NCBI RefSeq assembly: GCF_015840715.1
Contig: NZ_CP060397.1
Coordinates: forward strand, 992,001 to 1,056,000
Source of the DNA: Synechococcus sp. CBW1004
GTDB lineage: Bacteria; Cyanobacteriota; Cyanobacteriia; PCC-6307; Cyanobiaceae
Direction of reading: 5' to 3'
DNA length: 64,000 bases
The first letter of the stretch is position 1. Each line of letters starts with the position of its first letter. Below the pieces are notes generated by a model. It searched no databases and was not told where the DNA came from. It saw nothing but the letters and a program-made list of their open reading frames with translations. The translations under genes were made by a program, and so were the position numbers. This document shows, piece after piece, positions 1 to 64,000 of the stretch.

Positions 1-360
1 ATCTGATCAAGCTCGACGCAATGAAGTGGAAGGCGTCTTTGGATATGGAAAGCGCAAGTATTCCCTGGATCTGATCATGGTTCGTCTACCAGCTGGTGCC
101 GAATCCTCCATCTCGATGGCCTTTGTCGTGATGTGCGCGGAAAAGGTCTTGAGGCTGCTGCGCCTCTTTTTTGCCCTTCTTTTTGGGTGGATCTACAGCT
201 TTCTTATGGCCTGGTCAGCGATCAGAGCTCCTGCGGTCATCTGCAAGCCAGACTTTTGAGATCTGGCCCACTTGATGTCACGGCGCTTGCCGGCCTGATT
301 AACGCGAAGCAAACGGACGAATTCGGCGCCGATGGGCCGAGAATCTTTTTCAGGAGTCCC
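1..360 (+). mobile_element. 3' end of a 1.77-kb IS (IS5/IS1182-like), cut by the window edge
   Basis: This is the right end of the same insertion sequence found complete at 30997-32763 on the other strand; the encoded residues are identical over the shared part. It ends at 360 with the inverted repeat CAGGAGTCCC. The next six bases, TACAGG, are one copy of a target duplication. The intact IS66 copy at 35721-37433 shows that uninterrupted sequence continues through exactly this point, so the element inserted into an IS66 transposase gene. The left half of the element lies outside the window. Confidence 0.9.
2..259 (+). CDS. DDE transposase, C-terminal part (partial at window start)
   Basis: The frame is open from base 2 to the TGA at 257-259 and encodes the last 85 residues of the roughly 516-residue transposase seen whole at 31098-32648. 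It includes the region with the probable catalytic Glu (NEVEG followed by a GKRKYSLD motif) and the hydrophobic, leucine-rich tail. The 5' end is missing only because the window starts here, so whether the gene is intact cannot be judged. The near identity of the two copies points to recent transposition. Confidence 0.9.
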   Translation, partial: SDQARRNEVEGVFGYGKRKYSLDLIMVRLPAGAESSISMAFVVMCAEKVLRLLRLFFALLFGWIYSFLMAWSAIRAPAVICKPDF

Positions 361-1493
361 TACAGGGGGAGGATGCGGAGCCGCTGCGCCATCAGGTGAT
401 CGAGATTCCACCGATCAGACCGGTGGTGATCGAACACCGTCTGCACCGTCTGGTCTGCCCCTGCTGCTCCACCAGCACCTGCGCCGAGCTGCCGGCGGAT
501 GTGGAGCCCAGCCGCTACGGCCCACGCCTGAGCGGCCTGGTGGGACTGCTGGGCAGCGCCTTTCCCCTGAGTTTCGGCCGAACCCAGGCGCTGCTGGATC
601 AGCTGCTGGGTGTGGAAATCAGCCGCGGCGCTATCGCCACCATCCGGGCACGTCTGAGCGCAGCCCTGCAGCAGGCGGTGGAGGAAGCCCTGGAGGTGGC
701 CCGGCAGCAGCCGGTGGCCTACGTGGATGAAACCGGCGCCCCCACCGGCAACGCCGACGGTTGTAATCCTGCTGGCAGGCGCGGCTGGCAGTGGGTCATG
801 GTCACACCACTGGTTACGGTGTTCCTGCAGGGCCTGAGCCGCTCAAGTGCAGCGGCAATGGAGCTTCTGGGCCATACCTTTGCAGGGATCGTGGTGAGTG
901 ATCGCTTCTCGGCCTACAACCACCTGCCCGTGGAGCAGCGGCAGCTGTGCTGGGCCCACCTGATCCGGGATCTGGCGGCCATCGCTGAACGCCAGGGCGC
1001 CAGCAGGGAGATCGGAGCCCAGATGCTGGCTCTGCAGCAGCATCTGTTCGCTCACTGGCACCAGTGGAAGAGCGGAGCGATCGACCGGCCCCAGCTCCTG
1101 CATCGATGCCACCCCCTCCGCTTGGCGTTCGAGGCCACGCTGCAGCGGGTGGTGGATCTGGGCTGTGAGCGGGGCGAGCAAACGCCCTGGGCCCAGACGG
1201 TGCGAACCTGTCGCCAGTTGCTGCAGCGCAAGCAGGCGCTCTGGACTTTTCTGCAAACGCCAGGGATCGAGCCCACCAACAACGCTGCCGAGCGGGCACT
1301 GCGGCAATCGGTGATTCACCGCAAGATCAGCCATGGCGTCCAGTCCTCCGGCGGCGCCATCTGCCGCAGCCGGTTGCTCACCGTCACCGCCACCCTGCGG
1401 CAGCAGGGCCGCGATGTCTGGCAATTCCTGGAGCAGGCCTGGATTGCCCATCGCCTCGGCGGCGTGATGCCATCGCTGGTGCCGGATCGCTGA
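361..1493 (+). pseudogene. IS66 transposase TnpC, C-terminal fragment
   Basis: The frame corresponds to roughly residues 138-512 of the intact TnpC at 35818-37356. It begins right after the first zinc-ribbon-like CxxC region and keeps the second one (CPCC), the catalytic-core Asp in VDETG, the SDRFSAY segment and the NNAAERALR segment with the final Glu. The N-terminal coiled coil and first CxxC lie on the far side of the inserted IS. The gene is therefore broken, although the core is undamaged. An internal start at 396 would give 365 residues but is unlikely to be functional. Confidence 0.9.
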
Positions 1494-1590
1494 GGCAGCG
1501 ATCACACGTGGAAGGAACAGATGGCCCCTCTCAGAGGAGAGATCGGAGATTGACTGACGCACTGGGGTGTCCCGACCCCTGAACGCTTAC
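361..1590 (+). mobile_element. IS66-family element, right portion, interrupted by another IS
   Basis: This is the tnpC 3' portion and right end of an IS66 element. It ends at 1590 with CGCTTAC, the complement of the typical IS66 terminus GTAAGCG. It matches the intact copy at 35721-37433 with, as far as I checked, a single base change that turns a Ser codon into Arg. The left part is separated by the IS that ends at 360. At 1591 the sequence changes directly into cydA, so the element inserted in that gene. Its 8-bp duplication cannot be checked because the other flank is outside the window. Confidence 0.92.
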
Positions 1591-1832
1591 CCGAACTGAA
1601 ACTCCATCGGCAGCCCCGAGGCCACACCGATGCCGAAGTTGAGCACATACAACCTGGCCCAGAAGCGGGCCTGCCGGTAATAGAGGGGGTTACGGGTGCG
1701 CAGCCAGAAGCCCTCCAGCACCACCAGAAAGATGGCCAGTCCGGTGGAGAGCACCGGCCAGAGCATGTGGAAGATCGCCGTCAGGGCGAACTGCAGGCGC
1801 GAGAGCACCAGCGTGTTGTCGAGCCAGTTCAT
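1591..1832 (-). pseudogene. cydA: cydA (cytochrome bd oxidase subunit I), 5' fragment cut by IS66
   Basis: On the minus strand an ATG at 1832 opens 80 codons of a cytochrome bd quinol oxidase subunit I. It contains the N-terminal motif LSRLQFALTAIFH, whose His corresponds to the haem b595 ligand His19 of E. coli CydA, then the first two membrane segments and the conserved SGLPMEFQFG at the end. Coding sequence stops exactly at the IS66 terminus (1590/1591). The remaining 380-400 codons, if present, lie beyond the nested elements outside the window. This copy cannot make a working oxidase; a second cyd locus elsewhere cannot be excluded. Confidence 0.9.
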
Positions 1833-1931
1833 CGATCCAGCCGGTCCATCCGAGCCAGGTTCTGCCCCAGAAACTGATCGGAGCTGCCAATCGGAGAGGT
1901 GATCCAGGCAGCAATCGAGAAACTTCGTTGC

Positions 1932-1962
1932 AATCACACTAGTGTTGTGTGTGATTTCACAC
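1932..1962. promoter_or_regulatory. Overlapping palindromes between cydA and the methyltransferase gene
   Basis: Three symmetric elements overlap in 31 bases. They are AATCACAC/GTGTGATT with a 9-base loop (1932-1956), the perfect 10-mer ACACTAGTGT (1936-1945), and GTGTGA-TT-TCACAC (1949-1962). They lie 13 bases upstream of the start chosen for the methyltransferase and about 100 bases from the divergent cydA start. This fits an operator for a dimeric regulator of one or both genes. The cognate regulator is not recognised; the half-site resembles CRP/FNR-type TGTGA, which is only a resemblance. Confidence 0.4.
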
Positions 1963-1974
1963 CTGCTGGACGCG

Positions 1975-2601
1975 ATGACCCCCGCCGATCCGGTTCAGTT
2001 CTGGGATGCGCGCTACGGCGACACCGACTTCGCCTACGGCGATCAGCCCAACGACTTCCTGCGGGAGCAGGCGGCACTGCTGCCCCCGGGCGATGCCCTC
2101 TGTCTGGCGGAGGGAGAGGGGCGCAACGGCGTCCACCTGGCCGAACTGGGACACCGGGTGACCGTCCAGGACCTCAGCGCCGTGGGGCTGGCCAAGGCCC
2201 GGCGGCTGGCCGCGGAGCGGGGCGTCTCCATCGAGACCTGCTGCGGCGATCTGCAGGAGTTCAGGCCGCGGCCCGAGAGCACGGATCTGGTGGTGGCCAT
2301 CTGGATGCATCTGCCGCCACCCCTGCGCGCCTCGGTGCTGGCCCAGGCCATCGCGGCCCTGCGGCCGGGCGGGCATCTGATCCTGGAGGCCTACAGCCCG
2401 CGGCAGCTGGCCCTGGGCACGGGCGGCCCCCCTTCGATCGAGCTGCTGGTGGAGCCGGAGCAGATCCGCAGGGAACTGACAGGGCTGGAGCTGCTGGTGC
2501 TGGTGGAGCGGCAGCGCCAGATCCACGAGGGGCCGTATCACCACGGGACAAGCGCGGTGGTTCAGGCCGTCGGACGGAAACCCGCAGCACGCACCCCATG
2601 A
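1975..2601 (+). CDS. Class I SAM-dependent methyltransferase (TehB-like)
   Basis: The protein is about 208 residues with a Rossmann-type methyltransferase fold. It opens with a FWDARY segment and has a motif I region of the form CLAEGEGRNG, an acidic strand end (TVQDLS), a GDL segment and LRPGGHLILE (motif III). This layout is typical of the TehB/thiopurine-like small-molecule methyltransferases that act on thiols, tellurite or other nucleophiles. ATG 1975 is preferred over 1942 because homologous proteins begin near PxxxFWDxRY and the longer form would run through the palindromes. It precedes the sulfur genes on the same strand, so a thiol substrate is possible but unproven. Confidence 0.85.
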   Translation: MTPADPVQFWDARYGDTDFAYGDQPNDFLREQAALLPPGDALCLAEGEGRNGVHLAELGHRVTVQDLSAVGLAKARRLAAERGVSIETCCGDLQEFRPRPESTDLVVAIWMHLPPPLRASVLAQAIAALRPGGHLILEAYSPRQLALGTGGPPSIELLVEPEQIRRELTGLELLVLVERQRQIHEGPYHHGTSAVVQAVGRKPAARTP

Positions 2602-2673
2602 CCCCAGGAGCCAGGGCATTGCAACCATCCCCTTTATGCGGCTATGGTCATAGCAGTTGATTCTGGTTCGGTC

Positions 2674-3810
2674 ATGACCGTTGCACCGGCCTCCTCCGTG
2701 TCCCTGGCTGCGGCTGCGGGCGGCGGCTCCCTGCTGTTCCGCCAGCTGTTTGATGCCGACACCGGCACCTTCACCTATCTGCTGGCCGATGTGGCCTCCG
2801 GCGAGGGGCTGCTGATCGACTCGGTGTTCGAGCGCCATCAGCGCGACCTGTCGCTGATCCAGGAACTGGGCATCCGCCTGGTGGCCTGCCTCGACACCCA
2901 CGCCCACGCCGACCACGTCACCGGCAGCTGGCTGATGCACGAGGCCACCGGCTGCGCCATCGGCCTGGCCGCCGCCGCCCGCGCCGAAAACGTGACCACA
3001 CCGTTGCAGCACGGCGATCGGGTGACGTTCGGCAGCCGGCACTTGCAGGTGCGCAGCACCCCCGGCCACACCGATGGCTGCATCACCTTCGTGCTCGATG
3101 ACCAGAGCATGGCCTTCACCGGCGATGCGCTGCTGGTGCGGGGCTGCGGCCGCTGCGACTTCCAGCAGGGCAACGCCCACACCCTCTGGGCCTCGATCAC
3201 CGAGCAGATCTTCACCCTGCCCGACTCCTGCCTGCTCTACCCCGGCCACGACTACACCGGCCGCACGGTGACCTCGGTGGCGGAGGAGAAGGCCTTCAAC
3301 GCCCGTCTCGGCGGCGCCGCGACCGAGCGCGACTTCGTCGGCCACATGCAGAACATGAAGCTGCCCCACCCCCACAAGATCGCCGAGGCCCTGCCGGGCA
3401 ACATGCGCTCCGGCAAGCCCCGGGAGGCCGTTCCCACAGCCCCCGGCTGGGCACCGCTGCAACGCAGCTATGCGGGGCTGCCCGAGCTGCCCCCCAGCTG
3501 GGTGGCGGAGCACCGGGATCAGGTCACGATCCTGGATGTGCGCTCCAGCGAGGAATTCGACGGCCCGGATGGGCGTGTCGCCGGCAGCCTGCTGATCCCC
3601 CTGCCGGAGCTCGAGGCCCGCGCCGCCGCGATCCCGGCCGATCGTCCGGTGGTGGTGGTGTGCCATTCCGGCAGCCGCTCGGCCCTGGCCACCCAGCAAC
3701 TGCTCAAGGCCGGCCGCGCCCGGGTGGCCAACCTGCGCGGCGGCCTCAGCCGCTGGAGCGATGAGGGCTACCCGCTCGATGGGGCCGTCACCGCAGGCAC
3801 CGCGAGCTGA
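2674..3810 (+). CDS. Persulfide dioxygenase (ETHE1-like) fused to rhodanese
   Basis: The N-terminal two thirds is a metallo-beta-lactamase fold with THAHADH (residues 75-81 from this start), TPGH (His132), an Asp at 151 and PGHDY (His192). The first His, His132 and Asp151 match the ETHE1 iron site. The last 100 residues form a rhodanese domain with ILDVR and the active loop CHSGSRS (Cys330). Such fusions oxidise glutathione persulfide to sulfite and pass sulfane sulfur between thiols. ATG 2674 is chosen; ATG 2644 would add ten residues. The downstream membrane rhodanese and sulfite-type exporter fit a pathway that handles sulfide and disposes of the sulfite. Confidence 0.9.
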   Translation: MTVAPASSVSLAAAAGGGSLLFRQLFDADTGTFTYLLADVASGEGLLIDSVFERHQRDLSLIQELGIRLVACLDTHAHADHVTGSWLMHEATGCAIGLAAAARAENVTTPLQHGDRVTFGSRHLQVRSTPGHTDGCITFVLDDQSMAFTGDALLVRGCGRCDFQQGNAHTLWASITEQIFTLPDSCLLYPGHDYTGRTVTSVAEEKAFNARLGGAATERDFVGHMQNMKLPHPHKIAEALPGNMRSGKPREAVPTAPGWAPLQRSYAGLPELPPSWVAEHRDQVTILDVRSSEEFDGPDGRVAGSLLIPLPELEARAAAIPADRPVVVVCHSGSRSALATQQLLKAGRARVANLRGGLSRWSDEGYPLDGAVTAGTAS

Positions 3811-3914
3811 GGCAGCCGAGGGGAGGGGTCCCGTGGGGCCCCATCCCGGTCGCCCGCTGCATGTCCACCGCTCATCCAATCCCCACTCCGACGTTCATCC
3901 CTTCCACTCCAGCC

Positions 3915-4445
3915 ATGACCCACACCTCCGCCCAGCAACGCATCAGCGCCCGCGACCTGGCCGACCAGCTGGCCGAGCAGCGCGTCAAGGTGATCGACGT
4001 GCGCGAACCGATGGAATACGCCGGTGGCCACATCGCCGGCAGCCTCAACGTGCCGCTCTCGCGCATCACCGAGGCCGACCTGCCGCGCGGCCCGCTGGTG
4101 CTCGTCTGCCACAGCGGCAACCGCAGCGCCAGGGCCCTGGCCCAGCTGCTCCAGCAGGGCCATCCCCATCCCCTCTCCGATCTCGAGGGTGGCCTCCCCG
4201 CGTGGCAGCAGGCCGGACTGCCGGTGCGCAGGTTGAAGAACGCCCCGCTGCCGCTGATGCGCCAGGTCCAGATCGCCGCCGGTTCGCTGGTGCTGCTCGG
4301 TCTGATCCTCAGCAACGTGGTGGCGCCGGCCTGGATCCTGCTCACCTGGTTCGTCGGCGCCGGCCTGGTCTTCGCCGGCGTCAGCGGCTTCTGCGGCATG
4401 GCGCGTCTGCTGGCGCTGATGCCCTGGAACAAGGTGAGCCTCTGA
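3915..4445 (+). CDS. Membrane-anchored rhodanese (YgaP-like, DUF2892 tail)
   Basis: The protein has about 176 residues. A rhodanese domain fills the first 110, with VIDVREPMEYAGGHI and the catalytic loop CHSGNRS. Two membrane segments follow (LVLLGLILSNVVAPAWILLTW and the next stretch) and then a GFCGMARLLALMPWN ending. This is the YgaP arrangement, in which the rhodanese faces the cytoplasm and accepts sulfane sulfur. ATG 3915 is used because the rhodanese fold begins just after it; ATG 3861 is an alternative with a proline-rich leader. The stop overlaps the next gene by one base, so the two are probably translated together. Confidence 0.88.
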   Translation: MTHTSAQQRISARDLADQLAEQRVKVIDVREPMEYAGGHIAGSLNVPLSRITEADLPRGPLVLVCHSGNRSARALAQLLQQGHPHPLSDLEGGLPAWQQAGLPVRRLKNAPLPLMRQVQIAAGSLVLLGLILSNVVAPAWILLTWFVGAGLVFAGVSGFCGMARLLALMPWNKVSL

Positions 4446-5302
4446 TGGCCCTCGGCACCCTTGTCCTGCTCGCCGGCGGTGGCGGCCTGATCGGCTTTCT
4501 GCTCTCGGTGCTGGGGGCGGGCGGATCGATCCTGCTGCTGCCCCTGCTGGTCAGCGGCGCTGCTCTGCCCACCCGGGAGGCGGTGCCGCTGTCGCTGCTC
4601 GTGGTGATGCTGCTGGCCCTGGCGAACCTGGGGCCCTACGTGAGCCGCGGCCAGTTCGCGCCGCGCCCGGCCCTGATCCTGGGTCTGCCGGCCCTGGCGG
4701 GCAGCTGGATCGGCGGCAGCTGGGTGAAGGCGGGCTATATCCCCGAGCCCGTGCAGCTGGCCGTGTTCGCCGCCGCGGCGCTGGTGGCGTCCTGGCTGCT
4801 CACCCGCCATCGCCCCGGCGCCAACGCTGAGCCGACAACGGCCACAGCGGCCAGGGGCCGCGCCATGGCCTGGGTGCTGGCCGGTCAAGGCGTCCTCGTC
4901 GGCCTGCTCACCGGCATCGCCGGAGTGGGCGGCGGCTTCGCGATCGTGCCGGCCCTGGTGCTCCTGGCGGGCCTGCCGATGGCACTGGCCAGTGGGACCA
5001 GTCTGCTGCTGATCGCCGTCAATGCCCTGGTGGCCCTGGCCGCTCTCGGCCACTGGCCCGCCTCCCAGCTCCCCCTGATGCTGCCCCTGCTGCTGGGAGG
5101 GGCTCTGGGTGCCGTGGTGGGTCAGCGGCTGGCGCCCCACCTCAGTGACCGGCGGCTGCGCCAGGGCTTCGCGGCGCTGCTGCTCGGATCAGCCCTGCTC
5201 ACCGGCGCCGAGGCGATCAAGCGCCACCAGGTCCTGAGCGATCCGGCCACGGGCGCCTCGCGTCAGCTGCCGGAGCCCGCTTCCCGCCATCGCCCGGGCT
5301 GA
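4445..5302 (+). CDS. TauE/SafE-type sulfite/organosulfur exporter
   Basis: The protein has 285 residues and about eight hydrophobic segments in two related halves. The glycine-rich starts GFLLSVLGAGGS and GLLTGIAGVGGGF are the repeated signature of the TauE/SafE (DUF81) permeases. These are known or suspected to export sulfite, sulfoacetate or related anions. The start overlaps the stop of the membrane rhodanese (TGATG). After a persulfide dioxygenase, which makes sulfite, export of sulfite is the natural guess, but the substrate is inferred from neighbours only. The C-terminal 30 residues are a polar tail. Confidence 0.87.
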   Translation: MALGTLVLLAGGGGLIGFLLSVLGAGGSILLLPLLVSGAALPTREAVPLSLLVVMLLALANLGPYVSRGQFAPRPALILGLPALAGSWIGGSWVKAGYIPEPVQLAVFAAAALVASWLLTRHRPGANAEPTTATAARGRAMAWVLAGQGVLVGLLTGIAGVGGGFAIVPALVLLAGLPMALASGTSLLLIAVNALVALAALGHWPASQLPLMLPLLLGGALGAVVGQRLAPHLSDRRLRQGFAALLLGSALLTGAEAIKRHQVLSDPATGASRQLPEPASRHRPG

Positions 5303-5351
5303 AGACCTGCGCCACACCGTTGTCACCATCCCCACTGTCAGTCGCCCCCCC

Positions 5352-5798
5352 ATGAGCCAGCGCACCTTCCAGTTCCGGCTGCGCAGCAGCCATGACGCCC
5401 CCGATCGCGCCACCAGGTCGCTGGTGGTGGAGTTCCTGGCCGAGTCGGGGGAGTGGCAACCCCAGACGCCCAGCCTCACCACCCCCGGCTTCCGGCTCTA
5501 TCTGCTCTCGCTGCTGCTCTGCCAGCACCACTATCTGGTGGCCAATGCCCGTGAGCGCAGCATCCCGCTGCGGCAGGTGGAAGGATCGTTCACGGTGATC
5601 ACCAGCGCCGACTGGACCCTGGAGCAGGTGACGGGAGACTTCCTGATGCAGCTGGATCCCGGGGCCTCCAGCGAAGAGCGGGCCCGCGCCGATACCGAGG
5701 CGATGGGGTACATCAAGGAACAGATGAAGCTCTGTCCGGTGTCGCGCAATCTGCCGGGATCGGTGGACAAGCACATGACCCTCTCGCTCGAGAGCTGA
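5352..5798 (+). CDS. OsmC-like protein
   Basis: The 148-residue protein has a LLSLLLCQHHYLVANARE helix in the middle and CPVSRNL near the C-terminus. Two Cys in these positions match the central-helix Cys and the second Cys of OsmC/Ohr-type peroxidases, where the C-terminal motif is typically CPVSR. The surrounding sequence is divergent, so the family call is moderate. OsmC proteins reduce hydroperoxides and some bind sulfur species, which suits the upstream sulfane-sulfur genes. It lies 50 bases after the exporter on the same strand. Confidence 0.6.
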   Translation: MSQRTFQFRLRSSHDAPDRATRSLVVEFLAESGEWQPQTPSLTTPGFRLYLLSLLLCQHHYLVANARERSIPLRQVEGSFTVITSADWTLEQVTGDFLMQLDPGASSEERARADTEAMGYIKEQMKLCPVSRNLPGSVDKHMTLSLES

Positions 5799-5874
5799 CG
5801 AGCCAGGCCGCCACCGCAGCCTCGGCCGCTCCCAGAGCGTTCAGGATGGAGAACAGGCACGGTGATGAGGCGGC

Positions 5875-6942
5875 GTGACCCGGAGGATCTGGCTCACGAT
5901 CGCTGCCGTGGCCGGCATGTCCCTGGTGGCAGGGCTGGCCGTGCGTCAACTCGGGCAGCGCCGTGCGCCCTCCTTCGCCAGCGGCAACGGCCGCCTGGAG
6001 GCCATGGATGTCGATGTGGCCGCCCACGCCGCCGGCCGCCTGGCGCAGGTGGACGTGCGGGAAGGCGATCGGGTGCGGGCCGGTCAGATCGTCGCCCGCA
6101 TGGACGCGGCCGCCCTGACCGCCGACCTGCACCAGGCCCAGGCGGAGCTGGCCCAGGCCGAGGCCGCCATCGCCAGTGCCCGCAGCCTGCTGCGTCAGCG
6201 CCTGAGTGAGGAGCGGGAGACCCGCAGCACCATTGACGAGCGCCTGGCCGAGCTGCGCCTGGCGGAACGCCGTTTCCAGCGCTCCCGCTCGCTGCTGGCC
6301 AGCGGCGCCATCACCCAGGAGAGCTTCGATGCCGATGAGGCCAGGCGACTGACCGCCCAGGCCTCGTTGACCAGGGCCCGCGACGCCGCCCGATCCGCCG
6401 GAGCCGTGATCGCCTCGGCCCGATCCGGGCTCCAGGCCGCCGAGGCCTCCAGGGCTTCCGCCCTGGCCCGCATCGAGCGGATTCAGGCCGACCGGAACGA
6501 AACCCTCCTGCGCGCCCCCACCGATGGGCGGGTGCAGATCCGCATCGCCGAACCGGGGGAGACCCTGCCGACCGGCGGCAAGGTGCTCAACCTGCTGGAT
6601 CTCAGCGATGTGTTCATGACCTTCTATCTGCCCGCCGGTGAGGCCGGCCGCCTCCAGCTGGGCAGTGAGGCGCGCCTGATCCTGGATGCGGCACCCGAGC
6701 TGGTGATCCCGGCACGGGTCACCTACGTGGCGAGCGCGGCCCAGTTCACCCCCAAGACCGTGGAAACCCGCTCCGAACGACAGACGCTGATGTTCCGGAT
6801 CAAGGCCAGCGTCGAACCGGCTCTGGTGCGGCGCTACGAGCGGGGCGCCAAGATCGGCATGCCTGGCGTCGCCTGGGTGCGGCTGGACCCTGCCGTGCCC
6901 TGGCCCCGGCGGCTGCAGGTGAAGCTGCCACCCCCGCCATGA
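5875..6942 (+). CDS. HlyD/YhiI-type membrane fusion protein
   Basis: The protein has 355 residues, the same as E. coli YhiI. It has an N-terminal membrane anchor (about 6-24), a split lipoyl/barrel-sandwich domain (ending with RAPTDGRVQIRIAEPGE) and a long coiled-coil hairpin around 80-200 rich in Ala, Arg and Glu. It is a periplasmic adaptor that joins an ABC-2 type exporter to the outer membrane. Translation probably begins at GTG 5875. Its stop overlaps the ATG of the following rbbA-type gene (ATGA), and the three genes keep the E. coli order yhiI-rbbA-yhhJ. Confidence 0.88.
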   Translation: MTRRIWLTIAAVAGMSLVAGLAVRQLGQRRAPSFASGNGRLEAMDVDVAAHAAGRLAQVDVREGDRVRAGQIVARMDAAALTADLHQAQAELAQAEAAIASARSLLRQRLSEERETRSTIDERLAELRLAERRFQRSRSLLASGAITQESFDADEARRLTAQASLTRARDAARSAGAVIASARSGLQAAEASRASALARIERIQADRNETLLRAPTDGRVQIRIAEPGETLPTGGKVLNLLDLSDVFMTFYLPAGEAGRLQLGSEARLILDAAPELVIPARVTYVASAAQFTPKTVETRSERQTLMFRIKASVEPALVRRYERGAKIGMPGVAWVRLDPAVPWPRRLQVKLPPPP

Positions 6943-9242
6943 GCCTCGCCCTGCAGGCCACCGGATTGCGGCTGCGCTATGGCACCGTCACGGCCCTCGC
7001 CGCCATCGATCTGCAGGTGCCGACCGGCAGCTTCCTGGGGTTGATCGGACCCGATGGCGTCGGCAAATCGAGCCTGCTGGCCCTGATCGCCGGCTCTCGG
7101 CGGCTGCAGGGGGGGCAGCTGCAGGTGCTCGGCGCCGACATGGCCGATCCGGCGGCGCGCCGGCGGGTGAGCCCGCGCCTGGCCTATCTGCCCCAGGGCC
7201 TCGGCCGCAACCTCTACCCCAGCCTCACGGTGCGCGAAAGCATCGATGGCTTCGCGGGACTGTTCGGTGTGGCGCCCCACGACCTGCGGCGGCGGCGGGC
7301 GGCGCTGCTGGACGCGGTCGGGCTGGCTCCCTTCGCGCAGCGGCTCGCCGGCCAGCTCTCCGGGGGGATGAAACAGAAGCTGGGCCTGTGCTGCGCCCTA
7401 ATTCACGACCCGGATCTGCTGCTGCTCGATGAACCCACCAGTGGCGTGGACCCACTCTCGAGGCGGCAGTTCTGGCAGCTGATCGGCGCGATCCGGCGCG
7501 AGCGGCCCCAGCTCACCGTGCTGGCAGCCAGTGCCGATCTCCAGGAAGCCGCCGGCTTCGAGCGGCTGGCGGTGCTCGACGCAGGACGTCTGCTGGCGGC
7601 TGGCTCGCCGGAGGAGCTGCTGCAACAAACGGGAACGACCAGCCTGGAGCAGGCCTTCGTGGCGCTGCTGCCTGCGGAACAGCGGGCCCGCCATCAGCCG
7701 GTGACCCTCCCCGAACCCCTGGCCCAGGCCACGGAGGTGGTGATCGAGGCCCGCGGACTGACCCGCCGTTTCGATGGCTTCACGGCGGTCGATGGGGTGG
7801 ATCTGGCGATCCGTCGCGGTGAGATCTTCGGCTTCCTCGGCTCCAACGGCTGCGGCAAGACCACCACCATGAAGATGCTCACGGGCCTTCTGCCGCCGAC
7901 CGCCGGTGCGGCCCTGCTGCTGTCCAGGCCGGTGCAGCCGCAGGATCTGTCGACCCGCCGCCGGGTGGGCTACATGGCCCAGAGCTTTTCGCTCTATCAG
8001 GAGCTGACCGTGCGGCAGAACCTGCGGCTGCATGGCCAGCTGTTCGGTGTTCCGGGGGTGGAACTGCAACGCCGGACGGATGCGCTGATAAGGCGCTTCG
8101 GCCTGGAGGCCGTCGCCGAGCGGCTGCCGGACGCCCTGCCGCTCGGCCTGCGCCAGCGGCTCTCCCTGGCCGTGGCCCTGATCCACCGGCCGGAGGTGCT
8201 GATCCTCGATGAGCCGACGGCCGGCGTGGATCCGATCGCCCGCGATGCCTTCTGGAACGAGCTGATCCGCCTCTCCCGCCAGGAGCGGGTGACGATCTTT
8301 CTGTCGACCCACACGATTGCGGAGGCGGCGCGCTGTGACCACGTGGCGTTGATGCATGCCGGACGGGTGCTCACGACGGCCCCGCCGCAGGAGCTGATCG
8401 CTCAGCGCGGCTGCCGCACGCTGGAGCAGGCCTTCATCGCCATCCTCGACGAGGTGGCTCCGCAGCCCATCCCACCTGAGGCGGTGGACTGGCTGGGGCC
8501 GCCGGCCGCCACACAGCCGGCTCCCGCGCCCTTCCGTGTGCGGCGCCTGGGCTGGACCGCCCGCCGGGAGGTGCTGGAACTGCGCCGCGATCCGCTGCGC
8601 GCCGTTCTCGCCCTGGTGGGCAGCGTCGTGCTGATGGTGGTGATGGGAACCGGCATCAGCTTCGATGTGGAACACCTGCCCTTCGCGGTGCTCGATCGCG
8701 ATCAGAGCAGCCTGAGTCGCGATTACATCAGCGGCATCGCCGCATCGCGCTACTTCCGCCTGCAAGCCCCGATCACCTCCCCCGCTGAGCTGGATCGCCG
8801 TCTGGCCAGCGGCCGGCTGAGCCTGGCGCTGGAGATTCCGCCCCATTTCGCCCGCTCCGTCAAACGCGGCGATCCGGTGAGCCTGGGCATCTGGCTCGAT
8901 GGGGCCATGCCCCAGCGGGCGGAGACGGCGCGCAGCAGCTTCGAAGGTCTGCACAGCCAGTGGCTGAAGGAGCAGCGTTCGCTGGGCCTCTTTCCCCGGG
9001 AGAGCCTGTCCGCCGTACCCGCCGGGGCCATCCCCGTGGAGACCCGCTTTCTCTACAACCCCGATCTGCGCAGCATCACGGCGATGGTGCCCTCGGTGAT
9101 CCCGCTGCTGCTGATGCTGATCCCGGCGATGCTCACCAGCCTCTCGGTGGTGCGTGAGAAGGAACTGGGCTCCCAGGTGAACCTCACCGTGACCCCGCTG
9201 ACCCGGCTGGAATACCTGCTCGGCAAACAGCTCCCCTACCTA

Positions 9243-11003
9243 GGGCCTGCTGAGAATCCCAGACCCACTGCCCCGCAGTTGATTCCAACAGGAATCTCAT
9301 GATAGGATGGCCTGTAATCAGCCATTCCTGGCTTAGAAGAACCTGCTGACACGCAAATGTACGTTTTTCAGCACACCGGTCAGCTGTCGATTGAGGAGTT
9401 TCACTCGCCCTTTGGCGGGAAGCTCGATCCCAACAACCGCTGGGTTCTGCTCCACAAGTTGATTCCGTGGATTCAACTGGAAAGCCACTACGCGCCCCAG
9501 TTCAGCGCCAAGACAGGAGCCCCAGCCAAGCCCTTCCAGATGGCGTTCGGTGCGCTCTACATCCAACGACGATTGGGAGTGACGGATCGAGAGACGGTGG
9601 AGCTGATCACGGAATCACCCTATCTGCAATTTTTCATTGGCTTGAGCGGTTACCAGCCCCTGCCGCCGTTTGACGCCTCCATGATGGTGCACTTTCGCAA
9701 GCGAATTGGCCCTGAGCTGATCAAGGTCTGCAATGCTATGACCAAGGCCAACGGGATCGCAATGATTCAGGAGATGCTCGCTACTTGCGAGCAGGAAGAC
9801 GGCATGACTGCAGAGGATCACAAGCAGCTTGCGGCCATTGAGGAAGAGCTGGGGGTGAAGCCAGCATCGCTCGATCCTGGCAGCAACTGGGGAACTCTGA
9901 TCCTTGATGCAACCTGCGTGCCTGATGACATCCCCTACCCAGTGGACTTGAGGCTGCTTGCTGAGTCCCGGGACACAACGGAGAAGGTCATTGACGAGTT
10001 GTTCAAGCAGTTACAGGGCAAGATTCCCCGCAAGCCGCGCTGCAATAGCGTAAAAGCTCATAACCTATTCCTGGTTATCATCAAAAAGAAAAAGCCAAGC
10101 CGTGAGGAGATCCGGGAGGCGAAACGCTTCCAGCTCAACGAGATCAGCCGTAATCTCAGAGCAATTGACGGCATGATCTATTGCGGTGCAGAGCTTTCGG
10201 GGCTTGGTTCACAGCTGTACCGCAAGCTGCTGATCGCCAGTGAAGTCGCCCGGCAGCAACAGGAGATGTATAACGCTGACAGCCGGCGCATCGATGACAG
10301 GATCGTGAATCTGATGAAGCCACATGTAAGACCGATCGTGCGAGGCAAGGCGGGCAAGAAAACCGAGTTCGGGGCCAAGATTTCAATTTCTGATGACAAT
10401 GGCTTTGTCGATGTGGATCGGATCAGCTGGGACAACTACAATGAAGCCAACGATCTGATCACACGTGCCGAGCAATACAAGGAAGAGCGAGGATACTACC
10501 CGGCCCGGATCTGTGCCGATTCAATCTATATGACATCTGGAAGCAAGAAGTTCTGTGAGGCTAATAAAATCAGACTCAGCGGCCGCCCACGCAAGAAGCA
10601 GGTCGAAGCCGAGGTGCAGACAGCAGAGCAGCAAGAGCTGTTCAAATCAGACATGAGAAAGCGTTCCGTGATCGAGGGAAGAATCGGGACGGGCAAGCGG
10701 AAATACGGACTGGATCGAATCCTAACCAAGTTGGTTGAAACATCAAGAACAGTGATCACGATGGTGTTCTTTGTCATGAATGTCGAGAAGATCATGAGGC
10801 TACTGCGCCTCTTGTTCGCTATTTTTGTCTCTGTGTACATCCTGATGCTTGGTTTGTGCACTGTCCGGTGCCGTCCAGCGCTTCTGTGGGCTGCTTAGTC
10901 AGCTTCCAGGAGTAAAACTGCGGTCACCACTGCTCGGGCGTGCGGGCCGAGAGATCCGCCTTTGACGCGCCGGAAAAGCCCACAATCGAAATTCAGCAAG
11001 CTC
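9243..11003 (+). mobile_element. Complete 1.76-kb IS (IS5/IS1182-like) inside rbbA
   Basis: The element is 1761 bp, bounded by imperfect inverted repeats (GGGCCTGCTGAGAAT at the left; the right end reads GAGCTTGCTGAATTT in complement) and flanked by the 6-bp duplication TACCTA (9237-9242 and 11004-11009). It carries one full-length transposase. Base composition is clearly lower in GC than the flanking rbbA, which suggests recent arrival. It is related to, but well diverged from, the element at 30997-32763. Confidence 0.95.
9357..10898 (+). CDS. DDE transposase of the 1.76-kb IS
   Basis: The 513-residue protein starts MYVFQHTGQLSIEEF and has an N-terminal DUF772-like helical domain (about 40-140). 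A DDE core follows with LDATCVPDD (first Asp), CADSIYM (second Asp) and VIEGRIGTGKRKYGLD (Glu), and a hydrophobic Leu-rich tail. It is colinear with the 516-residue transposase at 31098-32648, and the motifs correspond, but many residues differ. The frame is intact, so this copy may still be mobile. ATG 9357 lies 114 bases inside the left end. Confidence 0.93.
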   Translation: MYVFQHTGQLSIEEFHSPFGGKLDPNNRWVLLHKLIPWIQLESHYAPQFSAKTGAPAKPFQMAFGALYIQRRLGVTDRETVELITESPYLQFFIGLSGYQPLPPFDASMMVHFRKRIGPELIKVCNAMTKANGIAMIQEMLATCEQEDGMTAEDHKQLAAIEEELGVKPASLDPGSNWGTLILDATCVPDDIPYPVDLRLLAESRDTTEKVIDELFKQLQGKIPRKPRCNSVKAHNLFLVIIKKKKPSREEIREAKRFQLNEISRNLRAIDGMIYCGAELSGLGSQLYRKLLIASEVARQQQEMYNADSRRIDDRIVNLMKPHVRPIVRGKAGKKTEFGAKISISDDNGFVDVDRISWDNYNEANDLITRAEQYKEERGYYPARICADSIYMTSGSKKFCEANKIRLSGRPRKKQVEAEVQTAEQQELFKSDMRKRSVIEGRIGTGKRKYGLDRILTKLVETSRTVITMVFFVMNVEKIMRLLRLLFAIFVSVYILMLGLCTVRCRPALLWAA

Positions 11004-11440
11004 TACCTAGTGCTGGGGCTGGCCAATGTCGTGCTGCTGGCCGCTGTGGCGACGATCGCGCTGGGAGTCCCCCTGCGCGGCAGTCCGATCGCCGCTGGCC
11101 TGGGGGCCCTGCTCTATGTGAACGCGGCCACGGCGTTCGGAATGCTGATCTCCGCCTTCCTCGGCAGCCAGCTCGCCGCGATCTTCGGCACCACCCTGCT
11201 GACGGTGTTACCGGCCATCTCCTTCTCCGGTCTGATCGATCCGGTCAATTCGCTCACCGGACTGGGGGCGTTCATCGGCCGCATCTATCCCACCAGCCAC
11301 TTCCTGATTCTCTGTCAGGGGGTGTTCAACAAGGGGCTGGCTCTGGTGGATCTGCTGCCGCCACTGCTGCCGCTGCTGATCGCCGGGCCCGTGCTTCAGG
11401 CCCTGGCGGTGCTGGCTCTGCCCCGGCAGGAGCGTTGACG

Positions 11441-12580
11441 ATGCACGGCCTGCGGCTGCGCTGGAGCCATGTGCGCGATCTGGGCGTCAAGGAACTGCGC
11501 AGCCTGCTGCAGGAACGCTTCCTGCTGGTGCTCATCCTGTTCGCCTTCACCGTCTCGGTGCTGGCCGGCACCAGGGCGTCCCCGGAAACCCTTCGCAACA
11601 CCCCGATCGCCATCGTTGACGAAGACCATTCGCCGCTGTCCCAGCGGATCAGCGAGGCCTTCCTGCCGCCCTATTTCCAGGCACCCAGGCTGGTGGAGCG
11701 AGCTGAGATGGAACGACGCCTGGAACTGGGGCAGGACACCTTCGGGCTCGATCTGCCGCCCCATTTCGAGCGCGATGTGCTGGCAGGCCGCCGACCGGCG
11801 GTGCAACTCAACGTCGATGCCACCCGCATCGGCCAGGCCTACAGCGGCGCCGCCTATGTGCAGGCGATCGTGCAACGGCAGGTGCAGGCCTTCCTGAGCC
11901 GTGATCGTCAACCCGTGACGCCGGCACCGGTGGAGCTGATCGCCCGTGCGCGCTTCAACCCGGAGCTGAGCATGGTGTGGTTCGGCTCGATCATGCAGGT
12001 GATCAACCAGGTGACGATGCTGTCGCTGATCCTCAGCGGCGCCGCCCTGGTGCGCGAACGGGACCGGGGCACGCTCGAACATTTGCTGGCGATGCCGGTG
12101 ACGCCGCTGGAGATCATGCTTGCCAAGGGCTGGTCGATGGGCCTGGTGGTGCTGGTGGCCGCCACCGGCTCCCTGATAGTGATCGTGCAGGGGGTCCTGC
12201 AGGTGCCGATTGCCGGTTCGCTGCCCCTGTTTCTGATCGGGACGGCGGTGCATCTGTTCGCCACCACCTCCATGGGAATGCTGATCGCCACCCTGTCGCG
12301 CTCGATGCCGCAGTTCGGCCTGATGCTCCTGATGGTGCTCCTGCCGTTGCAGATGCTCTCGGGCTCGATCACGCCACGGGAGAGCATGCCCACCTGGGTG
12401 CAGCTGCTGATGTTGCTGGCCCCCAACACCCACTACGTGATCCTGAGCCAGGGGATCCTGTATCGCGACACGGGGCTGGCCATCCTCTGGCCTGAATTCA
12501 TGATCCTCCTGGTGATCGGTGCCCTCTTTCTGGCCCTGGCCCTGGTTGGGTTCCGCCGGAGCATCAGCGCGATCCGATGA
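11441..12580 (+). CDS. ABC-2 type permease (YhhJ-like)
   Basis: The protein has 379 residues (E. coli YhhJ has 375). It has one membrane segment near residues 25-45 and a large extracytoplasmic domain (about 45-190, beginning PIAIVDEDHSPLSQR). Five membrane segments follow, with the typical loop LVRERDRGTLEHLLAMPV between them. It is the permease partner of the RbbA-type protein in a drug- or lipid-export complex. The start lies two bases after the rbbA stop, so the IS insertion upstream is likely to be polar on it unless the IS provides read-through. Confidence 0.88.
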   Translation: MHGLRLRWSHVRDLGVKELRSLLQERFLLVLILFAFTVSVLAGTRASPETLRNTPIAIVDEDHSPLSQRISEAFLPPYFQAPRLVERAEMERRLELGQDTFGLDLPPHFERDVLAGRRPAVQLNVDATRIGQAYSGAAYVQAIVQRQVQAFLSRDRQPVTPAPVELIARARFNPELSMVWFGSIMQVINQVTMLSLILSGAALVRERDRGTLEHLLAMPVTPLEIMLAKGWSMGLVVLVAATGSLIVIVQGVLQVPIAGSLPLFLIGTAVHLFATTSMGMLIATLSRSMPQFGLMLLMVLLPLQMLSGSITPRESMPTWVQLLMLLAPNTHYVILSQGILYRDTGLAILWPEFMILLVIGALFLALALVGFRRSISAIR

Positions 12581-12706
12581 GGGGGACACAGCAACCAATC
12601 AAGAGGCGGTCGGCAACCGAAGACCGGCCGATTGGACCTGGCTGGCTCAGGTGCGCCCGCAGGGCTGCCGCCTCGCCCGGGCAACCCCGAGCCCCATGGA
12701 TCGGCA

Positions 12707-12949
12707 TCAGGCCGCTTGCGAGCGGCGCTGTTGCAGGGCGACCAGCGCGGCACCGCCCGCGGCCAGCACCAGGCCACCGCTGACGGCGAGGAACACCAGG
12801 GTCTGGAGCAGCAGCAGCAGGACGCCCAGGGCGGAGAAGGCCGCAATGCGGATCCTGGCCTTGAGCAACAACGTCAGCAGCAGCATCACGGTGGCCTTGA
12901 GGGCCAGCACCCTGGCTGTGGTCAGTGGGCAGAACGGATTCAGCAGCAT
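12707..12949 (-). CDS. Small two-helix membrane protein, hypothetical
   Basis: The 80-residue reading frame encodes two clear membrane helices: about residues 17-29 plus an Arg/Lys break, then 34-70, Leu/Val-rich with Ala and Gly. It ends in a short basic tail (QQRRSQ). I recognise no family. It lies on the minus strand after the HupE-like and PPC-domain genes with about 140 bases between. It could be a real small protein or a chance hydrophobic frame in GC-rich DNA. Confidence 0.45.
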   Translation of the reverse strand: MLLNPFCPLTTARVLALKATVMLLLTLLLKARIRIAAFSALGVLLLLLQTLVFLAVSGGLVLAAGGAALVALQQRRSQAA

Positions 12950-13087
12950 CGCGGGCTAGCGGATGACCCCATGCTGGTGGACTGAGGGCCCTGACGGTTG
13001 CGCAGCTGTGCCGCAGGGAAGCGAGAAGGCACGCCACGGCACAGGACGGCGCAGGACGGCACACGACGCGGATGCCCGCGTGGCGGC

Positions 13088-13243
13088 TCACGCGGGATGG
13101 CCGTGACGGATCACCAGCTCGGCCGTGGTTCGCACGAGGGAGCAACCGACAAGATGACCGCCGAGCACGGCCCCCGTGGCGTCAGCGATGGTGATGTGCA
13201 GGTGGGCGCCGCCCGAATCCTCGATCAGACTCGGCACCCTCAC
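13088..13243 (-). pseudogene. PPC/DUF296 domain, C-terminal remnant
   Basis: About 51 residues match the second half of a PPC (plants and prokaryotes conserved, DUF296) domain: HLHITIADATGAVLGGHL, then CSLVRTTAELVI. The first half of the domain is not found upstream in this frame, where the sequence instead becomes the antisense-like shadow of hupE. A GTG at 13243 could start a short product. The most likely reading is a gene that lost its 5' half, lying directly after hupE. Confidence 0.55.
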
Positions 13244-13307
13244 CAGGGCATCGCCGCCGGGGCGTCTGCAGTGGGGGGGGCGGCCGGTCACCGCCTCAGG
13301 CCCGGGA

Positions 13308-13913
13308 TCAGCGCGCCAGCAGTCCGAGCGGACCGAGGGCCGCAACCCCGCCGCCGCAGGCGAGGAGCAGGGCCACACTCCGGGTCCAGGCCAGGGGCAG
13401 GCGCCGCAGCACCAGGGCGCTGCCGCCGCTCACCAGCAGCGAACCGGCGAACGCTCCCAGCCACCACAGCGCCGCCGAACCGTCACTGGGGGCCTCGAGG
13501 CCGTGCAGCATGGCGTGAACAGCCACCGCCCCGGCCACCAGGCCGCCGCAGGCGCCCAGCCGGGGACTCCGGCGCGAGCGGAGGCAGCCCAGCACCAGCA
13601 CCGCCACGGCTGTGACGGCCAGGGCTGCGAGGAGCTCCTGGCCCGGCAACGTGCCGCCCACCGCCCCGAAGAGCCCGCCGCCGATGGCACCGGCCACCGC
13701 CCAGAGCAGAAGCTGGGAGGAGATGCAGGAGGCTGCGGCCCCCACGCCGATCAGCAACAGCAGATGGTCGACGCCGCCGATCGGATGCAGAAAGCCCGAG
13801 ACGATGCCGCCCTGGGCGATGCCGTGGGCCTGGGCGGGTTGATCCAGCAACAGCGCCAGCGCTGCCGCGCCGCCGCACAGAGCCAGGGTTCTGGCCGGGA
13901 AGCTCTGAGTCAT
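13308..13913 (-). CDS. HupE/UreJ-type metal permease, probably cobalt
   Basis: The 201-residue protein starts with a hydrophobic leader ending in AQAHG and carries the family signature HPIGGVDHLLLLIGVG, with about six membrane segments. HupE/UreJ proteins move nickel or cobalt. A cobalamin riboswitch lies directly upstream on the same strand, which argues for cobalt uptake for vitamin B12-type cofactors rather than nickel for hydrogenase or urease. ATG 13913 is about 35 bases after the riboswitch. No hydrogenase or urease gene is in the window. Confidence 0.88.
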   Translation of the reverse strand: MTQSFPARTLALCGGAAALALLLDQPAQAHGIAQGGIVSGFLHPIGGVDHLLLLIGVGAAASCISSQLLLWAVAGAIGGGLFGAVGGTLPGQELLAALAVTAVAVLVLGCLRSRRSPRLGACGGLVAGAVAVHAMLHGLEAPSDGSAALWWLGAFAGSLLVSGGSALVLRRLPLAWTRSVALLLACGGGVAALGPLGLLAR

Positions 13914-13947
13914 CGAAAGAACCGGTCCGCGCCGGGGATGAAGGGGT

Positions 13948-14085
13948 TGGGCACGGCGAGCGTTCTGACTGAGGGAGCGTGGCCCCGATCACAGCTGCGG
14001 GACAGTGCCGGACTCGACTCAGGAGATCCCTGAACCCCACCGGACTTTCCTCGTTGCCTCCAGGGAGTGACCCGCTGGAACCGTG
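13948..14085 (-). ncRNA. Cobalamin riboswitch upstream of hupE
   Basis: Read on the minus strand, the leader contains in order the expected conserved blocks. These are GGAAAGTCCGGTG, then CACTGTCCCGC followed by AGCTGTGATCGGGG, and finally the B12-box-like CAGTCAGAACGCTCGCC at 13953-13972. Order and spacing match the cobalamin (AdoCbl class) aptamer core. It ends about 35 bases before the hupE start, so ligand binding could hide the ribosome site or end transcription. The 5' limit (about 14085) is estimated from the paired GGTTCC region. Confidence 0.82.
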
Positions 14086-14151
14086 GCCTCCATTGTGAGC
14101 CCGGAGGGCATGGGGAGCACGCCGGCAGGGACAGGAACGCAGGGCCCATCC

Positions 14152-14580
14152 CTAGCGGGGATGCTCGGAGCAGGGCATCCAGAGGGAACCCATGGCATGG
14201 GCACCACTGCAGCCCGCTTTTCGGGCCTGTTCCAGCGCTTCCTCACGGGTGGGGTATGCCATCAGATGGGGCGGCAATCGAGCCGGGGAGCTGGGGTGGT
14301 GGTGCTGATGCAGGGCGCCGGCCGGAGCACCCAGGCGCCGAGGCCCCATCCCCTCGACGCCGGCCCACCACACCCCCATCACGTTCACGCCGGCGACCAG
14401 CACGCCCATCCCCACCACACAGGCGTTGAGAACACCCATCCCCACCACGCCGAGGCTCACCACCCCCATCGGCACCACACCGATGCTCACCACTCCCATC
14501 GGCACGATGCCGATCGAGATGATGCCCAGGGGAGCCACGCCGAAGGCGATGAACCTGGGCTTGTCGCCGCATTGGGCCAT
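14152..14580 (-). CDS. Membrane protein of hydrophobic pentads with a DUF3721 tail
   Basis: The 142-residue protein begins MAQCGDKPRFIAFGV. From about residue 14 to 78 it consists of some 13 tandem pentads of the form [P/S/G]-[M/I/L]-G-V-[V/I], for example PMGVV and SIGVV. Around residues 85-105 is a His-rich hinge (HQHHH). The C-terminal 35 residues form a DUF3721 unit with CSGAHAMGSLWMPCSEH. It lies 14 bases after a second DUF3721 gene on the same strand. The His cluster and the Cys/His tail suggest metal binding, but no function is known to me. Confidence 0.8.
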   Translation of the reverse strand: MAQCGDKPRFIAFGVAPLGIISIGIVPMGVVSIGVVPMGVVSLGVVGMGVLNACVVGMGVLVAGVNVMGVWWAGVEGMGPRRLGAPAGALHQHHHPSSPARLPPHLMAYPTREEALEQARKAGCSGAHAMGSLWMPCSEHPR

Positions 14581-14594
14581 GGATGGGCTCGGGC

Positions 14595-14846
14595 TCAGTG
14601 GGACGGCGAGGCGCCGTGGACGTCGCTGTGCTCGGCACAGGGCATCCACTGGTTGCCCATCCTGTGGGCGCCTGTGCAGTTGAAGTGAAGCCTGGCGGCC
14701 TTCTCCGCTTCGGCCTGTGTGGCATAGAGAGCGGGCACAGCACCGGCCCCGGTGGCGGGAGCGGCGAGAGCGGAGGCGGAGAGCAGCAGGTTGACGCCGG
14801 AGACAGCCGCCGTCCGGGGGATCCACGGACGGAAAGGGAGCGACAT
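14595..14846 (-). CDS. Secreted DUF3721 protein
   Basis: The 83-residue protein has a signal peptide (basic start, hydrophobic NLLLSASALAAPA with a plausible cut after ALAA). A single DUF3721 unit follows: AEAEKAARLHFNCTGAHRMGNQWMPCAEH. The two Cys and two His of the motif are the same as in the neighbouring pentad protein. It is probably periplasmic and co-transcribed with that gene. DUF3721 is a cyanobacterial domain of unknown role; the arrangement of Cys and His would suit a metal site. Confidence 0.82.
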   Translation of the reverse strand: MSLPFRPWIPRTAAVSGVNLLLSASALAAPATGAGAVPALYATQAEAEKAARLHFNCTGAHRMGNQWMPCAEHSDVHGASPSH

Positions 14847-14897
14847 GGGACGGAGGGCAGGCGCCGGGGATCGGGCGGGCGTTGACCCTACCTAAGG

Positions 14898-14924
14898 CCT
14901 CCACAACAGCGCGAGCAGTGGAGG
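14898..14924. promoter_or_regulatory. Inverted repeat between DUF3721 genes and merR
   Basis: CCTCCAC (14898-14904) and GTGGAGG (14918-14924) form a 7-bp inverted repeat with a 13-base gap, between the divergent DUF3721 operon and the merR gene. MerR-family dimers bind this kind of dyad within the promoter they control, so this is a candidate operator for the adjacent regulator. No supporting copy of the repeat was found elsewhere in the window. Confidence 0.35.
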
Positions 14925-14999
14925 GTCGATGTCCGGACGACCGCACCCATCACCCCTCTCTACAGTGGCCGGGCTTCCCTTGGTTGGAGGGTTCAGTCC

Positions 15000-15410
15000 A
15001 TGGCCCGGCAGGGATCGCTGTCACCGATGCCCGCCCCCAGCCTGCGCATCGGTGAGGTGGCCAGGCGCACCGGCCTGTCGGTGAAGACGATTCGCTTCTA
15101 CTGCGATGCGGGACTGCTCGAGCCCAGGGAACGCTCGGAGGCTGGTTACCGCCTGTTCGATCAGGAGAATCTCGCTGAGCTCGCGATCATCCGTGCCCTC
15201 CGCGCGATGGATGTGTCCATCCCTGAGCTGGCGAGAATCCTGGAGGTGCGTCGCTCCGGCCTGTGCAATTGCTCGGTGCTGAAAGACAGCATCACGGCCA
15301 AGATGGCCTCGATCGACCAGCGGATCTCCGAGCTCAGCGCCATGAAGGACGAGCTGGCGCGTCTCCTGGACAGCTGGCAGGACTGTGGAGGAGCCAGGGC
15401 CGATCGCTGA
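15000..15410 (+). CDS. MerR-family regulator, probably metal-responsive
   Basis: The protein has up to 136 residues. A MerR winged-helix domain (LRIGEVARRTGLSVKTIRFYCDAGLL) is followed by GYRLF, a dimerisation helix and a C-terminal segment with CNC and a later Cys in DCGG. Cys residues at these positions mark the metal-sensing group (CueR, ZntR, CadR, CoaR types). The start is either ATG 15000 or ATG 15027; the second gives a leader closer to family length. It is divergent from the DUF3721 pair and near hupE, so it may sense a metal for those genes. The metal cannot be named from sequence. Confidence 0.85.
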   Translation: MARQGSLSPMPAPSLRIGEVARRTGLSVKTIRFYCDAGLLEPRERSEAGYRLFDQENLAELAIIRALRAMDVSIPELARILEVRRSGLCNCSVLKDSITAKMASIDQRISELSAMKDELARLLDSWQDCGGARADR

Positions 15411-15593
15411 TGCCCCTGGATGGCCGTCGCGATGTCACGCACCTGGATCCACAGCCCATCGACGGATCCATGGGCACGGGCTCGGGGCGCCACCGGTGCC
15501 GGCGCTCGTCCACCTGCCGACCGCCACAGCCGAGGGCTCCCTTCGGTGAAAATGGTTTCCGTTCCAGCAGGTTGCGGAGCCGGCGCCCCTCCG

Positions 15594-16031
15594 ATGGCTC
15601 ATCCCACACCCCCCCTGGATCCGGAGACGCTCAACCTGGGGCCCAGGCAGCTGTCCCTGCTGCAGGTGCTGCGTCAGGCCGAGGCGGAACTGAGCGGTCA
15701 GGAGCTGCATCAACGGCTCCGGGAGGAGAAGGCGCGCTCCGGACTGGCCACCGTCTACCGGAACCTGCGGCAGCTGCAGTGTGCGGGGCTGGTGCGCTGC
15801 CGCAAGCTGCCCAACGGGGAGAGCGTCTACGCCCCCGTCGACCGCGATGACCATCACCTCACCTGCGTGAGCTGCGGCCACAGCGAACCGTTGCCGATCT
15901 GTCCGGTGGGGAGAAATGGCCTTGGGCTGAATGCGGTGCAGCTCCACGGCTTCAAGCCCCTGTTCCATACGTTCGAGGTGCATGGTCTCTGCCCCTCCTG
16001 TCAGCAGCACGCGCCATCGGGTCACGACTGA
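15594..16031 (+). CDS. Fur-family metal regulator (Zur/PerR-like)
   Basis: The 145-residue protein has the Fur winged helix (GLATVYRNLRQLQCAGLV) and the dimerisation/metal part with HHLTCVSCGHSEPLPIC. The C-terminal CPSC completes a structural zinc site made by two CxxC pairs. The residues fit a Fur, Zur or PerR protein; the short HH cluster and the lack of an HHDH stretch make Zur at least as likely as Fur. ATG 15594 is chosen because homologous proteins begin shortly before the LGPRQ helix. A GC-poor stretch GAAAATGGTTTCC about 40 bases upstream might be its own box, but the symmetry is weak. Confidence 0.85.
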   Translation: MAHPTPPLDPETLNLGPRQLSLLQVLRQAEAELSGQELHQRLREEKARSGLATVYRNLRQLQCAGLVRCRKLPNGESVYAPVDRDDHHLTCVSCGHSEPLPICPVGRNGLGLNAVQLHGFKPLFHTFEVHGLCPSCQQHAPSGHD

Positions 16032-16033
16032 AC

Positions 16034-16047
16034 GGGGGGGGGGGGGG
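16034..16047 (+). repeat. Homopolymer of 14 G
   Basis: An uninterrupted run of 14 guanines begins three bases after the stop of the Fur-type gene. It lies in a 249-base stretch before the NDH-2 gene in which I see no other gene. Such tracts slip easily in replication and in sequencing, so the true length is uncertain. It is outside any reading frame I accept, so no phase-variable protein is implied. Confidence 0.9.
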
Positions 16048-16280
16048 CCGACGCCGCACCTCGGAGCCTCACCCCCGGCGGCCCGCTGCCGCTCCTCTGC
16101 GCTCCGGCTGGGTGGGCCGGGGCAATCTCCCCCCATCTGCAGCGATCGTCGGATCCGTTACTCCGGAGGCCGGCGGGCCCTCCATAGGTTGACGTCATCC
16201 GGCTTCGGCGAGGCCACCCGCGGCCCTCGCCTGATGCCACCACGCCCGGGCCCCGCTGCCCGCGGCAGGAGCCCCGTCCG

Positions 16281-17702
16281 ATGGAACGCTTCTTCCTGGA
16301 GCTCGATCCGCCCGAGGAGGCGATGCGCCGCTGGCCCCATGTGGTGGTGGTGGGCGGAGGCTTCGCCGGCCTCAGGATCTGCCATGGCCTGGCCGGCCAG
16401 CCGGTGCGGGTGACGCTGATCGACAAGCGAAACTTCAACCTGTTCCAGCCCCTCCTCTATCAGGTGGCCTCGGGTCTGGTCTCCGAAGCGGACGTCGCCT
16501 CGCCGCTGCGCCAGATGGTGGGCAACGCCCCCAACATCCAGATCCTGCTGGGTGAGGTGGTCGACATCGACCCCGAGGCGAGGGAGGTGGTGCTCAACGG
16601 GCACCATCTGGCCTACGACCAGCTGATCCTGGCCACCGGCTCAGGCAGCACCTATTTCGGCCGCGAGGAATGGCGCTCCCTGGCGCCGCCGATGAAGATC
16701 CTCGAGCACGCCGATGAGATCCGGCGCCGGCTGCTGATGGCCCTTGAGGAGGCGGAGCAGACCCGTGACCCGGAACGGCGCGCCTTCCTCCAGAGCGTCG
16801 TGGTGGTGGGGGCGGGACCGGCGGGCTGCGAGCTGGCCGGTTCTCTCATCGAGCTGATGCACAGGGCCGTGCAGCGCGATTTCAAACAGCTGCGGTCCGA
16901 GGACTGCCGCGTGATCCTGGTGGATCTGGTCGATCGGGTTCTGCCGACGATGGCCCCCCAGCTCTCCGCCGCCGCCGCGGACCATCTCCAGTCAGCCGGG
17001 GTGGAGCTGCGGCTGGGCCTCCGGGTGAAGGAGATCGCACCCGGGCGCGTGAGCCTCGACGGAGCCGGGGAGACCCGGGACATCGAAGCAGCCACCATCT
17101 GCTGGACGGCCGGAGTCCGGGCCTCCCGCCTGGGCCTGAGGCTGAGCGAGCTGATCGGCTGCCCGGTCGACCGCGGCGGCCGACTGATGGTGGAGCCGGA
17201 TTTCTCGCTCCCCGGTCATCCCGAGATCCGGGCGGTCGGAGATCTCTGCTGTTACAACCACACCGCTTCAGGGACACCGCTGCCCGGCATGGCGGGTCCG
17301 GCCGTGCAGGCGGGGGGCTGGATCGCCCGCGACATCCTCGCCCGCCTGCGCGGGGAGACCACGCCGCCCTTCCGCTGGCTCGATCTGGGCAGCATGGCCG
17401 TGATCGGCCCCTGGTATGCGGTGGCGGACCTGCGCGGCCTGCATGTCACCGGCCTGGCGGGCTGGCTGTTGTGGGCCCTGGCCCATCTCGCCTTCATTCC
17501 GGACACCGAGAACCGCATCGCCCTGTTCAGCAAATGGATGTGGCAGATCGCAACCCGCCAGCGCACGGCGCTGCTGATCACCGGCCGGCCGGATCAGCAT
17601 CTCGGTGTCGATGTGGGGTTGTTCCGCGCAACCCGGAGTGGACTCGCCGAGCGGCCTGGCCACCTCTCCCCGGAACGAACCGGATCACCCAGCCCGACCT
17701 GA
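16281..17702 (+). CDS. Type II NADH dehydrogenase (NDH-2)
   Basis: The 473-residue protein has two dinucleotide-binding motifs: VVVVGGGFAGL (about 21-31) for FAD and VVVVGAGPAGCELAG (about 173-187) for NAD(P)H. It also has the family segments FQPLLYQVASG, ATGS, WTAGVRAS and VGDLCCY, followed by PAVQAG. A C-terminal amphipathic/hydrophobic part (GLAGWLLWALAHLAFI) anchors it at the membrane. It passes electrons from NAD(P)H to quinone without pumping protons. Cyanobacteria have several such Ndb proteins, thought to sense or balance the plastoquinone pool. ATG 16281 is used, with the FAD motif starting 20 residues in. Confidence 0.92.
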   Translation: MERFFLELDPPEEAMRRWPHVVVVGGGFAGLRICHGLAGQPVRVTLIDKRNFNLFQPLLYQVASGLVSEADVASPLRQMVGNAPNIQILLGEVVDIDPEAREVVLNGHHLAYDQLILATGSGSTYFGREEWRSLAPPMKILEHADEIRRRLLMALEEAEQTRDPERRAFLQSVVVVGAGPAGCELAGSLIELMHRAVQRDFKQLRSEDCRVILVDLVDRVLPTMAPQLSAAAADHLQSAGVELRLGLRVKEIAPGRVSLDGAGETRDIEAATICWTAGVRASRLGLRLSELIGCPVDRGGRLMVEPDFSLPGHPEIRAVGDLCCYNHTASGTPLPGMAGPAVQAGGWIARDILARLRGETTPPFRWLDLGSMAVIGPWYAVADLRGLHVTGLAGWLLWALAHLAFIPDTENRIALFSKWMWQIATRQRTALLITGRPDQHLGVDVGLFRATRSGLAERPGHLSPERTGSPSPT

Positions 17703-17805
17703 ACGCTCCTCTCGATCAGCGCTTCCTGTCCTGAGCACTGCGGATCCGGCGCCGGCTCGATCCGGCGGACAGCATCAGGGCAGTCGTTGTTCCTGGCCTC
17801 ACCCC

Positions 17806-18675
17806 GTGCACCTGAGCATCGGCTGCCGGATCGAGCTGCGCTGCGAGGCGGCCACGCCGTTGCTGGCACTGGTGCATGTCCACGGCAGCCTGGCCACCGA
17901 TCTCATCGCCCCAGAGCAGCTGCTGCTCCAGCCTGATCGCACCGTTGAGGTGCTCGCCGATCAGAGCGGCAACCGCTGGTGCCGCTTCGTCGCAGCCGCC
18001 GGCACCACCAGCCTCCACTACGCCACGACCATCGAGGCTCCGGATCACAGCGATCCGGTGCTGCCCGGCGTGCGCCAGTGCCCGATCGAGGCCCTGCCGA
18101 TCGACACCTACCGCTTCCTCAACGCCAGCCCCTACTGCGACACCGCCGCCCTGATGGAGCTGGCCTGGAGCACCTTCGCGGGGATTCCAGCGGGCTGGTC
18201 GCTGGTGCAGGCCATCTGTGACTGGGTGCATGGCCAGATCCGCTTCGAGTACGGCGCTTCCGAACTCCACCAGAGCGCCAGTCAGACTGCTGATGCCGGT
18301 GTCGGCGTCTGCCGCGACTTCGCCCACCTGGCGATCACCCTCTGCCGCTGCCTCAACATCCCCGCCCGCTACTGCACCGGCTATCTCGGCTACACCGGCA
18401 TTCCCATCGGCCTGGCCCCCGTCGACTTCTCCGCCTGGTTCGAGGCCTTCCTCGGTGATCGCTGGTACGTCTTCGATGCCCGTCACAACATCCCCCGCTG
18501 CGGCCGGGTGCTGATCGCCCGCGGGCGCGACGCGGCCGATGTGCCCTTCCTGCGCTCCTTCGGGGCCCATGAGCTCACCGGGTTCGAGGTGATCACCGAG
18601 GCGCTCAGCAGCGACGCCCCCAGGCCCCTCAGCGGAGACGAGCCCGCAGAGCGCAGCGAGAGCCCCGTGCTCTGA
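17806..18675 (+). CDS. Transglutaminase-like (papain-fold) protein
   Basis: The protein has about 289 residues. The N-terminal beta-rich half (about 1-115) is the usual non-catalytic domain. The second half contains the transglutaminase-like core with GVGVCRDFAHL (Cys nucleophile), YCTGYLGY and WYVFDARHN (catalytic His/Asp region). Members are cysteine peptidases or peptide-linking enzymes whose substrates are mostly unknown. GTG 17806 is preferred to the far upstream start, because the upstream leader overlaps the NDH-2 end and is low-complexity. It is followed after 53 bases by the exported superoxide dismutase. Confidence 0.85.
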   Translation: MHLSIGCRIELRCEAATPLLALVHVHGSLATDLIAPEQLLLQPDRTVEVLADQSGNRWCRFVAAAGTTSLHYATTIEAPDHSDPVLPGVRQCPIEALPIDTYRFLNASPYCDTAALMELAWSTFAGIPAGWSLVQAICDWVHGQIRFEYGASELHQSASQTADAGVGVCRDFAHLAITLCRCLNIPARYCTGYLGYTGIPIGLAPVDFSAWFEAFLGDRWYVFDARHNIPRCGRVLIARGRDAADVPFLRSFGAHELTGFEVITEALSSDAPRPLSGDEPAERSESPVL

Positions 18676-18728
18676 GGCGGTTGCGGACCAGAGTGGGATT
18701 TCCCCTCACGCCGGCCGGCATCACTCCC

Positions 18729-19445
18729 ATGCGCCCTCGCTTCCTGATCCGGCCGCTGCTGGCCTGCCTGACAGCGCTGCTTCTGCTGCTGGGAACGGCG
18801 GCCCCGGTGTGGGCTGAATTCACGCTGCCGCCGCTGCCCTATGCCCCGGATGCCCTCGAGCCGGCGATCGACGCCACCACGATGACGCTCCACCACGACC
18901 GTCACCACGCCGCCTACGTGGCCAATCTCAACGCCCAGATCAAGGCCGAACCGTCCCTCAGGACCCTGAAGCTGGATGCGCTGCAGGGCCAGATCTCGCG
19001 CTTCCCGGTGGCGGTGCGCAACAACGGCGGCGGCCACTGGAACCACAGCCAGTTCTGGGCCGTGATGGCGCCGCCGGGACAGGGAGGCGCGCCCTCCGAA
19101 GCGCTGCTGGCGGCGATCAGCACCGACTTCGGGTCGCTGGAGGCCCTGCAGCAGGCCTTCGATCAGGCCGCTGCCGGGCGCTTCGGCTCGGGCTGGGCCT
19201 GGCTGATCCGCAGACCCGATGGAAGCCTGGCGATCACCAGCACCGCCAATCAGGACAACCCGCTGATGGATCTGCCCGGGATCGAACGGGGCACGCCGCT
19301 GCTGGGCCTCGATGTCTGGGAACACGCCTACTACCTCAGGTATCAGAACCGCCGGCCCGACTACATCCAGGCCTGGTGGTCCCTGGTGAACTGGGACGAG
19401 GTGAACCGCCGCTTCGAGGCCGCCGGCAGCGGGCCTGCGGCATGA
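18729..19445 (+). CDS. sodA: Exported Mn-type superoxide dismutase
   Basis: The protein has 238 residues with a clear signal peptide (PLLACLTALLLLLGTAAPVWAE). The mature part starts with FTLPPLPYAPDALEPAID, the normal SOD start. The metal ligands are visible in LHHDRHHAAY, GGGHWNHSQFW and DVWEHAYY. The GGGHWNH and NQDNP residues favour manganese over iron. The signal peptide puts it in the periplasm or thylakoid lumen, where it would remove superoxide. ATG 18729 is chosen because the signal peptide begins there; 18681 would add a polar leader. Confidence 0.93.
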   Translation: MRPRFLIRPLLACLTALLLLLGTAAPVWAEFTLPPLPYAPDALEPAIDATTMTLHHDRHHAAYVANLNAQIKAEPSLRTLKLDALQGQISRFPVAVRNNGGGHWNHSQFWAVMAPPGQGGAPSEALLAAISTDFGSLEALQQAFDQAAAGRFGSGWAWLIRRPDGSLAITSTANQDNPLMDLPGIERGTPLLGLDVWEHAYYLRYQNRRPDYIQAWWSLVNWDEVNRRFEAAGSGPAA

Positions 19446-19541
19446 GTGGCCATCCTGCGGTGAGCGGCGTTCCGCGCCCCAGGGTGCTCGGCCGGGGTGG
19501 CAGCTGGCAGGCCCGGCTTGGCAGGCTGCCCTGACAGACCC

Positions 19542-21038
19542 GTGCAGCAGACCGTGACATCGCCAGCCGCCAGAGACCAGGTCCGTGGAGCAGCCCTGAA
19601 CGGGAACCGGGCCCTGGTCACACTGCTGAGCGCCGCCTCCCTGCTTCCCGCCTTGCTGCTCCAGGCCCCGGCCCTGGCCGGCAGCCTGACGGGCACGGCC
19701 ACCTACAGGGAGCGCATCGCCCTGCCGCGGGATGCCGTCTTTGAGGCGGTGCTGATCGATGCCGCCCTCGCCGACGCGCCCGCGCGGGAGCTGGGCCGCG
19801 TGCGGCTGCAGCCGGCCGGGCAGCCCCCCTTCCGCTTCTCGATCCCCTACCGCGACAGCGATGTGACCCCCGGCGGGCGTTACACCGTGCGGGCGACGGT
19901 GCGCCAGGGCGATCGCCTGCTGTTCACCACCGACACCTTCACACCGGTGCTCACCGGTGGGCCCAGCCAGCCGCTCGATCTGGTCATGGTTCCGGTGGGC
20001 AGCCGCCGGCCGCCGGCGCCAAGGTCTCCGTTGGGGCACCTGCCCGCCAGCTGGCGCGGAGATCTACCGGCGGCCAGCGGCACGACGCGCTGGCAGGTCG
20101 ATCTGGCCCCCTCCGGCAGCTTCCAGCTGCGCCAGACCTTCCTGGATCGGCCAGCACCCAACCAATTCGATGACATCGGCCGCTGGCTCCTGGAGCCGGG
20201 CGGCCAACGCCTGGTGCTGCAGGGCGGGCGCGAGGCGCCGCTGTTCTTCCAGCCCGTCGGCGGCGGTGCCCAGCTGCGCAAGCTCAACCTGCAGGGCCAG
20301 CCGATCCAGTCACGCCATCACGACCTGCTGCAGCGGTTGCCCGCCGCCGAGCCGATCGAGCCGCGGCTGCACCTGCTCGGGATGTTCAGCTACCAGGCCG
20401 ATGCCGCCCGCATCCGCCTCTGCGCCACCGGCGCCAGCCTGCCGGTGGCGATGGAGGGCGACTACCGCCGCCTGGAGCAGGCCTATCTCAAGGCTCTGCC
20501 CGCCGGCGGCGCGGGCCGGCCGCTGCTGGTGAACCTGGAGGGGCTGATCGCCAATCGCCCCTCGGCTGAGCCGGGACGCGCTCCCGAGCGCAGCCTCGTG
20601 GTGGAGCGCTTCGTGGGCGTGCATCCCGGCAAGGGCTGCCCGCAGGCGCCACCAACGGCCCCCACTCGTGCACCGCTTGCCAGGCCAGAGCTGCGCGGCA
20701 CCCTCTGGCGGCTCCAGGCCCTGCAGGATGGCAACACCCCCACCCTGCGCAAGCCCCCGGGCAAGGCGGCCGAACTCCAGTTGGCGGCGAACAGCGAGCG
20801 CGTCAGCGGCAGCGGCGGCTGCAACCGCCTGATGGGCGGCTTCCAGCTGGATGGCGAGCAGGTGCGCTTCTCCAGGCTGGCCAGCACCCAGATGGCCTGC
20901 GAACCAGCGGCGATGGCCTTCGAGAGGCGCTTTGTCGATGCCCTCGCGCAGGTCCGCCGCTTCAGCATCGACAAGCAGAACCTGTTGCTGCAGAACGCGC
21001 AGGGCCGCAAGCTGCTGCTCTTCCGCGCCATGCCCTGA
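19542..21038 (+). CDS. Secreted YbaY-NlpE-META domain protein
   Basis: The protein has roughly 498 residues and three recognisable parts. A signal-like helix (LVTLLSAASLLPALLLQAPALAG) is followed by a YbaY/YscW-type beta domain (about 45-150: GTATYRERIALPRDAVFEAVL). An NlpE-like segment comes next (about 180-270), and a C-terminal META/HslJ domain spans about 380-498 (SGSGGCNRLMGGFQL then ASTQMACEP). These domains occur in envelope stress and heat-shock lipoproteins. The start is uncertain among several GTG codons; 19542 keeps a normal signal-peptide length. The gene lies after the exported SOD, consistent with an envelope oxidative-stress role. Confidence 0.78.
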   Translation: MQQTVTSPAARDQVRGAALNGNRALVTLLSAASLLPALLLQAPALAGSLTGTATYRERIALPRDAVFEAVLIDAALADAPARELGRVRLQPAGQPPFRFSIPYRDSDVTPGGRYTVRATVRQGDRLLFTTDTFTPVLTGGPSQPLDLVMVPVGSRRPPAPRSPLGHLPASWRGDLPAASGTTRWQVDLAPSGSFQLRQTFLDRPAPNQFDDIGRWLLEPGGQRLVLQGGREAPLFFQPVGGGAQLRKLNLQGQPIQSRHHDLLQRLPAAEPIEPRLHLLGMFSYQADAARIRLCATGASLPVAMEGDYRRLEQAYLKALPAGGAGRPLLVNLEGLIANRPSAEPGRAPERSLVVERFVGVHPGKGCPQAPPTAPTRAPLARPELRGTLWRLQALQDGNTPTLRKPPGKAAELQLAANSERVSGSGGCNRLMGGFQLDGEQVRFSRLASTQMACEPAAMAFERRFVDALAQVRRFSIDKQNLLLQNAQGRKLLLFRAMP

Positions 21039-21055
21039 TCCCACCCGGAAGGCAG

Positions 21056-21081
21056 CCCGGCGGCTGCTCACAGCCGCCGGG
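21056..21081 (+). terminator. Strong hairpin after the META-domain gene
   Basis: CCCGGCGGCTG (21056-21066) and CAGCCGCCGGG (21071-21081) form a perfect 11-bp stem with a 4-base loop, starting 18 bases after the stop codon. There is no following T-run, so it may end transcription only weakly or act as an mRNA stabiliser. Confidence 0.6.
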
Positions 21082-21421
21082 GGCAGGATGGACCCATGAG
21101 GTGCGTGTCTCCGGTGGAGTTGCCGGAACTGCAGCTCACCCACCTGCACGAACGGAACCGGATCGTCCATCGGATCAACAGAGCGCCTGCTCACTGGCGG
21201 GAAGCCACCATCCGCTTCATTGTGACGGGCGAATGCCAGCCGCCCACCCCAATGAGCACGGCAGCACGGCAGGCCGAAATCGCATAAAGTCCTTGGGTGG
21301 GCATCGCGTCCTTGAGCACGCTTCGATCACGGCTGATTGGCCGACTTCGTTCACCGATCTTTTCATCCACACCCCGTCATCGGCCAATCCAGAGGCCTGA
21401 TCCTGCCCGAAGCGATTGCCG
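21082..21421. other. Intergenic stretch without a recognised gene
   Basis: About 340 bases lie between the hairpin and the binding-protein gene. Short reading frames exist but show no domain, signal peptide or codon pattern that I would trust. The stretch is lower in GC near its right end, where the promoter for the binding protein-GGDEF pair should lie. Confidence 0.5.
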
Positions 21422-22549
21422 ATGCCACCCCAACCACCCCGCGTCCCCAAAGCCGCCCGCAGGTTGCTTGCCGGGCTGGCGGTCTTCGTGCTGGCAGGGC
21501 TGCTGGGCTACCGGTGGTGGCAACAGCAGGCGCCGATCCCGGTCGCCATCGGGATCGACCTGCCGCTGACGGCGGGCGGGGCCATCGATCCCAGCGACAA
21601 GAACACCGCCGATCTCTACCTGGAAGAACACCCCGACAGCCGGATCGAGATCCGAAATTTCTACAACAGCGCCGACCCCAGGCTGGGGCCCGCCGAATTA
21701 CGCAAGGCGATGCAAGAGGGTATCCCCTTCTTCATCAACACCCAGGCCTCCAACAGCGCCATCAAGAGCCTGGACCTGTTCCGCTCACCACAGGCGCTGA
21801 CGATCAATGTCTCGGCAACGAGCACCAAGCTGAGCAATCTGGATGATCACTTTCTGCGTATCATCCCCGACCTCAATGTCGAACAGAAGGCGGTCGCCGA
21901 ACAGGTGAACAAGCTGCCTGGACGGCGACTGCTCATCCTGCAGGACAACAGCAATCTCGCCTATACCGATCCCGCTCTGCGCAGCTTCAGAAAGGCAATG
22001 GATCCTCGCTGGCAGGTTGAGACCAGGCAGATCAATTACGTGACCTATCAACCCCAGCAGCTCGCTGCTCTGCTGCACCAGCCGTTTGATGCCCTCTACC
22101 TGCTGGGAGGGGCCTTCCTGCCCTCCATCGGCAACATGGCCCAGCAGTTTCACCGCCATCAACCCCAGGCACCGATCGTGCTCACGCCCTGGGCCCGCTC
22201 GGCGATGATCGAGGACCACGCCGGCGACGCCGGCGCACGCATCCTTCAGATCAGCCCCTATCCCGATGCCCGCAGGGACCCGGTGCTGCGGAGCTACCTG
22301 GAACGCTTTCAGAAACGCTTCGGCTACGAGCCCTATGCGATGAGCATCGGCACGCGTCAGGCACTGGAGTTGCTCGAACAGGCTTTCCGCAGGGGATACC
22401 GCACACCCGCCGACGTGAAGCGCTATCTGTTGTCGCAGTCCTCCCACCGCACCAGCCTGGGCACGATCCGCTTCAACCGCACCGGTGACAGCGAAGGGGG
22501 ATTGCAGGCCTACTGGCTGAGCCCGGCGACGCCTTCCGTGTCTCCCTGA
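21422..22549 (+). CDS. Membrane-anchored periplasmic binding protein (Leu/Ile/Val-type fold)
   Basis: The 375-residue protein has an N-terminal membrane helix (RLLAGLAVFVLAGLLGYRWW) without a lipobox. A type I periplasmic binding fold follows: PIPVAIGIDLPLTAGG, then the hinge-linked lobes with YLLGGAFLPSIGNMAQQF and PIVLTPWARS. The fold resembles ABC transporter receptors for amino acids, but no permease or ATPase genes are nearby. The stop overlaps the start of a GGDEF protein by one base (TGATG). A role as the ligand-sensing partner of that enzyme is therefore likely, by inference. Confidence 0.82.
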   Translation: MPPQPPRVPKAARRLLAGLAVFVLAGLLGYRWWQQQAPIPVAIGIDLPLTAGGAIDPSDKNTADLYLEEHPDSRIEIRNFYNSADPRLGPAELRKAMQEGIPFFINTQASNSAIKSLDLFRSPQALTINVSATSTKLSNLDDHFLRIIPDLNVEQKAVAEQVNKLPGRRLLILQDNSNLAYTDPALRSFRKAMDPRWQVETRQINYVTYQPQQLAALLHQPFDALYLLGGAFLPSIGNMAQQFHRHQPQAPIVLTPWARSAMIEDHAGDAGARILQISPYPDARRDPVLRSYLERFQKRFGYEPYAMSIGTRQALELLEQAFRRGYRTPADVKRYLLSQSSHRTSLGTIRFNRTGDSEGGLQAYWLSPATPSVSP

Positions 22550-24087
22550 TGGTCGTCAGGACGCCATCCACAGCGAAGCTGCCCACCTTCTGGCAGCGGA
22601 ACCTGGCCCAGGAGGTGGCCGTGCTGGCACTGCTGCTGTTGCTGTTCGCCATCTCCAGCGCGGCGGCGATGGTGCAGCTGCGCAAGCGCTACATCGCCAT
22701 CGCTGCGGCCGAGGCCGAGAAGGTGGAACTGAGGCTGAGCGAACAACTGCAGAAGGCCCGTCAGCAGCTGCGTCTGTTCGCCCAGCTCGGCCAGGGCGAA
22801 AGCCGTCGGGCACTGGCGGACCTGATGGGCGATTTCTCCGATCTCTATCAGCTCAATCGGGATCTGCAGGTGACGGAGGTGATCCGCCAACGGCCCACCA
22901 GTCAGGTGTTTCCTCTGTTCTCCATCAGTCGCGGCCCGCTGGCCACCTATCTGCGTCAGCCTGCCGCAGCCGGTGACTTCTCCCCGCTGCTGCGCGGCAT
23001 CGAGGACGGCCGGCCCAGCATCTACATCACCGTCCCACAGGACGATGGCCTGCTGCTGGGTCGCGTCGATCTGGAATCGCTGCAGAGCTTTCTGCGGCAG
23101 TTCAGCAACACCGCCGGCACCCCGGTGCTGCTGGTGGCCCGCGATGGTTCGGTGCTGCTCTCCAGCCATGACACCCTGCGCATCCCGGCCTTCGATCGCG
23201 ATCCTGGCCTGAATCAGCAGGTGATCAGCCCTGCCATGCAGATCGGAACCCAGACATGGATTCCGATCATCACGCCGGCCCGCTCCGTCGGCGCTGCGAT
23301 CGTCACCCTGCTCCCCACCCAGCCGCTGGCGGAGGAGCAGCGGCAGATCCTGCTGTTGCTCCTGGTGGCCTGCACGGGCAGCAGTCTGCTGATCGCCCTC
23401 AAGAACCTGCGCATGCGCCGGCTGCTCATCCGGCCGATCTCCTCCCTGGCGGAGCGGATGCACGCGCTGAAAAGCCCGGCGCCTCCCGTGCAGCCACCGG
23501 CAGCCGCACCGGCCTTCGCCGAGCTGGCGGCACTGGAATCAGCCTTCGAGGCGATGGCGCAAGCGATCCGGGAACGGGAGGAGGGTCTGAAGCGACGCGC
23601 CAACCGCGATGAACTCACCGGACTGCTGAACCGCCGCGGACTGCTCGAGCGGCTCGAGACACTGCTCAGCGCCGCACGGCGGCGCCACGACGACGAGCTG
23701 GGGCTGCTGTTTCTCGATCTCGATCTGTTCAAGCAGATCAACGACAACCTCGGCCATGCCGCTGGTGACACCGTGCTTCGCACCGTCGCCGAACGGCTCA
23801 GGGAGCGCCTGCGGGAAGGCGATCTGGCCGGACGCATGGGGGGCGATGAGTTCGTGGTGGTGCTCCGGGGCCTGGCGGACCTCGCGGCGGCGATCGCCGT
23901 CGCCGGCACCATCCTCGAGGCGATCGAACAGCCGATTCACGGCAGCGATTTCGAGATCACCATCTCCGCCAGCCTGGGGGTGACGCTGGCGCGGCCGCAG
24001 GAAGCCCTGGACGACGTGATGGCCCGCGCCGACACCGCGATGTACCAGGCCAAGCAGGACGGCACCCGCATCGTGCCGATCCACTGA
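22549..24087 (+). CDS. Diguanylate cyclase with extracytoplasmic sensor domain
   Basis: The 512-residue protein has a membrane helix at about 22-44, a large extracytoplasmic sensor region (about 45-265, dCache-like), and a second helix (about 265-285). A HAMP-like linker with PISSLAERMHAL follows, and a C-terminal GGDEF domain has RDELTGLLNRRG, FLDLDLFKQINDNLGHAAGD and an intact GGDEF at the active loop. It should make cyclic di-GMP in response to a signal outside the membrane. Translation is coupled to the upstream binding protein, and the next gene on the opposite strand encodes a cyclic-di-GMP phosphodiesterase. Confidence 0.92.
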   Translation: MVVRTPSTAKLPTFWQRNLAQEVAVLALLLLLFAISSAAAMVQLRKRYIAIAAAEAEKVELRLSEQLQKARQQLRLFAQLGQGESRRALADLMGDFSDLYQLNRDLQVTEVIRQRPTSQVFPLFSISRGPLATYLRQPAAAGDFSPLLRGIEDGRPSIYITVPQDDGLLLGRVDLESLQSFLRQFSNTAGTPVLLVARDGSVLLSSHDTLRIPAFDRDPGLNQQVISPAMQIGTQTWIPIITPARSVGAAIVTLLPTQPLAEEQRQILLLLLVACTGSSLLIALKNLRMRRLLIRPISSLAERMHALKSPAPPVQPPAAAPAFAELAALESAFEAMAQAIREREEGLKRRANRDELTGLLNRRGLLERLETLLSAARRRHDDELGLLFLDLDLFKQINDNLGHAAGDTVLRTVAERLRERLREGDLAGRMGGDEFVVVLRGLADLAAAIAVAGTILEAIEQPIHGSDFEITISASLGVTLARPQEALDDVMARADTAMYQAKQDGTRIVPIH

Positions 24088-24161
24088 ACCCTCGGCGCCG
24101 GGCCGGGCCCGCAGGGTTGATCGCCCCCGATGGTCCGACTGCCGCGATCGGTGGCGGAAGC

Positions 24162-25346
24162 TCAGCGAGCAGTGGCCCTGAGTCGCTCCTCGAAGGCTTC
24201 GGCGGCCATCGGAAAGCCGAACAGATACCCCTGGAACAGATCACAGCCGAGCTCCTGCAGGATCCGCCACTGCTCCTCGGTTTCCACGCCTTCGGCCAAC
24301 GCCTGCAGTCCCAGTTCCTGGGCCAGCAGAATCGTGCTCTTGACGATCGTGTGATCGGTCTCGTTGGCCTGCAGCCGTTGAATGAAGCTGAGATCGATCT
24401 TGATCTTGTCCACCGGCAGCAGGTGGAGGCTCACCAGGGAGGCATAGCCGGTGCCGAAGTCATCGATGGCCAGCTGGAAGCCCGCCCGGTGCAGGGCCAT
24501 GGTCTCCTCGCGACTGGTCTCCGGGTCGTGGATCAACGCGGTTTCGGTGATCTCCAGCTCGAAGGCCTCCGGTTCGAGACCGTGACGGCGCACCGTGGCG
24601 ATCAGGGTGCGGGCCAGCTCGCCATCCGGAAGGCACAACTGCGTCGCGGAGAGATTGATCGCCAGTTTCGGCACCTGCAGACCCCGCTGCCGCCAGGCCA
24701 CCAGCTGCCGGCAGCTCTCCTCGATCACCCAGGCGCCGATGGCATGGATCTGACCGGAGCGTTCCGCCAGCGGGATGAACACGCTCGGGGGGATCGGGCT
24801 GCCGTGGTGGTCGTGCCAGCGCAGCAGCACCTCCGCACCGATCAGCTCACCCTGGCGATCCACCTGCGGCTGGAACACAAGCCGGAAGGCCTGCTGGCTC
24901 ACCGCCTGCTCCAGCTCCGCCTCAAGAGCCAGTCGCTGGCGGATGCGCAGGCTGATGGCATCGCTGTAGAGACAGATCCCTCCCTTGCAGCGCCGCTTGG
25001 ATTCCATCAGGGCGGTGTTGGCCGCCTGCAGCAGCGCCTGGGGCTCCATCCCGTGGCTGGGCAGATGGCACACCCCGATGGAGACGCTCGGCAACAGGGG
25101 CAGGTGCTGGAACTCCGCGGCCGCCTGGGCCAGCAGCAGTTGCAGACGCCGCGCCTGGGCTTCGAGCTGGGAGAGATCGCCTCTCTCCAGGATCAGAAAC
25201 TCATCGCTCTCCAGGCGGGCAAGAAACGCTTCAGGTGAGAGATCACGGCGCAGAATCCGGCTCACCGCCACCAGCAGACGGTCACCGGCCTTCGGTCCGA
25301 AGCTGTCATTGAAGGCCTGGAACTGGTCGAGATCCAGGTTGAACAC
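24162..25346 (-). CDS. Degenerate GGDEF - EAL phosphodiesterase part (downstream of an in-frame TGA)
   Basis: The 394-codon frame begins in the middle of a GGDEF domain (VFNLDLDQFQAFNDSFG), whose active loop is ESDEF instead of GGDEF. A full EAL domain follows: an EVL variant of EAL in GAEVLLRW, NLSATQL, ELEITETAL, DDFGTGYASL, the Lys/Asp pair in KIKIDLSFI, and EGVETEEQ. These are the residues needed for cyclic-di-GMP hydrolysis. The upstream frame at 25353-26381 is in the same phase and ends with the first part of the same GGDEF domain. The two are one gene interrupted by a TGA at 25353-25355. GTG 25346 is only a formal start. Confidence 0.85.
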   Translation of the reverse strand: MFNLDLDQFQAFNDSFGPKAGDRLLVAVSRILRRDLSPEAFLARLESDEFLILERGDLSQLEAQARRLQLLLAQAAAEFQHLPLLPSVSIGVCHLPSHGMEPQALLQAANTALMESKRRCKGGICLYSDAISLRIRQRLALEAELEQAVSQQAFRLVFQPQVDRQGELIGAEVLLRWHDHHGSPIPPSVFIPLAERSGQIHAIGAWVIEESCRQLVAWRQRGLQVPKLAINLSATQLCLPDGELARTLIATVRRHGLEPEAFELEITETALIHDPETSREETMALHRAGFQLAIDDFGTGYASLVSLHLLPVDKIKIDLSFIQRLQANETDHTIVKSTILLAQELGLQALAEGVETEEQWRILQELGCDLFQGYLFGFPMAAEAFEERLRATAR

Positions 25347-25352
25347 CCCGAG

Positions 25353-26381
25353 TCACGCAGCTGAGGTCGGCGCCTCCAGCCCCTGCTGTGGGCCCTCCTG
25401 CAGAACCTCCTGCAGATACCGCAGAGCCGCCTGGCGGTTGGGCAGCTTGGTGAGCGGATCGATGTAGGCCGCCCGCTCCAGCTTCCGCTCGTACTCGATC
25501 AGCTGCGTGATGTCCTGCACCGTGCCGATCGAACGCAGCGGCGCACCGCTTGCATCGAAGCTGGTGGTGCCGCGCTCCTGCACCACCTTCTCGCGGCCGT
25601 CAGCCAGAAGCAGCCGATGCTTCACCTGATACGGCTGACGCGTCTGCAGAGACATGTGGTAGGCCCGATCCACCATCTCCCGGTCCTCCGGATGCACCGC
25701 GGCCAGGAAGCGCTCATAGCTGGGGATGAACGCGCCGGGGGTGGCTTCGAAGATCCGGAAGGTCCCCGCCGACCAGACGAGCTCACCGGTCGCGTGGATC
25801 AACTCCCAGCTCCCCACCCGGGTGAGCTGCTCGGCGTCGAGCAGCAGCTCATGCAGCCGTTCGGCCCGGCGCAGCGACTGCAGCAGTTCGGAGCGATCGC
25901 GATGCACCGCCAGCACCAGCCGGCGGCCGCGGTGGTGAAGCACCCGGTACTCCACCAGCACCTCGATCGCCCGGCCATCCCGTCTGCGATGGCGGGTGTG
26001 GAACGATCCGCTCGGCTGACGCCTCATCTGCTCGAGATGGGCCGCGATCCAGGTCTCGTCATGCTCCGGATCCGCCTGCAGACCGACCGGACCAAGCGCC
26101 AGATACTCCTCGCGGCTGTAGCCCAGCCGCTGATGGGCCGCGAGGCTGCAATCCAGAAAGGTGCGTCCCTGATCGAGATCGCTCAGGGCAAAGGCCTCCT
26201 GGTTGAGGCTCAGGGCTTCGCGCAGGAGGCGCAACTGCTCGTGGTCGCTGAGGCGATCGCCGGGCAGGGTCTCATCGGCCGCCACTTCACCCCGATCAGG
26301 AGCAGGCCCACAAAACAGATCGAACAAGACGGCGCCGGCCTCGAGGCAACCCGTCCAACCTAGGAAGGCTGGTGGAAACAC
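25353..26381 (-). CDS. PAS-PAS-GGDEF start, N-terminal part of the split regulator
   Basis: The 342-codon frame starts at GTG 26381. It encodes two PAS domains (about residues 50-170, with TFLDCSLAAHQRLGYS, and 175-305, with WELIHATGELVWS and VHPEDREMVDRAY), then a helix and the beginning of a GGDEF domain (YIDPLTKLPNRQAAL). It ends at a TGA. The next codons in the same phase continue the GGDEF fold as LGVFNLDLDQF, so no bases are missing. One nonsense change, possibly from CGA or TGG, separates the sensor from its output domains unless the stop is read through or is a sequence error. Confidence 0.85.
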   Translation of the reverse strand: MFPPAFLGWTGCLEAGAVLFDLFCGPAPDRGEVAADETLPGDRLSDHEQLRLLREALSLNQEAFALSDLDQGRTFLDCSLAAHQRLGYSREEYLALGPVGLQADPEHDETWIAAHLEQMRRQPSGSFHTRHRRRDGRAIEVLVEYRVLHHRGRRLVLAVHRDRSELLQSLRRAERLHELLLDAEQLTRVGSWELIHATGELVWSAGTFRIFEATPGAFIPSYERFLAAVHPEDREMVDRAYHMSLQTRQPYQVKHRLLLADGREKVVQERGTTSFDASGAPLRSIGTVQDITQLIEYERKLERAAYIDPLTKLPNRQAALRYLQEVLQEGPQQGLEAPTSAA

Positions 26382-26420
26382 GATCCAGGCCTGAGGGAGG
26401 CGCCGAGTCCTGGCCGGGGC

Positions 26421-27593
26421 TCATCGCAGCAGGCGGTAGGCGGCATCGAGCCGCCGGAAGGCTTCGGCATCGCCGCCGAGGTCGGGGTGGTGGGCCTTGG
26501 CCAGGCGCCGGTAGGCGCGTTTGATCGCCGCCGCCGTCGCGCCGGCTTCCAGACCGAGCAGGGCCAGGGCCTCGGCACGCGGATCCGCTGAGGCGGCACG
26601 GCGGCTGCCTGGAGGATGGGTCCCGGTGCGCTGCTGGCCCTGGTGATGGCCACCACCGTCGTGCGGTGCCCGCTGACCATCGCCGGGCTGCGCCCGTTGA
26701 CCGGCCCCATGGGGCGGCCGCTGACCGTCACCCTGCTGGCGGGCACCCTGCTGACGTGTGCCCTGCTGGCGGGCGCCGCCGCCGCTGCTGCCACCGGCCC
26801 GGCGCCCGGTCGCGTCACTCTGATGCGAACCAGCTCCTTCGGAGCGGCGATCGCCGGATTGCCCCCGAGGCTCCGGCCCCTCGCCACCGCTGGCGGTGCG
26901 CGTTCCCCCCTGCCGCGCTCCGGTGCCGGCCCTCTGCTCCAGCTGCTGCACCCGCCGCAACAGCTCGTCCACCACCCGCAGCGGCTCCTCGCTCAACCAT
27001 TCCGGGGCTCTTGGGCCGTAGAGAGCAAAGGCCGCCCGCACCGCCCAGCGGCCGCGGCTGTGGGGGCCGCGCAAGGCCTCGAACAGTTCATGGCCCAGGC
27101 CGGGACAGCGGCGGTCCAGCTCCTGCTCGAGGCTGAGAGCGGGGTTCCACCAGTGGCGCCGCAGCTCCTCCTCCAGACCCCGCAGACCCCCGGGCGGCCC
27201 GATGCGCAGCGCCTGCCAGCGGGGATGGCGGGCCAGGGAGCGCCCCCAGCGTTCCACCAGGTCGGGACTGAGGCCATGGGAGGAACCGACGGTGACGCGG
27301 CTGCGCGGCGGCTCCGACGACGACCAGGACGGCCGCGAGGCCCGCGAGCGGGCCGAGGACGACCAGGCCCCGCCGGCCTCAGCCGAGGCGGCAGGGTCCT
27401 CCCGGGGCGGAGCCCCCATCGGCTCCCAGGGGCCGGATGGATCCGGTGCCCCCTGCAGAAAGGCCTCCAGCTGCAGACGCAGGGAGCGCACCTCCCGGCG
27501 CAGCGCCTCGTTCTCCGCCAGCAGCGCCTCGACGTTGGTGGTCAGCGGCCGGGAACCGGAGGAGGGTCGCCAGCGGCGAGGATCGAAGCCCAT
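26421..27593 (-). CDS. C-terminal J-domain protein
   Basis: The 390-residue protein begins with an Arg/Ser-rich part and a short coiled coil (NVEALLAENEALRREVRSLR). A conserved alpha-helical region follows (about 110-215: LVERWGRSLARHPRWQAL to PEWLSEEPLRVVDELLRRV) that I do not recognise. Next is a low-complexity linker of repeated QQG-type units (about 270-330). The protein ends in a J domain with ALLGLEAGATAAAIKRAYRR and AHHPDLGGD (the HPD motif). It should recruit a DnaK chaperone. J domains at the C-terminus are less common than at the N-terminus. ATG 27593 is used because the frame upstream overlaps aroE-like DNA. Confidence 0.83.
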   Translation of the reverse strand: MGFDPRRWRPSSGSRPLTTNVEALLAENEALRREVRSLRLQLEAFLQGAPDPSGPWEPMGAPPREDPAASAEAGGAWSSSARSRASRPSWSSSEPPRSRVTVGSSHGLSPDLVERWGRSLARHPRWQALRIGPPGGLRGLEEELRRHWWNPALSLEQELDRRCPGLGHELFEALRGPHSRGRWAVRAAFALYGPRAPEWLSEEPLRVVDELLRRVQQLEQRAGTGARQGGTRTASGGEGPEPRGQSGDRRSEGAGSHQSDATGRRAGGSSGGGARQQGTRQQGARQQGDGQRPPHGAGQRAQPGDGQRAPHDGGGHHQGQQRTGTHPPGSRRAASADPRAEALALLGLEAGATAAAIKRAYRRLAKAHHPDLGGDAEAFRRLDAAYRLLR

Positions 27594-27637
27594 CGGGGCC
27601 GCAGCAGCCGCACCGCGGCCATTGTGCCGGAGTCCCC

Positions 27638-28483
27638 TCAGGCCGCCCCGCGGCCGGGTTCGCCCAGGGCCTCGGCCACCGCCCGCTGAAACACCCCCTC
27701 CTCCGGGGTGACACCGGTCCACTGCTCGAAGATCTGCATCGCCAGCTGCACCAGCATCTCCACCCCGTCGACGATCGGGCAGCCCCGCTCGCGGGCCGTC
27801 GCCAGGAAGGGTGTGATCCGCGGATTGGTGATCACATCCACCACCACACAGCCGGGATCGACCGTGTTCCACAGCATGGGCACCGGCTCCAGCTCGGGGG
27901 CGCAGCCCAGGTGGGTGGCGTTCATCAGCAGGGTGGTGCCCGCCGGAACCGCCACCTCCCCCTGCCAGGGGAGCCATTCCGCCGGCACTCCGGAGGCGCG
28001 CGTCACGGTCTCGGCCACCTCGCGGCCCTGTTCCTCGCGGCGGGTGATCAGAGTGAGATGGGACGCCCCGGCCCAGGCGAGCTCCACCGCCATGGCCCGG
28101 CCGGCGCCGCCGGCCCCGAGCATCACCACCCGCTGGCCCTGGAGCGGTGCCACCTTCGCGATCGCCTTCACCACCCCCTTGCCGTCGTTGTTGTGGCCGA
28201 TCAGGCGGCCGTCCTCGATCGTCATGTAGTTGGCGGCGCCGATCGCACGCACGTCGTCATCGACGGCATCGAGCAGCGGGATCACGGCCACTTTCCAGGG
28301 CACCGTGATCGCCATGCCCTTGTATCCCAGCGGCCGCAGCGCCTGCACCGCCAGGGCCAGGTCCTGCTCACTGGCGATGTCGTTCTTCCAGAACTGCCAG
28401 GGCAGGCCGTGGTGGGCGTAGACCGCATCGAACATCCGGTCGATCGGGTTCTCGGCGACCGGATGGCCGAGCATGCCGGTCAT
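27638..28483 (-). CDS. Shikimate dehydrogenase family oxidoreductase (AroE-like)
   Basis: The 281-residue protein has the AroE two-domain plan. GMLGHPVAENPIDRMF opens the substrate domain, ITVPWK carries the catalytic Lys, and NNDGKG carries the catalytic Asp. The NAD(P)-binding motif is VMLGAGGAGRAMAVELA, and RREEQG may pick the cofactor. The usual shikimate-binding SxS of AroE (within HSLSP) is replaced by ENPID, so the substrate may be another hydroxy acid; SdhL/quinate-type paralogues behave this way. Start ATG 28483 is supported by the alignment of GMLGHPV with family N-termini. Confidence 0.82.
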   Translation of the reverse strand: MTGMLGHPVAENPIDRMFDAVYAHHGLPWQFWKNDIASEQDLALAVQALRPLGYKGMAITVPWKVAVIPLLDAVDDDVRAIGAANYMTIEDGRLIGHNNDGKGVVKAIAKVAPLQGQRVVMLGAGGAGRAMAVELAWAGASHLTLITRREEQGREVAETVTRASGVPAEWLPWQGEVAVPAGTTLLMNATHLGCAPELEPVPMLWNTVDPGCVVVDVITNPRITPFLATARERGCPIVDGVEMLVQLAMQIFEQWTGVTPEEGVFQRAVAEALGEPGRGAA

Positions 28484-28625
28484 CTGCTTCTGTGGAGGAA
28501 TCAAGGGAGTCGGGCGGCTTGCCCCAGGCTGGCGGGAGGGACCGCCCCTGCCATCCCCGCAACCACGATCCATTGACGATCCGGTGTGGTTCGTCAGGCA
28601 GGCCCTGCGGGGTCGCGCGCCTTGG

Positions 28626-28892
28626 TCAGTCCCAGGGCCACCACCAGCGGCGCTGCTTCGGCCTGGCGTGGTGGCCGTCGCAGAGCGGATAGGCGCGGGA
28701 GCGGCCGCAGCCGCAGAGCAGCACCGTGGTGGCCTGCTGCAGGCGCAGCTCATGGGAGACGCGACCCGTGCCCAGATGGGCGCCATCGCAGAACCAGCCG
28801 TGGCGGCTGCGCCCACAACTGCACAGGTGGTGCACCCCCGCCGGCAGGTCCAGCCGCACCGGGCCGGCGTTCTGAGCGGGTGTGACCGCCAT
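28626..28892 (-). CDS. CDGSH-type iron-sulfur protein with two motifs
   Basis: The 88-residue protein has two consecutive CDGSH motifs: CSCGRSRHGWFCDGAH and CGCGRSRAYPLCDGHH. Each has the CxC, Cys and His ligands of a [2Fe-2S] cluster with three Cys and one His. Two-motif CDGSH proteins are found in many bacteria and probably take part in electron transfer or iron handling. ATG 28892 is followed by AVTPAQNAGPVRLDLPAG, the normal beta strand before the first motif. Confidence 0.9.
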   Translation of the reverse strand: MAVTPAQNAGPVRLDLPAGVHHLCSCGRSRHGWFCDGAHLGTGRVSHELRLQQATTVLLCGCGRSRAYPLCDGHHARPKQRRWWWPWD

Positions 28893-29107
28893 TCCAGGGG
28901 GCTCGGCAGACCCTTGCCTTGCCGGATCCGCTGCCATTGATCCGCTCCGCGGCCAGGAGTTCCAGTCTGGGATCCAGGCGACCGCCCGGCGAGCCGCCAC
29001 TGCGGCAGAGATCGCCAGACCCGCGACGGGCCCCATCGATGGCCGCACCGCCCGCACCGCCCGCATCGCCCGCATCGCTGGCACGCTGCTGAGGCAGCGG
29101 GAACGGC

Positions 29108-29581
29108 ATGGCGGCACGGAACACCGTGGAGGTCTGGCGGCGGCCGAGCTGGCGCCGGTGCGGCAGACAGCAGGAGCATGATGCGACCGCTCAGCGGGCC
29201 GATCGGCCGACCAGGGCCCCCGGCCCGGACGAGGGCCACAGCACGACACGGCGGCGGCGCTGCTGCGGGCTGACGGCCACGGCGGCCCTGACCCTGCTGC
29301 AGGCCAGCCTGAACCAGGCCGCCTGGGCGGCTCCCTGGAAGGACTGCTCCTTCAACGACCGTCCGATCCCCTGCCGCGACAGCCACATCGCGGACGGCAG
29401 CGTCCGCATCGTCTGGCAGGACGGCCCGGCGATGACCTACCGCCTCATCCGAGCGGGATTCCCCGTCGTGATTCTGCGCGATTCGCTCGGCGGCACCTGG
29501 GAGCGAAAAATCCTCCCCCAGGGCAACGCCGTGTTCGTCAATCGCGCCAACGGCAACCGGATCGTGGTGCCACTGCGCTGA
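29108..29581 (+). CDS. Hypothetical secreted protein
   Basis: The reading frame has 157 codons with no recognised domain. A twin Arg stretch and a hydrophobic segment (CGLTATAALTLLQASLN then AAWAAP) look like a signal peptide. The mature part of about 80 residues has two Cys close together (DCSFNDRPIPCRD) that could form a disulfide, and several beta-prone strands ending in NRIVVPLR. The true start is unclear: residues before the signal peptide are low complexity, so translation may begin downstream of ATG 29108. Confidence 0.6.
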   Translation: MAARNTVEVWRRPSWRRCGRQQEHDATAQRADRPTRAPGPDEGHSTTRRRRCCGLTATAALTLLQASLNQAAWAAPWKDCSFNDRPIPCRDSHIADGSVRIVWQDGPAMTYRLIRAGFPVVILRDSLGGTWERKILPQGNAVFVNRANGNRIVVPLR

Positions 29582-29616
29582 GCCCATGGTGCTGGGCAGC
29601 ACCATGATCCGGACGC

Positions 29617-30615
29617 TCAGGGATTGGCGAACAGGCTGGCGATCTGGTTGCGGCCGTTGGCCTTGGCCAGGGCCAGGGCCTGATCGGCGCGACGCAGCAG
29701 GTCCTCGATGTCCCGGTCTCCCGAGGCGAGGCTGGTGAGGCCGCCACTGATGTGCAGCTGAAAGTCGGAGTGGCTGTGAGCGCCGGGCAGGGCGGTGACG
29801 GCCTGGCGCAGCGCCTCGGCCAGCTCCAGCGCGCCATGGCCCTCCAGGCCCACCAGCAGCAGGGCGAACTCGCCATCGCCGAGGCGGGCGACATAGTCCT
29901 GCTCGCGCATCACCCCCCGCAGCAGAGCCACCACACCCTGCAGCAGCTGGTCGCCGGCGTGGTGGCCCCAGCGGTTGTTCACCGACCGCAGGTTGTCGAT
30001 GTCGACGCAGAGCAGCGACAGGGGCAGCTGCTCGCGGCGGGCACGGCTGATCTCGTGGCCACCGATGGTGAGGAAGGTGCGGCGGGTGGGAAGGCCGGTG
30101 ACCGGACAGAGGCGGGCCTGGCGGCGCAGCTCGATCTCATGCATCACCATCTCGGCCAGGAGGGCCAGCTGGCGCTCCTGCTGTGCCGTGATCTGCCGCG
30201 GCTTGCGATCGATCACGCAGAGGGTGCCGAGATTGTGACCCTCGGGGCTGTGAAGCGGCGCACCCGCGTAGAAGCGGATGTGGGGAGCGGCGGTGACGAG
30301 CGGATTGCTGCGGAAGCGGGGATCGGCAGTGGCATCCGGAACCACCATCACGCCATCGGTGGCGATGGCATGGGCACAGAAGGCCTGATCGCGGGGCGTT
30401 TCACTCGCCTCCAGTCCGAGATTGCAGAGAAACCACTGGCGGTCCTGCTCCACCAGCGAGATCGCCGTGATCGGCACCGCGAAGATCAGGCTGGCCAGCT
30501 CAACGATGCGCTCGAAATGCTCATCGCTGGGGCTGTCGATGACGCCGTAGCGCTCCAGCTCCCGCAGACGCTGCAGCTCGTCGGCGGGGATCGGATAGCG
30601 CAGGGAGGAGTCCAT
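29617..30615 (-). CDS. GAF-GGDEF protein with a changed active loop
   Basis: The 332-residue protein has a GAF domain at about 20-160 (FERIVELASLIFAVPITAISLV, then FCAHAI and LGTLCVID). A GGDEF domain covers about 170-332 with CPVTGLPTRRTFL, CVDIDNLRSVNNRWGHHAGD and HISGGLTSL. The active loop reads GDGEF, so the third, metal-binding acidic residue is Gly. Cyclase activity is doubtful; it may bind GTP or act through the GAF domain. It is the last ordinary gene before the mobile island. Confidence 0.88.
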   Translation of the reverse strand: MDSSLRYPIPADELQRLRELERYGVIDSPSDEHFERIVELASLIFAVPITAISLVEQDRQWFLCNLGLEASETPRDQAFCAHAIATDGVMVVPDATADPRFRSNPLVTAAPHIRFYAGAPLHSPEGHNLGTLCVIDRKPRQITAQQERQLALLAEMVMHEIELRRQARLCPVTGLPTRRTFLTIGGHEISRARREQLPLSLLCVDIDNLRSVNNRWGHHAGDQLLQGVVALLRGVMREQDYVARLGDGEFALLLVGLEGHGALELAEALRQAVTALPGAHSHSDFQLHISGGLTSLASGDRDIEDLLRRADQALALAKANGRNQIASLFANP

Positions 30616-30996
30616 GGCGTATCACCTGGAGATTCCAATCCTAGGGAGGGGGTCCGGCAGCGGAGAGGCCGGGCTGTGCGGGAACCCCCAGGCAGGCGCG
30701 GCAAGGCAGTGCCGTCTCCCTCCCACCGGTGGCCGCCACCGTTGCTGGGCAAGGCGGTCCGTGGGAACAGCCCCGGGACTGCTCCACAGTGGCGGCTGCG
30801 GGTGGGCCCCCCGCCACCCTGCTCCGGGGTTGGGCAGAACGGGGCCGGGCCAGGGGGAGTCCGCTCGTCCTCCGCGGGCTCGATGCGTCAAGCCATTCCG
30901 CAGTCCTGATGGAGGAGAGGCGGTCCGCGTCCCAAGGCCATGAACCTCGGCCGCCTCAAGAACCTGCAGCCCACCGAGCCGTAGCACCGCTACCTG

Positions 30997-32763
30997 GGGA
31001 CTCCTGAAAAAGATTCTCGGCCCATCGGCGCCGAATTCGTCCGTTTGCTTCGCGTTAATCAGGCCGGCAAGCGCCGTGACATCAAGTGGGCCAGATCTCA
31101 AAAGTCTGGCTTGCAGATGACCGCAGGAGCTCTGATCGCTGACCAGGCCATAAGAAAGCTGTAGATCCACCCAAAAAGAAGGGCAAAAAAGAGGCGCAGC
31201 AGCCTCAAGACCTTTTCCGCGCACATCACGACAAAGGCCATCGAGATGGAGGATTCGGCACCAGCTGGTAGACGAACCATGATCAGATCCAGGGAATACT
31301 TGCGCTTTCCATATCCAAAGACGCCTTCCACTTCATTGCGTCGAGCTTGATCAGATCGGAGCTGCTGCTTGTGTGCAGTGGTGACATCAGGATCCTTGGG
31401 CGGGCGGCCCAATCGCTTGCCGGAGAGGCGAATACCGTTCCTCATGCAGAAATGCCTATTCTTGGCCGTGATATAAATCCGGTCGGCGCAGATGCGCTCT
31501 GGGTAAGATCCTGTATCCAGCTTGTATTTTTCCGCCTGAGCGATCAGGTCTTCTCCTTCGTTGTAGGGGTTCCAGCTGATGCGGTGCAAGAACGGAAAGC
31601 CGTTTTGAACCGAAACACTGATTTTGGCACCAAACTCCACCGCAGCACGTGCTTTGCCTCGCACCATTGGGCGGATATGGGTCTGCACAAGATTCACCAG
31701 GCGGTCTGGAATGCTGTTGGTCTGAGAGGCGAGCAGAAGGCCCTGCTGCCGCTCCAACTCGCTGCAGGCCAACAACTTCTGCCACCAATGCCTCTTGAGC
31801 TCAGAAAGCGTTGCCCCACAGCCGATCAGAGCATCAATGGCTTTGAGATTCTGCCGCACATATCCAAGCTGATGTTTAATGGCAGCCTTCACTTTTCGGC
31901 GGCGTGGCCGTTTTTGCTTCGCCACTCTCAGGAAATGAGCACGAGCAAGGCCACGGTCGTAGCGAGGTCGATGTCTCCTGAATCCCGATGACTGACTGCA
32001 CAGATCATCAATGACTCGCTCGGTCGTTGTGCGAGCCTCGCTGAGGAGCCTGAGGTCTCTGGGATAGGTAATGTCGGCAGGAGTGCAACTAGCATCAATC
32101 GTGAGAGTGCCCCAATTCTTTCCTTCTGGCCAGTCAGCAGGCTTGATCAACGCATCAAGTTCCAGCTGAGCGCCTCCTCCTCTGGAATCAGGATCATCAT
32201 GGTCGTCATCGTCTGCTACCTGAGCAAGTGCTTCCAGAAGGATCTCTTTGCCGCGCTGCACCACCAGCTCATTGATACGGCGCAGATCCTCGTCAGAAAA
32301 GCGTTTGCGAAAATGCACCATCATCGAGGCATCAAACGGTGCCTTGGCTGTGTAACCCGCAAAGCCGAGAAAGAACTGCATATAGGCGTTCTCTCTGATC
32401 TGATGGACAGTCTCTTCGTCGGTTAACCCCAACTTCTGTTTGATGTAGAGAGCACCAAAGGCCATCCGCACTGATTTGGCTGGAGCGCCAATTGTGGCGT
32501 TGAATTGAGGGGCATAGGCTTGTTCCAGCTCATCCCATGGCATCAGCCCCTCCAGTTGAACCCAGCGATTCTCGGGATCAAGTGTGCCGCCAAATGGCAG
32601 GTGGAACTCCTTGATTGAGATCTGACCGTTATTGTGCCTCCGGTACATCTGGAGTGATCAGGAGTAAAGGCAATCACGGATTGCCTGGTTCACGGCCATT
32701 TTAGCGGCTTCTCATGCTTGAGACCAGCCGCGGCGCAATGGATCTGGATTTTTCAGGAGTCCC
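30997..32763 (-). mobile_element. Complete 1.77-kb IS (IS5/IS1182-like)
   Basis: The element is 1767 bp with inverted ends GGGACTCCTGAAAAAG (left) and its near complement at the right, flanked by the 6-bp duplication TACCTG (30991-30996 and 32764-32769). It carries one full transposase. It belongs to the same family as the element at 9243-11003 and is essentially the same element as the one truncated at the window start. It disrupts an IS481 remnant. Confidence 0.95.
31098..32648 (-). CDS. DDE transposase of the 1.77-kb IS
   Basis: The 516-residue protein starts MYRRHNNGQISIKEF. A DUF772-like N-terminal domain contains APAKSVRMAFGALYIKQ and FDASMMVHFRKR, and a variable acidic loop lies around 155-170. 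The DDE core has IDASCTPADITYP, CADRIYITAK and NEVEGVFGYGKRKYSLD. The hydrophobic C-terminus may be membrane-associated, which is odd for a transposase but shared with the 9357-10898 copy. The frame is intact. The protein matches the fragment at 2-259 exactly over the shared region. Confidence 0.94.
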   Translation of the reverse strand: MYRRHNNGQISIKEFHLPFGGTLDPENRWVQLEGLMPWDELEQAYAPQFNATIGAPAKSVRMAFGALYIKQKLGLTDEETVHQIRENAYMQFFLGFAGYTAKAPFDASMMVHFRKRFSDEDLRRINELVVQRGKEILLEALAQVADDDDHDDPDSRGGGAQLELDALIKPADWPEGKNWGTLTIDASCTPADITYPRDLRLLSEARTTTERVIDDLCSQSSGFRRHRPRYDRGLARAHFLRVAKQKRPRRRKVKAAIKHQLGYVRQNLKAIDALIGCGATLSELKRHWWQKLLACSELERQQGLLLASQTNSIPDRLVNLVQTHIRPMVRGKARAAVEFGAKISVSVQNGFPFLHRISWNPYNEGEDLIAQAEKYKLDTGSYPERICADRIYITAKNRHFCMRNGIRLSGKRLGRPPKDPDVTTAHKQQLRSDQARRNEVEGVFGYGKRKYSLDLIMVRLPAGAESSISMAFVVMCAEKVLRLLRLFFALLFGWIYSFLMAWSAIRAPAVICKPDF

Positions 32764-33227
32764 TACCTGTGGGCCAGACCTGGCGACATGATCCACGTCG
32801 ACACAAAGGACTGGTACGGGTTACGAGAAAGCCCATGTCGCCAGCGACGACGCCATCCACCTGGCCTGGGTGGAGGTGCTGGCGGACGAGAAGCAAGCCA
32901 CCACCGCCGGGTTCCTTCTGCGTGCTGTGGCCTTGTTCAACAGCCCGGGAATCACCTGGCCCGTTCACCCACATTTTACCGTCAGAAACTGGCCAGATCC
33001 ATTGCATTGCAGTGTATCTGCCCTTATTCAGGAAGCACCAATTACTCGCGACAACCAGACCCAGGGGATTGGTGTGTCTGAATACCTTGATTCAGCCTCA
33101 GAACCAGCCCAGAGTGGCTGAAAAGGAGACCAAAACCCTCAGAAAGTGGTCTCAAAGGCAATTCACGGCCAAAGGTACTCTTTCCAGCTGGCTGCTGCCG
33201 CTCAAACTCTCTTTGTCCAGAGATTCC

Positions 33228-33785
33228 CTAGCAACTATTGAAAAGACGACATGCCTTTCGCCATTCGATTGTCTCCTGCAAACCATTAGAGAATGCAACA
33301 CAGGGCCTCCATCCGAGCAACTTCGCAGCCAAGCTGTTATCGGCAACGCGGTTCAAAGGGCCCGTAGGCTGGTGCGGTAATAACTTGATCACTGGATCAT
33401 GCCCAAAGTATCCAAGGGTTTCCCTCGCAACATCAATAACCCTAATGCGTTCCATCGTACCTAGGTTAATTGCATGTGCATCGCTAATGCGTTCAGCCGC
33501 CAAAAGAGTACCTGACACAATGTCGTCCACATGGGTCCAGTTTCGCACCTGCTCACCATTCCCCCAAACAATAAATGGATCTTCTCGACGAAGCGCTCTG
33601 CCAATCATTGCCATAATGGCATGACTCTCTCCACATCGCGGACCATAGACGGTAAAATAACGACAAGCCACCGATCTCATGCCATACTTTTTGTAGTAGG
33701 CAGCCAGCGTCATTTCACCTATCAGCTTAGCCCAGCCGTAAAGATTATCCGCTTGGAAAGGAGAGCCGACCATTGATTCATTTAA
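33228..33785 (-). pseudogene. NAD-dependent epimerase/dehydratase, 3' part
   Basis: About 185 codons of an extended SDR sugar-nucleotide enzyme remain. They contain the catalytic YGWAK motif (YxxxK), RYFTVYGPR, a conserved WTHVDDIV and the C-terminal helix. The N-terminal Rossmann part with the GxxGxxG motif is gone: coding sequence starts at the boundary of the IS5 element at 33786. The formal longer frame begins inside the IS and is not a real N-terminus. Base composition is lower in GC than the chromosome. Such enzymes usually act in polysaccharide synthesis; no other such gene is near. Confidence 0.85.
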
Positions 33786-33974
33786 GGAAGCTCTGATCAA
33801 GACCGGGAATTGAGCGCAAGCGTGTCTCATTCTCGTCAATGAGACACAAGTGGGGTATTTTGTCCTTGGCTACTCGCCAGGTGCTCCAATCCAGGGCCTG
33901 ACTGGCTTATTTCTCGTGAGTTCCCCGATCATTTTTGGCTGCTCACCCTCAAGATGGCACACTTATTCTGTCAT

Positions 33975-34901
33975 TTACGCTGTAGAAGGACAACGTTCGC
34001 GCACCATCCAGAGATTGGCGAGGGCAAACAGCATCGTCAGCTTGAGGTTGTTCTTGCGGATGCCTCGGTAGAAGACCTTCCGAAATCCAAACTGGCACTT
34101 GATGATCCGAAATGGATGCTCCACCTTTGCCCTGACATGTGCTTTCGCCGCCTCCATCAGATCCAGCAGTCTTCCCTCTGGGGTGTCCGGTAGAACTCGG
34201 CGCTGTCCGGGCTTCATGGCGATGCGCATCTCTGCTTCGCAGTCCTTGAACGCCTCACGCTTTTCGATGCCGATGTGGCCAGAGTCGCCGTAGATCACGC
34301 GTTCCTCGCCATGGACGCGATCGGGTGCCGTGTTCAGCTCATGGACGTTGGCAGCCGTGCTCACCACGGAATGGACCAGACCCGAGGCTGCATCCACACC
34401 GATGTGGCACCGCATCCCAAAGAACCACTGGTTGCCTTTGGCCACCGAGTGCATTTCAGGATCCCGCTCGCCCGTCTTGTTCTTGGTTGAACTGGGAGCG
34501 TTGATGATTGTGGCATCGAGGATCGTACCCTCCTTAAGCATCACGCCCTTCTCCCGCAGGCTCTGGTTCACCGTCTCCAGGATCTGCTCTGCTATCCGAT
34601 TCTCTTCCAGGAGGTGGCGGAAGTTCAGGATCGTCGTCTCGTCAGGGATCCGGTCCTCAACCATGTCGATCCCAGCAAAGCGGCGGAAGCAGGGGGTATC
34701 GATCAGCATCTCCTCCATCAAGGGATCGGAAAGCGTGAACCACTGCTGCAGCAGGTGGATGCGCAGCATCACCTCCAGCGGAAACGGTGGGCGCCCGCCC
34801 TTGGCAGAAGGCCTGTGGTACACAGGCGAAATCAAGGCCAGGAAAGGATCCCAGGGCACTGTGGCTTCCATCTCATCGAGGAAGCGCTGCCGGCGCGTTT
34901 T
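33975..34901 (-). pseudogene. IS5-type transposase copy 1, split near its N-terminus
   Basis: The frame encodes about 309 C-terminal residues of a roughly 326-residue IS5-type transposase. It includes RRQRFLDEM at the cut, the DUF772 region (PPFPLEVMLRIHLLQQW), and the DDE residues in LDATIINAPSS, YGDSGHIG and VEHPFRIIKCQFGF. The first 17 or so codons (starting MAAPLQLGF) lie at 37859-37914 on the far side of copy 2. The apparent longer start at 34955 is created by the inserted copy and is not original. Confidence 0.87.
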
Positions 34902-35720
34902 GGAAGCTCTGATCAAGACCGGGAATTGAGCGCAAGCGTGTCTCATTCTCGCCAATGAGACACAAGTGGGGTATTTTGTCCTTGGCTACTCGCCAGGTAC
35001 TCCAATCCAGGGCCTGACTGGCTTATTTCTCGTGAGTTCCCCGATCATTTTTGGCTGCTCACCCTCAAGATGGCACACTTATTCTGTCATTTACGCTGTA
35101 GAAGGACAACGTTCGCGCACCATCCAGAGATTGGCGAGGGCAAACAGCATCGTCAGCTTGAGGTTGTTCTTGCGGATGCCTCGGTAGAAGACCTTCCGAA
35201 ATCCAAACTGGCACTTGATGATCCGAAATGGATGCTCCACCTTTGCCCTGACATGTGCTTTCGCCGCCTCCATCAGATCCAGCAGTCTTCCCTCTGGGGT
35301 GTCCGGTAGAACTCGGCGCTGTCCGGGCTTCATGGCGATGCGCATCTCTGCTTCGCAGTCCTTGAACGCCTCACGCTTTTCGATGCCGATGTGGCCAGAG
35401 TCGCCGTAGATCACGCGTTCCTCGCCATGGACGCGATCGGGTGCCGTGTTCAGCTCATGGACGTTGGCAGCCGTGCTCACCACGGAATGGACCAGACCCG
35501 AGGCTGCATCCACACCGATGTGGCACCGCATCCCAAAGAACCACTGGTTGCCTTTGGCCACCGAGTGCATTTCAGGATCCCGCTCGCCCGTCTTGTTCTT
35601 GGTTGAACTGGGAGCGTTGATGATTGTGGCATCGAGGATCGTACCCTCCTTAAGCATCACGCCCTTCTCCCGCAGGCTCTGGTTCACCGTCTCCAGGATC
35701 TGCTCTGCTATCCGATTCTC

Positions 35721-37433
35721 GTAAGCGTTCAGGGGTCGGGACACCCCAGTGCGTCAGTCAATCTCCGATCTCTCCTCTGAGAGGGGCCATCTGTTCCTTC
35801 CACGTGTGATCGCTGCCTCAGCGATCCGGCACCAGCGATGGCATCACGCCGCCGAGGCGATGGGCAATCCAGGCCTGCTCCAGGAATTGCCAGACATCGC
35901 GGCCCTGCTGCCGCAGGGTGGCGGTGACGGTGAGCAACCGGCTGCGGCAGATGGCGCCGCCGGAGGACTGGACGCCATGGCTGATCTTGCGGTGAATCAC
36001 CGATTGCCGCAGTGCCCGCTCGGCAGCGTTGTTGGTGGGCTCGATCCCTGGCGTTTGCAGAAAAGTCCAGAGCGCCTGCTTGCGCTGCAGCAACTGGCGA
36101 CAGGTTCGCACCGTCTGGGCCCAGGGCGTTTGCTCGCCCCGCTCACAGCCCAGATCCACCACCCGCTGCAGCGTGGCCTCGAACGCCAAGCGGAGGGGGT
36201 GGCATCGATGCAGGAGCTGGGGCCGGTCGATCGCTCCGCTCTTCCACTGGTGCCAGTGAGCGAACAGATGCTGCTGCAGAGCCAGCATCTGGGCTCCGAT
36301 CTCCCTGCTGGCGCCCTGGCGTTCAGCGATGGCCGCCAGATCCCGGATCAGGTGGGCCCAGCACAGCTGCCGCTGCTCCACGGGCAGGTGGTTGTAGGCC
36401 GAGAAGCGATCACTCACCACGATCCCTGCAAAGGTATGGCCCAGAAGCTCCATTGCCGCTGCACTTGAGCGGCTCAGGCCCTGCAGGAACACCGTAACCA
36501 GTGGTGTGACCATGACCCACTGCCAGCCGCGCCTGCCAGCAGGATTACAACCGTCGGCGTTGCCGGTGGGGGCGCCGGTTTCATCCACGTAGGCCACCGG
36601 CTGCTGCCGGGCCACCTCCAGGGCTTCCTCCACCGCCTGCTGCAGGGCTGCGCTCAGACGTGCCCGGATGGTGGCGATAGCGCCGCGGCTGATTTCCACA
36701 CCCAGCAGCTGATCCAGCAGCGCCTGGGTTCGGCCGAAACTCAGGGGAAAGGCGCTGCCCAGCAGTCCCACCAGGCCGCTCAGGCGTGGGCCGTAGCGGC
36801 TGGGCTCCACATCCGCCGGCAGCTCGGCGCAGGTGCTGGTGGAGCAGCAGGGGCAGACCAGACGGTGCAGACGGTGTTCGATCACCACCGGGCTGATCGG
36901 TGGAATCTCGATCACCTGATGGCGCAGCGGCTCCGCATCCTCCCCCTGTAGCAGGGTGCCGCAGCGGCGGCAGGCGTCCGGGTGGTGCTCGAGCACCTCA
37001 TCCACACGCGCGATCGGCAGCAGCTCCGGCCCTGCTCCCGGGTGCCCCTGCTGACCACCCCGCTTGCGACCAGTGCCTTTGCAGCGGGTGGGCGGCTTAA
37101 AACCCGTGCCGTCACTGGAGGGCGGCTTGGAGGAGTTGCGGGAGTTGCGGCCGATCCGCTCGCGCAGGCTGGCCAGTTCCGTCGCCAGGTCGGTGAGCTG
37201 CGCTCGGAGCTGGTCGTTCTCCTGCTGTTGTCTCTGGAGCTGTGCAAGAACCTCAAGGAAGCCAGCCCTCACGCCCACCGGAGTGGAAGCCCAGTCCGCT
37301 TCTGAAATCCCGGCCGGAGGGGTGGTCATCGCAGGAAGTCTCTGCCTGAGATGCAACCGGGATTCAAGCCGACGTCAAGGGTTCAGTCGTATCGATGTTC
37401 GCGATGAGCTGTCCCGCCCCCCTGAATGGGTAC
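35721..37433 (-). mobile_element. Complete IS66-family element carrying tnpC only
   Basis: The element is 1713 bp, bounded by GTAAGCGTTCAGGGG (left) and the complement of GTACCCATTCAGGGGGG (right), with an exact 8-bp duplication CGATTCTC (35713-35720 and 37434-37441), the size expected for IS66. It contains only the tnpC-type transposase and lacks tnpA and tnpB, as in the ISBst12-like branch of the family. A nearly identical copy, broken by another IS, lies at 361-1590. Confidence 0.95.
35818..37356 (-). CDS. tnpC: IS66 transposase TnpC
   Basis: The 512-residue protein has an N-terminal leucine-zipper-like coiled coil (about 30-75) and an NSRNSSKPPSSDG linker. A zinc-ribbon-like region follows with CRRCG and CPCC. 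The DDE core has VAYVDETGAP, IVVSDRFSAYN and NNAAERALRQ, and the C-terminal helix ends in a MPSLVPDR tail. The frame is complete and its element is undamaged, so it is probably active. Overlapping frames on the plus strand here are shadows. Confidence 0.95.
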   Translation of the reverse strand: MHLRQRLPAMTTPPAGISEADWASTPVGVRAGFLEVLAQLQRQQQENDQLRAQLTDLATELASLRERIGRNSRNSSKPPSSDGTGFKPPTRCKGTGRKRGGQQGHPGAGPELLPIARVDEVLEHHPDACRRCGTLLQGEDAEPLRHQVIEIPPISPVVIEHRLHRLVCPCCSTSTCAELPADVEPSRYGPRLSGLVGLLGSAFPLSFGRTQALLDQLLGVEISRGAIATIRARLSAALQQAVEEALEVARQQPVAYVDETGAPTGNADGCNPAGRRGWQWVMVTPLVTVFLQGLSRSSAAAMELLGHTFAGIVVSDRFSAYNHLPVEQRQLCWAHLIRDLAAIAERQGASREIGAQMLALQQHLFAHWHQWKSGAIDRPQLLHRCHPLRLAFEATLQRVVDLGCERGEQTPWAQTVRTCRQLLQRKQALWTFLQTPGIEPTNNAAERALRQSVIHRKISHGVQSSGGAICRSRLLTVTATLRQQGRDVWQFLEQAWIAHRLGGVMPSLVPDR

Positions 37434-37972
37434 CGATTCTCTTCCAGGAGGTGGCGGAAGTTCAGGATCGTCGTCTCGTCAGGGATCCGGTCCTCAACCA
37501 TGTCGATCCCAGCAAAGCGGCGGAAGCAGGGGGTATCGATCAGCATCTCCTCCATCAAGGGATCGGAAAGCGTGAACCACTGCTGCAGCAGGTGGATGCG
37601 CAGCATCACCTCCAGCGGAAACGGTGGGCGCCCGCCCTTGGCAGAAGGCCTGTGGTACACAGGCGAAATCAAGGCCAGGAAAGGATCCCAGGGCACTGTG
37701 GCTTCCATCTCATCGAGGAAGCGCTGCCGGCGCGTTTTCTTCTTGGCGTAGGTCTGCTCGTAGTCCGTGAAACCCAACTGGAGGGGGGCCGCCATCCGCT
37801 GCCAGTCTCATTATTGGAACTGTACTGATTCTATCGGGTTTTTCAGGGGTTCCTTTTCTTCTTGGCGTAGGTCTGCTCGTAGTCCGTGAAACCCAACTGG
37901 AGGGGGGCCGCCATCCGCTGCCAGTCTCATTATTGGAACTGTACTGATTCTATCGGGTTTTTAGGGGTTCCT

Positions 37973-38613
37973 TGATCCTGAGGAGTAGGCGAGAATCCTC
38001 AAGACGCTCTTGGCAACATATGATACCAATGCCGCACTGAGTTCTTGCCCGTCTCCGTCGTGATGCCGGGATTGGCGGTGGGTTTGATGCAGTTTTCGCA
38101 TACCCCCCATCGGCTCCTGGTTCCTCAGCTTCTGCCCTGGGTTCTACCCGGAAGCCCACAGAGAAGCCACTTCCAGGTTCCCGCTAATCCTGGTGAAACG
38201 TTGAGAGCCCCTGCGGCACAAGGGTTCTTATCGTTTGCCCGGTCTGATGATGGTGCCCGTTCCATCCCCCAGCCTGATCCGGCCTGTGGATGTCAGGCGT
38301 ACAGAGGTGACGGGCGCCGGCATCCGAATGAACGCGCCCAGTCAATCTGCGGCGGCAGGGTCACGGTGCCTTCAGGGAGGTGCCTCTCCCACGAGACGTC
38401 GATCAGCGACCGACTCTGAGATGACCTTGACTCAATGTCTGGCGACCTCCATGGTCTGATCGGCACGCTCCACCAGCACCTGATCGCCGGCCGTCTGCCA
38501 TCACCGGGACCCTGCTCTCACGAAGGGATCAGCGCGGCAGGTCACGAAGAAACCGTGGGAGATCAGGCCAAGGACTGCCGTGGCAACCCAGGTGACACCA
38601 CCGGCAGGGGGGC
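37973..38613. other. Gene-free stretch between the IS nest and dnaG
   Basis: About 640 bases have no convincing gene. The part next to the IS is of mixed composition and probably degraded accessory DNA. It does not contain the missing 5' half of the epimerase gene. The last 180 bases show frames with some coding flavour on the minus strand (ending near 38430) but no start and no family that I recognise. Confidence 0.55.
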
Positions 38614-40707
38614 TCAGGCGGCCGGCTGCGCGACGATCTCCTCGTAGGCGGCGCAGCGCCGCTGGTCGAGATCGCTGAGGTAGCGACGCTCGCTGTAGTA
38701 GGCCTCCTGAAAGCGCAGCGCATCGCTGTTGAGCTCCCGGAACAGGGCCTCGATGCTCGCCTCGGCATCCAGCAGCGGAGCCTGCGACGGCGGATCGCCG
38801 GACGTGCCTCCGGCACGCCCCTCCTCCTGCTCCAGCAGGTGGGCGATGCAGTGCTCCAGGGTGCGCAGCCGCTGGCTGCTCCAGGCATCGAGCAGGTGGC
38901 GGCAGCGCTTCTCGGTGGCCAGCCGCGCCCGTACGGCCAGGGCGCCGCGCAGCAACAGCGCCGGCTGCTGCAGCGACAGGCGCTGCACCTCACTGGGCTG
39001 GAGCAGCGGTGTCAGGCGGGAACCCAGGGCATCGTCCTCCAGCAGCAGCCGATCGACCAGCAGGCGCGCCAGATCCAGATCCGCCAGGTCATCGCCGCTG
39101 TCCTCGCCCCGGCTGATCGCCTCCAGCCGACCGGCGCCGAGGTTGTCCTCCTCGAGTTCGGCGATCGCCGCCCACAGGCGGCGGTGGTGCTGCAACACGA
39201 AATCCTCCTGCTCCCACTGGCGCAACTGCTGGCGAATCACACCGCGCTGCACGGGGCAGTGCAGATACAGGCGCAGCACATCGGCCTCGGCGCGCTCCTG
39301 CACGCTGGTGGCGCCGGGCTGCTCCCAGCGGGCCGAACGCCCGTGCCAGCGCTGCCCCTGCACCTGCTGGCGCAGGTCATCCTCGAGGCTGCGGGCCAGC
39401 CGGGCCTGGCCACCCGAGAGGCGCTCGGAGACCTGCTGCAGATAGCGGCTGCGCACCGCCGACTGGGGAAGCTTGCCGAGCAGCGCCACCAGCGACGACA
39501 CCGCCTGCTGAAACTGATCGGAGCGGGCCAGATCACGCCCGGCCAGCACCTGCTCGATCTGCCAGTCGAGCCACAGCGGCGCCTGGTCGAGCAACGAGCG
39601 GTAGTCGCCGGCGCCATGGACCTTGAGGAACTCGTCGGGATCCTTGCCGGCGGGCAGCTGCAGCACCCGCAGCTCCAGCTGCCCCTGCAGCGCCAGCTGT
39701 TCCACCGCGCCGATCGCCCGCTCGGCGGCGCGCACACCGGCGCCATCGCTGTCGAAGTTGAGGATCAGCCGCTTGCTGTCGCAGCAGCGGCAGAGCTGGG
39801 TGATCTGCTGGCTGCTCAGGGCCGTGCCCAGGGCCGCCACGGCGTTGGTGATGCCAGCGGCGTGCAGGGCGATCACATCGAAGTAGCCCTCCACCACCAC
39901 GGCCCGGTCGGCGCGGCGGATCGGATCGGCGGCCCGGTCGAGGCCGAACAGATGCTTGCCCTTCTCGAACACCTCCGTCTCGGGGGAATTGAGGTATTTG
40001 GGCTCGGCGCCGTCGAGGCTGCGGCCGCCGAAGCCGATCACCCGACCCTGGCGGTCGCGGATCGGCACCATCACCCGATGGCGGAAGCGGTCGTAGAAGC
40101 CGTCGCCGCCGCGGCGGGGCACCACCAGCCCGGCGGCCTCGAGCAGCTCCGGCTCCATCCCCTCCACCTGCTGGAGATGGCGCAGCAACCCATCCCAGCG
40201 CTCCGGCGCGTAGCCGAGGGCGAAGGAGTCGATCGTGGCTTCGCTCAGCCCGCGGGACTGACGCAGGTAGGTGCGAGCGGCGGCTCCCTCCGGACTGCGC
40301 AGCTGGCTCTGGAACCAGCCGGCCGCCAGCGCCAGCACACGGTGCAGCGCCTCGCGGCGGGACAGCTGCTGCCGGAGACGCTCCTGCTGGGGGCCGTCGA
40401 CCGTCTCGACCGGCAGCTGGTAGCGGCGGGCGAGCTCCAGCACCACATCGCTGAAACTGGAGCGCTGCAGCTCCATCAGGAACTTGATGGCGTTGCCGCC
40501 GGCCCCGCAGGAAAAGCAGTAGTAGAACTGCTTGGCCGGCGACACCGTCATCGACGGCTTGCTGTCGTCGTGGAAGGGACAGATGCCGACGAACTCCCGG
40601 CCCTTCTTCTTGAGCACCACGTGATCGCCGACCACATCGACGATGTCGGCGCGCTCTTTGACAGCCTCGATCGTGCGCGGGTGGATGCGGGGAAGGGTCA
40701 GGGCCAT
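38614..40707 (-). CDS. dnaG: DNA primase DnaG
   Basis: The 697-residue protein has the CHC2 zinc finger near the N-terminus (CPFH at 43-46 and CFSC at 64-67). The RNA polymerase basic domain and TOPRIM fold follow, with VVVEGYFDVIAL and LNFDSDGAG holding the metal-binding acidic residues. The C-terminal part is a helical helicase-binding domain. It makes RNA primers for replication. It is slightly longer than the usual 600-650 residues because of a Glu/Arg-rich C-terminal region. ATG 40707 lies just before the standard PRIHPRTIEAVKERADIV start. It is divergent from an EamA transporter gene. Confidence 0.97.
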   Translation of the reverse strand: MALTLPRIHPRTIEAVKERADIVDVVGDHVVLKKKGREFVGICPFHDDSKPSMTVSPAKQFYYCFSCGAGGNAIKFLMELQRSSFSDVVLELARRYQLPVETVDGPQQERLRQQLSRREALHRVLALAAGWFQSQLRSPEGAAARTYLRQSRGLSEATIDSFALGYAPERWDGLLRHLQQVEGMEPELLEAAGLVVPRRGGDGFYDRFRHRVMVPIRDRQGRVIGFGGRSLDGAEPKYLNSPETEVFEKGKHLFGLDRAADPIRRADRAVVVEGYFDVIALHAAGITNAVAALGTALSSQQITQLCRCCDSKRLILNFDSDGAGVRAAERAIGAVEQLALQGQLELRVLQLPAGKDPDEFLKVHGAGDYRSLLDQAPLWLDWQIEQVLAGRDLARSDQFQQAVSSLVALLGKLPQSAVRSRYLQQVSERLSGGQARLARSLEDDLRQQVQGQRWHGRSARWEQPGATSVQERAEADVLRLYLHCPVQRGVIRQQLRQWEQEDFVLQHHRRLWAAIAELEEDNLGAGRLEAISRGEDSGDDLADLDLARLLVDRLLLEDDALGSRLTPLLQPSEVQRLSLQQPALLLRGALAVRARLATEKRCRHLLDAWSSQRLRTLEHCIAHLLEQEEGRAGGTSGDPPSQAPLLDAEASIEALFRELNSDALRFQEAYYSERRYLSDLDQRRCAAYEEIVAQPAA

Positions 40708-40790
40708 GGAGCGGGCACAGGCCCCACCGGTGGTGGCATGAATGGCACCATTCTGCCCCCTGCCACCACCCCTGTGGCCCGGTTGCTCCG

Positions 40791-41660
40791 ATGACGGCGA
40801 CGGAGCCCCGCCGTGCCGCCCTGGCCCTGCTGGCGGCAGCGCTGAGCTTCAGCCTGATGGCCGTGTGCGTCAAGACTGTCGGTCGCCGCATCCCCGTGGC
40901 CGAGGTGGTGCTGGCGCGCTCGCTGGTGAGCCTGGCCCTGTGCGGCGCCATGGTGCGGGCGGCCGGGCTGTCGCCCTGGGGTCAGCGGCGCTGGCTGCTC
41001 ACCCTGCGGGGCCTGCTCGGCTCGATCGCCCTGGCCTGTGTGTTCGGCGCGCTGACGCTGCTGCCGCTGGCCACCGCCACGGTGCTGCAGTACCTCTATC
41101 CCACCCTCTCGGCGCTGGCCGGCTGGCACTGGCTGGGGGAACGGCTGGGCCGCAGGCTGCTGCTGGCGATTCCGCTCGGCTGGCTGGGCGTGCTGCTGGT
41201 GTGCGCCCCGCCGGGCGCGGCCCCGTCACCCCTGGGGATCCTGCTCGCCCTGGCTGGAGCCGGCCTGACCGCCCTGGCCTACGTCAGTGTGCGGGAGCTG
41301 GGGCGCACCGAACCGGCGCTGGTGATCATGCTCTACTTCCCGCTCACCTCCCTGCCGCTCTGCCTGCCCTTCGTGGCGCTCGATCCGGTGCTGCCGCAGG
41401 GGGGGGAATGGCTGTGGCTGCTCGGGGTGGGGTTGTTCACCCAGCTCGGCCAGATGGGGCTGACCTGGGGGCTGGTGCGGCTGCCGGTGGCGCCGGCCAC
41501 GGCGCTCGGCTACGCCCAGGTGACGTTCGCGGCGCTGTGGGGCTGGCTGTGGTTCGGTGAAGCGCTGGCTCCCGCCACGGCGCTGGGAGCGGGCCTGATC
41601 CTGAGCGCGACGCTGCTTAGTCTTCCCGCGGCGAAACCACCGTCGCGCCGCGCGACCTGA
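40791..41660 (+). CDS. EamA/DMT-family transporter
   Basis: The 289-residue protein has about ten membrane helices in two EamA halves. The first half starts AALALLAAALSFSLMAVCVKTVG and includes the typical helix-4 region LPLATATVLQYLYPTLSALAGW with E at the helix-5 turn. The second half ends with APATALGYAQVTFAALWGWL. Relatives export amino acids, metabolites or drugs, but the substrate cannot be predicted. Its stop is followed within five bases by the antiporter start, so the two probably share a transcript. Confidence 0.88.
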   Translation: MTATEPRRAALALLAAALSFSLMAVCVKTVGRRIPVAEVVLARSLVSLALCGAMVRAAGLSPWGQRRWLLTLRGLLGSIALACVFGALTLLPLATATVLQYLYPTLSALAGWHWLGERLGRRLLLAIPLGWLGVLLVCAPPGAAPSPLGILLALAGAGLTALAYVSVRELGRTEPALVIMLYFPLTSLPLCLPFVALDPVLPQGGEWLWLLGVGLFTQLGQMGLTWGLVRLPVAPATALGYAQVTFAALWGWLWFGEALAPATALGAGLILSATLLSLPAAKPPSRRAT

Positions 41661-41664
41661 TGCC

Positions 41665-43011
41665 TTGCAAGCACCCACTCTGTCGACGGCTCTTCTCAGT
41701 CAGCAGGTGTCGCTGCCACTGGTGATGGTGGTGATCGGCGCCATCTTTCTCGGCACCTTGGCGATCAGTCGCTTCTCCTTGCGATTCGGCATCCCCGCCG
41801 TGCTGGGCGTGTTGCTGTTCGGCCTGGCGATCAACCCGAAGTTTATCTCCGTGAGTCATAGCTCGATCGAGTGGATTCACACCCTGACACTGGCCATGCT
41901 GCTGTTCTATGCAGGGCTGTGCACCGAAATCAATTCGATCCGGGGGTTTCTCAAATATGGGCTGATCCTGGCCTTCGGCGGTGTTCTCGTCTCCACACTG
42001 CTGCTCGGCCTGATCGTCTGGAGCACGGCATCGCCCAATGCCGGCGGTATCGCCCTGGGCTTCCATCAGCTGCCGCTGCCCGTGGCGCTGCTCATCGCTG
42101 CCTGCCTGGGCTCGACCGATGCCGGGGCAACGCTCTCGGTGCTCGAGGGCGTGGGCTCTGGGATTCCAAGGCGCCTGCGAGCGCTGGTGGAATTCGAGTC
42201 TTCGATGAATGACCCCGCCGCGATCCTGTTTCTCGGCATCGTGCTCACCCTCAGTGGTGGCAGCATCAGCCGTGAGCAGGATGTGCCTCTGCTGCTGCTG
42301 GGACAGGTCCAGATGTTCGTGCAGAAACTCGGCTCGGGCCTGGTGCTGGGTGTGCTGCTGGGACTGGTGGCCAGTTTCTGCCTGAACCGCCTGGTGCACC
42401 GCAAGGAAGAATTGCTGATTCTGGGCATCTCGCTGGGAATGCTGTCCTACGGGATCTCTGAAATGCTCGGAGGCTCAGGCTTGATCAGCGTCTATATCAC
42501 CGGCCTGTTTCTGTGTAATTTTCACTTCAGTAACAGCCGCATCACGCCCAGCAGCCTGCAGGAAACCCTGCTGCCCTTCAACACCATGACCACGATCACG
42601 GTGTTCCTGTTGTTCGGGATCGCCATGGACCCGGTCCTTCTGCTGCCGTCGATCAGTGAGGGGGTGGTGGCCGCCGCGGGGCTGATGCTGATCGCACGCC
42701 CCCTGAGTGTGCTGGCGATGCAGGCCTGGTCACCGTTCAACCTGCGGGAGAGCGTGCTGATCTCCTGGTGCGGTCTGCGCGGTGCGGTGCCGCTCTCCCT
42801 CAGTTTCGCGGCGGTGGAGGCCATCCCCTCACTGCCGGGTGTTGAGCAGACTCAGGTCGCGTCGCTGCAGACGAACGTCGCCGGCATCGTCTTCACCGTG
42901 GTGATGCTCAATCTGTTGCTGCAGGGCCTCAGCCTGCCCCACCTGAGCCGCTGGCTGGGGCTGCAGCCCGACGCGCCTGCCGCTCCCCCGGCAGCGGCAG
43001 CGGCTCGGTGA
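41665..43011 (+). CDS. Na+/H+ (cation/proton) antiporter, NhaP/CPA1 type
   Basis: The protein has about 448 residues with 12-13 membrane segments. The conserved FESSMNDPAAILF carries the Asn-Asp ion-binding pair of CPA1 antiporters, STDAGAT lies one helix earlier, and GLRGAVPLSLSFA lies near the C-terminus. It should exchange Na+ or K+ for protons. The formal start is TTG 41665; GTG 41707, just before SLPLVMVVIGA, is an alternative. The C-terminal Ala/Pro tail overlaps the 3' end of the convergent lipoprotein gene by about 80 bases. Confidence 0.88.
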   Translation: MQAPTLSTALLSQQVSLPLVMVVIGAIFLGTLAISRFSLRFGIPAVLGVLLFGLAINPKFISVSHSSIEWIHTLTLAMLLFYAGLCTEINSIRGFLKYGLILAFGGVLVSTLLLGLIVWSTASPNAGGIALGFHQLPLPVALLIAACLGSTDAGATLSVLEGVGSGIPRRLRALVEFESSMNDPAAILFLGIVLTLSGGSISREQDVPLLLLGQVQMFVQKLGSGLVLGVLLGLVASFCLNRLVHRKEELLILGISLGMLSYGISEMLGGSGLISVYITGLFLCNFHFSNSRITPSSLQETLLPFNTMTTITVFLLFGIAMDPVLLLPSISEGVVAAAGLMLIARPLSVLAMQAWSPFNLRESVLISWCGLRGAVPLSLSFAAVEAIPSLPGVEQTQVASLQTNVAGIVFTVVMLNLLLQGLSLPHLSRWLGLQPDAPAAPPAAAAAR

Positions 43012-43528
43012 TCCACGCCTGGGTCCCATCCGCTTCGACGGCGAGGGGGCGCGCCAGGCGCCAGCTCCGGCCCCGCTCACCCCGCTGCAGATAAAGCTCG
43101 AACGGGCTGTCCACCCGGATCGGATCCTCGGCCAGGCGCCAGTCGAAGCGACCCGTCAGGCGCAGGCCCCGGGCCTCCCCGATGGCGATCGGCTGCTGCT
43201 CCTCCACCCGCACGCGCGACACCTCCGGCAGCCCGACCGGCTCGAGTCGCAGGGCCTGGGCCACCTGGTCCTGGGTGAGGCGGATCTGCAGGGCCAGGGC
43301 ATCGAGCACCACCCGCCGTGGCGGCTGGGCGCCGGAACCGCAGCCGCTCAGAAGCAGAGCCACCACGAGCAGCGGAGCCAGCAGGCGCCGCGCCGAGGGA
43401 GCGAAGGCGTTGGCGACCAGCAACGCGACCCTCGCAGGCAGCGCCTGCAGCAACACCACCAGCGGCTCCACCCAGGGCAGCGAGAAGGCCCGGCGACGCC
43501 ACAGGCGCCCCGGCTCAGCAGAGGTCAT
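42929..43528 (-). CDS. Putative lipoprotein
   Basis: The protein has about 199 residues. A hydrophobic segment ends in a lipobox (ALLLSGC, then GSG) around residues 60-68, preceded by an unusually long N-terminal region, so the true start may lie further downstream. The mature part (about 130 residues) has regular beta strands and a final ITEPLPLPGERQARR. I recognise no family. Its 3' end overlaps the 3' end of the antiporter gene on the other strand, and its 5' side is divergent from ruvA. Confidence 0.7.
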   Translation of the reverse strand: MTSAEPGRLWRRRAFSLPWVEPLVVLLQALPARVALLVANAFAPSARRLLAPLLVVALLLSGCGSGAQPPRRVVLDALALQIRLTQDQVAQALRLEPVGLPEVSRVRVEEQQPIAIGEARGLRLTGRFDWRLAEDPIRVDSPFELYLQRGERGRSWRLARPLAVEADGTQAWITEPLPLPGERQARRAAAPASGSGGAG

Positions 43529-43625
43529 CAGCTGGAGGGAGCTCAGCCCGGCAGTGGCGGCGCGAGGGCCGCTGGTGGTGGGGGTTGGCAGGGCGGGCAG
43601 CATGGGGGCCGGCGCACGGATGTCC

Positions 43626-44279
43626 ATGATCGGCTGGCTGCAGGGACGGGTGGCCGATCCATGGCAGCAGGCGAACCGTTGCGGGTTGCTGCTGCTCTGT
43701 CAGGGCGTGGGCTACGAGCTGCTGCTCACCCCCCGCCACTGGCAGCGCCTGCCACCCTCCGGCAGCGAACTGTCGCTGTACGTGCACCTGAGCGTGCGCG
43801 AGGACGGCTGGCAGCTCTACGGCTTCCCGGACCGCCCGGAGCGGGATCTGTTCCGCGAGCTGGTGGCGGTCAGCGGCGTGGGCCCCCAGATGGCCCTCGC
43901 CCTGCTCGGCTGCCATGACGCGCCCGCCCTGGTGGCGGCGGTGGTGCGGGGCGACCTGCGGGCGCTGGTGCAGGCCCCGGGCGTGGGGCGGCGCACGGCC
44001 GAACGCCTGGCGGTGGAGCTGCGCGGCCGCCTGCAGGAGCGCTTCGTCGACCTGCTCGAGGGGCCTCCACCGGGCCTGGAGGAGCTTCCCGACGGAACAG
44101 CCATGCCGGCCGCGGAGGGCGCCCGGGAGGTGGAGAACACCCTGAGTGCGCTCGGCTATGAGGGGCTCGAGATTCACCGCGCCCTCCGGGCGGTGGCCGC
44201 CGAGGGCCTGGCGGTAGGCGAGGACACCGACGGCTGGATCCGGGAATGCCTGCGCTGGCTGTCGCGCACGGCCGCCTGA
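43626..44279 (+). CDS. ruvA: Holliday junction helicase subunit RuvA
   Basis: The 217-residue protein begins MIGWLQGRV, the normal RuvA start. The N-terminal OB fold is followed by the two helix-hairpin-helix motifs (VSGVGPQMALALL and APGVGRRTAERLAVEL) that grip the junction. The small C-terminal domain that binds RuvB (ALGYEGLEIHRALRAV) comes last. It works with RuvB in branch migration. ATG 43620 would add two residues; the longer upstream frame is antisense to the lipoprotein gene. Confidence 0.96.
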   Translation: MIGWLQGRVADPWQQANRCGLLLLCQGVGYELLLTPRHWQRLPPSGSELSLYVHLSVREDGWQLYGFPDRPERDLFRELVAVSGVGPQMALALLGCHDAPALVAAVVRGDLRALVQAPGVGRRTAERLAVELRGRLQERFVDLLEGPPPGLEELPDGTAMPAAEGAREVENTLSALGYEGLEIHRALRAVAAEGLAVGEDTDGWIRECLRWLSRTAA

Positions 44280-44379
44280 ATCGGAGCCCCGCTGAGCGGC
44301 GACAGCAGGAGGGGGGCGGGCGAAGCGTTAGTCTGCTCGTTTGCTCGGAACGGGCTCAGCCCTGCCTTTTCACCACCCC

Positions 44380-44649
44380 ATGCCGCTCACCACCACCCGC
44401 AAGCAGGAACTGATCAACGAGCATCAGACCCACGGCACCGACACCGGCTCGGTGGAGGTTCAGGTGGCGATGCTGAGCGAGCGCATCAACCAGCTCAGCG
44501 GTCACCTGCAGAAGAACATCCACGACTTCTCCTCCCGCCAGGGCCTGCTGAAGATGATCGGCCGCCGCAAGCGCCTGCTCAGCTACCTGCGCAACATCAG
44601 CGAGGAGCGCTACGCCGCCCTGATCGCCCGCCTCGGCATCCGCGGCTGA
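44380..44649 (+). CDS. rpsO: 30S ribosomal protein S15
   Basis: The 89-residue protein matches S15 throughout, with [36 protein letters not shown] and [10 protein letters not shown] as 16S rRNA-binding helices. It binds the central domain of 16S rRNA early in 30S assembly. ATG 44380 gives the usual length. It is followed by the PAM68-type gene after 19 bases, a cyanobacterial gene order. Confidence 0.98.
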
Positions 44650-44668
44650 TCGCCCGGCCCTGATCACC

Positions 44669-45205
44669 ATGGCCCGCAAACGCAACGCGAAAGGTTCGGC
44701 CCCCCGCCGGAAGGATGACGCTGCGGGCCCCGCAGCGGCCAAGGCCCCAGCGGGCACGGCGGGCAGGACGCCCTCTCTTCCTGGAGGAACCACGGGTCGG
44801 GGTCTCGGCTCAGCCCGGCCGGCCTCCAGAACGTCAACGGCGGGCCTCTCCTCCGGCAGGCGAACCAATCCGAAGGTGATTCCCGACGCCGTGGCCAACC
44901 GCATGGCCCGTCGGATCGCCATCGCCACCGGCATCCCCACCCTGATGGGGATGGGGGTGTTCATCGGCAGTTACCTGCTCGTCAGCCGCGGCATCCTCGA
45001 CATCCCGCCCAGCACCACGCTGCTGGCCTCGGGAGCCTGCTTCCTGCTCGGGCTGGTGGGCCTCAGCTACGGCGTGCTCTCCTCCAGCTGGGAGGATGCC
45101 CCCGGCACCCTGCTGGGGCGCGAACAGATCGGCGTCAACATCAGCAGGCTGCGCGATTCGATCCGGGCGATGCGCCAGGGCAGCGCCGGCGGCAGCCAGG
45201 GCTGA
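44669..45205 (+). CDS. PAM68-family photosystem II assembly protein
   Basis: The 178-residue protein has a basic, low-complexity N-terminal 60 residues, then the conserved PDAVANRMARRIAIATGIPTLMGMGVFIGSY. A second membrane helix (LLASGACFLLGLVGLSYGVLSSSW) and a conserved tail with WEDAPGT and EQIGVNISRLRDSIRAMR follow. In plants and cyanobacteria PAM68 helps early photosystem II assembly and chlorophyll insertion into the core antenna. Two helices and the SWE motif make the call firm. Confidence 0.93.
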   Translation: MARKRNAKGSAPRRKDDAAGPAAAKAPAGTAGRTPSLPGGTTGRGLGSARPASRTSTAGLSSGRRTNPKVIPDAVANRMARRIAIATGIPTLMGMGVFIGSYLLVSRGILDIPPSTTLLASGACFLLGLVGLSYGVLSSSWEDAPGTLLGREQIGVNISRLRDSIRAMRQGSAGGSQG

Positions 45206-45241
45206 GCCCCTCCCCATCCCGCTGGTCGGGGAGCCGGGCTC
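45204..45241. terminator. Hairpin between convergent PAM68 and dnaE genes
   Basis: GAGCCC (45204-45209) pairs with GGGCTC (45236-45241), and inside it CTCCCC (45210-45215) pairs with GGGGAG (45228-45233), giving a near-continuous 12-bp stem. It starts at the PAM68 stop codon, in the 86-base convergent gap. There is no long T-run on either strand, so action as a terminator is inferred from position and strength. Confidence 0.5.
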
Positions 45242-45291
45242 CAGTACTGGCACAGCCCTGGCTCCATGCCCGCAACTGAGCCCTTCCGCAC

Positions 45292-48200
45292 TCAGGCAGC
45301 CCCGAGCGGCGAGCGCAGCCGCGCCCGGAAGCGGGCCGAGGTGAGCGTCTCCAGAGCCGCGGAAGCATCCGCCACGCAGAACTGGCTCCCCAGCCGCACC
45401 CAGCGGCAGTCGCCGGCGGCGGCGACACGGGCAATCACCGGCACCCGCACGCCGGCCTCCTCCTGACCCGGACGGTGGCGGGTCAGGCATTCGCGCAGGC
45501 GGTGCTGCACGGCGATGTCGCCGGCCTCGGCCGGATCGAGTTCCACCTGCAGCAACTGCAGATCCTCGATGCTGCGGCAGTCATCGAGGATCAGCTGCAC
45601 CCGCTCGTCGCGGCGATCCACCGAGGCCCATACCAGCAGGCGCGCATCCACCATCAGGTGGTCGGCCAGGCGTGCGTAGCTCTTGGGGAAGACCACCGCC
45701 TCGCAGCTGCCGGTGAGATCCTCGAGCTGGAGCACGGCCATGCGATCGCCCTTGCGGGTGGTCACCTGGCGGCATTCCGACACCATCGCCACGCAGCTGA
45801 TGCGGCTCTTGTCGGCCAGCTCCTCGAGGCTGCCCAGACCCACCGGTGCCAGCAGGCGCACCTGCGACGACAACTGCCGCAGGGGGTGATCGGAGATGAA
45901 GAAACCGAGCAGCTCCTTCTCCAGCTTCAGCTTCTCCGTGGGCGCATAGTCGCTCACCGGCGCCGCCTTCGGCTTCGGGAGGGCGGCGGCGGCCGCACCA
46001 TCCGCAGGAGTGGCCAGCAGATCGAAGAGATTGCCCTGGCCGCTGGCGCGATCCTTGGCGCGGCTGGAGGCCCACTCCAGCACCAGATCGAGATCGGCCA
46101 TCAGCTGGGCGCGGTTACCGCCCGGCTCCAGACCATCGAGGGCACCGCAGTGGATCAGCGATTCCAGGGCGCGGCGGTTGAGCGCCTGGCCGGGAAGACG
46201 ATCGCAGAGATCAGCCAGATCCTGGAAGGGGCCGTCGGCCTGGCGCTGCTCGATCAGGGCGCGGATGGCACCGTCACCGAGATTGCGCACGGCCGACAAT
46301 CCGAACAGGATGCGATCACCCACCGGGGTGAAATCGATGCCGGAGGCATTCACATCGGGGGGCAGCACCTCGATGCCCATCGCCTGGCAGTTGGCGATGT
46401 AGCGCTGCACCCGGTCGCTCTGGCCGGCGTTGACCGTCAGCAGGGCCGCCATGTAGGCCACTGGATAGTGGGCCTTGAGATAGGCCGTCTGATACGTGAC
46501 GGCGCCATAGGCGGTGGAGTGGCTCTTGTTGAAGCAGTATTCAGCGAACAGCACCATCTGCTCGAACAGGGCCTCGGCAATCTTCGGATCGACGCCGCGT
46601 TCGCTGGCGCCCTTGACGAAGATGCTCTGGTGTGTTTCCATCTCGCTCTTCTTCTTCTTGCCCATCGCCCGCCGCAGCAGGTCGGCCTCACCCAGGGAAT
46701 AGCCGGCCAGATCCTGGGCGATCTTCATGATCTGCTCCTGGTAGACCATGATGCCGTAGGTCTCCTGGAGGATCGGCTCCAGCTTTTCATGGGCCACATC
46801 GATGGCCTCACGGCCATGCTTGCGGTTGATGAACTTGGGGATCAGTCCTGCATCGAGAGGTCCGGGTCGATAGAGAGCCAGGATCGATGAGATGTCCTCC
46901 AGTGAGGAGGGCTTGAGATCGCGCACGATCTGGCGCATGCCGCTCGATTCGAGCTGGAAGATGCCCTCGAGATCACCGCGGGCAAGCAGCGCGAAGGTGC
47001 CGGGATCGGCCTCAGGAAGGCCATCGGGGTCGACCGTTTCACCGGTGCTCCTGGCGATCAGATCGATCGTCTTGTCGATCATCGTCAGGTTCTTGAGGCC
47101 GAGGAAGTCCATCTTCAGGAGGCCCATCGACTCCACGTCCTCCATGAAGTATTGGGTGATCACCTGGCCGTCGTTGTTGCGCTGCAAGGGCACCAGCTCA
47201 TCGAGCGGATCGGCGGCGATCACCACACCAGCGGCATGCACGCCGAAGGTCTTGTTGGTGCCCTCGATCCGCATCGCCAGATCCACCCAGTGCTTCACCC
47301 TGGGATCACCCTCATACTTCTCGCGGAATTCGGGATTGGGCGATTCCGGCCCGATCATCTCCTTGAGCTTGGCGGGCTTGCCTCGCACCACCGGGATCAG
47401 CTTGGCCAGCCGGTCGGCCTCGCCGTAGGGAATATCGAGCACCCGCGCCACATCCTTGAGCACCGCCTTGGAGGTCATGCGGTTGAAGGTGATGATCTGG
47501 GCCACCTTGTCCTCGCCGTAGCGCTCGGTGACATAGGCGATCACCTCGGAGCGGCGCTCGATGCAGAAGTCGGTGTCAATATCCGGCATCGACTTGCGCT
47601 CCGGGTTGAGGAAGCGCTCGAACAGCAGGCCGTGCTTGACCGGATCGATGTTGGTGATGCCCAGGGCATAGGCCACCAGCGAGCCTGCCGCCGAGCCCCG
47701 TCCGGGCCCCACCGGAATGCCGTGCTCACGGGCGAAACGGATGTAGTCCCACACCACCAGGAAGTAGGTGGGGAAGCCCATCTGCTCCATCACCTGCAGC
47801 TCGAAGCGCAGACGCTCGTCGTAGTGCGCCGGGATCTGGGAGGCTTCGGTGAGATGGAGGCGACGGCAGAGGCCCTGCTGGCTCACCTCGGTGAGGTAGG
47901 TGACGGCCGTGTGTCCCTCGGGGATCGGGAAGCGAGGCATCTGGTAGCGCCCCAGGATGTCGTAATCCTCCACCTTGTCGGCCACCTTGACGGTGTTGGC
48001 GATGGCGGCTTCGATCACCTCCGGCTCAAGATGGTCGGCGAACAGCCGGCCCATCTCCTCCGGGCTCTTGATGTATTCGGTGCCTGTGTAGCGCAGCCGC
48101 TTCTCGTCGGTGATCAGCTTGCCGGTGAGCACGCAGAGCAACGCATCGTGGGCCTCCACATCGCCGCTGCTGAGGTAGTGGGCGTCGTTGGTGGCGATCA

Positions 48201-48807
48201 GCTCGATGCCCAGCTCGGCGCCGATGCGGGCGATCTCGGTGTTGACGATGCGGTCCTCGAGGCCGCCATGATCCTGGATCTCGAGATAGAAATCCTCACC
48301 GAACACCTCCTGATACCAGCGGGCCACGTCGCGGGCCACATCGGGGCGACCGCGCAGGATCGCCTGCGGAATCTCACCCCCCAGGCAGGCGGTGGCGACG
48401 ATCAGCCCCTCGCTGTATTGCTTCAGCAGCTGCTTGTCGATGCAGGCACGCGCAAAGATGCCGCGGCCGCGCATGCCGCGCAGGTGGCTGATGCTGGTGA
48501 GCTTCACCAGATTGCGATAGCCGGTGGCGTTCTTGGCCAGCACCACCAGGTGATAGCGGCGTTCCTTCTTCGGCTGCGGATCCTCGATCGAGCCGTTGAT
48601 GACGTACATCTCATTGCCGATGATCGGCTTGATGCCCGCCTTCGTGCACAGCTTCAGCAGCTCGATGGCGCCGTACATGACGCCATGGTCGGTGAGGGCC
48701 AGGGCCGGCATGCCCAGCTCCTTGGCCCGCTCCACCATCGCCGGCAGCTGGCTGGCCCCGTCCAGGAGGCTGTAGTCGCTGTGGTTGTGGAGCGGTACGA
48801 AGGCCAA
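45292..48807 (-). CDS. dnaE: DNA polymerase III alpha subunit
   Basis: The 1171-residue protein begins with a PHP domain ([17 protein letters not shown] and [10 protein letters not shown]). The polymerase palm carries catalytic Asp residues in SMPDIDTDF and [20 protein letters not shown]. The fingers region follows, then a tandem HhH segment, an OB fold ([13 protein letters not shown]) and a short C-terminal domain. It is the chromosome replicase catalytic subunit, at normal length (about 1160). ATG 48807 begins directly with the PHP strand. Confidence 0.98.
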
Positions 48808-48884
48808 GGGGCGCCAGCCGGGGCCTCCAGGTTAGGAGCGCAGCGCCCAAGATTCAGCGTGCCGCGGCCGCCCGACGGCCTGGA

Positions 48885-50357
48885 TCACACCAGATCTGGT
48901 GCCACCAGCGCCGCCTCCGGACGCTGGGCCATCACCTGCGCCGCCTGCTCGTACTGATGGGCCACCTGCAGCAGCCGCTCCTCCTGGAGCACGCCGGTGA
49001 TCAGCTGCAGGCCGATCGGCAACCCCTGGTCATCGAAGCCGCAGGGGACGCTGATCGCCGGCAGGCCGGCCATGTTGGCCGGAATCGTCAGCAGGTCAGC
49101 CAGATACATCGCCAGCGGATCCTCGCTGTGGGCGCCGAAGCCGAAGGCGGTGGTGGGCGAGGTGGGGGTGAGCAGCACGTCCACCGTCTCGAAGGCGCGG
49201 TCGAAGTCGCGGCGGATCAGGGTCCGCACCTGCTGCGCCTTTCGGTAGTACGCGTCGACGTAGCCGGCAGAGAGGGCGTAGGTGCCGATGAGGATGCGGC
49301 GCTGCACCTCCTCACCGAAGCCCTCGGCGCGGCTGCGGGCGGTCATCTCCGCCAGGCTGGCGGCGTCGCCTGCCCGGTAGCCGTACTTGACGCCGTCGTA
49401 ACGGGCCAGGTTGGCGGACGCCTCCGACGGGGCGATCACGTAGTAGGTGGCGATGCCGTCGTTGAAGCGGGGGCAGCTCACCTCCACCAGCTCACAGCCG
49501 AGGGCCTCCAGCCGGGCGGCGGCGGCCAGCACCGAGGCCTTCACCTGCGGGTCCAGGCCTTCGGCCTCGAAGCACTCGCGCACGATGCCGACCTTCAGGC
49601 CCGCCACCGGCTGGCTGAGGGCGGCGCGATAGTCGGGCACCGGTGCCCTGAGGCAGGTGGAATCACGCGGATCAGCGCCGGCGATCACCTGCAGCAGCTC
49701 GGCCGCGTCGGCGACGCTGGTGCTGAACGGTCCCACCTGATCGAGCGAGCTGGCGAAGGCCACCAGGCCGTAGCGGCTGACGCGGCCATAGGTGGGCTTG
49801 AGGCCCACCACACCGCAGAAGGCGGCGGGCTGACGGATCGATCCGCCGGTATCGGAGCCGAGCGAGGCGACGCACTCCCCGGCGGCGACGGCGGCAGCGC
49901 TGCCACCGGAGCTGCCACCGGGCACCTTGTCGGGATTCCAGGGATTGCGGCTGGGGCCGAAGGCCGAGGTCTCGGTGGAGCTGCCCATGGCGAACTCATC
50001 GAGGTTGGTCTTGCCCAGCAGCACGGCACCGGCCTGCCACAGCCGGTCGGTGACCGTCGATTCGTAGGGCGGCACGAAGTGCTCCAGCATGCGGCTGGAG
50101 CAGGTGGTGGCGATCCCTTTGGTGCAGAGGTTGTCCTTGATCGCCAGCGGGATGCCCGCCAGGGGCGGCAGCGCCTCGCCGGCGGCTCGTGCGTCGTCGA
50201 TGCGGGCAGCATCCGCGAGGGCGCGCTCAGCGGTGACGGCCAGGAAGGCGTGCACCTGGGGGTCAACCGCCGAGACCCGCGCGAGGTGGAGCTCGGTGAG
50301 CTCGCGGGCCGAAACCTCACCGCGGCTCAGCTGTTCCCGCCATTGGGCGATCCCCAT
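48885..50357 (-). CDS. gatA: Glutamyl-tRNA(Gln) amidotransferase subunit A
   Basis: The protein has about 490 residues. The amidase signature carries the Ser-cisSer-Lys triad: Lys in PLAIKDNL (about 74), Ser in [16 protein letters not shown] and Ser in [15 protein letters not shown]. It releases ammonia from glutamine so that GatB can turn Glu-tRNA(Gln) into Gln-tRNA(Gln). GatB and GatC are not in the window. ATG 50357 ([10 protein letters not shown]) fits the family start; GTG 50369 would add four residues. Confidence 0.96.
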
Positions 50358-50417
50358 CCACCTGCACACCAGCTGGCAGGGACGCTATCAGCCGGACTTC
50401 GCCGGACGGCATGGGGT

Positions 50418-50684
50418 TCAGGCCGGCGGAACGGCACCGTCGGCGCCGGGAATCTCGGTGAGAGGCTCACCCCGGCTGGTGCGCACGAGGCTGTAGTCGA
50501 GCGAGGCCGGCGACTCGGCGCGCAGATCGTCGAGGAAGCCCGGCAGGGCCGCCTCCAGGGTGCTGCGGCGCACGAACGGACCGAACCAGTAGGTGGCGTC
50601 CGGGGACCGGGTTTCCACCCGCGCCCACCAGGCGAGGCCCAGCCCATTGGCAAGGTTGCGCATGGGCCAGAGCAGCGGATTCAT
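50418..50684 (-). CDS. DUF1816-domain protein
   Basis: The 88-residue protein contains the DUF1816 core: WWARVETRSPDATYWFGPFVRRSTLEAALPGFLDDLRAE, with the TYWFGPF block as the signature. The domain is nearly confined to cyanobacteria, and its function is not established. It lies 60 bases upstream of gatA on the same strand, so co-transcription is likely. Confidence 0.85.
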   Translation of the reverse strand: MNPLLWPMRNLANGLGLAWWARVETRSPDATYWFGPFVRRSTLEAALPGFLDDLRAESPASLDYSLVRTSRGEPLTEIPGADGAVPPA

Positions 50685-50805
50685 GGGGGCGTCAGCTCAT
50701 CGGTTCCATTCTGACCAGTCCATCGGCACCGGTCAGGCGTGTGCGTTGGGGCAATGGCAGCTCCGTCCGCCAGGCGGATGGCCGGCGGACGGATCCGGCA
50801 GCCAT

Positions 50806-52755
50806 TCAGAGGCGGATGTCGCCCTGGAAGCTCATCCCGGCGTCACCGGAAGACTCCAGCCTGACCACGGTCTCCGGGCCTCGGGCAAGCTGCGCCTCCC
50901 CGGCGCCGGGCGGCGTCACCACCGGCGCCGCGGTCAGATCCGCCACGCCGGGTGACGGGAGGGAAAGGCCGGGGTGCGCCTCTGCCAGGTCGGCGTCGGG
51001 GGCGCCGCTGGCAGCAGCCTCGTCGTGGCCGGCTCGCTCCACCGGCGCCGCAGACGCCTGCTGGGCCGATGGGGCGAGCTCCTGGCGCTCAGGCAGCAGC
51101 GGGTCAGCGGCGATGGCCGCATGCCAGACCGGCGCCTCGTCGCCAACCTCCTCGCCGGCGTCCTCGGCGGCAGACTCCGTCAGCCCCTCCTGGGCAACCT
51201 GCCCGGGTGCGAAGGCCTGCGGAGCGGAGACAGGCTCCAGCAGCTCAGCTCCGGCTGCAGCCGCCTCCGCAGCGACGTCCACCACCTCTGCCGCTGGGGC
51301 GGGATCCACGGCGGCAGGATCCGACTCGGCGGCCGGTGCGGGCGCGGGCAGGGAGGGACGCACCAGGCGCGGCGCCGGGCTGTTGCCGCGCAGGCCCTGC
51401 ATCCAGCCGCGGCGGGCGATCTCGTAGAGCAGCAGCGCCGTCGCCACCGAGGCGTTGAGGCTGGGGGTGGTGCCGCGCAGAGGGATGCGCACCAGCTGGT
51501 CGCAGTGCTTGCGGGTCAGAAGCGACAGGCCGTCACCCTCCGAGCCGGTGACCACCACCAGCGGTCCGTCCAGGTCGGCCTCCTCAAGGGTGACACTGCC
51601 CTCGGAGGCCAGGCCGATCACCCGATAGCCCTCGTCCTTGAGGGCCTCCAGTGAGCGGTTGAGGTTGACGACCCGCGCCACCGGCAGGTGCTCCAGCGCC
51701 CCGGCGGCCACCTTCGCCACCGAACCGGTCAGGCCGGCGTTACGGCGCTGCGGCAGCACCAGGCCATGGGCCCCGAGGGCCTCGGCACTGCGCACGATCG
51801 CACCCAGGTTCTGGGGATCGGTCAGACCATCGACGGCGATGAGGAGCGGCGCTTCACCGGTGGAACGGCAGCCATCGATCAGGCTCGGCAGATCAAGGGT
51901 CTCGGCCGCCGCGGGCTGCAGCACGATGCCCTGATGCACCGCGCCGCCGCTGATCTGGCCGAGCCGCGCCCAGGTGACCTCCTCCACCAGGACCCCGCCC
52001 GCCTTGGCTTCGCGCAGCAGCTGCAGGAAACGCGGGCTGAAGCGCATCTCCGGCGTGCACCAGATGCGATGGATCGGACGGCCGCTCTCCAGGGCCGCCT
52101 GTGAGGAGTGCCGCCCCCAGATCAGATCGCTGGGGGCGGCCCCGGCGAAGTGGTCACCCTCCGGCGCCTCGCTGGCCCGGCCTGCGCCGCCGACCGGGCC
52201 GCGGCGCTCCAGGCCAACGAGCTCAGCGGGAGGACGGGGACGGGCCCCACGGGGCAGGAAACGGGATCCCCCGGGGGCCTCAGGCGTCCGCGGCCCTGAG
52301 GGGCGAGCACCCGCAGGACGGGGCCCGGAGAACGAACGGGCGGGACGACCCGCCTCTGGTCGACGGTCGAAGCGGGCAGCGCCCCGCTCGGGGCGTCGCT
52401 GCTCAGGACGCCGCTCCCAGCGGCGCTCCTCGGTCCGTCCGAACTCCGGACGCTCAGGGCGGCGCTCTCCGAAGCGGGGGGCATCCCCACGGCGCGGTGC
52501 GGCGCTGTCGCCATCGCGGCCGCGCGGTGTCCACTCCCCCATGGGCCGGCCGGCATCGCGGCTGGGACGGGCGCGATCGGAACCGGATCCCTCCGGTGCG
52601 GAGCCCCAGCCGGGGCGGCGGTTGCCGGGTGCGCGGGTGGGTGCGCCGGGGCGGCCGGAGCCACGACTGGGCGGGCGGCCGGAAGGGCCTCCACCGGGGC
52701 GGCGCGCCCCCCGATCCGGGCGGGAATCGGGACGGCGATCAGGACGGGGACTCAT
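50806..52755 (-). CDS. RlmB/TrmH-family RNA 2'-O-methyltransferase with long extensions
   Basis: The protein has about 649 residues. The first 210 are an Arg/Gly/Pro-rich tail. Next come the substrate-binding domain (about 220-300: IWGRHSSQAALESGRPIHRIW) and the SPOUT domain, with VDGLTDPQNLGAIVRSAEALG, VTGSEGDGLSLL and IPLRGTTPSLNASVATALLLYE. About 180 Ala/Glu-rich residues end it. SPOUT enzymes of this type methylate ribose in 23S rRNA (RlmB, G2251) or tRNA. The extensions make it far longer than the usual 250-300. The start overlaps the mini-RNase III gene by 17 bases, so the two are translationally linked. Confidence 0.9.
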   Translation of the reverse strand: MSPRPDRRPDSRPDRGARRPGGGPSGRPPSRGSGRPGAPTRAPGNRRPGWGSAPEGSGSDRARPSRDAGRPMGEWTPRGRDGDSAAPRRGDAPRFGERRPERPEFGRTEERRWERRPEQRRPERGAARFDRRPEAGRPARSFSGPRPAGARPSGPRTPEAPGGSRFLPRGARPRPPAELVGLERRGPVGGAGRASEAPEGDHFAGAAPSDLIWGRHSSQAALESGRPIHRIWCTPEMRFSPRFLQLLREAKAGGVLVEEVTWARLGQISGGAVHQGIVLQPAAAETLDLPSLIDGCRSTGEAPLLIAVDGLTDPQNLGAIVRSAEALGAHGLVLPQRRNAGLTGSVAKVAAGALEHLPVARVVNLNRSLEALKDEGYRVIGLASEGSVTLEEADLDGPLVVVTGSEGDGLSLLTRKHCDQLVRIPLRGTTPSLNASVATALLLYEIARRGWMQGLRGNSPAPRLVRPSLPAPAPAAESDPAAVDPAPAAEVVDVAAEAAAAGAELLEPVSAPQAFAPGQVAQEGLTESAAEDAGEEVGDEAPVWHAAIAADPLLPERQELAPSAQQASAAPVERAGHDEAAASGAPDADLAEAHPGLSLPSPGVADLTAAPVVTPPGAGEAQLARGPETVVRLESSGDAGMSFQGDIRL

Positions 52756-53197
52756 GGGCGAACAGACAGGGGGTGGACGCGGTCTCCTCGAGGTGATCCA
52801 GCAGCTCGGCCAGCCGCCCTGGATTGCGCAGAAAGAGCCATCCCAGCATCGTCTCAAATCCCGTGGCCTGCCCATAGGTCGCCGGGTCGCCCCGTCGCGG
52901 CCCTGGACCGGCCCGGTTGCGGCCCCGGCGCACCTGGTCGCGCTCCTCCGGGCGCAGCAGCGGCTCCAGGCGCAGCAGGGCCCGGGCCTGGGCTTCGGCC
53001 TTCACCTCCGCCACCACAGCGCGGTGCAGATCGGCGCTCCGGCCGGGACTTGCGCAATGGCGCAGACGCTGGTGCAGCTCCCAGACCGCATCCCCCAGCC
53101 AGGCCAGCTGCAGGGCGCCGAGATCGGCATCGGCCTGCGGCGGGGCCAGGCCCTGGAGCCAGCGGGAGGGTGCGTCAGGCCGCGGAGAGGCGGCCAA
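52739..53197 (-). CDS. mrnC: Mini-ribonuclease III
   Basis: The 152-residue protein has the RNase III-like core without a double-stranded RNA-binding domain. ALQLAWLGDAVWELHQRLR carries the active Asp/Glu, and RRGRNRAGPG and YGQATGFETMLGWLFL are the remaining motifs. Mini-III matures 23S rRNA ends. It overlaps the downstream rRNA methyltransferase gene by 17 bases, so two 23S rRNA-directed enzymes are coupled. Its 5' end overlaps the STAS gene by 23 bases. Confidence 0.9.
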   Translation of the reverse strand: MAASPRPDAPSRWLQGLAPPQADADLGALQLAWLGDAVWELHQRLRHCASPGRSADLHRAVVAEVKAEAQARALLRLEPLLRPEERDQVRRGRNRAGPGPRRGDPATYGQATGFETMLGWLFLRNPGRLAELLDHLEETASTPCLFAHESPS

Positions 53198-53564
53198 GGG
53201 CGGTGTCGAGATCGGGCTGCAGATGCAGGAACTCCTCCAGTCGCACCAGTTTCACCGTCTGCACCACGCGGGCGTTGCCGACGACGAGAAAGTTGTGGCC
53301 GCTCTGCTGGAACTGCTTGGCGAGCTGCACGAGAGCGCCGAGACCGGAGGAATCGAGGAAGTCGATGCGGCTCAGGTCGAGCACCACAGGCCTGGAGACT
53401 TCCCCGAGATGGCCGCTCACGAACTCGATGAACTGCTTGTCCGAGTAGGCGTCGAGTTGGCCTGTGAAGCTGAACAGCAGGCATTGCGGCTGCTGCTCAT
53501 AGCCACCGCGGAGGGAAACGGTCAGTCGCTGCAGGTCGGAGATGGCTCCAGCCCCCTTGAGCAC
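53175..53564 (-). CDS. STAS-domain anti-sigma factor antagonist
   Basis: The protein has about 129 residues and an SpoIIAA-like STAS fold: LLFSFTGQLDAYSDKQF, VVLDLSRIDFLDSSGLGALVQL (the phosphorylatable Ser in DSSG), and NFLVVGNARVVQTVKLVRLEEF. It probably acts in a partner-switching pathway with a Ser/Thr kinase that is not in the window. GTG 53564 is the preferred start; ATG 53657 would add a leader of 31 residues without domain features. Confidence 0.85.
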   Translation of the reverse strand: MLKGAGAISDLQRLTVSLRGGYEQQPQCLLFSFTGQLDAYSDKQFIEFVSGHLGEVSRPVVLDLSRIDFLDSSGLGALVQLAKQFQQSGHNFLVVGNARVVQTVKLVRLEEFLHLQPDLDTALGRLSAA

Positions 53565-53827
53565 GGTCGGGCTGAAGTGTAGGGACCGCGGCGGGGAATG
53601 ACCGTTCTGAAGCAAAACGCACAGACGCATGCAGGCAAGCCGGCCGGTGGCAGACACATCGGTGCTCGCCAGCAGCCGGCCGATCCAGCAGGCGGGGGCG
53701 GATCAGGCCTGATGCAGCCTGAACGCCGGGGGCAGACCGGCGCGATGGGCAGACGCGGCAGGGACGGGACAACGCACCCGGATGCCAGACCTCAGGAGGG
53801 GCCAGACAGGACCGTCGAGGGCCGCGC

Positions 53828-54976
53828 TCAGCGGCGCTCCTCCATCAGGGCGGCGAAGCGGCCGAAGTGGTGGTCGGCATCGTGAGGGCCGGGGCTCGCC
53901 TCCGGGTGGTACTGCACACCGAACACCGGCTGATCGACCATCGCGAGGGCGGCGACGGTGCGGTCGTTGAGGTTCTCGTGCGTCACCCGCACCCGCTCGG
54001 CCGGCAGCGAGGCCGCGTCGATGGCGAAGCCATGGTTCTGGCTGGTGATCTCCACCATCCCGGGGGCGCCGCAGGGGTGGTTGAGGCCGCGGTGGCCATA
54101 GCCGAGCTTGAAGGTGGTGCCGCCCAGGGCCAGGCCGAGGATCTGATGCCCCAGGCAGATGCCGAACAGGGGCAGGTCGCGCTGCTCGAGAAGGCCGCGC
54201 GCCAGGGCGATGCCACTGCTGACCGCGGCGGGGTCGCCGGGCCCGTTGGAGAGGAACACGCCCTCGGGCTGGAGAGAGAGCACCTGCTCCAGGGTGGCGT
54301 CGGCGGGCAGCACCGTGACCTCACAGCCGTGGGCCACCAACCGCTCCAGGATCGCCCGCTTGATGCCGAAGTCGATCGCCACGACCCGGTAGGGCCGCTC
54401 CGGGTGGCGGACCGGACGGGCATCAAAGGAAGCAGGGCACAGCTGATCCCAGCGGTAGGGCTCGCGGGTGCTGACGGTCTCCGCCAGGTTGAGACCGCTC
54501 ATCGAAGGCGCTGAGCGGACCTGTTCCAGCAGCTGAAGCGGCGGCGTGCCATCGCTGGAGAGGATGCCGTTGATCGCCCCTCCCTCGCGCAGATGGCGCA
54601 CCAGGGCGCGGGTGTCGACACCGGCGATGCCGACCACGCCATGACGCTGCAGCCAGGTGTCGAGCTCCTCCTCGCTGCGCCAGTTGCTGGCCCGGGGAGC
54701 CAGCTGACGGGCGATCACGCCCCGCACATGCGGGCGGTCCGCCTCCTGGTCCTGGCCATTGACGCCGGTGTTGCCGAGCTCCGGATAGGTGAAGGTGACC
54801 AGTTGCCCCGAATAACTGGGGTCGGTCATCACTTCCTGATAGCCGGTCATGCCGGTGTTGAACACCACCTCTCCGACCACCGTGCCCCGCGCGCCGAAGG
54901 CCTGGCCGCGCAGCACGGTGCCATCGGCGAGCACGAGCAGGGCCGGAACGGCGTCAGCGGTGGAAGGGGTGGACAA
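53828..54976 (-). CDS. carA: Carbamoyl-phosphate synthase small subunit
   Basis: The 382-residue protein has the CarA N-terminal domain ([21 protein letters not shown]) and a glutaminase domain with [14 protein letters not shown] (Cys nucleophile) and [11 protein letters not shown] (His and Glu). It supplies ammonia from glutamine to CarB for arginine and pyrimidine synthesis; carB is not in the window. It lies 63 bases after trpD on the same strand. Confidence 0.97.
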
Positions 54977-55039
54977 GGCCGGCGGTTGGAACGGGGAACA
55001 CGGCGGACCGGCCCTGAGGGGCGGACAGCCGTCTGACGA

Positions 55040-56083
55040 TCATCCCCCAGCAGGCTCCGCCAGCGCTTCGCGCAGGGCCAGCAGTCGCTGCCAGGGATCG
55101 CCGGCCGCCAGGCTGGCCCTGGCTTGCTCCAACCCCTCGGCGATCGTGTCGCTGCGGCCGGCGACCCAGAGCACCAGGGCGGCGTTGAGCGCCACCACAT
55201 CGGTGTGGGCCTCGGCGGCCTGGCCCTGAAGCACCTGCTCGAGGATGCGGCGGTTCTCCTCGAGATCACCGCCGGCGATGGCGGAGAGCGGCGCCAGCGC
55301 CAGCCCGAGGCCGGCCGGATCCAGGCGGTCGCTGCGGATCTCCCCGTTCTCCAGCAGACGCAGCTCGCTGGGGCCGCTGAGGGTGGCCTCGTCAAGGCCA
55401 CCATGACCATGCACCACGATCGCCCGTCCCTGGCCCAGTCGCCGCAGCGCCTCCGCCATCGGATCGAGCAGATCCGGCCGTGCCACACCCAGCACATGGG
55501 CATCGGGACGCAGCGGATTCACCAGCGGTCCGAGCAGGTTGAAGACGGTGCGGATGCCCAGGGCCCGTCGCAGCGGCACAAGCCCCACCAGGGCCGGATG
55601 CCAGCCGGGGGCGAACAGAAAGGTGACGCCGGTGCGTTCCACCGCGGCGATCACCCGTTCCTGGGGGGCGCCCAGCGGCAGGCCGAGGGCCTCGAGAACG
55701 TCGGCCGAGCCGACGCGGCCACTGGCGCTGCGGTTGCCGTGCTTGGCCACATGGGCACCGCAGGCGGCGGCCGTGAAGGCCACGGCGGTGGAGATGTTGA
55801 AGCTGTCAAAGCCGGCACCGCCGGTGCCGCAGGTGTCGATCAGAGGGAGCTCCGGCCGCGGGGCCGGCAGGTCGCAGTGCTGGCGCAGCACCGCCGCCAT
55901 CGCCGCCAGCTCTTCGCCGCTGAGGCCCTTGCAGCGCAGGGCGGTGAGCAGGGCGCCGGTGACGACCGGGTCGATCTCCTGAGCGATCCAGCCGCGCATC
56001 AGGGCATCGGCCTCCTCCCCGCTGAGATCCTGGCCGGCGATCAGCCGCTCGAGCTGGGCGGCGCGGGAGGAACGGTCGCTCAT
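55040..56083 (-). CDS. trpD: Anthranilate phosphoribosyltransferase
   Basis: The 347-residue protein has the TrpD phosphoribosyl-pyrophosphate site DTCGTGGAGFDSFNIST, KHGNRSASGRVGSADVLEALG and NLLGPLVNPLRP. It transfers phosphoribose to anthranilate in tryptophan synthesis. ATG 56083 begins MSDRSSRAAQLERL, just before the first helix; the frame continues upstream but crosses a terminator. It stands alone, without other trp genes, as is common in cyanobacteria. Confidence 0.96.
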   Translation of the reverse strand: MSDRSSRAAQLERLIAGQDLSGEEADALMRGWIAQEIDPVVTGALLTALRCKGLSGEELAAMAAVLRQHCDLPAPRPELPLIDTCGTGGAGFDSFNISTAVAFTAAACGAHVAKHGNRSASGRVGSADVLEALGLPLGAPQERVIAAVERTGVTFLFAPGWHPALVGLVPLRRALGIRTVFNLLGPLVNPLRPDAHVLGVARPDLLDPMAEALRRLGQGRAIVVHGHGGLDEATLSGPSELRLLENGEIRSDRLDPAGLGLALAPLSAIAGGDLEENRRILEQVLQGQAAEAHTDVVALNAALVLWVAGRSDTIAEGLEQARASLAAGDPWQRLLALREALAEPAGG

Positions 56084-56121
56084 GGCGGAGGTCGGAGGGG
56101 GGACTGTCGGGGGACGGACAG

Positions 56122-56151
56122 AAAAAAGCCCGGGTGCAGGGCACACCGGGC
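56122..56151 (-). terminator. Rho-independent terminator upstream of trpD
   Basis: On the minus strand GCCCGGTG and CACCCGGGC (one bulged base) form a stem followed by six T (56122-56127). It lies between the DUF3288 gene and trpD, so it would end transcripts from the DUF3288 gene, or work as an attenuator ahead of trpD. No Trp-rich leader peptide was found. Confidence 0.65.
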
Positions 56152-56240
56152 CGGGTGATGGGGACTCTTCCACTATCACCCGAAGCGAGCCGATCTGGCG
56201 ACTGCATCCAGGCGGGGGTGGCAGCGGCGCAACCGGCCGC

Positions 56241-56549
56241 TCAGGCGCCCTCGGCGGCGGCGGTGTCGAAGCCGGAGCCCACCGCTTCAGCCATGGGAGC
56301 GGCACCGGGGCGGAAGCCGGCCGCCCAGATGGCACGCGTGCGTTGATTCAACTGATCGCGATCGAGACCCCAGAGCCGGAGCAGACGCTCCAGGTCGTCG
56401 CGCAGATCGCTCGCCCCGGGGAAGCCGTCGTAGCGGCTGAACAACCGGGCCAGGTCGACCAGATGCTCATCGGCGGGCGGATCAGCCGCCAGCAGCCGGT
56501 CGATCACGATGCGGTCAGCCGCATGGAGAGGGTGGTTCTGCTCCTCCAT
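56241..56549 (-). CDS. DUF3288 protein
   Basis: The 102-residue protein matches the cyanobacterial DUF3288 family: QNHPLHAADRIVIDRLLA, then EHLVDLARLFSRYDGFPGASDLRDDL and LNQRTRAIWA. The fold appears all-helical and the function is unknown. It is divergent from the ABC transporter gene, with only 53 bases between starts. Confidence 0.85.
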   Translation of the reverse strand: MEEQNHPLHAADRIVIDRLLAADPPADEHLVDLARLFSRYDGFPGASDLRDDLERLLRLWGLDRDQLNQRTRAIWAAGFRPGAAPMAEAVGSGFDTAAAEGA

Positions 56550-56602
56550 CAGAGGGCGTCGATCGCAGGCGCTGCGTAGGTTAAGGGCCCCCGTCGCACC
56601 GC

Positions 56603-58351
56603 ATGAGCGCCCAGCGTCTCCGCCAGATCGGCTGCTATCTGCGCCCGCACCGCCGCCAGGTGGCCCTGGGGGCCGTGGCGCTGCTGGTGGTGAATCTGCT
56701 GGGGGTGGCGATCCCCCTGCAGGTGCGCGGTGTCGTCAATGGCCTGCAGGAGGGCTTCAGCCTCGCCGCCGTGCTCCGTCAGGCGCTGCTGATCGTCACC
56801 ATGGCAACCGTGATGGGCGCCGTGCGGCTCTGGTCGCGGATGCTCGTGTTCGGCGTCGGCCGCCAGGTGGAGGCGGATCTCAAGCAGCGGATCTTCGATC
56901 ACGTGCTGCGCCAGGAACCCGGCTGGGTGCAGGGCACGGGCAGCGGCGAGGTGATCAGCCGCGCCACCAGCGATGTCGAGAACGTGCGGCGGCTGCTGGG
57001 GTTCGCCGTGCTCAGTCTCACCAACACGGTGATGGCCTACGCCCTCACCCTGCCGGCGATGCTGGCGATCGATCCCGGCCTGAGCCTTGCCGCCCTGGCC
57101 CTCTACCCGCTGATGCTCCTCGTGGTGCGGCTGTTCGGGGGCCGCATGATGCGCCAGCAGCGCCGCCAGCAGGAGGCCCTGGCCCGACTCAGCGATCTGG
57201 TGCAGGAGGACCTCTCCGGCATCGGCGCGATCAAGATCTACGGGCAGGAGCAGACCGAGCAGGAGGCCTTCTCCCGCCTCAACCGCACCTATCGCGATGC
57301 CGCCCTCGCCCTCGGCCGCACCCGCGCCACCCTGTTCCCGATGCTGGAGGGCATCGCCTCGATCAGCCTGCTGCTGCTGATCGCCTTCGGCAGCGGCCAG
57401 ATCGAGAACGGCCGCCTGACCATCGGCGGCCTCGTGGCGCTGATCCTGTATGTGGAACGGCTGGTGTTCCCCACCGCCCTGCTGGGCTTCACGCTCAACA
57501 CCTTTCAGACCGGCCAGGTGAGCCTGGACCGGGTGGAGGCCCTGCTGGCCCGCGAGCCCCTGATCGTCTCTCCGGACCAGCCACTGCCGGCGGCGACCCG
57601 ACAGGCCGGAGCAGTGGAAGCCCGCGGTCTGGAGGTCCGTTATCCGGGCGCGACACGACCGGTGCTGCATGACCTGCACTTCCGGATCGAACCCGGCGAA
57701 CTGGTGGCCGTCGTCGGTCCGGTCGGCTGCGGCAAGACCACCCTGGCGCGCGCCCTCGGCCGCATGGTGGAGGTCCCGGCCGGCAGCCTCTTCCTCGATG
57801 GCGTGGATGTCACGGCGATGGACCTGCAGGCCCTGCGTCGCCAGGTGGCGCTGGTGCCCCAGGAAGGGTTCCTGTTCACCGCCAGCCTGGCCGACAACCT
57901 GCGCTACGGCGACCCGGAAGCCGCCCGGCCGCAGGTGGAGGAGGCCGCACGGCAGGCCCGCCTCGAGGGCGACATCCGTGGATTCCCCGACGGCTACGCC
58001 ACGCTCGTGGGAGAGCGGGGCATCACCCTCAGCGGTGGCCAGCGGCAGCGGGCCGCCCTGGGTCGGGCGCTGCTGATCGAGGCTCCGCTGCTGGTGCTCG
58101 ATGACGCCCTCGCCAGTGTCGACAACAACACCGCCGCCGAGATCCTGGCCGGAGTGCGCCGCCAGCGGCATCGCACGGTGCTGATGATCAGCCACCAGCT
58201 CTCCGCCGCCGCCGCCTGCGACCGCATCCTTGTGCTCGAGGACGGCCGGCTGGTGCAGCAGGGCCACCACAACCAGCTGGTGAGCCAGCCCGGGCCCTAC
58301 CGCCGCCTGTGGGAGAGGGAACAGGCCAGCGAGCGCCTCCAGACCGCCTGA
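56603..58351 (+). CDS. ABC half-transporter (MdlA/YheI-like exporter)
   Basis: The 582-residue protein has six membrane helices in about the first 300 residues, then a nucleotide-binding domain. Walker A is GPVGCGKTT, a Q-loop lies in VPQEGFLF, the signature is LSGGQRQR, and Walker B LLVLDDALASVD has Asp where the catalytic Glu normally stands. That change is typical of the degenerate half of heterodimeric exporters such as YheI/LmrC. The second subunit is not nearby. The substrate is unknown; drugs or lipids are likely. Confidence 0.9.
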   Translation: MSAQRLRQIGCYLRPHRRQVALGAVALLVVNLLGVAIPLQVRGVVNGLQEGFSLAAVLRQALLIVTMATVMGAVRLWSRMLVFGVGRQVEADLKQRIFDHVLRQEPGWVQGTGSGEVISRATSDVENVRRLLGFAVLSLTNTVMAYALTLPAMLAIDPGLSLAALALYPLMLLVVRLFGGRMMRQQRRQQEALARLSDLVQEDLSGIGAIKIYGQEQTEQEAFSRLNRTYRDAALALGRTRATLFPMLEGIASISLLLLIAFGSGQIENGRLTIGGLVALILYVERLVFPTALLGFTLNTFQTGQVSLDRVEALLAREPLIVSPDQPLPAATRQAGAVEARGLEVRYPGATRPVLHDLHFRIEPGELVAVVGPVGCGKTTLARALGRMVEVPAGSLFLDGVDVTAMDLQALRRQVALVPQEGFLFTASLADNLRYGDPEAARPQVEEAARQARLEGDIRGFPDGYATLVGERGITLSGGQRQRAALGRALLIEAPLLVLDDALASVDNNTAAEILAGVRRQRHRTVLMISHQLSAAAACDRILVLEDGRLVQQGHHNQLVSQPGPYRRLWEREQASERLQTA

Positions 58352-58471
58352 AGTGCGGCAGAGGCGGCGGCATCGGGACAGCCGATCACCGAATCTCAAC
58401 AGTTGTTGAGAAGGGCACCGAAGGCGCGGTGGGATGGCTTATCTGAACGCATCCGCTTTCAGGGCCCCGTC

Positions 58472-58762
58472 ATGCAGACCCCTCAGGCGCCACCCCCATC
58501 CCTCGCGCTGGCGGCATACAGATTGCGCTGCACCCTGACCTTCGGCGACATCTACGGGCAGATCCTGATCTGGATGGGGGTGATCTTCGCCAGCCTCGCG
58601 GCGGGCCTCGGGCTGATGGGGGCCAGCCGACCGATCTTCGCCCTTGTCGGGGTGGGGCTGATCCTGGTGCTGTCCCTGCCGTTCCTGCTGTTCGCCTTCA
58701 CCACCACCCTGCTGAACCACATCGCCCTCGATCCGGCCTCCCCGGAGCGGGCCGGCGGCTGA
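58472..58762 (+). CDS. Small membrane protein, hypothetical
   Basis: The 96-residue protein has two membrane helices (QILIWMGVIFASLAAGLGLM and PIFALVGVGLILVLSLPFLLFAF) and short polar ends. It is the kind of conserved two-helix cyanobacterial protein found near photosynthesis genes, but I recognise no family. ATG 58472 follows an AT-richer region with an inverted repeat (CTCAACA-GT-TGTTGAG at 58395-58410) that might belong to its promoter. Confidence 0.7.
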   Translation: MQTPQAPPPSLALAAYRLRCTLTFGDIYGQILIWMGVIFASLAAGLGLMGASRPIFALVGVGLILVLSLPFLLFAFTTTLLNHIALDPASPERAGG

Positions 58763-58816
58763 GCAGCAACCTGGCAGGGGGGCTGCCTAGTCTCCTGAGA
58801 TCTCAGCCTCACCCCT

Positions 58817-59533
58817 GTGTTCGGTCTGTTCCGCAGCCCCTCCTCCGACCTGAACGGCATCAGCTCACCAGGACGGCATGTGGTGCTCGGCACCCCGTAC
58901 GCGGCACCCGTCGGTGAGGGGCAGGCGGAAGCCCTGTTCGGATGCGGCTGCTTCTGGGGAGCGGAAAAGGGGTTCTGGCGTCTGCCCGGCGTGGTCACCA
59001 CGGCTGTCGGCTACGCCGGTGGACAGCGCCCGGACCCCACCTATCAGCAGGTCTGCAGCGGCACCACCGGCCACGCCGAGGTGGTGCGGGTGGTGTGGAG
59101 CAGGGAGAGCGTGGGCTTTGCCGATCTGCTCAAGCTGTTCTGGGAGTGCCACGACCCCACCCAGGGCAACCGCCAGGGCAATGACGTGGGCAGCCAGTAC
59201 CGCTCGACCATCTACGTCGATGATCCCGAGCTGCTGTCGCTGGCCCAGGCCAGCCGTGAGGCCTACGGCAGCCTGCTGGCGGCGGCGGGCCGGCCGACGA
59301 TCACCACCGAGATCGCCAGCGGTCAGCGCTTCTACCCAGCCGAGGAGTACCACCAGCAATATCTGGCCAAGCCCGGCAGCCGGCCCTACTGCTCCGCTCA
59401 GCCCAGCGGGCTGCTGCTGGGGACATTCCCCGGCGCCGACTACCGCCTGCCCGCCAGCGTGTGGCAGGCCTATGACTGGTCGATTCCCCACTGCGTCCTG
59501 CGGGGCGACAATCAGCCGATCGCCCTGGCCTGA
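58817..59533 (+). CDS. msrA: Peptide methionine sulfoxide reductase MsrA
   Basis: The 238-residue protein has the MsrA active site GCGCFWGAEKGFW (Cys in GCFWGAE), then YAGG and GHAEVVRVVW. DPTQGNRQGNDVGSQYRS and the later YHQQYLAK are the conserved substrate-binding segments. It reduces methionine-S-sulfoxide in oxidised proteins. The protein is about 30 residues longer than usual at the N-terminus; the start (GTG 58817) is not certain. Three small genes follow with tiny gaps or overlaps. Confidence 0.95.
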   Translation: MFGLFRSPSSDLNGISSPGRHVVLGTPYAAPVGEGQAEALFGCGCFWGAEKGFWRLPGVVTTAVGYAGGQRPDPTYQQVCSGTTGHAEVVRVVWSRESVGFADLLKLFWECHDPTQGNRQGNDVGSQYRSTIYVDDPELLSLAQASREAYGSLLAAAGRPTITTEIASGQRFYPAEEYHQQYLAKPGSRPYCSAQPSGLLLGTFPGADYRLPASVWQAYDWSIPHCVLRGDNQPIALA

Positions 59534-59551
59534 ATCGCCCGCCCCCCGGCC

Positions 59552-59908
59552 ATGCCCCTGCCCCCGAGCCTGGCTCTCCTGGTCGCGCTGGCCCTGTCAC
59601 CAGCCTTTCCGGCCTCCTCGCGGCCGGTCCCGCCGCTGGCTCAGGCGATGCAGTCCCCCTGGTGGGAGAACTATGACCAGAGAGATCGCTATCTCTGCCC
59701 CAACCGCGGGTCCCTCGTGCTGGAGCGCAACGAGTCCCAGGCATCGCTGATCAGCGGCGGCAGCCAGATGATCCTGTTCCGTGAGGCCAGCGACGCGCCC
59801 GGCCTGCGCTACCGCAATGATCGGATGCTGGTGATCCTGAGAGGCGATGAGCTGACTCTGGAGCGCCTTCCGTTGAAACTCGTCTGCGTGCGCACGGACC
59901 AGGTATGA
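59552..59908 (+). CDS. Small secreted protein, hypothetical
   Basis: The 118-residue protein has a signal peptide (LPPSLALLVALALSPAFPASS), then a basic, beta-prone mature part with two Cys (LCPNRG and VCVRTD) that may form a disulfide. It lies 18 bases after msrA and overlaps the next gene by four bases (ATGA). I recognise no domain. Position after msrA suggests an envelope role under oxidative stress, by inference only. Confidence 0.75.
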   Translation: MPLPPSLALLVALALSPAFPASSRPVPPLAQAMQSPWWENYDQRDRYLCPNRGSLVLERNESQASLISGGSQMILFREASDAPGLRYRNDRMLVILRGDELTLERLPLKLVCVRTDQV

Positions 59909-60069
59909 CGCCCCTCCCTGACCGGACGGTGATCCTGGCCCTGGCCGGCACCATCGCCCTTGTCTTCGCCCTGGTGTTCTGGACCGTGCGTCTCCAGCCC
60001 ACTCCGCAGGCCCCGATGCTGTGGCGTGAGGCGCCCGCCCCGGTGCGCGCCGGCGGCACGACGCTCTGA
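59905..60069 (+). CDS. 54-residue single-helix membrane protein
   Basis: ATG 59905 opens a 54-codon gene with one membrane helix (VILALAGTIALVFALVFWTV) and a short Pro/Arg-rich tail ending GGTTL. It overlaps the upstream gene by four bases and the downstream gene by one (TGATG). Such tight coupling on both sides supports it as a real gene despite its size. Confidence 0.65.
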   Translation: MTPLPDRTVILALAGTIALVFALVFWTVRLQPTPQAPMLWREAPAPVRAGGTTL

Positions 60070-60671
60070 TGGCGCCACCGGAGCGTTCCGAGAGCAGTCA
60101 GCCGGTGTGGAGGCGCGGCGAAGCGGCCCTGTCATGGCAGGAGGCGAAGGACCCTGCATCCGCCGGGACGCCGGCAGGATCCGGGATCGATGCTCCTGCC
60201 GTGAGCGACCGCCATGAGTCAATGCCGCAGGCGCCGGACCGGGACGGGCCACGGGAGGGAGCCCGCGATGGCGATGAAGCGGACCCATCCGCGCAGCGGG
60301 CCGCACCCGACTGGCGCAACCTGCCAGAGGGCGATGATGCCTCCACGGACGCCGCCGAACACCCACCGCGTCAGCTCCACCCTCTGCCCCGCGGGCTGGT
60401 GGAGCTGTATGGACTTCTGGCTGTTCTGTTCGTGCTGGTGCCCGAATGGATGGCGAGCGGCGCGCTGTTCGGCTTCCGGGAAGGGCGGCAGGGCTCTGAA
60501 CTGCCTCCTCCCTCCGGTGCATGGAAGCGGCTGCCGGAGCTGCGCCTGGCCAGCCTCAACCTCGCGGAGCTGCGCCAGCTCGCCCGTGAGCAACGCGTGA
60601 TCGGCTACAGCCGCCAGAACCGCCAGGACCTCACCGCACACCTGCTCAGACGCCTGAAGGCAAGCCCCTGA
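60069..60671 (+). CDS. Hypothetical protein with a Rho-N/SAP-like C-terminus
   Basis: The 200-residue protein has a charged, low-complexity first half (Glu/Asp/Arg-rich) and one hydrophobic helix (LVELYGLLAVLFVLVPEWMA). Its C-terminal 50 residues read SLNLAELRQLAREQRVIGYSRQNRQDLTAHLLRRL, which resembles Rho-N/SAP modules that bind nucleic acids. It is translated directly after the 54-residue gene. A membrane protein with a nucleic-acid-binding-like module next to msrA is unusual; the function is unknown. Confidence 0.7.
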   Translation: MAPPERSESSQPVWRRGEAALSWQEAKDPASAGTPAGSGIDAPAVSDRHESMPQAPDRDGPREGARDGDEADPSAQRAAPDWRNLPEGDDASTDAAEHPPRQLHPLPRGLVELYGLLAVLFVLVPEWMASGALFGFREGRQGSELPPPSGAWKRLPELRLASLNLAELRQLAREQRVIGYSRQNRQDLTAHLLRRLKASP

Positions 60672-60702
60672 GCCAGCAGCCCATGTGATAACTTCGTTTT
60701 GC

Positions 60703-60776
60703 CGGGGCGTAGCGCAGCTTGGTAGCGCACCACTTTGGGGTAGTGGGGGTCGCAGGTTCAAATCCTGTCGCTCCGA
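60703..60776 (+). tRNA. tRNA-Pro (GGG)
   Basis: A full cloverleaf can be drawn. The acceptor is CGGGGCG/CGCTCCG with one G-T pair, the D arm is GCGC/GCGC, and the anticodon stem CCACT/AGTGG has loop TTGGGGT, giving anticodon GGG. The T arm is GCAGG/CCTGT with loop TTCAAAT. It ends at the A discriminator without an encoded CCA. It reads CCC and CCT proline codons. Confidence 0.95.
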
Positions 60777-60808
60777 TTTCAGAAAACCGGTCGCAATCAC
60801 CCTCCTTC

Positions 60809-60834
60809 AGCCGTCTCCCAGGGACGGCTTTTTT
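60809..60834 (+). terminator. Rho-independent terminator after tRNA-Pro
   Basis: AGCCGTC (60809-60815) pairs with GACGGCT (60823-60829), followed by a run of six T. It lies 33 bases after the tRNA. Confidence 0.88.
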
Positions 60835-61244
60835 AATGGAAATGTCACCGGCTCATGCTGCAGCCGATGCTCAAGGGATGACCCGATGCCCCACGCCGGG
60901 ACCTGAGAAGGTGTCTCGCAGCCGAGGCTGCATCGCCATCAGCCAGCCACAGCGGGAGTGACACGACGGATGCGGGATGCGTCAGGAACAATCCGGCGGC
61001 CTTCCTGCTGGAGATGACCCCTCTGCGGCCTTGAAAGCGAGCGAGTCGCCCCTGGATCAGGCCGCACCAGGCAGGTCGTCCAGCCGCGGCAGGTCGTCCA
61101 GGCGCAGCCGGGAGATCCTGGCTCCGAGGCGGCCGCAGGCGGACGGGCGAGATGGTGGCCGGCACAATGAGTCCATCACGCCCGACGGGCCGGGACCGGA
61201 ACCCGGCGCGCCTGTCTCGCCCCGCAGGACCCCAGCCCCGTCCC
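60835..61244. other. Intergenic stretch after the tRNA terminator
   Basis: About 410 bases contain no gene that I accept. The frames on both strands here are Arg/Pro-rich translations of GC-rich DNA without domains. The right end leads into the small membrane protein gene at 61245. Confidence 0.5.
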
Positions 61245-61484
61245 ATGGACCCGCCGCCACCCCCCAGGACATCCCGTCCCCCATTCGTCGTGCAGCGGCC
61301 GATCGGAACCGTCGATGGAGACGACTGGCCCGTCGATCGCGGGCGCCCCCTGGGACTGAGGCTGCTGGCACTGGTGGGTGCCCTGTCCTTTCTGATGCTG
61401 GGGCTGAGCGTCGTGGTGCCCCTCCTGGCCCCAAGGCCATCGCTTCCCCAGCCGCCGCGCGGACTCCCGCAGGCGACCGCCTGA
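61245..61484 (+). CDS. Small membrane protein, hypothetical
   Basis: The protein has about 79 residues. A Pro/Arg-rich N-terminal half contains RPIGTVDGDDWPVDRGRP, then there is one membrane helix (LGLRLLALVGALSFLMLGLSVVV) and a short Pro-rich end. ATG 61245 is preferred over 61152, which would add an Arg/Pro stretch. I recognise no family. Confidence 0.5.
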   Translation: MDPPPPPRTSRPPFVVQRPIGTVDGDDWPVDRGRPLGLRLLALVGALSFLMLGLSVVVPLLAPRPSLPQPPRGLPQATA

Positions 61485-61630
61485 AGCGCCCCACCTGGTG
61501 GACCCGCAACCCATGGCGCCTGAGAGGGAGTGCGTCAGGACAGACGCCCGGCCCACAGGTGGAGATCACCACCGACCCTCCCGCGGGCTCACCCCTCGAT
61601 CGGGCCTTGAATCGAACGAGCGTGGCAGCA

Positions 61631-62233
61631 ATGACGGGCATCCCCTCTCCCCCCCTGGTTCTGGTGCACGGGCTGCTGGACAGCCCGGCGGTGTTTGATC
61701 GGCTGCTCCGCGAACTCGGCGGCGGTCGGGGCGATCCGCTGGTCCCGGCCCTGCCGCTGCGCCTGGGCCGCACCCCGATCGAGGAGGCCGCCGTGGAGCT
61801 GGGCCGCTGGATCGACGCGGCCTATCCAGCCACCACCCCGATCGACCTGCTCGGCTTCTCGATCGGAGGCGTGATCGCCCGCACCTGGATCCAGCGCCTG
61901 GGGGGACATCGACGCACCCGCCGCTTCATCAGCGTGGGCAGCCCCCAGCAGGGAACGCTCACCGCCTGGCCCTGGCCGCGGCGGCTGTTCCGCGGCGTGG
62001 CGGATCTGCGCCATGGCAGTTCCCTGCTGCGCGATCTCAACGGCGACCTGACGACGCTGAAAGGGATCGAATGCCACAGCTTCTATTCGGCGCTGGATCT
62101 GGCCGTGCTGCCGGGATGGCGCGCGGTGCTCCCGATCGGGAAGCGGACGCTTCTGCCGGTCGCCACCCACCCCCAGCTGCTCCGCGATCCCGCCGCCATC
62201 GGCCCCCTGGCGCGGGAACTGATGCGGCCCTGA
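61631..62233 (+). CDS. Alpha/beta hydrolase, lipase-like
   Basis: The 200-residue protein has VLVHGLLDSPAVFDRLL (oxyanion HG), GFSIGGVIARTWI (nucleophile Ser in GFSIGG) and SVGSPQQGT after it, the pattern of triacylglycerol lipase/acyltransferase-like hydrolases. A probable catalytic His lies in ATHPQLL near the end. It has no signal peptide. ATG 61631 is used because the fold starts five residues later; the long upstream frame is a shadow of the intergenic region. Confidence 0.87.
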   Translation: MTGIPSPPLVLVHGLLDSPAVFDRLLRELGGGRGDPLVPALPLRLGRTPIEEAAVELGRWIDAAYPATTPIDLLGFSIGGVIARTWIQRLGGHRRTRRFISVGSPQQGTLTAWPWPRRLFRGVADLRHGSSLLRDLNGDLTTLKGIECHSFYSALDLAVLPGWRAVLPIGKRTLLPVATHPQLLRDPAAIGPLARELMRP

Positions 62234-62312
62234 AGGGCCCGGTGGCGATCGCGCGTGAGCGGGACCATCACCGGCCTCCATAAGGTTGGGGTGCAGCCTG
62301 GGGCAAGCGCCG

Positions 62313-63407
62313 ATGGGGTGGGTCGTGGGATCGGTGCTGCTGCGCTGGCTTCTGGGATGGCTGCTGGCGCTGCACCTGCCCTCCCTGCCGCGGGGGGGCC
62401 TCCGGGGCCATGAACGCGTGTCGGTGCTGATCCCGGCGCGCAATGAGGAGGGCACCCTGCCCCATCTGCTCGAAGCCCTGAAGCGGCAGACCCTGCGGGT
62501 CCACGAGGTGATCGTGATCGATGACCATTCCGACGACCGCACGGCGGCGGTGGCGATGGCTGCAACGGGATCGCTGCCGATCCAGGTGGTGCAGCCGCCC
62601 CCGCTGGCTCCGGGCTGGTGCGGCAAGACCTGGGCGCTGCATCACGGGGTCCTGGCCAGCTCCGGTGAGGTGCTGGTGTTCCTCGATGCCGACACCGAAC
62701 CCGGACCGGAGTTTCTCGCCAGCCTGCTGGCCCTCCACGAGCAGCAGGGTGGACTGGTCTCGGTGCAGCCGTATCACCGCACCGAGAAGCCCTACGAGCA
62801 GCTCTCGCTGCTGTTCAACCTGGTGGGCCTCCTGGCGGTGCCGCTGGGGCCGGGCTGCGGCGTGGCCTTCGGGCCGGCGATGGCCACCAGCCGCACCGAC
62901 TACGCGCGCAGCGGCGGCCATGCGGCCGTGGCCGGCAGGGTCGTGGAGGACTGGTTCCTGGCCCACTGCTACCAGAAGGCGGGGCTGCCGGTGAGTGCCT
63001 TCATCGGCGAGGGCCAGATCGCCTACCGCATGTATCCCGGCGGGCTGGGCGATCTGGTGGTGGGTTTCGACAAGAACTTCGCCACGGCCGCCGCCGAAGT
63101 GCGCTGGCCGTGGATGCTGGCGGTGGTGCTCTGGCTGTCGGGACTGTTCTGGGCGGCCTGGTGCCTGCCGGCGGCCCTGCTGGGCTGGCCGTTGCTGGGG
63201 GACCGCAGCCTGCTCACCAACGGCCTGATCTACGTCGCCTATGCCCTGCAGCTTCTGGTGATCTGCCGTCGCGTCGGGCGCTTCCCCTGGATCCCACTGA
63301 TCTTTCCGGTGCCGGTGCTGTTCTTCCTCGGGGTGTTCGTGCTGGCGATTCTCAATCTCGAACGGGGCCAGGTGCGCTGGAAGGGCCGCACCGTGCAGAC
63401 CCGCTGA
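62313..63407 (+). CDS. Family 2 glycosyltransferase, CrtQ/CruG-like
   Basis: The protein has about 364 residues. An N-terminal membrane helix is followed by a GT2 catalytic domain with VSVLIPARNEEGTLPHLL, VIDDHSDDRT, GKTWALHHGV, FLDADTEPG (DxD metal site) and VVEDWFLA (ED motif). Three to four C-terminal membrane helices end it. CrtQ and CruG, which glycosylate carotenoids in Staphylococcus and cyanobacteria, have this plan. ATG 62313 is used; TTG 62286 would extend it. Its stop overlaps the start of a CrtO-like acyltransferase gene by one base, the strongest hint that it makes a glycoside that is then acylated. Confidence 0.85.
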   Translation: MGWVVGSVLLRWLLGWLLALHLPSLPRGGLRGHERVSVLIPARNEEGTLPHLLEALKRQTLRVHEVIVIDDHSDDRTAAVAMAATGSLPIQVVQPPPLAPGWCGKTWALHHGVLASSGEVLVFLDADTEPGPEFLASLLALHEQQGGLVSVQPYHRTEKPYEQLSLLFNLVGLLAVPLGPGCGVAFGPAMATSRTDYARSGGHAAVAGRVVEDWFLAHCYQKAGLPVSAFIGEGQIAYRMYPGGLGDLVVGFDKNFATAAAEVRWPWMLAVVLWLSGLFWAAWCLPAALLGWPLLGDRSLLTNGLIYVAYALQLLVICRRVGRFPWIPLIFPVPVLFFLGVFVLAILNLERGQVRWKGRTVQTR

Positions 63408-63922
63408 TGGCGACGACCGACGCCCCACGGCTGGTGCTGGCCACGGCGGGGCTGTGGCTGGGCTGGTCGCTGCTGGTGGGGACGCTCGCCAACCGGTTGC
63501 CGTTGGCGTGGCTCTGCGATCCGGCGGACCTCACGGGCGGCGGCCGACGGACACCGACACCACACAGCTATGAGCGCTGGCTGGCGATCCGCCGCTGGAA
63601 GCCCTGGATTCCCGACGCAGGCAATGCCCTGCCGGGGGGGATCCGCAAGGCCAGCCTGGCCCGCCGGGATCCGGCCGCCCTGCAACGCCTGATCGGCGAG
63701 ACGCGCCGGGCGGAGCTGGTGCACTGGTCCCTGTGGCCGGCCTGGCTGCTGAGCGCACTGTGGCTGCCGCCGGCGGGGGTCGCCCTCAACCTGCTGTTCG
63801 CCACGGCCTTCAACCTGCCCTGCCTGCTGCTGCAGCGCTACACCCGGCGGCGCCTGCAGCGGACGTTGGTCCGCTTCGCCGACCACCCCCGCAGGCAGCG
63901 TTCCGCCGACCGCGCCGGGTGA
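63407..63922 (+). CDS. CrtO-like (staphyloxanthin-type) acyltransferase
   Basis: The 171-residue protein has an N-terminal membrane helix (LATAGLWLGWSLLVGTLANRLP). Next is the conserved core with ERWLAIRRWKPWIPDAG and the signature ETRRAELVHW, then two hydrophobic segments and LLLQRYTRRRLQRTL. The IR-WK-D, RAE-HW and QRY-R-RL blocks match Staphylococcus glycosyl-4,4'-diaponeurosporenoate acyltransferase (CrtO), which adds a fatty acid to a carotenoid-bound sugar. It is translationally coupled to the preceding glycosyltransferase. The natural acceptor here is unknown. The last 78 bases of the window hold nothing recognisable. Confidence 0.8.
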   Translation: MATTDAPRLVLATAGLWLGWSLLVGTLANRLPLAWLCDPADLTGGGRRTPTPHSYERWLAIRRWKPWIPDAGNALPGGIRKASLARRDPAALQRLIGETRRAELVHWSLWPAWLLSALWLPPAGVALNLLFATAFNLPCLLLQRYTRRRLQRTLVRFADHPRRQRSADRAG

Positions 63923-64000
63923 GACCGCGACCGCGGCCATCACGCGTGGAGGCGCGCTGCACGGGGGGACGGCATCTCCTGCCGATCAGGGGCCCAGAAA

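Follow-up and report, generated by a model that had tools for sequence, protein, structure and literature searches.

A conserved pair of DUF3721 genes with a methionine-rich decapeptide repeat, a candidate metal-handling system of picocyanobacteria

Picocyanobacteria carry much of the ocean's photosynthesis and have to keep copper, zinc, iron and cobalt in balance, for which few parts are known. Two adjacent small genes in the window, the 64,000-nucleotide stretch of Synechococcus sp. CBW1004 DNA that was analysed, raise the question of whether they are such a part and which metal they would serve. An earlier note, made from the letters of the window, had read them as an undescribed metal-handling or copper/cobalt buffering system. 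According to the present analysis the pair probably handles metal of some kind, a broad claim on which several lines of evidence agree. The narrower reading, a metal buffer or chaperone with a pentad scaffold most likely of the Cu(I) type and with local metal regulators, is about evenly poised, and copper as the metal of the pentad domain falls slightly short of that. The Cu(I) claim is based on ligand chemistry and on the neighbours of standalone relatives.

The coordinates of the features are given in Table 1. The two genes lie on the minus strand with 14 bases between the upstream DUF3721 gene and the fusion gene, and both proteins matched PF12518 over the whole model with 56.1 and 55.6 bits against the curated cut-off of 27, in agreement with the earlier description of two adjacent DUF3721 genes. 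The upstream protein of 83 aa, which had been called secreted, was seen by eye to begin with a signal-peptide-like stretch, and a lipobox-like Cys was noted by eye in several of its relatives. The fusion protein had no evident signal peptide. Its order is pentad region, His cluster and C-terminal DUF3721 unit; the His cluster noticed before, HQHHH, lies in the linker, where clusters of this type vary among the relatives. No match to the pair was found in the phages and plasmids searched, and 36 stretches of viral contigs matched the pattern but none was confirmed; a phage or plasmid origin of the pair was therefore rejected. Elsewhere in the window, an ABC transporter/permease frame (6939-11438, plus strand) is apparently broken by a transposase-like ORF (9357-10898), as judged by eye from the ORF list.

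Table 1. Features of the DUF3721 locus and its surroundings (positions of the window).
Feature	Positions	Strand	Basis
HupE/UreJ permease	13308..13913	-	PF04955 51.1 bits
Cobalamin riboswitch upstream of HupE	13938..14100	-	RF00174 47.1 bits
Pentad-DUF3721 fusion gene, 142 aa	14152..14580	-	PF12518 and PF01744 matches
DUF3721 unit of the fusion protein	14158..14256	-	alignment of 50 sequences
Linker His cluster HQHHH of the fusion protein, residues 91-95	14296..14310	-	sequence
Pentad (decapeptide) region, residues 11-80	14341..14550	-	Met28/38/48/58/68/78; GLTT repeat PF01744 40.7 bits
Secreted-looking DUF3721 gene, 83 aa	14595..14846	-	PF12518 55.6 bits
DUF3721 unit of the secreted protein	14625..14726	-	alignment of 14 sequences
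TAGGGT box beside the dyad	14885-14890	-	layout shared with relatives
Dyad CCTCCAC-N13-GTGGAGG, shared intergenic region	14898..14924		same layout in 13 relatives
MerR-family regulator, divergent from the pair	15000..15410	+	PF13411 65.2 bits
Zur-type Fur-family regulator	15594..16031	+	PF01475; best solved relative 7ne9

The earlier proposal presupposed that the pentad protein is conserved in relatives, and the fusion was found at 79 of the best 80 of 411 related loci, a selection that leans to the window's relatives; L067 was the one that failed the pentad pattern. At 65 of these 80 the upstream DUF3721 was detected by pattern, and at L039, L065 and L109 it was missed by the pattern but detected by profile. 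The loci are mostly from Cyanobium, Synechococcus, Vulcanococcus and Prochlorococcus. In the phylum sample of 386 genomes, the window's family, assumed to be the one that holds the Synechococcus, Cyanobium and Prochlorococcus loci, had DUF3721 in 56 of its 57 genomes, and the 329 other genomes had it in 0. The second family sample (41 genomes, one per genus, two from the window's genus) had it in 35 genomes, including 19 of the 23 better ones, with 60 DUF3721 loci of which 31, in 27 genomes, were close pairs when the 'GAF'-type pairs are included. The pentad-only profile detected 91 of the 386 phylum genomes, 55 of 57 within the family and 36 of 329 outside. Because these 36 outside genomes carry pentads and none of the 329 showed DUF3721, the distribution of the pentad domain extends beyond that of the pair. 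A second pentad profile with the standalone rows added detected 94 of 338 class genomes. In three genomes of 1.7-1.8 Mb (G114, G348, G292), the fusion gene is directly followed by an extra pentad-only ORF of 74-92 aa. One locus, L106, was from a record titled Gammaproteobacteria MAG but shares its neighbours with marine Synechococcus loci; it is probably mis-binned.

In the pentad region of the window protein, Gly occupies 13 of the 14 register positions (14, 19 ... 79) and Met is found at residues 28, 38, 48, 58, 68 and 78. When residues 11-80 were shuffled 100,000 times, 0 shuffles equalled the Gly or the Met register. Residues 11-70 contain no charged residue and have a mean Kyte-Doolittle value of 2.0. 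The 13 pentads counted earlier hold as a register count, since the strict pentad pattern fits only some of them and the relaxed pattern gives 9. The repeat is a decapeptide rather than a pentad, roughly V-[PASG]-[M/H]-G-V-V-S-I-G-V. The dN/dS of the pentad half was 0.06, 0.13 and 0.06 against three relatives (84 codons), which looks like purifying selection.

The row of Met residues was followed in an alignment of 63 fused sequences, left from 100 after thinning at 88% identity, and 40 unthinned standalone pentad proteins. At positions 28, 38, 48, 58 and 68, Met or His was found in all 514 non-gap cells and Leu, Ile or Val in none. His accounted for 59 of the 514 cells, all of them at positions 28 and 38 of standalone proteins. 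The patterns of the fusion scan required PMG, which favours Met28 and Met38; however, positions 48, 58 and 68, demanded by no search pattern, were Met in 308 of 308 cells, and all five positions were Met in 15 fused sequences retrieved via DUF3721 and not via the PMG pattern. Position 18 was Leu in 61 and Gln in 2 of the fusions; 27 of 38 standalone proteins had His there. Of the alternate pentad centres, 43 was occupied by I, L, F or V, 53 and 63 by many residues, and positions 23 and 33 nearly always by Ile in the fusions and by I, V, L, F or M in the standalone proteins. Val26, Val40 and Val46 were without variation in the fusions, and Val56, present in 102 of the 103 aligned proteins, was almost as constant as the Met row. 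As several Val and Ile positions are about equally constant, constancy alone is no argument for Met as a ligand. The usual replacement of Met within a hydrophobic repeat is Leu or Ile; His was the sole substitute where these were expected, therefore the Met row reads as a ligand row. Judged from the aligned residues, the Met/His exchange would be typical of a ligand, and the combination of Met with His suits Cu(I). The exchange is the distinctive feature of the domain, yet it is limited to standalone proteins.

C57, H61, M63, W67, M68, C70 and H73 of the secreted protein's DUF3721 unit were invariant in 14 aligned sequences. Over 50 aligned fusions, C124, H128, M130, W134, M135, C137 and H140 were invariant, and so were C4, P8, the Met at 28/38/48/58/68 and most of the Gly register; part of this invariance was imposed by the search patterns, the fused extraction pattern itself demanding Cys, an [AV]P.G turn and a W-x-x-C stretch. 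GAF-type paralogues without the His keep both Cys. The genome of the window has a second DUF3721 tandem of this type at 363960-364362 on the minus strand (L003/L130), in which both proteins look secreted and GAF replaces GAH, and pairs resembling it in spacing and score were observed in G402, G413 and G411. The DUF3721 unit of the fusion (residues 111-140) was modelled as a helix plus hairpin with a block mean pLDDT of 79-90. Both window proteins are members of PF12518, for which Pfam states no function. The two genes represent a conserved family of small proteins, apparently undescribed, that probably handle metal; no paper under DUF3721 or PF12518 was found in the open-licence literature, and none under slr1425, which we guess to be the Synechocystis homologue.

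The structure prediction suggested for the pentad region gave short, regularly spaced strands, at low confidence. The two AlphaFold models, made from 16 and 50 sequences, had mean pLDDT values of 56 and 60, respectively, and both placed strands of about 6-8 residues at a period of about 10 residues with most turns at P-M-G. With the first model, VIA gave a top Z of 6.5, which is within the tool's noise level, and its rows comprised contractile-injection, phage baseplate or spike proteins, OspA and others. Foldseek of the second low-confidence model against the PDB gave no match at E 0.001 or better. A solenoid, a roll, a flat sheet and membrane insertion are all candidate arrangements of the modelled domain.

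Among described repeats, the GLTT repeat PF01744 scored 40.7 bits in the fusion protein (curated cut-off 21) and was above the cut-off in five standalone relatives. The five-residue period with Gly is common to this family and the window protein; however, the PF01744 model is short (28 positions) and has neither the Met/His row nor a His tail, and Pfam states no function. Pentapeptide repeat proteins, whose fold is beta-type with a five-residue period, resemble the pentad domain in this period and in the beta-type prediction. The window protein did not match Pentapeptide_2 (PF01469) at E up to 1, and the best of five relatives reached 17.8 bits, below the curated cut-off of 26.4.

Among metal proteins, CusF is described in passages of PMC7558416 as holding Cu(I) by one His, two Met and a Trp. 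The aligned DUF3721 units keep these residue types without variation as well, but homology to CusF was not found. Cu(I) has been proposed to travel along a row of Met in CusA (passages of PMC7558416 and PMC12292863), and this methionine ladder resembles the pentad Met row in idea, again with no homology found. CusF and CopM, given there as a beta-barrel and a helical bundle, respectively, have Met, His and Trp ligand sets akin to the candidate ligands of the window pair. A sequence search of the PDB gave no match below E 0.8 to solved structures, including CusF/CopM-type chaperones. BmtA/SmtA metallothioneins are small metal-storage proteins of similar organisms (parts of PMC9337993 and PMC8374608); the fusion protein differs from them with four Cys in 142 residues, too few to count as Cys-rich like a metallothionein, and its ligands would be Met and His.

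The standalone pentad proteins (n=40) are mostly about 100-130 aa long, and 33 of them have at least three His in the last 30 residues; those from the window's own family (L181-L183) have none there. Of the 44 genomes with standalone pentads, 7 have a BlaI-family gene within 5 kb of the pentad gene versus 0.10 expected, and in three (G215, G536, G324) it lies within 200 bases; at L176 it is followed by a peptidase-type gene. BlaI was present in 38 of the 44 genomes, exactly once in 34 of these. The link amounts to about three separate arrangements (f23, f12, f5/f15), because related genomes repeat each other. A BlaI/BlaR-type PetR and the protease PetP form the copper-dependent plastocyanin/cytochrome c6 switch described in parts of PMC7896320 and PMC12292863, and the BlaI neighbours may be PetR. 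CopC, which 7 of the 44 genomes have, lay within 1 kb of the standalone pentads in 3 genomes of a single genus. Further neighbours were a cytochrome c gene, DUF1775 and CopC-CopD (L178), DUF411, a multicopper oxidase and an HMA P-type ATPase (L177), a P-type ATPase (L179), an RND pump (L174), and a cytochrome c gene with HupE (L183); yet other standalone loci had no comparable genes nearby. P-type metal ATPases were weakly enriched within 5 kb, in at least 3 of 44 genomes versus 0.39 expected, counted as same-contig candidates picked by eye among the matches listed. By eye, no Fur-family gene was seen within 10 kb of the standalone pentads of the 44 genomes among the matches listed, the expected values being 0.39 for a distance of 5 kb and 0.76 for one of 10 kb. 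At four standalone loci (L187, L188, L196, L203), which also have BlaI nearby, a gene for a PepSY-TM membrane protein, assigned by Pfam on the L187 copy, lies directly upstream of the pentad gene.

The neighbours of the window pair itself lean to zinc or cobalt and not to copper. The divergent MerR-type gene and the cobalamin-controlled permease pointed out earlier were both recovered (Table 1). In an alignment with CueR, the MerR has C89 and C91, with C91 opposite Ser77. Presumably a Cys at this position marks a sensor of divalent ions and not of Cu(I), and by this rule a divalent ion is favoured. The best NCBIfam match of the MerR was CueR with 80.1 of 147.4 bits, and no NCBIfam equivalog cut-off was reached. 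A copper-sensing role of the window MerR was rejected on this low CueR score and the loop Cys. In the usable intergenic regions of the window and of 13 of the 18 relatives tried, two arms 15 bases apart are followed after 8 bases by TAGG[GC]T; the arms were CTCCA/TGGAG in 8 of the 14, and one base in one arm differed in the other 6. Since the dyad has a fixed layout in MerR-DUF3721 intergenic regions, the MerR likely controls the pair through it. From its location between the pair and HupE, the riboswitch is placed to control HupE and not the pair, and co-regulation of the two by the riboswitch was ruled out by this position.

The Fur-family gene next to the MerR appears, by its sequence, to resemble cyanobacterial Zur more closely than Fur or PerR. 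Its best solved relative was 7ne9 with E 3.3e-37, the next one having 7.7e-16. SYNW2401 is given in parts of PMC9337993 as a zinc sensor with a crystal structure, and 7ne9 is probably this Zur, as the code and the account of the structure occur in the same source; the Zur regulon of WH8102 is reported there to comprise eight genes. The earlier proposal also presupposed a genomic link between DUF3721 and metal regulators. A divergent MerR was found at 19 and a Fur-family gene within 3.5 kb at 14 of the best 80 of 411 loci. In the second family sample, a Fur-family gene lay within 5 kb of 12 of 60 DUF3721 loci (0.64 expected), and among the 31 close pairs 7 had such a neighbour (0.35 expected); two weak Fur rows of G404, a genome without DUF3721, were excluded and genome sizes rounded. 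By sequence, this neighbour was Zur-like at L075, L082, L091, L115, L116, L118 and more loci, at several of them accompanied by a ZnuA relative, and Fur-like at L081, L084, L093, L101 and L105; a group of marine-type loci has Fur and not Zur. In some loci Fur is directly downstream, and at a few of these it is followed by DHOR and imelysin. Many loci have no evident metal gene nearby. The first cluster of the neighbour grouping had taken in reverse-strand ORFs; the neighbour families relied on were checked by Pfam or BLAST, bar a few named by eye, and the gene calls in these surveys were a crude choice of the longest ORF. Taken together, the fused-form neighbours (Zur, ZnuA, Fur, a divalent-type MerR) favour zinc, iron or a divalent ion over copper.

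Metal handling, as proposed in the earlier note, is thus well supported by context. The part on cobalt has HupE as its one pointer, with the riboswitch misplaced for the pair. For the pentad domain, copper is a good guess on new grounds, the Met/His exchange and the copper-type neighbours of standalone proteins, whereas the window MerR suggests a divalent ion. A tentative proposal, which we consider possible though doubtful, is that the domain is an undescribed metal-binding scaffold, a self-stacking decapeptide beta repeat with one Met/His per repeat that would form a linear Cu(I) ladder, serving throughout the cyanobacteria as an internal copper store or conduit in the plastocyanin/cytochrome c6 economy and joined in picocyanobacteria of marine and fresh waters to DUF3721 ports on either side of the membrane. 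In the preferred reading, the secreted DUF3721 protein would be periplasmic and in some relatives probably lipid-anchored; its partner without an evident signal peptide would contribute the repeat domain, often a His-rich linker, and the second DUF3721. Stacking of the repeats would align the Met/His residues, one per ten, into a ladder most likely holding Cu(I) or a similar soft ion, which the mobile His stretch may load or unload. The helix-hairpin of DUF3721 with its Cys, His, Met and Trp would be the likely metal port on either side of the membrane, one outer and one inner, with the repeat as a store or conduit. In the window's family the pair would be run by local metal regulators, here by MerR on the shared dyad. 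For the fused form, zinc or cobalt is the alternative. The copper and the zinc/cobalt signals could be reconciled if the fused form had changed its metal or guards against mis-metallation. The ligand row is amenable to point changes.

Weighed against the copper ladder, a buffer for a divalent metal (Zn, or Co/Ni) under Zur or a divalent-sensing MerR, with the Met row as core packing only, is the less likely reading but a serious one. It agrees with the Zur-type genes that occur by the pair in several arrangements, some with ZnuA, with the Zur-type gene adjoining MerR in the window, with Cys91 at the place of CueR Ser77 and with HupE and its cobalamin riboswitch next door. In addition, parts of PMC8374608 describe Prochlorococcus MIT9312 and NATL2A as lacking metallothionein and state their zinc defence to be unknown. 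The five-position Met row, kept with His as its sole substitute, counts against this buffer because Met is a poor ligand of Zn or Co, and the copper-type genes beside standalone relatives and the Fur, not Zur, of the marine-type group also disagree with it.

A structural or membrane-embedded repeat, a scaffold for assembly or an anchor at the surface or in the membrane, placing DUF3721 with metal neighbours that are incidental or related to DUF3721 only, would account for the 60 charge-free residues of high hydropathy, for the regular beta-type repeat in both low-confidence models and for the Val and Ile positions that are as constant as Met. It is improbable in view of the absence of Leu, Ile and Val from the 514 Met/His cells, of the His-rich tails in standalone proteins without DUF3721, and of the BlaI link of the standalone genes. 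A thiol/redox role, in which a periplasmic DUF3721 disulfide would act and the pair would serve iron or oxidative stress, is very improbable: His128, Met130, Trp134, Met135 and His140 were as invariant as Cys in the aligned fusions, although both Cys are retained in the GAF-type paralogues without the His and the Fur, DHOR and imelysin neighbours would fit such a role. The Cu(I)-type buffer with local metal regulators is accordingly kept as the preferred reading.

Two further genes were seen beside the fused pair. At 12 loci (L081, L084, L086, L093-L095, L097, L101, L102, L105, L106, L112), the pentad gene has upstream of it a radical SAM/DUF3641 gene, assigned by Pfam on the L097 copy and presumably ArsS of arsenosugar synthesis. 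At seven loci (L077, L087-L090, L092, L100), an ORF just downstream of the fusion gene encodes a conserved peptide of about 65 aa that looks secreted and carries CGGGGSGSYRKP (L090 copy) and HQHQQ.
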